Source: Eubacteriales bacterium (GTDB lineage Bacteria; Bacillota_A; Clostridia; Christensenellales; Aristaeellaceae). Taken from it: DNA of 28,251 nucleotides. Under the pieces are notes generated by a model. The model saw only the letters and a list, made by a program, of their open reading frames with translations, was not told the DNA's origin and ran no database searches. This document shows, piece by piece, positions 1 to 28,251 of the stretch. Position 1 is the stretch's first letter; each line of letters opens with the position of its first letter. The translations under genes were made by a program, and so were the position numbers. Location: NCBI GenBank assembly GCA_029974035.1, contig JARKQG010000040.1:1-28251 (forward strand), given 5' to 3'.

Positions 1-1651
<1,651 letters not shown>

Positions 1652-1689
1652 GCCGCTATCGCGCGGAGCGTCAGGGTTTCAAACGGCCG

Positions 1690-1714
1690 GGCCGGGGCGC
1701 AAGCCCCGGCCTTT
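1690..1714 (+). terminator. gdhA intrinsic terminator
   Basis: A 9-bp GC stem (GGCCGGGGC paired with GCCCCGGCC) with a GCAA tetraloop is followed by TTT, 38 bases after the gdhA stop. The T-run is short, so termination may be partial. Confidence 0.75.
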
Positions 1715-1772
1715 GGGTATGGCACAAATACGCCGCATTTCCATTAAGATCCCTTGAATGCGCCGGGTTCCC

Positions 1773-1801
1773 TTGCCGTGTGACGGAAGAAATGCTATAA
1801 T
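1773..1801 (+). promoter_or_regulatory. Promoter of the polysaccharide cluster 1 sugar transferase
   Basis: TTGCCG at 1773-1778, a 17-base spacer and TATAAT at 1796-1801. The -10 is preceded by TGC, an extended -10 that compensates for the weak -35. The predicted leader to ATG 1871 is about 60 bases. Confidence 0.75.
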
Positions 1802-1870
1802 CAGGATGGCGCGGATACACGCCTTCATTTTGTTTGCCACTCCGCATTTCAGCTACGAAAGGATACGGAC

Positions 1871-2581
1871 ATGACCCAACGAGAATCCGAGTGGGACGAC
1901 GGGGTTCCCTTGGTTCAGCCGGATCGGAAGCGCGCCGCGCCGCAGCCGGTCGTCTGGGCGCGGGCGAAGGACCCTGTTTCCTACCTGATCGCCAAACGGG
2001 CCATGGACCTTCTGCTGTCCGGCCTGGCGCTGATCGTGCTCTTTCCGTTCCTGATCGTCGTGGCGGCGATCATCTGCCTGGACGACCCCACGGGCGGTCC
2101 CATCTTTGTGCAGGACAGGGTGGGCAAAAACGGAAAGGTCTTTCGGTTTTTCAAGTTTCGCAGCATGGTGGCGGACGCCGAGGACCTCCTGGACGGGCTG
2201 CGGGATCAAAACGAGATGGACGGGCCCGTCTTCAAAATTCGGGATGACCCCCGGGTCACCCGCTTCGGGCGGTTCATCCGCAGAGCCAGCATCGACGAGC
2301 TGCCGCAGCTGGTCAACATCCTCCGGGGGGACATGTCGCTGGTCGGCCCAAGGCCGCCGCTGCCCCGGGAAGTGGCCCAGTACGGCCCCTACGAGATGCA
2401 GCGCCTAATGGTCAAGCCCGGCCTCACCTGCTACTGGCAGGCCCGCGGGCGCAACAAAATCAAGTTCCACCAGTGGATGGAGCTGGACATGAAGTACGTG
2501 TACCACCACAATCTGTGGATCGACATCAAGCTGTTGTTTCTGACGGCGCGGAGCGTGCTGACGGGAAAGGGCGCCATGTGA
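1871..2581 (+). CDS. Initiating sugar-1-phosphate transferase (Bac_transf family)
   Basis: Membrane-associated phosphoglycosyl transferase that should move a sugar-1-phosphate from a nucleotide sugar to undecaprenyl phosphate, the first step of a lipid-linked repeat unit. At 236 residues it is the short monotopic form with only the catalytic domain (PF02397). A single hydrophobic segment lies near residues 44-68. It is followed by the family hallmarks FRFFKFRSM, a DELPQL motif, MSLVGPRPPLPREV and a C-terminal KPGLTCYWQARGR. An AAAGGA ribosome site lies 7 bases before the ATG. It has its own promoter and opens the first polysaccharide cluster. The sugar specificity cannot be read from the sequence. 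A second, larger member of this family starts at 26798. Confidence 0.92.
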   Translation: MTQRESEWDDGVPLVQPDRKRAAPQPVVWARAKDPVSYLIAKRAMDLLLSGLALIVLFPFLIVVAAIICLDDPTGGPIFVQDRVGKNGKVFRFFKFRSMVADAEDLLDGLRDQNEMDGPVFKIRDDPRVTRFGRFIRRASIDELPQLVNILRGDMSLVGPRPPLPREVAQYGPYEMQRLMVKPGLTCYWQARGRNKIKFHQWMELDMKYVYHHNLWIDIKLLFLTARSVLTGKGAM

Positions 2582-2621
2582 GGGCGCCCGATCTTCTTTT
2601 GGGGCGCGCCCAGGTTATTTT
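2582..2621 (+). terminator. Possible weak terminator after the sugar transferase
   Basis: GGGCGC (2582-2587) can pair with GCGCCC (2606-2611) across an 18-base loop. A T-rich stretch follows a few bases later. The stem is short and the loop long, so this is tentative. Confidence 0.3.
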
Positions 2622-2630
2622 TGAAAACTG

Positions 2631-2659
2631 TTGACTTTTTGCTCTCGGAGGGGTAAAAT
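2631..2659 (+). promoter_or_regulatory. Promoter of the DUF3048 gene
   Basis: TTGACT at 2631-2636, a 17-base spacer and TAAAAT at 2654-2659. A strong AAGGAGGT ribosome site follows at 2676-2683, so this gene has its own transcription start even though it sits inside the polysaccharide cluster. Confidence 0.8.
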
Positions 2660-2694
2660 ATTACATAAGTGTTACAAGGAGGTGTTCCGGGTTC

Positions 2695-3672
2695 ATGAGG
2701 AGTCCCCTGAAGCGCATTTTCATTGCCCTGGTCGTACTCACCCTCTTCGCGTCCTCCGCGTTGGCGGAGGGTACGTCGGGCGAGCAAAAGTTGTCCCTGA
2801 CCACCGGTTTGCCCACCGAAAAAGCGTACAAGCCGGTCCAAATCACCTTTGACAACGAGCCGGGGGCTCGGCCGCAGCTGGGCATGTCGCATGCGGACGT
2901 GGTGTACGAGTTTGAATGCTACACCGGCGGCTACACGCGTTACCTGGCCATCTACAACGACGATGTGCCCGAGAACGTCGAGGGCTGCCGCTCCACCCGC
3001 GTGCCCGCGCTGGAGATGTACTGGAACTTCGGCGGCGCGCTGGCGCACTACGGCGGCTGGAACCGCGGCAAGGCGGACGTGAACGCCTACATCGCCAACC
3101 TCAAGGTGGACGCGCAGTTTGACGGCATCAAGGGCGACCCCCACTATCACCGCGACAAGAAGCGCAAAATGCCCCACAACGCGGTGGCGGAGCTGCAGAA
3201 CATGCTGGCGGACACTCCGGAGGTTGCGGAGCGCCAGATGCTCACCTTCAGCGCGGACAGCCCCACCGTCAAGGGCGAGGACGCGAAGGCGTTCACCGTT
3301 TCCTTCCGCAAGGGGTACGTTTCCACCTTTGAATACGACGCCGACAGCAAGCTGTACAGCTATCTCTTCAACGGCAAGCAGATGAAGGACGGGCTGGACA
3401 ATACGCCGCTTACCTACGCCAACGTGATGGTCATCAAGCACAAGTACTGGTTTGAGGACGGCCGCTCCAACACCCCGATGATCGACTCCACCGGCACCCA
3501 CGCCGTGGAATACTTCATCGGCGGCAAGCACTTCACCGGCAGCTGCGAGCGGGCGAGCATCTTCGAAACCACGAAGTTCTACGACGACGAGGGCAACCCC
3601 GTGCAGTTTACGCCCGGGAAGACCTTCATCCTGCTGCCCGACGAGGCGCGGGAAATCCAGTACGACGCCTGA
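2695..3672 (+). CDS. Secreted DUF3048 (YerB-like) protein
   Basis: 325 residues. The N-terminus is a classical signal peptide (positive MRSPLKR, hydrophobic core, SALA cleavage site near residue 24) with no lipobox cysteine. The mature part matches the DUF3048 family by its opening PVQITFDNEPGARPQLGMSH, a downstream DVVYEFE, and the YTRYLAIY and CRSTRVPALEM stretches. Members are extracytoplasmic proteins of unknown biochemical function; Bacillus YerB is the namesake. The gene has its own promoter and a strong terminator, so it is transcribed separately from the flanking glycosyl genes. A role in the polysaccharide pathway is only suggested by position. Confidence 0.85.
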   Translation: MRSPLKRIFIALVVLTLFASSALAEGTSGEQKLSLTTGLPTEKAYKPVQITFDNEPGARPQLGMSHADVVYEFECYTGGYTRYLAIYNDDVPENVEGCRSTRVPALEMYWNFGGALAHYGGWNRGKADVNAYIANLKVDAQFDGIKGDPHYHRDKKRKMPHNAVAELQNMLADTPEVAERQMLTFSADSPTVKGEDAKAFTVSFRKGYVSTFEYDADSKLYSYLFNGKQMKDGLDNTPLTYANVMVIKHKYWFEDGRSNTPMIDSTGTHAVEYFIGGKHFTGSCERASIFETTKFYDDEGNPVQFTPGKTFILLPDEAREIQYDA

Positions 3673-3686
3673 TCGCGCAACGCGGA

Positions 3687-3726
3687 CCCCTCCCGCGGCT
3701 TCCCGTCGGGAGGGGCCTTTCTCTTT
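3687..3726 (+). terminator. Intrinsic terminator after the DUF3048 gene
   Basis: CCCCTCCCG (3687-3695) pairs perfectly with CGGGAGGGG (3707-3715), giving a 9-bp stem with an 11-base loop. CCTTTCTCTTT follows. Confidence 0.85.
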
Positions 3727-3749
3727 GGCGCGGCGGAAGGATTTACAGG

Positions 3750-3778
3750 TTGTTCCGCCGCGCAAATTATGGTATGAT
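3750..3778 (+). promoter_or_regulatory. Promoter for the radical SAM-to-flippase operon
   Basis: TTGTTC at 3750-3755, a 17-base spacer and TATGAT at 3773-3778, the latter preceded by TGG (extended -10). It is the only promoter-like element upstream of the tightly packed run 3859-11025 and follows a strong terminator. Confidence 0.6.
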
Positions 3779-3858
3779 TTGCACAGAAAATGAGGACAAA
3801 AAAGGGGGAGAAACACGCGCCCGGGTTCCGGAGAACCGCGTGGAATTGAATACGTTTG

Positions 3859-4866
3859 ATGGCTAAACGCAAGCTGTACGGCACGGTCATTGTCACATAC
3901 CGCTGCAACGCGCGCTGCAATATGTGCGATTGTTACAAGGACCCCACGAAGCCTTCGGAGGAAATCACGCTGGACGTGATCCGTAAGCTCCCCGAGATGG
4001 CCTTCACCAACATCACCGGCGGCGAGCCCTTCATCCGTCAGGACATTCCGGAAATTGTCCGGGAGCTGTACAAAAAGACGGACCGCATTGTCATTTCGAC
4101 AAACGGCTATTTTGGTGACCGCATCCTGTCGCTGTGCGAGCAGTTTCCAAAGGTCGGCATCCGCATCAGCATTGAGGGGCTTCAAAAGACCAACGACCTG
4201 ATCCGGGGCATTCCGGACGGCTTCAACCGCGGCTACGGCACGCTGAAAAAGCTGGTGGAGATGAAGCACCCGGACGTGGGCTTTGGCATGACCGTACAGG
4301 ACATGAACTGTCACGATCTGATGCCGCTGTACCGCCTTTCGGACGAGCTGGGCATGGAATTCGCCACGGCGACGCTGCACAACTCGTTTTATTTCCGAAA
4401 AAATGACAACAAGATTATCGATAAGCGGGAAGTCAGCGAGTGCTTCGAGGCGCTGATCAACGAGTTGCTGGCCTCCAAATCCCCGAAGAAGTGGTTCCGG
4501 GCCTACTTCAATCACGGGCTCATCAACTACATCTACGGGCAGAAGCGGCTTCTGCCCTGCGAGATGTCCGACGACGGCTTTTTCATTGATCCTTTCGGCG
4601 ACGTGCTGCCCTGCAACGGCATGGCGGAGAAGGCGTCCATGGGCAACCTGGGCGATATGGATTGGGACGAGCTCTGGAACAGCGACCGCGCCCGGGCGGT
4701 GCGCAGCCAGGTGAAGCACTGTGACCGCAACTGCTGGATGATCGGCAGCGCCGCCCCGGCGATGCATAAGCGCGTCTGGGTGCCGGCCTGGTGGGTCCTC
4801 CGGCACAAGCTGCCAGGAAGGCGCTACCGCCTGAGCGAGAACAGGTTTATTTCCGATGAAAAATGA
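3859..4866 (+). CDS. Radical SAM protein with SPASM-type C-terminal cysteines
   Basis: A cytoplasmic iron-sulfur enzyme of about 335 residues. The radical SAM signature CNARCNMC (C16, C20, C23 from the ATG) near the N-terminus is followed by GGEP at 54-57. The C-terminal part carries four further cysteines: C234 in LPCEM, C252 in LPCNG, and C288 and C292 in HCDRNC. This is the arrangement of a SPASM/twitch auxiliary 4Fe-4S cluster. SPASM enzymes modify peptides, proteins or small molecules including sugars; the substrate here is unknown. ATG 3859 directly follows an in-frame TTG at 3856, and neither has a good ribosome site. It heads the operon and overlaps the next gene by 11 bases, so it is co-translated with glycosyltransferases and probably tailors the glycan or a carrier. 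That role is inference. Confidence 0.88.
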   Translation: MAKRKLYGTVIVTYRCNARCNMCDCYKDPTKPSEEITLDVIRKLPEMAFTNITGGEPFIRQDIPEIVRELYKKTDRIVISTNGYFGDRILSLCEQFPKVGIRISIEGLQKTNDLIRGIPDGFNRGYGTLKKLVEMKHPDVGFGMTVQDMNCHDLMPLYRLSDELGMEFATATLHNSFYFRKNDNKIIDKREVSECFEALINELLASKSPKKWFRAYFNHGLINYIYGQKRLLPCEMSDDGFFIDPFGDVLPCNGMAEKASMGNLGDMDWDELWNSDRARAVRSQVKHCDRNCWMIGSAAPAMHKRVWVPAWWVLRHKLPGRRYRLSENRFISDEK

Positions 4867-5968
4867 CTTAAAGTCCCGGCCGCTCCGCGTGGTCATGCTG
4901 GGACAAAAGCGCGTGCCCGGCCGCGAAGGCGGCGTCGAGGTGGTCGTGGAGGAGCTGGCCGCCCGCATGGCGAAGCTGGGCGTCGAGGTGACGCTCATCA
5001 ACCGCCGCCGCCGGGGTGTGCCGCGGATTCGCTCCTACGCGGGCGCGCGCGTGCGGTGGGCGCCCACGGTGGAGGACCCGCGCCTGAACGCCGTCGTGTA
5101 CGCGTTTTTTGCGATGCTGATGGCCGCCTTCGGCCCCTATGACGTGATCCACGTCCACGCCGAAGGCCCCTGCGCGATGCTGCCCATCGCCAAGCTCACC
5201 CGCAAGCGCACGGTGGCCACCATCCACGGGCTGGACTGGCAGCGCGCCAAGTGGGGCGGCTTTGCCAGAGCGTTTTTGCGCCTTGGCGAAAGGTGCGCGG
5301 CCCGGTGCGCGGACGAGGTCATCGTGCTGTCCAGGGATGTCCGGAGATACTTTCTCGAACGGTACGGCCGCGAAACGCGGCTGATCGGAAACGGCGTCAG
5401 CCCCGCGTCCGACCGCCCGGCGAGGCTTATCCGGGAAAAGTGGGGGCTGGAAAAGGACGGGTACATCCTGTTTCTGGCGCGGATCGTGCCGGAAAAGGGC
5501 CTGCACGAACTGCTGGAGGCCTTTGAAGGCGTCCGGACGGACAGGCGCCTGGTGGTGGCGGGCGAGCTTTCCGGCGGCGGCTACGAGGACTCCGTGCTCG
5601 AAATGGCCGCGAAGGACCCCCGCGTGCTGGTGGCGGGGTTCGCCTCCGACGCGGTGCTGGACGAACTGTACACCAACTGCCTTTTGTACGTGCTGCCCAG
5701 CCACGTTGAGGGGATGCCCATGTCGCTGCTGGAGGCGATGAGCCACGGCTGCCTTTGTCTCACCAGCGACATCCCGGAGAACCGGGACGTCCTGAACGGC
5801 GCGGGCCTTATGTTTGAAAAGGGCAGCGTTGAATCGCTCCGGGCGGCGCTGGAGGGCGCGCTGGCCGGCCCCCACGGGGCGCTGAAGGCCGCCGCGCGGC
5901 GGCGCGTGAGGTCCTTCGGCTGGGACGATGTCACCCGGCGCACGATCGAGATTTACCGGAAGGCCTAG
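4856..5968 (+). CDS. GT4-family glycosyltransferase
   Basis: A 370-residue GT-B fold protein. The N-terminal domain begins RVVMLGQKRVPGREGGVE, the glycine-rich acceptor-side loop common in GT4 proteins, with an IHVHAEGP strand and a TIHGLDWQR motif after it. The C-terminal donor domain opens with ILFLARIVPEKGLHELLEA and carries the retaining-GT4 motif EGMPMSLLE, whose two glutamates are spaced for nucleotide-sugar binding. It should add a sugar from a nucleotide donor to a lipid-linked oligosaccharide on the cytoplasmic side. The start overlaps the end of the radical SAM gene by 11 bases. Sugar specificity is unknown. Confidence 0.9.
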   Translation: MKNDLKSRPLRVVMLGQKRVPGREGGVEVVVEELAARMAKLGVEVTLINRRRRGVPRIRSYAGARVRWAPTVEDPRLNAVVYAFFAMLMAAFGPYDVIHVHAEGPCAMLPIAKLTRKRTVATIHGLDWQRAKWGGFARAFLRLGERCAARCADEVIVLSRDVRRYFLERYGRETRLIGNGVSPASDRPARLIREKWGLEKDGYILFLARIVPEKGLHELLEAFEGVRTDRRLVVAGELSGGGYEDSVLEMAAKDPRVLVAGFASDAVLDELYTNCLLYVLPSHVEGMPMSLLEAMSHGCLCLTSDIPENRDVLNGAGLMFEKGSVESLRAALEGALAGPHGALKAAARRRVRSFGWDDVTRRTIEIYRKA

Positions 5969-5978
5969 GAGGAGCGCA

Positions 5979-7226
5979 TTGACGATCATCCTTGTCAACT
6001 ACCGTTACTATGTCAGCGGCGGCCCGGAGGTTTACCTGTTCGCGGTCAAGGCGCTGCTGGAGTCCGCGTCCGTCCGGGTGGTGCCCTTTTCGGTGGAAAG
6101 CCCCCGGAACGTTCCGGACGGCTCCGGCGCGGTGTTTGTCGGGGGCCGCGGCGGGGACGGCGAGGCCAAATTTGATGAGATCAAAAAGACGCCCCGGAGC
6201 CTTGCGCGCCTTTTCCGCGGCGCGGTGTACAACCCGGAGGCCGAGCGGGCGCTGCGCGCGCTGATCCGGCGCGAGAAGCCGGACGCCGTGTATGTGCTGC
6301 AGCAGGTCAACGCGCTGTCGCCCAGCGTGTTCGAGGCCTGCCGCAAGGAGCGGGTGCGCCTGGTGCACCGGCTGTCGGATTTCAACCTGATGTGCCCGCG
6401 CTTTGACTTTCTGCGGGCGGGCGCGGTCTGCACCGACTGCATCGGCGGCCGCTACGCCGGCGCGATCGCCAACCGGTGCGTCAAGGGCTCGCTCCCGGCG
6501 ACGCTGGTGCGCGTGTTCGCCATGAAGCTGGCCCGGCGCCTGGGCTGGTACCGCGGGATCAGCGCCTACGTGGCGCCGTCGGCCTTCACCGGAAGGCTCT
6601 TGGCCCAATCGGGCGTCGATCCGCGGCGGATCGTCCACATCCCCACCTTCGTGGACGCCGCCGCCGTCGCGCCGCGCTACGGCGGGGACTACATCCTCTA
6701 CCTGGGGCGTCTCTCCCCGGAGAAGGGGGTGGACACGCTGATTGACGCCCTGGCGCGGATGCGCGCCGACGCGCCGGCGGTGGTGCTGGGGGACGCCGAA
6801 TCGGAATGCGGAAAGGCGATCGCGCGGATGGTCCGCGAGGCGGGACTGGAGCGCCGCGTGCGCTTTCCGGGGTTTTTGCGCGGGCAGCCCCTCGCCGACG
6901 CGATTGACGGCGCGCGGCTGGTGGTCATCCCGTCGAAATGGTACGACAACATGCCCAACGCGGTGCTGGAGGCCTACGCCCACGGCAAGTGCGTCGTCGC
7001 CTCCGACCTGGGCAGCCTGGCGGAGATGGTGGAAGACGGCGTGACGGGCAGGCGCTTTGCCCCCGGCGACGCGGACGACCTGGCGGAGAAGCTGGAGGCC
7101 GTGTGGTCGTCGCCGCGGGAAGCCGAGGCGATGGGCCGGAACGCCCGCGCGAAGTGCGCGGGCGAGTACGCCCCCGAGGCGCACCTCGCCCGGCTCCTGG
7201 CGGTGCTGAAGGGCGGCCCGGCATGA
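5979..7226 (+). CDS. GT4-family glycosyltransferase
   Basis: The product is about 415 residues from a TTG start at 5979. AGGAGG at 5967-5972, overlapping the stop of the previous gene, lies 6 bases upstream of that TTG. The first residues (TIILVNYRYYVSGGPEVYL) are a proper GT-B first strand and glycine-rich loop, so the longer upstream frame is not needed. A cluster of cysteines (MCPRF then CTDCIGGRY) sits mid-protein, as in several GT4 proteins of this type. The donor domain contains ILYLGRLSPEKGVDTLIDAL, and PNAVLEAYAHGKCVVAS supplies the conserved glutamate. The stop overlaps the next start as ATGA, so translation is coupled. The donor and acceptor sugars cannot be inferred. Confidence 0.9.
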   Translation: MTIILVNYRYYVSGGPEVYLFAVKALLESASVRVVPFSVESPRNVPDGSGAVFVGGRGGDGEAKFDEIKKTPRSLARLFRGAVYNPEAERALRALIRREKPDAVYVLQQVNALSPSVFEACRKERVRLVHRLSDFNLMCPRFDFLRAGAVCTDCIGGRYAGAIANRCVKGSLPATLVRVFAMKLARRLGWYRGISAYVAPSAFTGRLLAQSGVDPRRIVHIPTFVDAAAVAPRYGGDYILYLGRLSPEKGVDTLIDALARMRADAPAVVLGDAESECGKAIARMVREAGLERRVRFPGFLRGQPLADAIDGARLVVIPSKWYDNMPNAVLEAYAHGKCVVASDLGSLAEMVEDGVTGRRFAPGDADDLAEKLEAVWSSPREAEAMGRNARAKCAGEYAPEAHLARLLAVLKGGPA

Positions 7227-8194
7227 CGGAGCAGCTGATCCTCATGGCCGCGTACAACAACGCCCGGTTCATCCGCCGTCAGCTGGACAGCATCCTGCGC
7301 CAGTCGGCGGAAGACTGGCGCCTGATCGTGCGCGACGACGGATCGACCGACGAAACGCGCGACATCCTGCGGGCGTACGCGGCGCGGGACGCGCGCATCG
7401 AATGCCACTTCAACGATTCCGGCGAGCGCGGCGCCTACCCGAACTTCCACCACCTGATCGGCCTGGTCAAGGCGCGGAGCGACTACCGCTACGTCGTCTT
7501 TTCCGACGCGGACGACGAGTGGCGGGAGGACCGGCTGGAGCGGCTCCTGGCCGCCGCGCGCGGCTCGGGAGCGCAGGACCTGCCCCGCCTCTATTACAGC
7601 AGCTTCGCCGTCATCGACGAAAACGGCGCGGTGAAGACCCCGGATCAGGGCCGCCTTATAGACCTTCGGATGGAGAGCCGGTGGGCGCTTTTGTTCCACC
7701 GCGACAAGGTATGGGGCTGCACGGCCATGGCCAACCGCGCGCTGATCGAAAGGGTGCCCGAGTCGCCGGGGCTTGACAGGCGCCTGGTCGCCCACGACGC
7801 CTATCTGGCCAACTACGCCCTCGTCTACGGGGAATGCGTGTATGTGGATGAGCCGCTGGTGTTCTACCGCAGGCACGGCGGCAACGCGTCGGGCTTTGCG
7901 CAGGGGGGGATCCTGCGCGCCCTGGCGAGGGCCCTTGGCGGCGCGCGCCCCGGCACGGCCATGGCGGCCACCCTCCGCCAGTCTGTCGAAACGCTTGACG
8001 AAATGCTCCGGGAGGACCCGAGCCATGCCCAGCTCGCCCGCGTGCGGCGGCTGATCCTGAGGGGCGGGCTTCCCGCCGCGTACTTTTGCGCCCGGGAGCG
8101 CGTCCGCCTGTCCCGATGGGACAAGACGCTGGCGTTTTACACGCTTCTCCTGGCCGCGGGGTACCGGCGCGGGCTTTCGCCAGAGAGGAGGTAA
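7223..8194 (+). CDS. GT2-family glycosyltransferase
   Basis: 323 residues starting at ATG 7223, which overlaps the preceding stop by four bases (ATGA). This is a GT-A fold: LMAAYNNARFIRRQLDSIL at the N-terminus, RDDGSTDET for nucleotide binding, and FSDADDEW as the metal-binding DxD-type motif. The DxDDxW form is typical of rhamnosyltransferase-like GT2 enzymes acting in O-antigen and capsule synthesis. A later RRHGGNAS segment, with a His near the active site, also fits. An inverting cytoplasmic transferase adding one sugar of the repeat unit is expected; rhamnose is a guess from family resemblance only. Confidence 0.9.
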   Translation: MTEQLILMAAYNNARFIRRQLDSILRQSAEDWRLIVRDDGSTDETRDILRAYAARDARIECHFNDSGERGAYPNFHHLIGLVKARSDYRYVVFSDADDEWREDRLERLLAAARGSGAQDLPRLYYSSFAVIDENGAVKTPDQGRLIDLRMESRWALLFHRDKVWGCTAMANRALIERVPESPGLDRRLVAHDAYLANYALVYGECVYVDEPLVFYRRHGGNASGFAQGGILRALARALGGARPGTAMAATLRQSVETLDEMLREDPSHAQLARVRRLILRGGLPAAYFCARERVRLSRWDKTLAFYTLLLAAGYRRGLSPERR

Positions 8195-8200
8195 CGAGCG

Positions 8201-9604
8201 TTGATTTTTTTGCTGATCGCCACATATCTCGCACTGTTTGTCCTGTCCTTCCGGCGCTTTGACCGGGACATCTTCTCGCCGCCCACGGCGCTGAGCGCGC
8301 TGTTTGCGCTCAGCGCGATCATCTCCACCTACAACATGGACAAGTGGGACATGTGGAGCTTCCACGCCAACACCTACGGCCTGTTTACCTGGGGCCTGGC
8401 GGTGTTTATCGGGGTGAGCTACGTCGTTCAGAAGCTGGTCTTCAAGACGGACGCGCATTCCGTGCCCCGGCCGGCCGGCCCTTCGGGCAGGGCCGCGCTC
8501 AACCCGAACCAGGTGACGCTGTGGCTGGTCATCCTGATGGACGTCGCGATCCTCGCGCTGTTCTACCGCGAGGTGTTCAGAATCGCGGTGGAAAAGGGCG
8601 GGTACGCGGGCGGCGGCTACGCGGCGCTGATGACGGCCTACAAGGACGCCAGCTCCTACAAGGGCGTGCTTTCGCTGGAGGAGGGCATTCCGGTCTACCT
8701 CAACCAGCTCATCAAGCTGATGACGGTGTTCGGCTACGTCTACATGTATTTTTTCATCAATAATGCGGTGGTGCACCGCCTGAAAAAGCGGGACTGGCTT
8801 TTGCTCCTGCCGATTTTTCTGTACATTTTGCAGAAGCTGCTCAACGCGGGCCGGATCGAGCTTCTGGGCGTGGCGGCGGCGGCGGTGATGATGTGGTACA
8901 TGCTGTGGCGCCGTGCCTACGGGTGGCGGCGCGGGGTGAACCTGAAGTTGGTGGCCGTCTGCGGCGGCAGCTTTATCGCGGTGATCCTGGCGTTTTACCT
9001 GCTCCGCAACGTGGTGGGCCGCAACTCGAGCCGGGACTTCCTCTCCTACATCGCGAATTACGCGGGCAGCTCGACCCGGCTGTTTGACCTGTACCTGCAG
9101 GACCCGACGCCGCCCGGCGCGTGGGGGCAGGAGACGTTCTACTCCATCCACCGGTTTCTCGCCAAGTACGGCATTTCCGGCGGCGAGATGTTCTCCAAGC
9201 ACCTGGAGTACCGCTACGTGGGCGATGTGAACGTGGGCAACGTGTACTCCGCCTTCCGCCGCTATTACCACGACTTCGGCTTTCTGGGGCTGACGGTTTT
9301 GCAGGCGGTCAGCGCGCTGATCTACAACACCTTCTACGTCGCCGTCAAGTACCGGAAGCTTCGCCCGGACGGCCGCATCGCCGATTTTTCGCTGCTGATG
9401 TACTCGTTTATCGTGTACGCGCTGTTCATCATCCCGATTGACGACCACATCTACTCCACGGAGCTGTCCGTCAGCACCTTCACCAGCTACGTCCTTTTGT
9501 ACGCAGCCTACTGGGCCGCGCTGAATCTGGACTGGCGAACGTGCTTTGACGGGGTTCTGCGCCGCGCAAAGCGCATCGGAGGGCGGATCGGGAGGGGATC
9601 ATGA
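8201..9604 (+). CDS. Wzy-like oligosaccharide repeat-unit polymerase
   Basis: A polytopic membrane protein of 467 residues with about ten or more hydrophobic segments and large polar loops. One loop near the middle carries YKDASSYKGVLSLEEGIP, and another carries a PPGAWGQETFYSIHRF-like stretch. O-antigen and EPS polymerases are poorly conserved, so the call rests on topology, size and position between glycosyltransferases and a flippase. The start is TTG 8201 with AGAGGAGGT 8 bases upstream, which includes the stop of the previous gene. The end overlaps the flippase start by four bases. It should join lipid-linked repeat units on the outer face of the membrane. Confidence 0.8.
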   Translation: MIFLLIATYLALFVLSFRRFDRDIFSPPTALSALFALSAIISTYNMDKWDMWSFHANTYGLFTWGLAVFIGVSYVVQKLVFKTDAHSVPRPAGPSGRAALNPNQVTLWLVILMDVAILALFYREVFRIAVEKGGYAGGGYAALMTAYKDASSYKGVLSLEEGIPVYLNQLIKLMTVFGYVYMYFFINNAVVHRLKKRDWLLLLPIFLYILQKLLNAGRIELLGVAAAAVMMWYMLWRRAYGWRRGVNLKLVAVCGGSFIAVILAFYLLRNVVGRNSSRDFLSYIANYAGSSTRLFDLYLQDPTPPGAWGQETFYSIHRFLAKYGISGGEMFSKHLEYRYVGDVNVGNVYSAFRRYYHDFGFLGLTVLQAVSALIYNTFYVAVKYRKLRPDGRIADFSLLMYSFIVYALFIIPIDDHIYSTELSVSTFTSYVLLYAAYWAALNLDWRTCFDGVLRRAKRIGGRIGRGS

Positions 9605-11025
9605 ACGGCTTGGGCAGGCGGGCCTTTGTGCGAAACCTCTCGTTTGCCTTCGCCGCCCAGGCGATATCGCTGCTGCTCAGCGCGCTGACCACGCTGCTGC
9701 TGCCCCGGTTTCTGGGCGTCGAGGCCTACGGATACTGGCAGCTGTTTCTGTTTTACGCCAGCTACGTGGGGTTTTTCCATTTCGGCCTGAACGACGGCGT
9801 GTACCTGAAGTTCGGAGGGACGCCCTACCGCGACATGGACAAGCGGTCGATCGGCGCGCAGTTCCGGTTCGGGATGGCGTTTCAGTCGATTATCGCGCTG
9901 GGTGCCGCGCTGGTGTGCCTGAAGCTGACGCCGGACGGCGCGCGCCGGTTTGTATGGATCGCCACGGCGGTCTACATGCTCCTGTTCAACGCGACGCTGT
10001 ACCTGGGGTACGTATTCCAGGCCGCCAACGAAACCAGGCTGTACTCGATCTCGGTCATCATCGACAAGTGCTTTTTCATGGTGGCGATCGCGGCGCTGCT
10101 TTTAAGCGGGGCGCGCGATTTCCAGACGTACGTGGTTTTGTACCTGGCCGCCAAGGCGGTGTCCCTCGGCTACTGTCTGGTCCGGGGACGGGAAATCGTA
10201 TTTGCCCCGAGGATGCGGGCCGCGGACGCGGCGGCGGAGTCGCTGGCCAGCATCCGGATCGGCGCCAACCTGATGCTGGCCAACATCGCCTCGATGCTGA
10301 TTCTGGGCATCGGCCGCTTCTTTATCGACCGGGCGTGGGGCATCGAGGCCTTCGCCCGATTTTCCCTGTCGCTGCAGCTGACCAGCTTCTTTTTGCAGTT
10401 CATCTCGCAGGTGAGCATCGTGCTGTTCCCGGCGCTCAGAAGGTTGGAGACGGACCGGCAGAAGGAGTTCTTCGGCCTGGCCGGCGACGCGCTGGGCCTG
10501 ATCCTTCCGGCGGTGCTGCTTTTGTACGCGCCGGCGCGGGTCGTCCTGGGGCTGTGGCTGCCCAGATACCAGGAGAGCCTTGCCGGCATGGCGCTGCTTC
10601 TGCCCATCTGCCTTTTCGACGGCAAGATGCAGATGCTGTACAGCACCTTTTTCAAGGTGCTGCGCAGGGAGCGGGCGCTTCTGGCGGTCAACCTGGCGTC
10701 GATGCTGCTCAGCGCGCTTCTGGCGGTGATCGGCGTCCACATCCTGAAGAACCTGCACTTCGTGATCCTGTCGATGGTGGCGTCCGTCGCCTTTCGGAGC
10801 TTGGTTTCGGAGGTCTACCTGTCGCGGCTGATGCGGCGCAAGGTGGGCCTTAACGCCGCGGCGGAGGTGGGGCTGGCGGCGGGGTTCATGCTGCTGTCCT
10901 GGTACCTGCCGCCCTGGCACGCCTTTTTCGCCTACGGCGCGCTGTACGCGGTCTTTCTGTGGTGCGGCCGCGGGCGCGCGCGGCGCGTGGCCGCCGCGCT
11001 CAGGGCCGCGCCCGGGCCGGGATGA
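9601..11025 (+). CDS. Wzx-like polysaccharide flippase (MOP superfamily)
   Basis: A polytopic protein of 474 residues with the 12 to 14 hydrophobic segments of the MOP/MVF family. The opening RNLSFAFAAQAISLLLSAL, then LLPRFLGVEAYGYWQLFLFY, is typical of Wzx: first helix, then the conserved G-x-x-x-Y-G-x-W/Y motif in helix two. It should move undecaprenyl-linked repeat units across the membrane for Wzy. GGGAGGGG lies just upstream of ATG 9601, which overlaps the wzy-like stop. It is the last gene of the run and stops 7 bases before the convergent regulator gene. Only a short TGCGG/CCGCA hairpin (11028-11043) lies between them. Confidence 0.87.
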   Translation: MNGLGRRAFVRNLSFAFAAQAISLLLSALTTLLLPRFLGVEAYGYWQLFLFYASYVGFFHFGLNDGVYLKFGGTPYRDMDKRSIGAQFRFGMAFQSIIALGAALVCLKLTPDGARRFVWIATAVYMLLFNATLYLGYVFQAANETRLYSISVIIDKCFFMVAIAALLLSGARDFQTYVVLYLAAKAVSLGYCLVRGREIVFAPRMRAADAAAESLASIRIGANLMLANIASMLILGIGRFFIDRAWGIEAFARFSLSLQLTSFFLQFISQVSIVLFPALRRLETDRQKEFFGLAGDALGLILPAVLLLYAPARVVLGLWLPRYQESLAGMALLLPICLFDGKMQMLYSTFFKVLRRERALLAVNLASMLLSALLAVIGVHILKNLHFVILSMVASVAFRSLVSEVYLSRLMRRKVGLNAAAEVGLAAGFMLLSWYLPPWHAFFAYGALYAVFLWCGRGRARRVAAALRAAPGPG

Positions 11026-11032
11026 GATGCGG

Positions 11033-11788
11033 TCACAGCCGCACGCTGATCTGCTGGGCGATCATGATCAGCTTGGCGGCGTAGTTCTGGATGGCCTCCT
11101 TTTCAAAGCGCGGGGAGGGGCCCGTGATGCTCATGGCGCCCACCAGGTTGCCGTTGCGGTCGAACACCGGCACGCCGACGCAGCACACGCCGTGCTCGTG
11201 CTCCATGTTGTCGATGCTGTATCCCTGGCGGCGGATGCGGTCCAGTTCCCGCGTCAGGCTGGCGATGTCGGTGATGGTCTGGGCGGTGAAGGATCTCAGC
11301 GACTGGCGGCTCATGGCCCTGGATGCTTCCCCCGGCGGCAGGAAGGCGAGGATCGCCTTGCCCAGCGAGGTGCAGTACATCTCCGCCTGCTCGCCGAGGA
11401 TGCTGCGCACCGCCAGCGACGATACCGGATAGGCCCCCTCCAGGTAGATGATCCTGCCCTCGTTGGGGATGGCGAAGAACACCGTTTCGCCCACCTCGTC
11501 CGCCAGCGCCTGCATGAAGGGCTTGAGCACCTTGTGAAGCCCCAGGTTGAAATTGATGATATAGGAAAGCTCCAGCACCTTGAGCCCCAGGCGATACTTG
11601 CTGGTGCGCTCATCGCGCTCCAGGTAGCCGCTCTGTTCAAAGGTGGAGACGATGTTGTGCACGTTGCTCTTGCACAGGCCCAGCTGGTCCGAGATCTCCG
11701 TGATGCCCAGTTCCGGCGTCTTTGCCGTAAAGCACTCCAGCACGCGCAGCGCCTTTGCCAGGGATTTGACCTTCGGTTCGTCGTACAT
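11033..11788 (-). CDS. IclR-family transcriptional regulator
   Basis: 251 residues. The N-terminal winged helix-turn-helix reads KSLAKALRVLECF, then LGITEISDQLGLCKSNVHNIVSTF and a wing YRLGLKVLELS. The C-terminal GAF-like effector domain has the usual LGKAILAFL and EHEHGVCCVGVPVFDRNG stretches and a final GPSPRF segment. A minus-strand GAGGAGG ribosome site sits 9 bases before ATG 11788. It is divergent from the transport/lyase operon, the usual arrangement for a local regulator of that operon responding to a pathway metabolite. Repressor versus activator cannot be decided here. The effector is likely a sugar acid or keto acid, an inference from IclR, KdgR and similar members. Confidence 0.93.
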   Translation of the reverse strand: MYDEPKVKSLAKALRVLECFTAKTPELGITEISDQLGLCKSNVHNIVSTFEQSGYLERDERTSKYRLGLKVLELSYIINFNLGLHKVLKPFMQALADEVGETVFFAIPNEGRIIYLEGAYPVSSLAVRSILGEQAEMYCTSLGKAILAFLPPGEASRAMSRQSLRSFTAQTITDIASLTRELDRIRRQGYSIDNMEHEHGVCCVGVPVFDRNGNLVGAMSITGPSPRFEKEAIQNYAAKLIMIAQQISVRL

Positions 11789-11812
11789 GTGTCAGTGCCT
11801 CCTCTCGCCCTT

Positions 11813-11841
11813 ATTATAGCAATGCGTTCTGTATGTGTAAA
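11813..11841 (-). promoter_or_regulatory. Promoter of the IclR-family regulator gene
   Basis: Read on the minus strand: TTTACA (11836-11841), a 17-base spacer and a perfect TATAAT (11813-11818). The predicted start is about 20 bases before the ribosome site. Confidence 0.8.
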
Positions 11842-11852
11842 CACCGTTCTGT
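11825..11852. promoter_or_regulatory. Candidate regulator operator: CGTTCTGT direct repeats
   Basis: CGTTCTGT occurs at 11825-11832 and again at 11845-11852, exactly 20 bases apart (two helical turns). The pair lies over the -35 region of the regulator promoter and upstream of the divergent operon promoter. The spacing suggests binding of a dimer or tetramer on one DNA face. That the IclR-type protein binds here is inference. Confidence 0.4.
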
Positions 11853-11915
11853 TTCTTATGTTCAGTTCATCAATCTTTTCGGCGTTCATTCATAAAGAAA
11901 CTTATACATATTTTA

Positions 11916-11945
11916 TTGACTGGGCTTCCTGAATTGTGATACAGT
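11916..11945 (+). promoter_or_regulatory. Promoter of the ABC transporter/lyase operon
   Basis: TTGACT at 11916-11921, an 18-base spacer and TACAGT at 11940-11945, the latter preceded by TGA (extended -10). The -10 is weak, as expected for a regulated promoter. The leader to ATG 12071 is about 120 bases. Confidence 0.55.
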
Positions 11946-12017
11946 AGGGTCGATGTAAAGAATCGCGGCTGTTTTTTACAAAACATCGGCCAGATCCTGC
12001 CCGACCGACGTCACTCT

Positions 12018-12035
12018 GTTCCCAAAAAGAGGAAC
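12018..12035. promoter_or_regulatory. Inverted repeat in the operon leader
   Basis: GTTCC (12018-12022) and GGAAC (12031-12035) flank an 8-base A-rich spacer in the 5' leader of the binding-protein gene. It could be an operator half-site pair or a small RNA hairpin. A second imperfect pair, CGATGT (11951-11956) and ACATCG (11983-11988), lies just upstream. Confidence 0.3.
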
Positions 12036-12070
12036 AACGTTCACCATTATGGAATAGGAGGAATGACCCA

Positions 12071-13360
12071 ATGAAGCGCCTGATCTCCCTGACGCTCACC
12101 ATGCTTCTCGCGCTCAGTCTCCTGACGGGCTCTCTGCCGGGCGCTCTGGCGGAGGCCGCCACTGCCGACCACCCCAAGACCATCACCTTCTGGCACACCT
12201 GGGGCGCGGCCAACCACCCCAACAAGCCCATCGTGGACGAGGTGGTGGCCTTCCTGGAGGACAAGTACGACATCACCATCGAGCAGGACTCCACCGATTT
12301 TGAATCCTACAAGATCAAGCTGGCCACGGCCTACGCCGCCGGCGAAGCGCCGGACATCGCCCGCGGCTGGTCGCTGGGCTTTATGCAGCCCTTTGTGGAG
12401 GGCGGAAAGCTCTTGGCGCTGGACGAGTACATGACCGACGACTTCAAGGCCAAGCTGCTTCCCGGCACCACGGACAACATGACCTTTGACGGCAAGGTGT
12501 ACGGCCTGCCGATGGGCATCACCACGCCCGCGCTGTTCGTCAACCGGCCCATGTTTGAGGAGGCGGGCCTGGAGCTGCCCACCGACTGGGACAAGCTGGT
12601 CACCGCCGTCAAGTACTTCAAGGAAAAGGGCGTCGTGCCCATGGCGCTGGGCGCGAAGGACTATTCCACCCTGGGCATCTACTACGATTCCATCCAGCTG
12701 CGCGCCGCCGGCCCCGAGGCCGTGACCAACGCGCTGATGAAGAAGACGGACTACTCCGCGCCGGAATTTCTGGAGGGCGTCAACAAGCTCAAGGAGCTGA
12801 TCGACATGGGCGCCTTCTCGCCCGCCGCCGCCGGCATGAGCCGAGATGAGTCCGAGGTGGACGTGTTCAACGGCAAGATCCCCATGTACTTCCACGGCAA
12901 CTGGGTGGTCGCCCAGTACTACATGGATTCCTCCAGCGTCAACCCCGACGACATTGAAATTCTGCCCATGCCCGCCTGGGACGGCGCGGCGAGCGACACC
13001 TCCAGCATCATCGGCGGCGTGGGCGACGCGTTCTACGTGAACGCGGATACCGAATACCCCGAGTTTATGACCATGGTGATGCAGGACATGTGCTACGCCT
13101 TCGCCAAGGGCATCTACGAGCGGGGCACCGGCCTTCCCGCCTACACCATCTCCGAGGCCGACACCGCGGACATGAAGCCGCTGTTCAAGAAGATGGTAGA
13201 ATACACCGGCAAGGCCACGTCGCTGACCAACGCCACCGACTTTGTGCTGACCGGTGTGGACGTGGAACAGTTCTACCAGAGCCTGCAGAGCCTTCTGATC
13301 GGCGCGATCACGCCCGAGCAGTACATTGAAAACATGAACGCCATCAACCAGAATACATAA
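12071..13360 (+). CDS. ABC transporter sugar-binding protein (family 1)
   Basis: 429 residues. A signal peptide MKRLISLTLTMLLALSLLTG continues to an ALA cleavage site near residue 27. The mature part starts with the family's KTITFWHTWG strand and contains EAPDIARGWSL and GKVYGLPMGITTPALFVNRP, typical of extracellular solute-binding proteins of the CUT1 carbohydrate class. Near the C-terminus it ends in AITPEQYIENMNAI, the usual closing helix. No cysteine follows the signal peptide, so it lacks the lipobox found in most Gram-positive homologues. AGGAGG is 9 bases before the ATG. It is the first gene of the operon, followed by a strong intercistronic hairpin. The ligand is unknown; the neighbouring lyases suggest a sugar acid or sialic-acid-like compound. 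Confidence 0.9.
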   Translation: MKRLISLTLTMLLALSLLTGSLPGALAEAATADHPKTITFWHTWGAANHPNKPIVDEVVAFLEDKYDITIEQDSTDFESYKIKLATAYAAGEAPDIARGWSLGFMQPFVEGGKLLALDEYMTDDFKAKLLPGTTDNMTFDGKVYGLPMGITTPALFVNRPMFEEAGLELPTDWDKLVTAVKYFKEKGVVPMALGAKDYSTLGIYYDSIQLRAAGPEAVTNALMKKTDYSAPEFLEGVNKLKELIDMGAFSPAAAGMSRDESEVDVFNGKIPMYFHGNWVVAQYYMDSSSVNPDDIEILPMPAWDGAASDTSSIIGGVGDAFYVNADTEYPEFMTMVMQDMCYAFAKGIYERGTGLPAYTISEADTADMKPLFKKMVEYTGKATSLTNATDFVLTGVDVEQFYQSLQSLLIGAITPEQYIENMNAINQNT

Positions 13361-13371
13361 CCGGACGACGC

Positions 13372-13412
13372 GCCGGCACCGCCCGGGCCATCGGGCCCGG
13401 GCGGGCGCCGGC
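13372..13412 (+). other. Very stable intercistronic hairpin
   Basis: An 11-bp GC stem (CCGCCCGGGCC with GGCCCGGGCGG) closes a four-base ATCG loop. It is extended by a further GCCGGC/GCCGGC pairing beyond a small internal loop. No T-run follows, and the permease ribosome site GGGAGGAA starts 9 bases later. Such hairpins after binding-protein genes usually protect the upstream mRNA from 3' exonucleases and raise binding-protein over permease levels. Confidence 0.7.
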
Positions 13413-13432
13413 ATCCGCGCGGGAGGAACGCA

Positions 13433-14311
13433 ATGGACAAGCTGCTTCGGGACAAAAAGGCGATCATTCTGTTTATGCTGCCGGCCACGGCGCTGTTTTT
13501 GGGCGTGATCATCCTGCCGATCCTCATGTCCGCCCGCTACAGCCTGCTGGACTGGAACGGCATGTCCGCCGGAACCTTTGTGGGGCTGGACAACTTTGTG
13601 CGCCTGTTCACCGACGCCAAGGAGGGCTTCATGGCCGCGGCCGTGAATTCCTTCACCTATGCGCTGTGCGCGGTCTTCATCCAGCTGCCCATCGCGCTGA
13701 TCTTTGCGCTGATCCTCGCCTCCGGTGTCAAGGGCGAAAAGCTCTACATCACCGTGTTCTTCGTCCCGGTGCTGATCTCCACCGTGGTGACGGGCCAGCT
13801 GTGGATGCGGGTGTACGACATGCAGTACGGCATCCTGAACCGCCTTCTCAACTTCCTGGGCCTGCACAGCTGGACAAACGCCTGGCTGGCCAACCCCAAG
13901 ACGGCCATGGGCTGCGTGTTTGTCGCGCTGGTGTGGCAGTTCATCGGCTACCACATGCTTTTGATGTACGCCGCGATCAAGACCATTTCCCCCGAAATTT
14001 CCGAAGCCGCCCGGATCGACGGCGCGGGCTTCGTCCAGGCCTCGCTGAGGATCATCATCCCCCTCATCAAGCCCATGATCCGCGTCTGCCTGATCTTCGC
14101 GGTGGTCGGGGCGCTGAAGATGTTCGACCTGGTCTACATCATGACCGGCGGCGGCCCCGCCCGCGCCACGGAGGTGCCCAGCACGCTGATGGTGACGACC
14201 ATCTTCCGCCGGAACCTGTACGGCTACGGCAGCGCGATGGCGGTGTTCATCATACTGGAATGCTTCCTGTTTGCCTACCTCATTCGGAAGAGCGTCAGGG
14301 TGGAGGAATAG
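13433..14311 (+). CDS. ABC sugar transporter permease (MalF/UgpA-like)
   Basis: A 292-residue inner-membrane protein with six predicted helices. The N-terminus DKLLRDKKAIILFMLPATALFL and the cytoplasmic coupling loop EAARIDGAGFVQASLRIIIP (the EAA motif that contacts the ATPase) are diagnostic of the CUT1 MalF-like subunit. The ribosome site GGGAGGAA precedes ATG 13433. It pairs with the MalG-like subunit that follows after 4 bases. No ATP-binding subunit gene is visible in the operon. Many Bacillota CUT1 systems share a multitask MsmK/UgpC-type ATPase encoded elsewhere, which is the likely explanation. Confidence 0.93.
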   Translation: MDKLLRDKKAIILFMLPATALFLGVIILPILMSARYSLLDWNGMSAGTFVGLDNFVRLFTDAKEGFMAAAVNSFTYALCAVFIQLPIALIFALILASGVKGEKLYITVFFVPVLISTVVTGQLWMRVYDMQYGILNRLLNFLGLHSWTNAWLANPKTAMGCVFVALVWQFIGYHMLLMYAAIKTISPEISEAARIDGAGFVQASLRIIIPLIKPMIRVCLIFAVVGALKMFDLVYIMTGGGPARATEVPSTLMVTTIFRRNLYGYGSAMAVFIILECFLFAYLIRKSVRVEE

Positions 14312-14315
14312 CGCG

Positions 14316-15161
14316 ATGACGGCAAAGAAAGAAGGGCGAATCCATCTGCCCGGCATCCTTCTACAGGCCTTCCTGGGGCTGTGGATGCTGATCCAGATCT
14401 TCCCGCTGTACTGGCTGGCGTCGTTTTCCCTGAAGACAAACGACGAGATCTTCTCCTCAAACCCCATTGGCCTGCCCCGCGACTGGCTGTTTTCCAACTA
14501 CTCCGTCGCGCTGTCGGACGCCAAGGTGGGCCTTTACCTGGGCAACAGCGTGCTGGTCACGGGCACCACGATCCTCTTGACACTGCTGTTCGCGCTGATG
14601 GCCTCCTACGCCATGATCCGGATGCGCTGGAAGCTGCGCGGCGCGTCCAGCAGCCTTTTCATGCTGGGGCTGACCATCCCGATCCACGCGTCGCTTCTGC
14701 CCATCTTCCTGATCCTGCGCACGCTGGGCATGGTCAACAGCTACTGGGCGCTGATCATTCCCTATACGGCCTTTGCCATCCCCATGGCCATTTTGATGTT
14801 CTCCGGCTTCATGGCGGACATCCCCTACGAAATGGAGGAATCCGCCTGCATCGACGGCTGCAACATCTACGGCATCATGGTCCGGATTATCCTTCCGCTG
14901 ATGCGTCCGGCGCTGGCCACCGTGTCGATCTTTACCTTCCTGTCCGCGTGGAACGAATTGATGTTTGCCGTCACCTTCATCAGCAAGCAGCAGTACAAGA
15001 CGCTGACGGTGGGCATCAAGACCATGGTGGCGGACTTCGGCGTCCAGTGGGGCCCCATCGGCGCGGGGCTGATGGTGGCAACCATCCCCACGGTGCTGAT
15101 CTATATCTTCCTGAACAAGCAGGTGCAGCAGAGCCTCATCGCCGGCGCGGTCAAGGGATAA
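14316..15161 (+). CDS. ABC sugar transporter permease (MalG/UgpE-like)
   Basis: 281 residues from ATG 14316, which has GGAGGAA 7 bases upstream and lies just after the previous stop. The frame is open further upstream, but that region overlaps the MalF-like gene. Six hydrophobic segments are visible. The sequence has the MalG-class NSVLVTG segment in the first periplasmic half, SYAMIRMRWKLRG, and the EAA coupling loop in the form EESACIDGCNIYGIMVRIILP. A C-terminal QVQQSLIAGAVKG is typical of this subunit. It forms the translocation pore together with the MalF-like permease. Confidence 0.93.
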   Translation: MTAKKEGRIHLPGILLQAFLGLWMLIQIFPLYWLASFSLKTNDEIFSSNPIGLPRDWLFSNYSVALSDAKVGLYLGNSVLVTGTTILLTLLFALMASYAMIRMRWKLRGASSSLFMLGLTIPIHASLLPIFLILRTLGMVNSYWALIIPYTAFAIPMAILMFSGFMADIPYEMEESACIDGCNIYGIMVRIILPLMRPALATVSIFTFLSAWNELMFAVTFISKQQYKTLTVGIKTMVADFGVQWGPIGAGLMVATIPTVLIYIFLNKQVQQSLIAGAVKG

Positions 15162-15163
15162 TC

Positions 15164-15184
15164 GGGCCCGCGCGAGGCGGGCCC
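15164..15184 (+). other. Intercistronic hairpin before the first lyase gene
   Basis: GGGCCCGC (15164-15171) pairs with GCGGGCCC (15177-15184) around a five-base loop. No T-run follows, and an AAGGAG ribosome site starts 4 bases later. It is probably an mRNA-stability or processing element between the transport and enzyme halves of the operon. Confidence 0.55.
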
Positions 15185-15200
15185 CGGAAGGAGCCAAACG

Positions 15201-16121
15201 ATGAAGAACGGATACCCGGTCTTTCGCGGGCAGATGCCCATCCTGCCCACCACCATCACGCCGGAGGGCGAAATCGACGTGGCCAGCCAGCTTCGGCTGA
15301 TCGACTACCTGATGGGCAACGGCGCGGCGGCCATCGGCCACTTGGGCGGCGCGTCGGAATACCACAAGGTGAGCCAGAAGGACAGGGAAACGCTCATCGC
15401 CACGCTGGTGGAGCGGGTGGGCGGCCGGGTGCCCGTCTTTGTGGGCAACACGTCGCTCTCGCTCCGGCAATCCATCGAAAACGCCCGGATCGCGGAAAAG
15501 CTCGGCGCCGACATGCTGATGGTGTGCTCGCCCGTCTTCGGGCGGATCGACCAGCGCCAGCTGTTTGACTACTACCATGCCCTCTCCCAGGAGGTGGCGC
15601 TGCCCATCATCGTGCAGGACACCGGCGCTTCGGCGGATCAGTACACCGCGGACTTCATGCTCCGCCTGATCGACGAGGTGCCCACCGTGGGGTACGCCAA
15701 GACGGAGGGGCCGGATTTTCTGTCCCGCACCTGCGCGCTGCTCGCGGCGGCGAAGGACCGCGTCCAGATCATCGGCGGCGCGGGCGGGTTCCACATGATC
15801 CAGCTGCTGCGTCAGGGGCTGACCGCCTTCATGACCGGCACCGAGGCGTCGGAGATCCATGGCGCGGTGATCCGCGCCTGGCTTCGGGGGGATGTGGACG
15901 GCGCGGTACACACCTACTACACGTCGCTTCTGCCGTATCTGGAGCTTTTCAACATGAACCCCAACGCCATGCTGAAGTACATGCTCAAAAAGCGCGGATT
16001 CGTCGCCAATGCGGCGCTGCTGTTCCCGGACGAGACCCAGCCGGTGAGCGATGTGGTGCTGCGGGAGTTTGAGTGGATCGCCGCGCGCATCGCGGAAAAC
16101 AAAATCGGGCTGGTGAAATGA
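15201..16121 (+). CDS. DHDPS/NAL-superfamily aldolase (atypical active site)
   Basis: A 306-residue TIM-barrel lyase of the dihydrodipicolinate synthase / N-acetylneuraminate lyase superfamily. Members cleave or form 2-keto acids through a lysine Schiff base. The lysine is K167 in VGYAKTEGP. The usual GTTGE-type loop appears as HLGGASEYHK near residues 48-56. The tyrosine expected two strands earlier (YNVP in DapA) is replaced: the segment reads LPIIVQDTGASADQ, with Q139 at the aligned place. That argues against true DHDPS. Related family members with an I-Q-D at this place exist and are of unassigned specificity. AAGGAG is 7 bases before ATG 15201. The stop overlaps the esterase start as ATGA. 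A sugar-acid keto-aldolase role fits the context. Confidence 0.85.
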   Translation: MKNGYPVFRGQMPILPTTITPEGEIDVASQLRLIDYLMGNGAAAIGHLGGASEYHKVSQKDRETLIATLVERVGGRVPVFVGNTSLSLRQSIENARIAEKLGADMLMVCSPVFGRIDQRQLFDYYHALSQEVALPIIVQDTGASADQYTADFMLRLIDEVPTVGYAKTEGPDFLSRTCALLAAAKDRVQIIGGAGGFHMIQLLRQGLTAFMTGTEASEIHGAVIRAWLRGDVDGAVHTYYTSLLPYLELFNMNPNAMLKYMLKKRGFVANAALLFPDETQPVSDVVLREFEWIAARIAENKIGLVK

Positions 16122-16798
16122 TGGAACGCACGATCCTCTGCTTTGGCGATTCCAACACCTGGGGCTTCGTGCCGGGAACCGGCGCGCGTCATGACCGGGA
16201 AAAGCGCTGGCCGGGCGTGCTGGCCGCACATCTGGGCGGCGGCTACCGGGTGGTGGAGGACGGCGTCAACGGGCGCACCACCGTGCGGGACGACCCGGAG
16301 GAGGACGGCAAAAACGGCCTCAGGCAGCTGCCCGCGGCCATCCTGCGGGCCGGGCCGGACCTCGTGATCCTCGCACTGGGCGCCAACGACCTGAAGCGCG
16401 TGTATAACGCCACCGCGCGCATGGCCGCCGAGGGCGCCGGCCAGCTGATCGAGGCGGCCCGCGCCGCGCGCCCGGAGGCCGCCGTGCTGCTGCTGGCGCC
16501 CGCGCCCTTCGGCCCCGGCATCGCAGACCGGGGGCCCCGGTACAATTTCCGAAACCCGGAAATCGACACCTACCGGGAATCCCTCCGGTTCGGGGCGGAG
16601 TATGCGCGCGTCGCCCGCCTGAAGGGGGCGCACTTTCTGAACGCGGGGGACTTTGCCGCCGCGTCCGATGCGGACAGCCTGCACCTGGACGAAAAAGACC
16701 ACCTTCGCCTGGGCGAGGCCGTCGCGCGGGCGGTAAAGGGCCTTTTTGAGCCGGGCCCCGCCGCGCGCGGCGGCCTGAACGGACACGGGCATAAATGA
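16118..16798 (+). CDS. SGNH/GDSL-family esterase
   Basis: 226 residues. Two adjacent ATGs (16118 and 16121) are possible starts; the first overlaps the preceding stop as ATGA. All four SGNH blocks are visible: FGDSNTWG near the N-terminus with the nucleophilic Ser12, DGVNGRT with the oxyanion-hole Gly, LGANDL with the Asn, and DSLHLD with the catalytic Asp-His pair. There is no signal peptide, so it is cytoplasmic. The GDSN-TWG form resembles arylesterases and acetylesterases. Within an uptake and lyase operon the likely job is removing an O-acyl group from the imported sugar before aldol cleavage. The exact substrate is unknown. Confidence 0.88.
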   Translation: MMERTILCFGDSNTWGFVPGTGARHDREKRWPGVLAAHLGGGYRVVEDGVNGRTTVRDDPEEDGKNGLRQLPAAILRAGPDLVILALGANDLKRVYNATARMAAEGAGQLIEAARAARPEAAVLLLAPAPFGPGIADRGPRYNFRNPEIDTYRESLRFGAEYARVARLKGAHFLNAGDFAAASDADSLHLDEKDHLRLGEAVARAVKGLFEPGPAARGGLNGHGHK

Positions 16799-16810
16799 AG
16801 GAGATTTGAC

Positions 16811-17728
16811 ATGATGAATACGTTCCCCGGCGGCGTCTGGCCCGTCATGCTGACCCCGTTCACCCGGCTAAACGCGCTGGACGAGGCGGCCCTCGCCGCG
16901 CTGACCGACTGGTACATCCGCCAGGGCGCTTCCGGGCTCTTTGCCGTATGCCAATCCAGCGAGATGTTTTTTCTGTCGCTGGCGGAGCGCGTGCGCGCCG
17001 CGGAAGTGGTGGTTCGCGCCGCGGCCGGCCGCGTGCCGGTGATCGCCTCCGGGCACATCTCGGATGCGGAGCAGGCGCAAATTGACGAGCTGCGCGCCAT
17101 GAGCCGCACCGGCGTTCAGGCGCTCATCCTCATCACCAACCGGATGGCGGGCGAGGACGAGTCGGACGGATTGTGGCGCGAGCGCACCCGGCGGCTGATG
17201 GAGGCGCTGCCCGGGGATCTGCCGCTGGGGCTTTACGAGTGTCCCTATCCGTACAAGCGGCTCGTGTCGACGGAGAACCTGGCCTGGGCGGCGGGTACCG
17301 GGCGCTTCTGCTTTATGAAGGACACCTGCTGCGACGCCGCGCTCATCCGGGCGCGCACAGGGGTCCTTGCCGGGAGCGTCATGAAGCTGTACAACGCCAA
17401 CAGTACCACGCTGCTCGCCTCGCTCCGCGACGGCGCGGCGGGGTACAGCGGTGTAATGGCCAACTTCCACCCGGCGCTCTATCATTGGCTGTGCGGCCAC
17501 ACCGGGCATCCGGACGCCGCGCGCGTCAGCGATTTTCTGAGCGTGGCGGCGCTGATCGAGCGCCAGTGCTATCCGGTGAACGCCAAGTACCACGTGAGCG
17601 CCCTCGAGGGGCTGAACATGACCCTTCACAGCCGCGTGCGAAGCGAGGCGGAGATGACCGACACCTTCCGCGACGAGGTGGCCGCCCTCGACAGGATGGC
17701 CCGCCGGTTGGGCGCATCCCTGGGATAG
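16811..17728 (+). CDS. DHDPS/NAL-superfamily aldolase (second copy)
   Basis: 305 residues with AAGGAG 7 bases before ATG 16811. The Schiff-base lysine is K170 in FCFMKDTCCD, and the conserved tyrosine is Y142 in LGLYECPYPYKR, so this copy keeps the catalytic pair that the upstream paralogue lacks. The N-terminal GGVWPVMLTPFT and GASGLFAVCQSSEMFFLS are characteristic of a Bacillota subgroup annotated only as dihydrodipicolinate-synthase family. The two copies are clearly diverged from one another, so they probably act on different substrates or different steps. It is the last gene of the operon. Confidence 0.9.
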   Translation: MMNTFPGGVWPVMLTPFTRLNALDEAALAALTDWYIRQGASGLFAVCQSSEMFFLSLAERVRAAEVVVRAAAGRVPVIASGHISDAEQAQIDELRAMSRTGVQALILITNRMAGEDESDGLWRERTRRLMEALPGDLPLGLYECPYPYKRLVSTENLAWAAGTGRFCFMKDTCCDAALIRARTGVLAGSVMKLYNANSTTLLASLRDGAAGYSGVMANFHPALYHWLCGHTGHPDAARVSDFLSVAALIERQCYPVNAKYHVSALEGLNMTLHSRVRSEAEMTDTFRDEVAALDRMARRLGASLG

Positions 17729-17764
17729 TTCCAAAGCGGCGCCGCCCGGCGGTATCCAAACCAT

Positions 17765-17798
17765 AAAAGCCGCTCTCCGGAGACTCTGGAGGGCGGCT
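17765..17798 (-). terminator. Hairpin oriented as a leftward terminator
   Basis: An 11-bp stem (AGCCGCTCTCC at 17768-17778 with GGAGGGCGGCT at 17788-17798, one G-T pair) has a 9-base loop. On the minus strand it is followed immediately by TTTTA; on the plus strand no T-run follows. It lies 39 bases after the last operon gene, so it may also end that transcript with factor help. Its intrinsic direction is leftward, facing transcripts coming from the recombinase side. Confidence 0.6.
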
Positions 17799-18330
17799 CA
17801 AAGCGCTCTAGGTCTGCAAAATTCATTTTCCCCACACAAAGTCGCAAAATAATATTTTTAATAACCAAAAGAAAGCTTATAATCTTAGAACGTCAGGTAA
17901 ATTACCCGAAAATTTACACTTCAACAGAGTGCGTGCTGTGTTGACAGATGATTATAAAAAGAATACCATTAAATATACGTATGGATTGAGAGGATATGAA
18001 TCTTGACAGATGCAATATAAATTGAGCGCTGCAAAAATTTTTGACGTTGGAATTTTTCATGGAATAAGAGGTTTTCAAAGACGGCGCAGCGTTTTGTCTG
18101 AAATTTATCGACGGCGGTTATTTCATTCGGATTCCTCCGGAGATGCGAAATTTAAAAAGCCATCTCAACCTTATAAGGCGATTCAGTCATGATGCGGATG
18201 GATCTTGTCTGCGAAACCGCATGCTTTCGGAAGATGATCATGTTTCATATTCCAACGTTCTCCGGATTCCGAAAACATGATATAAATGAAAAAGGAAGAC
18301 GCGCGGTCATGTGTGCTTCATAAACGGGTA
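17799..18330. other. AT-rich intergenic region left of the recombinase segment
   Basis: This stretch shows an abrupt drop in GC compared with the operon to its left. It contains a candidate rightward promoter, two copies of TTGACAGATG (17941-17950 and 18003-18012), and short open frames of doubtful status. One runs 18010-18192 (60 codons). Another runs 18068-18280 without a clear start and reads plausibly (LKFIDGGYFIRIPPEM). I recognise none of them. It may be the remnant of an older insertion. Confidence 0.5.
17941..17969 (+). promoter_or_regulatory. Candidate rightward promoter outside the invertible segment
   Basis: TTGACA at 17941-17946, a 17-base spacer and TACCAT at 17964-17969. In the present orientation it would read antisense to the recombinase gene. 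If the segment 18331-19976 were flipped, it would read the recombinase in sense. The -10 matches only four of six positions. Confidence 0.35.
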
Positions 18331-18357
18331 ATTCGCAAAACAAATGAATTTCCGAAT
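18331..18357. other. Putative recombinase site L (inverted partner of 19950-19976)
   Basis: Two 9-bp arms, ATTCGCAAA (18331-18339) and TTTCCGAAT (18349-18357), are inverted repeats with one mismatch. They flank a 9-base spacer ACAAATGAA that contains the core CAAATGA (18341-18347). Paired arms around a short asymmetric core are the expected form of a tyrosine-recombinase core site. Aligned to the reverse complement of 19950-19976, 21 of 27 positions match, including all 7 core bases. Confidence 0.65.
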
Positions 18358-18395
18358 GCTTTCAAATTTCCGTGCCTGCCATGGGTTTTCCTTCG

Positions 18396-18415
18396 GTGCT
18401 TGACGGTGTTTGACG
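18396..18415. repeat. Tandem 10-bp repeats, possible recombinase arm sites
   Basis: GTGCTTGACG is followed directly by GTGTTTGACG (9 of 10 identical), about 40 bases inside site L. Integrases with an N-terminal arm-binding domain bind short tandem or direct repeats of this kind near the core site. The assignment is inference from geometry. Confidence 0.35.
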
Positions 18416-18608
18416 GCCTATCTCTTTTATGGAGAACGGACCGGCCGAAGCCTGGAAGATCCCAGCGGCGGCGGGGAACCTACATTAAAATATTGCTGAA
18501 TTCATAGCGGCGCAGGGAGCCGGAACGCGGCGGCTGCGCTGAAGGAAGGCGAAGCAGCGGCGCGCCCAAAAGGCTGCCGCGGCGGTGTGTGCATGTTTGG
18601 GATTGATG

Positions 18609-19724
18609 TTAAATGGCAAAGCGCTCCAATTTTATGACCGCCTGCCGCTGATGCTCCGGCGTGCTGTGGGCATAAAAACTCATCGTGGTCTGCACGGAGC
18701 TGTGGCCAAGCAAAGAGCTTACGGTTTTGATGTCAACGCCCATTTCCAGCAACCTCGTCGCATAGCTGTGCCTGAAGGTATGAAAATGCACGCCCTGCAG
18801 CCCCAAAGCCTGCGCCATATTTTTGCAGTGCTTCTGAACCAGCCTGGGATCGGCGGGTTTTTCTTCGGTGCCGAACAGAAAGGCCCTTGATTTGCTCCGA
18901 TGAAACAGGGCATGAAGCTGCTCGATAATAAAATTGGGGACTGGAATTGTCCGCACCGATTCTGCGGTCTTGGGCGGGGTAACCACAAGTTCCGTCTTCG
19001 GCGCGCTGCCGTTTGCGTGTGCGCTGACGCGCTGCGCCGTCGCGCGTACCGTCAACGACCGTTCTTCCCAATTGATATCACTCCAGCGCAGCGCGCATAC
19101 CTCTCCCACGCGCAGCCCCGCATACAGCGCTATCAGCGTGGGAAATTCAGATTGCTCCGAGGCGTACCGGGTTACTTTCTCCTGCTCGGAGACGGTCAGG
19201 ACGCGGGCCTTATGCCCCTTCTCTTTCCGAAATACCTTCTTTTGAACGGGGTTGTCCAATATAAGGTGCTCCGCATGGGCCGCTTCGACGGCCGCCCTGA
19301 ATAACCTGTACGCGCTTTTGCATGTGCCGGAAGACAAGCCGGCCGCTTGCATCCTTTCCGGCATGATGTCGGCCTCCTTGGCCGTTATCCGGGTAAGCAA
19401 AAGCTTTCCATAGCAAGGCAAGATATGCTTGTTGGCGATGGTTTGATAGCACGCGTAGGTAGAAACCTTTACTTTGGGCTTTACGCTGGTGTCGAGCCAG
19501 TAGGTGAACCAATCTTCAAACCGCCCCGAACCATGCTGTTTTATTGTAATGGGATTCCAGGTTGTTTCCATCTTTTTTTGGATCAACCGTTTTCTGACAT
19601 CGTAATAGTGCTTGCCATAGACATATCCCCAAATGGGCTTATTCCCCGATTGATAGCCGCGGATAAATCTGCCTTCGTAGCGTCCGTCCTTTCTCTTGTA
19701 GATGTTTTCCCCTCGTCTCGCCAA
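18609..19724 (-). CDS. Tyrosine recombinase/integrase, candidate DNA invertase
   Basis: 371 residues from a TTG start, with minus-strand GGAGGG 6 bases upstream. The N-terminus [19 protein letters not shown] is the arm-type DNA-binding domain of the Tn916-Int kind. A SAM-like core-binding domain spans roughly 68-155, and the catalytic domain runs from about 170 to the end. All catalytic residues are present: R205 ([10 protein letters not shown]), K252 (PPKTAES), H315 and R318 (HTFRHS), H341 (LLGHSS) and the nucleophile Y351 (SFYAHS). The enzyme should be active. No excisionase, relaxase or other mobile-element gene is nearby. Instead the gene sits between two inverted core-like sites together with the promoter of a loaP polysaccharide operon, so promoter inversion is a better guess than element integration. 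An integrase left from a decayed element is the alternative. Confidence 0.93.
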
Positions 19725-19893
19725 TTAAAGCCCTCCCCACAAAATGACGGATTCCGCGACGGCTAAAAAATAAATGTCCGCTTTCGCATCGCACTTCCGG
19801 ATGGCGCTGGCTCCATTACATGCCGACTTGTCATCCAGCCTCCCGGATGTCAGAGGCCAACGCGCCCCCGTTGGAAATTTTCTTGTAAATTTG

Positions 19894-19923
19894 TTGACAT
19901 TTCTCCTGAAGTCCGCTTATAAT
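19894..19923 (+). promoter_or_regulatory. Near-consensus promoter of the loaP polysaccharide operon
   Basis: A perfect TTGACA (19894-19899) and a perfect TATAAT (19918-19923) with an 18-base spacer. It is the closest match to the consensus hexamers that I find in the window. It points right toward loaP and lies just inside recombinase site R (19950-19976), so it would be reversed by inversion of the segment. The predicted leader to loaP is about 260 bases. Confidence 0.85.
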
Positions 19924-19949
19924 TGGGTGTATGTTCCAGTTCCTATGCG

Positions 19950-19976
19950 GTTCGCAAAATCATTTGATTTGCGGTT
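19950..19976. other. Putative recombinase site R (inverted partner of 18331-18357)
   Basis: Arms GTTCGCAAA (19950-19958) and TTTGCGGTT (19968-19976) share an inverted CGCAAA/TTTGCG. They flank a 9-base spacer ATCATTTGA whose inner TCATTTG (19960-19966) is the exact reverse complement of the CAAATGA core at site L. The site lies in the transcribed leader about 27 bases after the -10 box. Confidence 0.65.
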
Positions 19977-20016
19977 ACACACCAAACCATTATATACCAA
20001 TGCGGCGGAGGTTGAA

Positions 20017-20109
20017 TTGCAAGAAACGATATTTCGAGGCGGTTATTTTGCAGTTGTCCGGCGAAATATGTGTTTCTCTCCGGGGAAGTATTTACAAGGA
20101 TTAACGTAA
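20017..20109 (+). CDS. Possible 30-residue leader peptide
   Basis: A GGAGG ribosome-like site (20007-20011) precedes TTG 20017, which opens a 30-codon frame ending at TAA 20109. The product would start MQETIFRGGYFAVVRR. It lies inside the long leader of the loaP operon. There is no similarity I recognise, and it may be chance. Confidence 0.2.
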   Translation: MQETIFRGGYFAVVRRNMCFSPGKYLQGLT

Positions 20110-20115
20110 GCGTAA

Positions 20116-20129
20116 GCTGAGAGTTCAGC
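20116..20129 (+). promoter_or_regulatory. Leader hairpin, candidate LoaP recognition element
   Basis: GCTGA (20116-20120) pairs with TCAGC (20125-20129) around a GAGT tetraloop. A second imperfect hairpin (20058-20083: CCGG and GAAA pairing with TTTC and CCGG) lies upstream. LoaP proteins are known to bind a small hairpin in the leader of their target operons. That this is the element is inference. Confidence 0.35.
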
Positions 20130-20192
20130 GGCGTGGGTGTTAAGCCAAATAGAGCCATCGGGATCGATGCAATTGGATCGGGGGGCGAAGCT

Positions 20193-20735
20193 ATGCCTTC
20201 TTTGACAGCCTTCAAAGCGGATTGCGGCGACAGACTGTACGGTTGCGCCTTCTGCGCGACCGGAAAAGAAGAGGCGGTTGCAAGAAGTATTGAAGTTGTG
20301 TGTCCGGGCATTCGTGCCACGCCGGTGCGGCAGATTAAGCGCAAAACGGTTGGCGGGCACACGTCGCTGGTCGCCCAGATCGCCTTTCCCGGATATGTAT
20401 TTCTTGAGGTGGAGCCGGCCGGCGAATCCATATTTCGACTGCCAAGAGAGAACCTGAAAACATTACTCATGACGCCGAATTCCGGCTGGCGGCTCTCCGG
20501 AGACGACGAGCGCTATGCAAGGTGGATCTTCTCGCGGGGCGGTCTGATTTCCATGTCAAAAGCCTGTATGGAGGGTGGGCGCATCCGGATTGTCAGCGGG
20601 CCGCTGAAGGATCTGGAAGGGCACATCCTGCGGATAGACAAGAGAAATCGGAATGGACAGATCATGCTGACGTTCAACAACCGCACCCTCAAGGCGTGGC
20701 TCGGTTTCGAGATGATTGAAGCAGAGCGCGTCTGA
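20193..20735 (+). CDS. loaP: LoaP/NusG-family processive antiterminator
   Basis: 180 residues from ATG 20193, with a G-rich ribosome-like stretch just upstream; an earlier in-frame GTG at 20133 is less likely. The NusG N-terminal domain begins RLYGCAFCATGKEEAVAR (about 14-31) and includes AQIAFPGYVFLEV at 61-73, the typical FPGYVF motif. The KOW domain is at about 126-175 (GGRIRIVSGPLKDLEGHI, then a RNRNGQIMLTF strand). LoaP proteins are operon-specific NusG paralogues that travel with RNA polymerase and suppress termination in long polysaccharide or antibiotic operons. This one is the first gene of a polysaccharide operon with a long structured leader, the usual position. Part of its regulation is probably the invertible promoter upstream. 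Confidence 0.9.
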   Translation: MPSLTAFKADCGDRLYGCAFCATGKEEAVARSIEVVCPGIRATPVRQIKRKTVGGHTSLVAQIAFPGYVFLEVEPAGESIFRLPRENLKTLLMTPNSGWRLSGDDERYARWIFSRGGLISMSKACMEGGRIRIVSGPLKDLEGHILRIDKRNRNGQIMLTFNNRTLKAWLGFEMIEAERV

Positions 20736-20767
20736 TATCCGCCCTGCACCTGAAGGAGATGAACGCG

Positions 20768-21796
20768 ATGCGCCGGGCCGCCGGGCGCCCTCCTGGCACC
20801 GCAGACAGGAGAAAGGTGAAAGTGGGCGCGCTGTTTGCGCTCCTGGGGCTCGCGCTGTCGCTGGTGGCGCTGTACGCCATCGCCCGCAGATTGGAAACCG
20901 GGACGGGGGGACGGGAAGTCCGCGGAGACATTCAAGAATATATGAGCGACGCTCCTTCCCTCACATATGCGGGGGTTCTGTATACGCAAAAAAAACTCAC
21001 CACGGTGCTCCTGATGGGCATCGATAAGAGCACGACAGCCGGTGAGGGGGGATTCCGAAATGGCGGACAGGCGGATTTTTTGCTGCTGCTGCTGATCGAC
21101 ACCCAAAATAAAACCATTACCCCGCTGCAGATTGACAGGGACACGATGACGGAAATCACCATTCTGGGCGTATTGGGCAATGATTCCGGCACCAGAACCG
21201 CGCAGATCTGCCTCGCCCACGGCTTTGGGGACGGAAAAGCGCAGAGCTGCCTGCTGACCCAGCGGGCGGTGAGCAACCTGCTGCCCGGCGTCAGGATCGA
21301 CTCGTATGTGGCGATGAACCTGGAGGGGATCCGCGTGCTGAACGATGCGGTCGGCGGGGTGACGGTGACCCTGGAGGACGATTTCTCCGCCCTGGACCCC
21401 GCGATGAAAAAGGGCGTCACGCTCACGCTCCAGGGGGCTCAGGCCGAGTATTTCGTCAGAAACCGGCGGGATATCGGCGCCGGGACGAACGAGGCGCGGA
21501 TGCAGCGGCAGGGAACCTACCTGAAGGCGCTCCGGGCGAAACTGAGCGAGAAATATCATGATGACAGCGGCTTTGCCGACGAACTGTTTGACGCGCTTGA
21601 ACCCTACCTGCAGACGGATATGAAGCGCGGCAGGATCATCAACCAGGTCTGGAAGACGAGGGATTACGAATACGGGAATGTCGTCCGCCCCGAAGGCCGG
21701 TACTCGGTGGGCGCGGACGGTTTTATGGAGTTTCACCCGGACGAGGACGCGCTCCAAAAACTGATCATCAACCTGTTTTACCGGAAGGCGGATTAA
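20768..21796 (+). CDS. LytR-CpsA-Psr (LCP) family protein
   Basis: 342 residues from ATG 20768. An earlier ATG at 20759 touches the AAGGAG ribosome site (20753-20758), so the second ATG, 9 bases away, is preferred. One transmembrane helix (about 17-39) anchors an extracellular LCP domain. That domain contains TTVLLMGIDKS (79-88), QADFLLLLLID (101-111), and LQIDRDTM with the conserved Arg124-Asp125. These residues bind the pyrophosphate of polyprenyl-linked glycans in the family. LCP enzymes transfer lipid-linked glycans to peptidoglycan or another wall acceptor. Placed directly after loaP, it should attach the finished polysaccharide to the cell wall. Confidence 0.9.
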   Translation: MRRAAGRPPGTADRRKVKVGALFALLGLALSLVALYAIARRLETGTGGREVRGDIQEYMSDAPSLTYAGVLYTQKKLTTVLLMGIDKSTTAGEGGFRNGGQADFLLLLLIDTQNKTITPLQIDRDTMTEITILGVLGNDSGTRTAQICLAHGFGDGKAQSCLLTQRAVSNLLPGVRIDSYVAMNLEGIRVLNDAVGGVTVTLEDDFSALDPAMKKGVTLTLQGAQAEYFVRNRRDIGAGTNEARMQRQGTYLKALRAKLSEKYHDDSGFADELFDALEPYLQTDMKRGRIINQVWKTRDYEYGNVVRPEGRYSVGADGFMEFHPDEDALQKLIINLFYRKAD

Positions 21797-21854
21797 ACGT
21801 TTGCGCAAGCGGAGACGCGCGCAATGCAGAGAAGCAAAGGAGGTTGCGGGGATT

Positions 21855-22460
21855 ATGAAAAAGGCGGTTGCTTTGGCGCTGTTGACGGTGATGGCGGTGG
21901 TATGGGTTCCGGCCTTCGCAAAGAGCGTGCCCAGCAAGACGACGCAGGCCATGGCGGGGGTGGCCGCGATTTCGGCGGACGGCGGCGCGGCCCTGAAGGA
22001 GGACTTCGGCATCCGGTTGCCGGAGGAGACGGAACAGGCGAACAAGGCATTGGAGCAGCTCTCGAAGTTTGTAAACGAGCAGGGGCTCGCGCCCGCGCGC
22101 TTCTTCGCGGAACAGGTCCAGCAGGACATTGCTTCGCTGTTGCCGGACGACGCGAACCTGGACGAATTTGGCATTCAAGAGATGGCTCCGATGGTTCTTG
22201 AAGGCTACGAGGAAGCGTACGGGGACGTCACGGCTACCTTTCAGTTTGCCACGCAGTACGCGGACGGGCAGCAGCTGGTCGCGCTCGTTGGGCTCGTCAC
22301 CGGGCAGGACGCGCAGGGAAACCCTGTGATCGAATGGATTGCCGTCAAGGCCGAAGCCGAGGGCGGCGCAGTCAAGGTGCATTTTCCTCAGGACCTGCTT
22401 GCGCGCCTTAACGGGCAGGATGCGATGATCGCAATTCTGAGCGATGGTTCGGCGGCGTAA
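21855..22460 (+). CDS. Secreted protein of unknown function
   Basis: 201 residues from ATG 21855, with AAAGGAGG at 21836-21843. The spacing of 11 is rather long, but the start is supported by a clean signal peptide (MKKAVALALLTVMAVVWVPAFA, shown here as two runs: MKKAVALALLTVM and AVVWVPAFA) with cleavage near residue 22. The mature part is acidic and mostly soluble. It has a QANKALEQLSKFVNEQGL helix and a later strand-rich segment (VTATFQFATQYADGQQLVAL). There is no lipobox, membrane anchor or recognised motif. Being encoded between the LCP gene and wzz suggests an extracytoplasmic role in polysaccharide export or attachment, but I cannot assign one. Confidence 0.75.
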   Translation: MKKAVALALLTVMAVVWVPAFAKSVPSKTTQAMAGVAAISADGGAALKEDFGIRLPEETEQANKALEQLSKFVNEQGLAPARFFAEQVQQDIASLLPDDANLDEFGIQEMAPMVLEGYEEAYGDVTATFQFATQYADGQQLVALVGLVTGQDAQGNPVIEWIAVKAEAEGGAVKVHFPQDLLARLNGQDAMIAILSDGSAA

Positions 22461-22525
22461 CGGCCGCGCCTTTCATGAGTGACCGGGTCGGCAAACCTCG
22501 CCAGGGGGGAAGCGGCGCACGCCGT

Positions 22526-22550
22526 CCGCCGGAGGTTGCCGGCCCGGCGG
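22526..22550 (+). other. Hairpin between the secreted-protein and wzz-like genes
   Basis: CCGCCGG (22526-22532) pairs with CCGGCGG (22544-22550) around an 11-base loop. A TTTTT run occurs only 10 bases later, so it is not a standard terminator. It could be a conditional stop that LoaP reads through, or a stability element. Confidence 0.3.
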
Positions 22551-22581
22551 TTCAGTAAACTTTTTGCCAAGGGAGAACACG

Positions 22582-23358
22582 ATGACAGACTTTCTGAATC
22601 CGCCGAAGCGCGCGTCTGCCGGTGGGGAGGCAGAGGCGGATCGCTTCGACGGGGGCGAGATAGACCTAGTGGCGCTTCTGTTCCGGCTGCTGGAAAGCTG
22701 GAAATACATTTTGGCCGCGACACTTCTTGGCGCGGTCCTGGCCGGCGTGTACACGCTGTGGTTCACCACGCCGGTCTACGAGGCGACGGCGAAGCTGTAC
22801 GTCATTAATTCCGGCGATTCGGCGATCAACCTCTCGGACCTTCAAATTGGCTCCTACCTCGCCAGCGATTATCAAGAAGTATTCAAGACATGGGAAGTTC
22901 ACGAGATGGTGCTGTCGGAGCTTCATCTGGATTACTCCTATTCGCAGATGCAGAATATGCTGAAGGTGTCAAACCCGACCGATACGCGCATTTTGCATAT
23001 TACCGTTTCATCGGCCGATCCCCAGGAGGCGGCGGACATTGCCAACGAATACGCGGCCGTCGCAAAACAGTATATCTCGAAGACAATGGCCACGGAGGAA
23101 CCCAACATCCTGTCCTCGGCGCTGCTGCCGGTGCAGCCGGTCAAGCCGAACAAGACGATGAACGTCCTCCTGGGCTTTGTGCTTGGCGCGGCGCTCGCAA
23201 TCGGCGTGGTAACGGTCCGGTTCGTCATGGACGACAAGCTGAAAACGGCGGACGACGTCCGCAATTACGTCGGCTTGCCCACCTTGGCGGTCATCCCCAT
23301 CATGGGACAGGCGAGCGGGAAACGAAAGAACAAGAAAAGCGCGAAACGGAGGGGATGA
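22582..23358 (+). CDS. Wzz/CpsC-like polysaccharide chain-length and kinase-activator protein
   Basis: 258 residues from ATG 22582, with AAGGGAG 6 bases upstream. The topology is that of the Gram-positive Wzz type. A first transmembrane segment lies near 41-61 (KYILAATLLGAVLAGVYTLW), followed by an extracellular loop starting TTPVYEATAKLYV. A proline-rich PVQPVKPNK at 184-192 precedes a second segment at about 193-214. A short cytoplasmic tail ends in a lysine/arginine-rich stretch. In Gram-positive systems this protein activates the separate tyrosine kinase encoded next. The stop is 3 bases before that start codon, which fits a two-protein complex. Confidence 0.9.
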   Translation: MTDFLNPPKRASAGGEAEADRFDGGEIDLVALLFRLLESWKYILAATLLGAVLAGVYTLWFTTPVYEATAKLYVINSGDSAINLSDLQIGSYLASDYQEVFKTWEVHEMVLSELHLDYSYSQMQNMLKVSNPTDTRILHITVSSADPQEAADIANEYAAVAKQYISKTMATEEPNILSSALLPVQPVKPNKTMNVLLGFVLGAALAIGVVTVRFVMDDKLKTADDVRNYVGLPTLAVIPIMGQASGKRKNKKSAKRRG

Positions 23359-23361
23359 CGG

Positions 23362-24090
23362 ATGAAGACGCTGGAAATTTCCACTTTCCCCCACTTGGAT
23401 TATGCGTGCGCCGAAGCAATCAATTCCCTTTGCACCAACCTCACCTTCTGCGGAAATGACGTGAAGCGCATTATGCTGACCAGCTGCAGGGAAGGCGAGG
23501 GCAAGACGTTTCTCGCAATGAACACGGCGCGAACCATGGCGGGGCTGGGCAAGCGGGTTGTAATTCTGGACGCCGACCTCAGACGTTCCAGCATCGCGGC
23601 GGTGTATGGGCTGAACTCCGGCAGGGGTGGCGGCTTCGGCATCACCCACTACCTGGCGGGAAAATGCGAGATGAATGAGATCCTGTACCTTACGGGCATT
23701 CCCGGGCTTTGCATTGTGCCGGTTGGCCGTACCGTCGCAAATCCGCTGCCGCTTCTGAATTCGTCCCGGTTTTCAAGGCTCCTCAATGAGTTGCAGGAAA
23801 TGTTTGACTATGTGCTGGTGGACGCCCCGCCCGTGGGTGTTGTCATCGACGCGGCGGAGATTGCCAAGTCCTGCGATGGTACGATGTTTGTCGTCAAATA
23901 TAATACGATTCCCCGACGGGAGCTTGACGAGGCCAAGCGGCAGATCAGCCGCACGGGTTGCGCAATCCTCGGGGTGGTAATCAATCAGATGTCGTTTGAC
24001 ACATACGGCGGCAAGCGGTACTATCAGAAGTCTTATTATTATGATTCCGGCAATGCGAAAATGCACAGGAGGCATTCGAAGCCGGCGTAA
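23362..24090 (+). CDS. cpsD: CpsD-like bacterial tyrosine kinase
   Basis: A 242-residue cytoplasmic P-loop kinase with GGAGGGG 7 bases before ATG 23362. The Walker A variant SCREGEGKT (41-49), Walker A' VVILDADLRR (66-75) and Walker B DYVLVDAPP (149-157) are in the BY-kinase order. The tail carries the autophosphorylation tyrosine cluster (Y220, Y221, Y225, Y226, Y227). It lacks a membrane segment and depends on the Wzz-like partner just upstream. Cycles of tail phosphorylation, opposed by the phosphatase gene next downstream, control polymer length and export. Confidence 0.93.
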   Translation: MKTLEISTFPHLDYACAEAINSLCTNLTFCGNDVKRIMLTSCREGEGKTFLAMNTARTMAGLGKRVVILDADLRRSSIAAVYGLNSGRGGGFGITHYLAGKCEMNEILYLTGIPGLCIVPVGRTVANPLPLLNSSRFSRLLNELQEMFDYVLVDAPPVGVVIDAAEIAKSCDGTMFVVKYNTIPRRELDEAKRQISRTGCAILGVVINQMSFDTYGGKRYYQKSYYYDSGNAKMHRRHSKPA

Positions 24091-24116
24091 GCGGACGACG
24101 TATGATGTAGAGGATT

Positions 24117-24836
24117 ATGAAACGTTTTGTCGATATCCACCATCATATCCTGTATGGGCTGGATGACGGCCCCGGGACCTATGAGGAGATGGCCGCCATG
24201 CTTCGCCTGGCGGCCACCGAGGGAATCGGCGTGATTGTCGCGACACCGCACGTCACGCCGGGCGTGGCGCCGGTTGATTACGCGCTCATGGCAAGCCGGT
24301 TATCGGAAGCGCGTGCCTATTGCGTGAAAAGCGGGCTGGAACTTCAGATAGTCCCGGGAGCCGAGGTGCTTTTCACGCCCGCGCTCGAGAATTTGGTTTC
24401 CCAGGGGAATGTGCCGACCCTGGCGGGATCCCGATGCGTGCTTTTGGAGTTCGCGTTTGACGTAGAATGCGCGGAAATCGAAAGCGCGGTGCGGGTGCTG
24501 CTGAACGGCGGATATCTGCCAATCCTCGCGCACATCGAAAGATACCATTGCTTCAGGGGAAGAATTTCGCGGCTGAAACGGCTCAAATCCAGGCACGCGG
24601 TTCTTTTCCAGATGAACTGCGGAGCGCTGACCGGAAAAAATGGCTTTTTTTCAAAGTGCCACGCCAGGCGGCTTTTGCTGGAAGACCTGATCGATTTCGC
24701 CGCCACGGATGCCCACAACACGTCGACGCGCTCCTGCGACATGCGAACGTTTTTTCGAGCCGTGGAGGCGTCTTCCGGCGCGGAGACCGCGCAGGCGCTG
24801 ACGGGGAAAAACGCCGAAGAGTACCTCCTGAAATAA
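24117..24836 (+). CDS. cpsB: CpsB-like PHP-domain tyrosine phosphatase
   Basis: A 239-residue manganese-dependent phosphatase of the PHP superfamily. Metal-ligand motifs are in order: DIHHHILYGLDDGP (from residue 6, with H8 and H10), ATPHVTP (H45), a glutamate in GAEVLF, AHIERY, and ATDAHN near residue 197. This is the CpsB/YwqE family that removes phosphate from the CpsD-type kinase tail. The gene follows the kinase by 26 bases, with only a modest AGAGG-like ribosome site. Together with the Wzz-like protein and kinase it completes the Gram-positive phosphoregulatory trio. Confidence 0.93.
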   Translation: MKRFVDIHHHILYGLDDGPGTYEEMAAMLRLAATEGIGVIVATPHVTPGVAPVDYALMASRLSEARAYCVKSGLELQIVPGAEVLFTPALENLVSQGNVPTLAGSRCVLLEFAFDVECAEIESAVRVLLNGGYLPILAHIERYHCFRGRISRLKRLKSRHAVLFQMNCGALTGKNGFFSKCHARRLLLEDLIDFAATDAHNTSTRSCDMRTFFRAVEASSGAETAQALTGKNAEEYLLK

Positions 24837-24867
24837 CGGCGCGGGGCCGGCCCCCTCCCGGATAAGA

Positions 24868-25282
24868 ATGGCGAGGGAATCCATGGGTACGATGCACGCT
24901 GTCTGGTGTTGCCGAGAGGCGCTTGACGGCGTGCCTTTTGTGACGGTGAACGCGGTCATCGGGTACGATCTCATCGCCACGCGCTCCGAAAAAGGGGTCG
25001 TGAATCGCGGTGTGTGCGTTGTGGACGCGCAGGGCCGGCTGGCGCATATCGACGAGCTCAAGCGTGTCCGCCGCGCCGACCACAGCTGCGAGTGCCAGCG
25101 GGCGGCGGGCAGGGAATGGGCGCCGATCCCCCAAAGGACGTGTTGGCGCGAAAAACGGGCGCGGTGCGTGTGCTCGTCACCCGGGACAGTTGGATCGCAA
25201 GACCCACCGGGAGGACAAGGCAAAGGCGAGCCAAGGGGTCTCGGCCCTGGTTCGGGAAGGCCGGTATTCCGTAGCGGCCTGA
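24868..25282 (+). pseudogene. Decayed sugar-nucleotidyltransferase gene
   Basis: The frame from ATG 24868 contains recognisable pieces of an NTP-transferase family protein: GTMHAVWCCREALDGVPFVTVNA, here joined to VIGYDLIATRSEKGVVNRGVC and VVDAQGRLAHIDEL. In intact relatives the VNA is followed by DDFYG and about 40 residues before the GY strand, so an internal deletion is evident. The frame then drifts. A VRVLVTRDSW piece (around 25160-25190) and a C-terminal THREDKAKASQGVSALVREG piece, ending at TGA 25282, lie in different frames, as expected after an indel. The N-terminal nucleotide-binding part is missing. The frame open to 25611 past this point is random. A perfect palindrome GGGGCCGGCCCC (24843-24854) precedes it. 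Confidence 0.75.
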
Positions 25283-25526
25283 AATGCCCGGGGACGGAAC
25301 CGCTTTGCCACCTTACTCAAAGCGGCACGCGGGTTTGCGCTTGCCGCGCAGTGAGATCTACCCCGCTTTGGACACGTCAATGTTTCAACCGGTGCGGAAC
25401 CCTCGGTGAGCGGTATCCTGGCAAGGATTGGAATTCCAGGGAGGGCTGCGCTCCGTATCCTCAGACGCTCCGCGCACGTTGTTTCCAGATCTTAAAGTTG
25501 AATGGAGACGGCTCAGGAGGAGAGAA

Positions 25527-25778
25527 ATGCACGTTGAATTGCTGGAGTACATTGCAGCAAATACCTCAAGTGAATACATTTCGGATCTTAGATCGAGCTA
25601 CAGTTGTTTGAAAAAGCGCGCGGTGCTGCGCTGCATTTCACGGATCGATCCTGAGGAGTGTTCGCTCAGAGAATGGAACAACGCGGCCAATTATATCACC
25701 GGGCAGCACGTTCACTTTCAATGCCGGTCAGACGCGAAGGCGTTTATTCTGGAGCACTTGGATCAGAGCACCTGCTGA
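25527..25778 (+). CDS. Small 83-residue protein of unknown function
   Basis: ATG 25527 has an excellent AGGAGG (25515-25520) 6 bases upstream, so this short frame is probably translated, while the longer upstream frame is not needed. The product begins MHVELLEYIAANTSSEYISD and is predicted mostly helical and soluble. It has four cysteines and a notable NAANYITGQ segment followed by KAFILEHL near the end. There is no signal peptide or membrane segment. I do not recognise a family. It lies between a pseudogene and the second initiating transferase gene and may be an accessory or regulatory protein of the polysaccharide operon. Confidence 0.65.
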   Translation: MHVELLEYIAANTSSEYISDLRSSYSCLKKRAVLRCISRIDPEECSLREWNNAANYITGQHVHFQCRSDAKAFILEHLDQSTC

Positions 25779-25819
25779 CGATCATTCAGAAGCTGGGGGG
25801 AGCATGCGCGATGAGGGAG

Positions 25820-26296
25820 GGATGAGGAGTGGGAAAGTGGAAACCACAATATATAGTATACCGAATGAATGTTCTATACAATATATTGTGTATGAATATA
25901 CAATGTAAAGAAATGGTAAAACTGCGAAAACCCTTATAAATCAAGGGTCTGACCCAAAAAATAGGGATGAGGAGTGGGAAAGTGGGAACCGCAATATATT
26001 GTATGTATATTTAAAACCAACCACAATATACAGTGGTACAAAATACGAACGTTAAAAACATGATGACACAAAATCGTTCGGACGTTTCTGAATAGCAATC
26101 AGGAAAGGCCGGAGAACGAACGGGTTTTAGGGATGAGGAGTGGGAAAGTGGAAACCACAATATATTGTATGTATATTCAAAACAAACCACAATATATAGT
26201 GGTCAAAAATACGAACATTAAAACATAATGACACAAAATTGTTCGGTATTTTCCGAACAGTAATCAGGAAAGTCCGGAAAACGAACGGGTTTTTAG
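25820..26296. repeat. Three tandem repeat units (145, 166, 166 bp)
   Basis: Units start at 25820, 25965 and 26131, each with GGATGAGGAGTGGGAAAGTG, and a fourth start (GGATG) appears at 26297. Units two and three are about 88% identical over their whole length; unit one shares mainly the first 45 bases. Each has the palindrome ACAATATATTGT or a close variant, and units two and three add CCACAATATA-GTGG-type inverted repeats. They also contain a GTTCGG hairpin and end in CGAACGGGTTTT. Unit one instead ends in ACCCTT/AAGGGT and GGGTC/GACCC pairings. They are far too long and irregular for CRISPR. Function is unknown. Confidence 0.8.
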
Positions 26297-26394
26297 GGAT
26301 GTCGGAGGGGGATGGGATAGTAATGATTATAAGAAGAAAAAGGCGAAATATTCATGAAATCCTGTACTCTATGCGGAATAATGAATAAAACATG

Positions 26395-26471
26395 TATATT
26401 GCCGCTGAAACGCAAATCCCGCTGACTTCGTCGGACGCATGTTCGCGATGCGGCACCAGCGGCACAATATA
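26395..26471. repeat. Imperfect inverted repeat with inner hairpin
   Basis: TATATTGCCGCTG (26395-26407) pairs with CAGCGG-CA-CAATATA (26457-26471): 13 base pairs with a two-base bulge. The enclosed 49 bases contain a further CGCAT/ATGCG hairpin. It is not followed by a T-run. It could be a structured RNA element or the end of a small vanished element. Confidence 0.45.
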
Positions 26472-26797
26472 GAGTCGGCGTTCTTACCTTTTCCCCGCGT
26501 TACATAAACCTGCTGCTTCTGCATCAAAAATCACCCAAATTCGCGTACCTGCACAGAAAAAGGCAAAGATCGAAATTTATGCTTATGGCTTTTATACATC
26601 TGCCGATGCTTTCTGCATCATAGGACCCGACGCTCAATAAGGCACCCAATTCTGGACTTATTAAAAGCAACATCGAAAACACGCCGGCTTAAGCCGCTTT
26701 CAGTATAGAACCCGGGGTAAACCTGCATGCAGGCAACCATGGTCCCTTTCTTATTTTTGCACTTATACCATACCGCGCCGATTGGAGAGATGAACAT
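26472..26797. other. AT-rich upstream region of the second sugar transferase
   Basis: I see no gene, no convincing promoter and no terminator here. The only notable site is the perfect palindrome CGGCTTAAGCCG at 26685-26696, a possible operator. The gene start at 26798 has GGAGAGA at 26784-26790. Confidence 0.4.
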
Positions 26798-28251
26798 ATG
26801 GCCCAGGAAAGAGCGCCCCGCTACGATGAACAAGTGGTTGCCAGCGAAGCGGGACAGGCATATACATATCCGCCGCAGCTGAGGCCGCTGGAGACTCCAC
26901 GCAAGCAGCCGACGCTTAGAGAATCTGAGCAGGCCGCTTATTCATCTTTCCAGAAAACAGTCATTATGCGCAGCATGAAGCTTTTCAGCGTCATCGTGAC
27001 TGTGTTCTTATTTGCGGTACTTTGGATGGCTTTCTATCCAAAGAATATCGACAATCGGATTCTGGACTTGTTTGACACAAATGTCATCGCTTATATGGAA
27101 CTTGTCACGTGGGTTCTGTACGCGATTCTCGTCATGCGGCTTGGGCGTATATATCACGCATACGCGGCTGGCCTGACCCGTGTTTCGGAGATCATCTATT
27201 CGCAGGCGCTGGCAAACTTCTTTAGCGGAGCCATCATCTTCATCTTGGCCTGCCTGACCAGGCAATACTTCATGAATCCCTTGCCTCTGCTTGCGATTGT
27301 GGCGGCCCAGGTTCTTTGGAGCGCGGTGTGGGGGATCGCGGCCAATAAGCTCTACTTCCGGCTGTATCCGCCGCAGCCAACTGCGATCATCTATAAATCC
27401 AAGGCGGATCTCAACAAGATAGAACAGATTCGCTTCTTTTCCAGCCGGTTTGATGTGCATGATCGGGTTGAGAACCCGGAGGATGTGAATACAATCATCC
27501 AAGCCGCGGAGGGCAACAAGGTGGTTTTCATCTCTGGCGTTGAATCCTCCCTGCGGGACAAGGTCGTTGCGCACTGCCTCGAAGAAGGCATCCAATGCTA
27601 CGTCACTCCTGAAGTCAGCGATATCGTTATGGCCGGTGCGGAGCATATGCAGATGTTCAGCACGCCCATTATGAGCGTGCGTCGCGCTATGCCATCGCCT
27701 GAATACTTGTTCATTAAGCGAGCCTTTGACATCGTTGGTTCGCTGATTGGCATTGTCATAGCCGGCCCGTTCATGCTCATGACTGCTTTAGCCATCAAGC
27801 TATATGATGGAGGGCCGGTTCTATACAAGCAAACGCGCTTGACCCAGGGGCGCAAAGAGTTCGAAATCCTCAAGTTCCGTAGCATGTGCGTTGACGCTGA
27901 AAAAGACGGTGTCGCCCGGTTGGCGTGTACATCCGATGGTCGAATCACGCCCGTAGGGAAAGTGATTCGAGCCATACGCTTCGATGAACTGCCACAGCTG
28001 TTCAATATTTTATTTGGTGATATGACAGTAGTCGGCCCGCGCCCAGAACGACCGGAGATTGCGGAGCAGTACGAAGAAGATGTTCCGGAATTTGGCCTGC
28101 GTTTGCAAGTCAAGGCAGGCCTAACCGGATATGCGCAGATACATGGAAAGTATAATACGGAGCCTATAGATAAGCTCCAGATGGATCTTATGTATATCAG
28201 TAATATGTCCGTTGTCGAAGATATTCGGCTTATCTTCTCAACCATTAAAAT
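26798..28251 (+). CDS. Polyprenyl glycosyl-1-phosphate transferase (CpsE/WbaP-like), partial at 3' end
   Basis: The frame is open from ATG 26798 to the window edge (484 codons visible, probably within a few codons of the end). GGAGAGA sits 7 bases upstream of the start. After a polar N-terminal stretch there are four or so hydrophobic segments (first near 60-82: MKLFSVIVTVFLFAVLWMAF). A Rossmann-like CoA-binding-type domain follows, then the catalytic Bac_transf domain with ILKFRSM, FDELPQLFNILFGDM, VVGPRPERPEI and KAGLTGYAQIHGKYN. This is the full-length polytopic type that loads the first sugar-1-phosphate on undecaprenyl phosphate. Base composition is clearly more AT-rich than the homologue at 1871, suggesting a different origin. 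It is the committed step of the loaP-controlled polysaccharide. Confidence 0.93.
   Translation, partial: MAQERAPRYDEQVVASEAGQAYTYPPQLRPLETPRKQPTLRESEQAAYSSFQKTVIMRSMKLFSVIVTVFLFAVLWMAFYPKNIDNRILDLFDTNVIAYMELVTWVLYAILVMRLGRIYHAYAAGLTRVSEIIYSQALANFFSGAIIFILACLTRQYFMNPLPLLAIVAAQVLWSAVWGIAANKLYFRLYPPQPTAIIYKSKADLNKIEQIRFFSSRFDVHDRVENPEDVNTIIQAAEGNKVVFISGVESSLRDKVVAHCLEEGIQCYVTPEVSDIVMAGAEHMQMFSTPIMSVRRAMPSPEYLFIKRAFDIVGSLIGIVIAGPFMLMTALAIKLYDGGPVLYKQTRLTQGRKEFEILKFRSMCVDAEKDGVARLACTSDGRITPVGKVIRAIRFDELPQLFNILFGDMTVVGPRPERPEIAEQYEEDVPEFGLRLQVKAGLTGYAQIHGKYNTEPIDKLQMDLMYISNMSVVEDIRLIFSTIK

Follow-up and report, generated by a model that had tools for sequence, protein, structure and literature searches.

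The window analysed here is a 28,251-nucleotide stretch of DNA from a Eubacteriales bacterium (contig JARKQG010000040.1). Within it, a tyrosine recombinase gene and a promoter-like sequence are enclosed by two inverted sites, and beyond these lie the genes of a capsule operon (Table 1).

Table 1. Features of the recombinase cassette and the neighbouring operon, in window coordinates.
Feature	Position	Strand	Details
Site L	18331..18357	+	Arms ATTCGCAAA and TTTCCGAAT around ACAAATGAA; inferred 7-bp overlap CAAATGA at 18341-18347
Arm-type repeat	18401..18406	-	ACCGTCA on the recombinase-coding strand
Arm-type repeat	18411..18416	-	GCCGTCA; 10 bp from the repeat at 18401
Tyrosine recombinase	18609..19724	-	371 aa, TTG start; PF14659, PF00589; predicted arm-binding, core-binding and catalytic domains
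Arm-type repeat	19745..19750	-	TCCGTCA, upstream of the recombinase
Arm-type repeat	19757..19762	-	GCCGTCG; 12 bp from the repeat at 19745
Outward promoter (predicted)	19894..19923	+	TTGACA-18-TATAAT, 12/12 consensus; inside the segment, oriented out over site R towards the loaP-like gene
Site R	19950..19976	-	Minus-strand reading AACCGCAAA TCAAATGAT TTTGCGAAC; inferred overlap CAAATGA at 19960-19966, inverted relative to site L
loaP-like NusG paralogue	20193..20735	+	First operon gene; NF033641, 76.6 bits; likely start ATG 20193 (mechanical ORF start 20133)
LytR-CpsA-Psr (LCP) glycopolymer transferase	20759..21796	+	PF03816
Wzz-type chain-length protein	22564..23358	+	PF02706, TIGR01006
Capsule tyrosine autokinase	23362..24090	+	TIGR01007, above its cut-off
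CpsB/CapC-type capsule protein	24117..24836	+	PF19567
Polyprenyl glycosylphosphotransferase	26798..28249	+	PF02397, TIGR03025; runs past the window end

An earlier note on this DNA had called the first operon gene loaP. Its place at the head of a capsule operon stands, but the name is less secure: the score falls below the model's cut-off of 125 bits, and we therefore use the safer term loaP-like. The cut-off may itself be narrow, since none of 300 genomes of a related family reached it. In these genomes the loaP model, which also matches ordinary NusG (13 of 14 control genomes), picked out 30 loci, 15 of them matched by the window's loaP protein. None of the 30 had such a recombinase within the surrounding 1-1.5 kb, so the pairing of loaP with a cassette looks like a minority arrangement.

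A structure model of the recombinase, built from 21 aligned sequences (mean pLDDT 80.5, pTM 0.58), has a beta-beta-beta-alpha unit at residues 8-55, followed by core-binding helices and the catalytic domain. In blocks of ten residues the pLDDT of the N-terminal domain is 64-89, and 54 in residues 51-60. Among the residues invariant in the 21 sequences are R205, K252, H315, R318, H341 and Y351, which we take from knowledge of the family to be catalytic. A fold search gave Tn1549 as the best match and lambda integrases next; Tn1549 Int was also the best match by sequence in the PDB, and the PHROG match was "integrase". By its N-terminal domain, the enzyme is predicted to be an arm-binding integrase of the lambda/Tn916 type.

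Site pairs, arm-type repeats and promoters among relatives

The earlier note had proposed that two 27-bp dyads of 9-9-9 geometry bound an invertible segment. On recomputation we recovered both sites, their geometry, the inverted CAAATGA core and the match at 21 of 27 positions. The core occupies positions 11-17 of the 27-mer in both sites, and the nearest differences between them are at positions 10 and 18. By itself, the pair is borderline, exceeding chance only marginally: in a wide search, the best of 40 flank shuffles also gave 21 matches.

We compared the locus with the best 80 of 250 loci found in a scan of one genome per species, whose recombinases are 33-46% identical to the window's. 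Closer relatives were sought in 396 and 300 genomes, with nothing above 47% identity at the E-value limits used; a protein search gave six proteins 58-74% identical. A scan of viral contigs returned four partial matches (35-36%), which were not used. The set of relatives contains near-duplicate loci (L045/L047, L068/L069 and L037/L046/L061), and the counts that follow are therefore not independent.

For the site pairs, eight of the 80 loci were left out because of short flanks, and the best inverted 27-mer pair was taken in fixed search windows. Of the 72 relatives so obtained from the best 80 of 250, 53 had a pair with at least 21 of 27 matches; among control ORFs (other ORFs of the relatives' loci), 1 of 240 did. 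The comparison of homologous loci proposed in the earlier note thus did find conserved pairs. At least 22 positions matched in 45 of the 72, and the pair was perfect in 10. The other 19 had no pair of at least 21, although one of these, L017, has a 26/27 pair in a wider search.

The paired relatives were used to build a site profile that excluded the window. Of the 53, 32 had a clear odd-centred dyad, and removal of three with a shared core left 29. Site L (18.3) and site R (12.2) rank first and second among all 27-mers of the window by this profile. Across 301,768 positions outside the cassettes in 32 relatives, none reached the score of site L, and 11 reached that of site R. The third-ranking sequence in the window, at 17840-17866, consists of AGTCGCAAAA and a poor right arm and scores 12.1, nearly as high as site R; it may be either a chance match or the leftover of a former site.

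Core positions 11-17 mismatched between the two sites in none of the 29 profile loci, whereas outer positions mismatched in up to 12 loci at one position. That the cores of the profile loci all differ is partly by construction, but the finding of 29 different cores among the 32 loci before this removal is not. Identity within a pair and freedom between loci fit what would be expected if positions 11-17 act as a 7-bp strand-exchange overlap.

The tyrosine-recombinase cassette described in the earlier note holds, but the note had missed a set of CCGTCA repeats that point to an integrase-type enzyme. In 59 loci with a pair of at least 20 (window included), we counted six-mers inside the cassette on the recombinase-coding strand, and CCGTCA was the one most often present both before and after the gene, in 47 of the 59. 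With six of the best 80 of 250 loci left out, 51 of 74 relatives carry CCGTCA within 300 bp on both sides of the gene, 13 on one side and 10 on neither; control ORFs have it on both sides in 0 of 230 cases and on one side in 25. The shorter CCGTC is present on both sides in 49 of the 53 relatives with a pair and in 7 of the 19 without; the fuller form of the repeat is TAAGCCGTCAA. Spacing is regular: of 24 upstream pairs (the window's included), 22 have an interval of 12 bp, and of 20 downstream pairs, 15 have one of 10 or 12 bp. From sequence and the model of the N-terminal domain, these repeats are probably bound by the recombinase's predicted arm-binding domain.

The repeats also bear on site L, which lies 253 bp past the recombinase stop, the median for 45 relatives being 88 bp. 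The distance from the last downstream repeat to the site is 36-71 bp in 50 of 52 loci (window included) and 146 and 246 bp in the other two, and by the same measure the window's repeat pair at 18401/18411 ends 50 bp from site L. Site L, though distant from the gene, thus sits as far from its repeats as is usual in the family, an argument for its being the true partner. This matters for a reading in which the window carries a fossil, a cassette of an inverting family that is now immobile in this lineage and fixed ON. Such a loss would account for a pair with 6 mismatches in 27, where most relatives have fewer, for the differences of both sites just outside the core, and for the unusual distance of site L from the gene. 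Against it, the recombinase frame is full-length with its invariant residues intact, the 7-bp core is identical in both sites, and both arm repeat pairs keep the family spacing; we regard a fossil as unlikely.

The promoter listed in Table 1 is the sole 12/12 site among six promoter-like sites in 17700-20800; scores here count consensus matches only, and all promoters are predicted ones. An outward promoter scoring 11-12 of 12, in a position similar to the window's, was found in 34 of 78 relatives (two of the best 80 of 250 left out), compared with 2 of 301 controls. Among the 72 flanked loci, 30 score 11-12 outward and one scores so towards the recombinase in the same stretch. All three features, namely a pair of at least 21, CCGTC on both sides and an outward promoter of at least 10, occur together in 39 of these 72 relatives, again from the best 80 of 250.

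Ten of the 19 relatives without a good pair, all Enterococcus recombinases retrieved by the same N-terminal patterns as the others (L020, L025-L028, L030, L031, L038, L051 and L067), also have promoter scores of only 8-9. Nine of their loci lack CCGTCA on either side, and L020 lacks it upstream only and has it downstream. These recombinases may act at other places.

What the site pair alone leaves borderline is settled by the relatives, which strongly support an invertible segment. Chance dyads beside an unrelated integrase would explain a pair score that shuffles can reach, but not the profile ranks, the conserved geometry, the repeats or the promoter, and we consider this extremely improbable.

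Inversion in a relative and a proposed promoter switch

Two Monoglobus assemblies labelled "Lapin" (rabbit), L068 and L069, differ by an exact inversion. Each flank of one corresponds to the opposite flank of the other, at 99.95% across 5,813 bp; a 1,384-bp segment that includes the cassette aligns without reversal at 99.93%. Between the two assemblies the sites have swapped their outer arms and retained the inner ones, which places the crossover inside an 11-bp stretch containing the core. This shows that at least one member of the family inverts, and together with the relatives' inverted pairs, outward promoters and locus-specific 7-bp cores it strongly supports the invertible segment of the earlier note. 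For the window's own cassette, inversion in its strain is inferred. This was the only exact inversion found among the relatives. Nine cassette copies at three loci on five Enterococcus raffinosus plasmids, those checked having site pairs of 22-26, kept one orientation per locus with no inversion seen; L144 and L146 align over the cassette and right flank only.

The integrase-like features could also belong to a minimal mobile element, consisting of an integrase gene and end sites, that inserted before the capsule operon and excises as a circle. The recombinase does group with phage and transposon integrases in the PHROG and PDB comparisons, and the repeats are placed where integrase arm sites could lie. 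However, the site overlaps are inverted where an integrative element would have direct att sites, so recombination would invert the segment and not excise it. Furthermore, no gene other than the recombinase was recognised between the sites, and the exchange between L068 and L069 is an exact inversion. We judge a mobile element to be highly improbable.

We instead favour, with a probability of roughly 0.87, a self-inverting promoter cassette of about 1.6 kb whose own integrase-type recombinase switches the loaP-like gene and capsule operon on and off. In this mechanism, the cassette-encoded recombinase would bind both dyad core sites, its N-terminal arm-binding domain would contact the CCGTCA repeats just inside each end, and strands would be exchanged across the 7-bp overlap CAAATGA. 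Because the overlap is inverted between the sites, the entire segment would flip. ON, as drawn, the promoter would read over site R into the loaP-like gene, and the protein made from it would assist polymerase along the long capsule operon. After a flip, the promoter would face leftward, where genes are sparse, and the recombinase gene would point towards the loaP-like gene, leaving the operon OFF or low.

Reflection of the promoter about the site pair gives 18384-18413, the flipped position named in the earlier note, and its expectation that no evident strong promoter would then precede loaP agrees with a simulated flip, in which the best score there falls from 12/12 to 8/12. These results fit an ON state for the window as drawn and an OFF state when flipped, with transcription, and the capsule, presumably following. 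No terminator-like site was found on the minus strand between the recombinase stop and site L, so the OFF state may be leaky. We also note a 10/12 promoter-like site at 17941-17969 that reads right to site L through the gene-poor stretch and would cross the recombinase gene antisense.

The leftward-reading state raises a further alternative, a two-way switch in which the promoter serves the capsule operon one way and another leftward gene or RNA the other way. Outward-facing ORFs lie on both sides in 19 of the 53 paired relatives by a rough count, and in L014 homologous 727-aa ORFs stand on either side. In the window, however, the nearest leftward ORFs of at least 60 aa start at 17868 (80 aa), 17801 (91 aa) and 17764 (298 aa), at least 460 bp from site L. 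None of the three has a Pfam match, and they overlap one another or the opposite-strand DHDPS-like gene (16811-17728). A two-way switch at this locus therefore seems very improbable.

Where a relative has only one outward neighbour, the promoter points away from it in 25 cases and towards it in 7 (a rough ORF count, with at least L011 misassigned), so the state drawn in the window is the minority one. In L005, as in the window, the promoter faces a homologous operon of LCP, Wzz and kinase genes; in L002 and L011 such an operon lies on the opposite side, and L006 has a loaP-like gene on the side away from the promoter. L002 lacks the upstream site because its contig ends 202 bp before the gene. 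No loaP-like match lies between the cassette and the LCP gene in L005 or L011.

Known systems and the targets of the wider family

Gut Bacteroides provide the textbook example of phase-variable capsules: in Bacteroides fragilis, an invertible promoter precedes a capsule operon headed, as in the window, by a NusG-paralogue gene, there UpxY. To our knowledge, such switches are little described for most gut Clostridia. The Hin segment of Salmonella resembles the window's cassette in combining a recombinase gene and an outward promoter in one invertible segment, but Hin belongs to the serine recombinases and uses an enhancer site. The overlap of lambda is 7 bp, as inferred for the window sites, and lambda arm sites bias or time recombination. 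The integrases of Tn1549, Tn916 and lambda resemble the window's enzyme in their predicted arm-binding, core-binding and catalytic domains and in having repeats beside the cores; they integrate and excise, whereas the family described here would invert a segment holding the recombinase gene and promoter.

Three systems in the relevant passages of PMC5903667 share parts of this layout. The invertible capsule promoters of B. fragilis are flipped by a single serine recombinase, Mpi, that serves many loci, whereas the window has an integrase-type tyrosine recombinase inside the cassette and a LoaP-like paralogue. The Salmonella Hin segment is named there as well. The RecV switches of Clostridioides difficile, also in Clostridia, have inverted sites for a tyrosine recombinase before surface and motility genes; RecV serves several switches, while here each cassette has its own enzyme, core and repeats. 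In Eggerthella lenta, inversion repositions capsule genes relative to loaP, but on a megabase scale and at a 16-bp repeat, and the term "tyrosine recombinase" is absent from the main text of that report (PMC13174815). A generalisation in PMC8138268 holds that arm-binding domains were acquired for mobility, from which an arm-binding, self-inverting cassette would depart. Among papers listed by searches of the CC-licensed PMC literature, no title or abstract opening described a tyrosine recombinase dedicated to a loaP operon or an arm-site invertase of this kind.

The system appears broader than the earlier note saw, with the same layout in relatives from many gut bacteria. We ran Pfam scans on 30 neighbour genes from 29 loci, hand-picked from the ORF list. 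Surface-type neighbours comprised pilin/SpaA, BspA-type leucine-rich repeat, S-layer, Ig-like and other large proteins, and further neighbours included a rhamnan synthesis protein (RgpF), LytTR, LuxR-type and winged-helix regulators, and HD-domain proteins. Others were not obviously connected with the surface: an asparagine synthetase, helicase-like and AAA proteins, a Sel1-repeat protein, and LepA, which may not be a target. Some scanned genes had no Pfam match. On two annotated Enterococcus plasmids, the cassette's neighbours include accessory Sec and WxL genes. In L014 and L012, homologous sequence flanks the cassette on both sides, and a flip could there alternate between two paralogues.

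On balance, we lean towards a widespread Clostridia/Enterococcus family of integrase type that turned from mobility to self-inversion, with the loaP-like capsule operon as one of many captured surface or regulatory targets. Its members would have private 7-bp overlaps and share an arm repeat, TAAGCCGTCA, that runs in the same direction at both ends. With repeats in one direction and cores inverted, the cassette has two unlike ends, and this could bias or time the switch. As an inversion module the cassette would be small and complete in itself, and its proposed arm sites are open to direct testing. Because the core dyad, private 7-mer, CCGTCA pairs and outward promoter identify it from sequence, targets and states can be read in existing assemblies and reads.

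A separate observation concerns the start of the loaP-like gene. Its leader folds no more stably than shuffled versions (z 0.59), and Rfam gave no match at gathering scores. A reading of the conserved GGGCGAAGCTATGCC as an RNA hairpin was dropped; the sequence overlaps the ribosome-binding site and start codon. This start context is common to other loaP-like genes. The pattern GGGCGAAGC-N-W-TGCC, mostly after GGA, stands at the starts of the loaP-like genes of the window (20183-20197), L006, L011, L115, L117, L120 and L122. The ribosome-binding site, spacer and start codon look kept as DNA in otherwise distant genes, and the conserved context is perhaps a site of translational self-regulation by the gene's protein or RNA.
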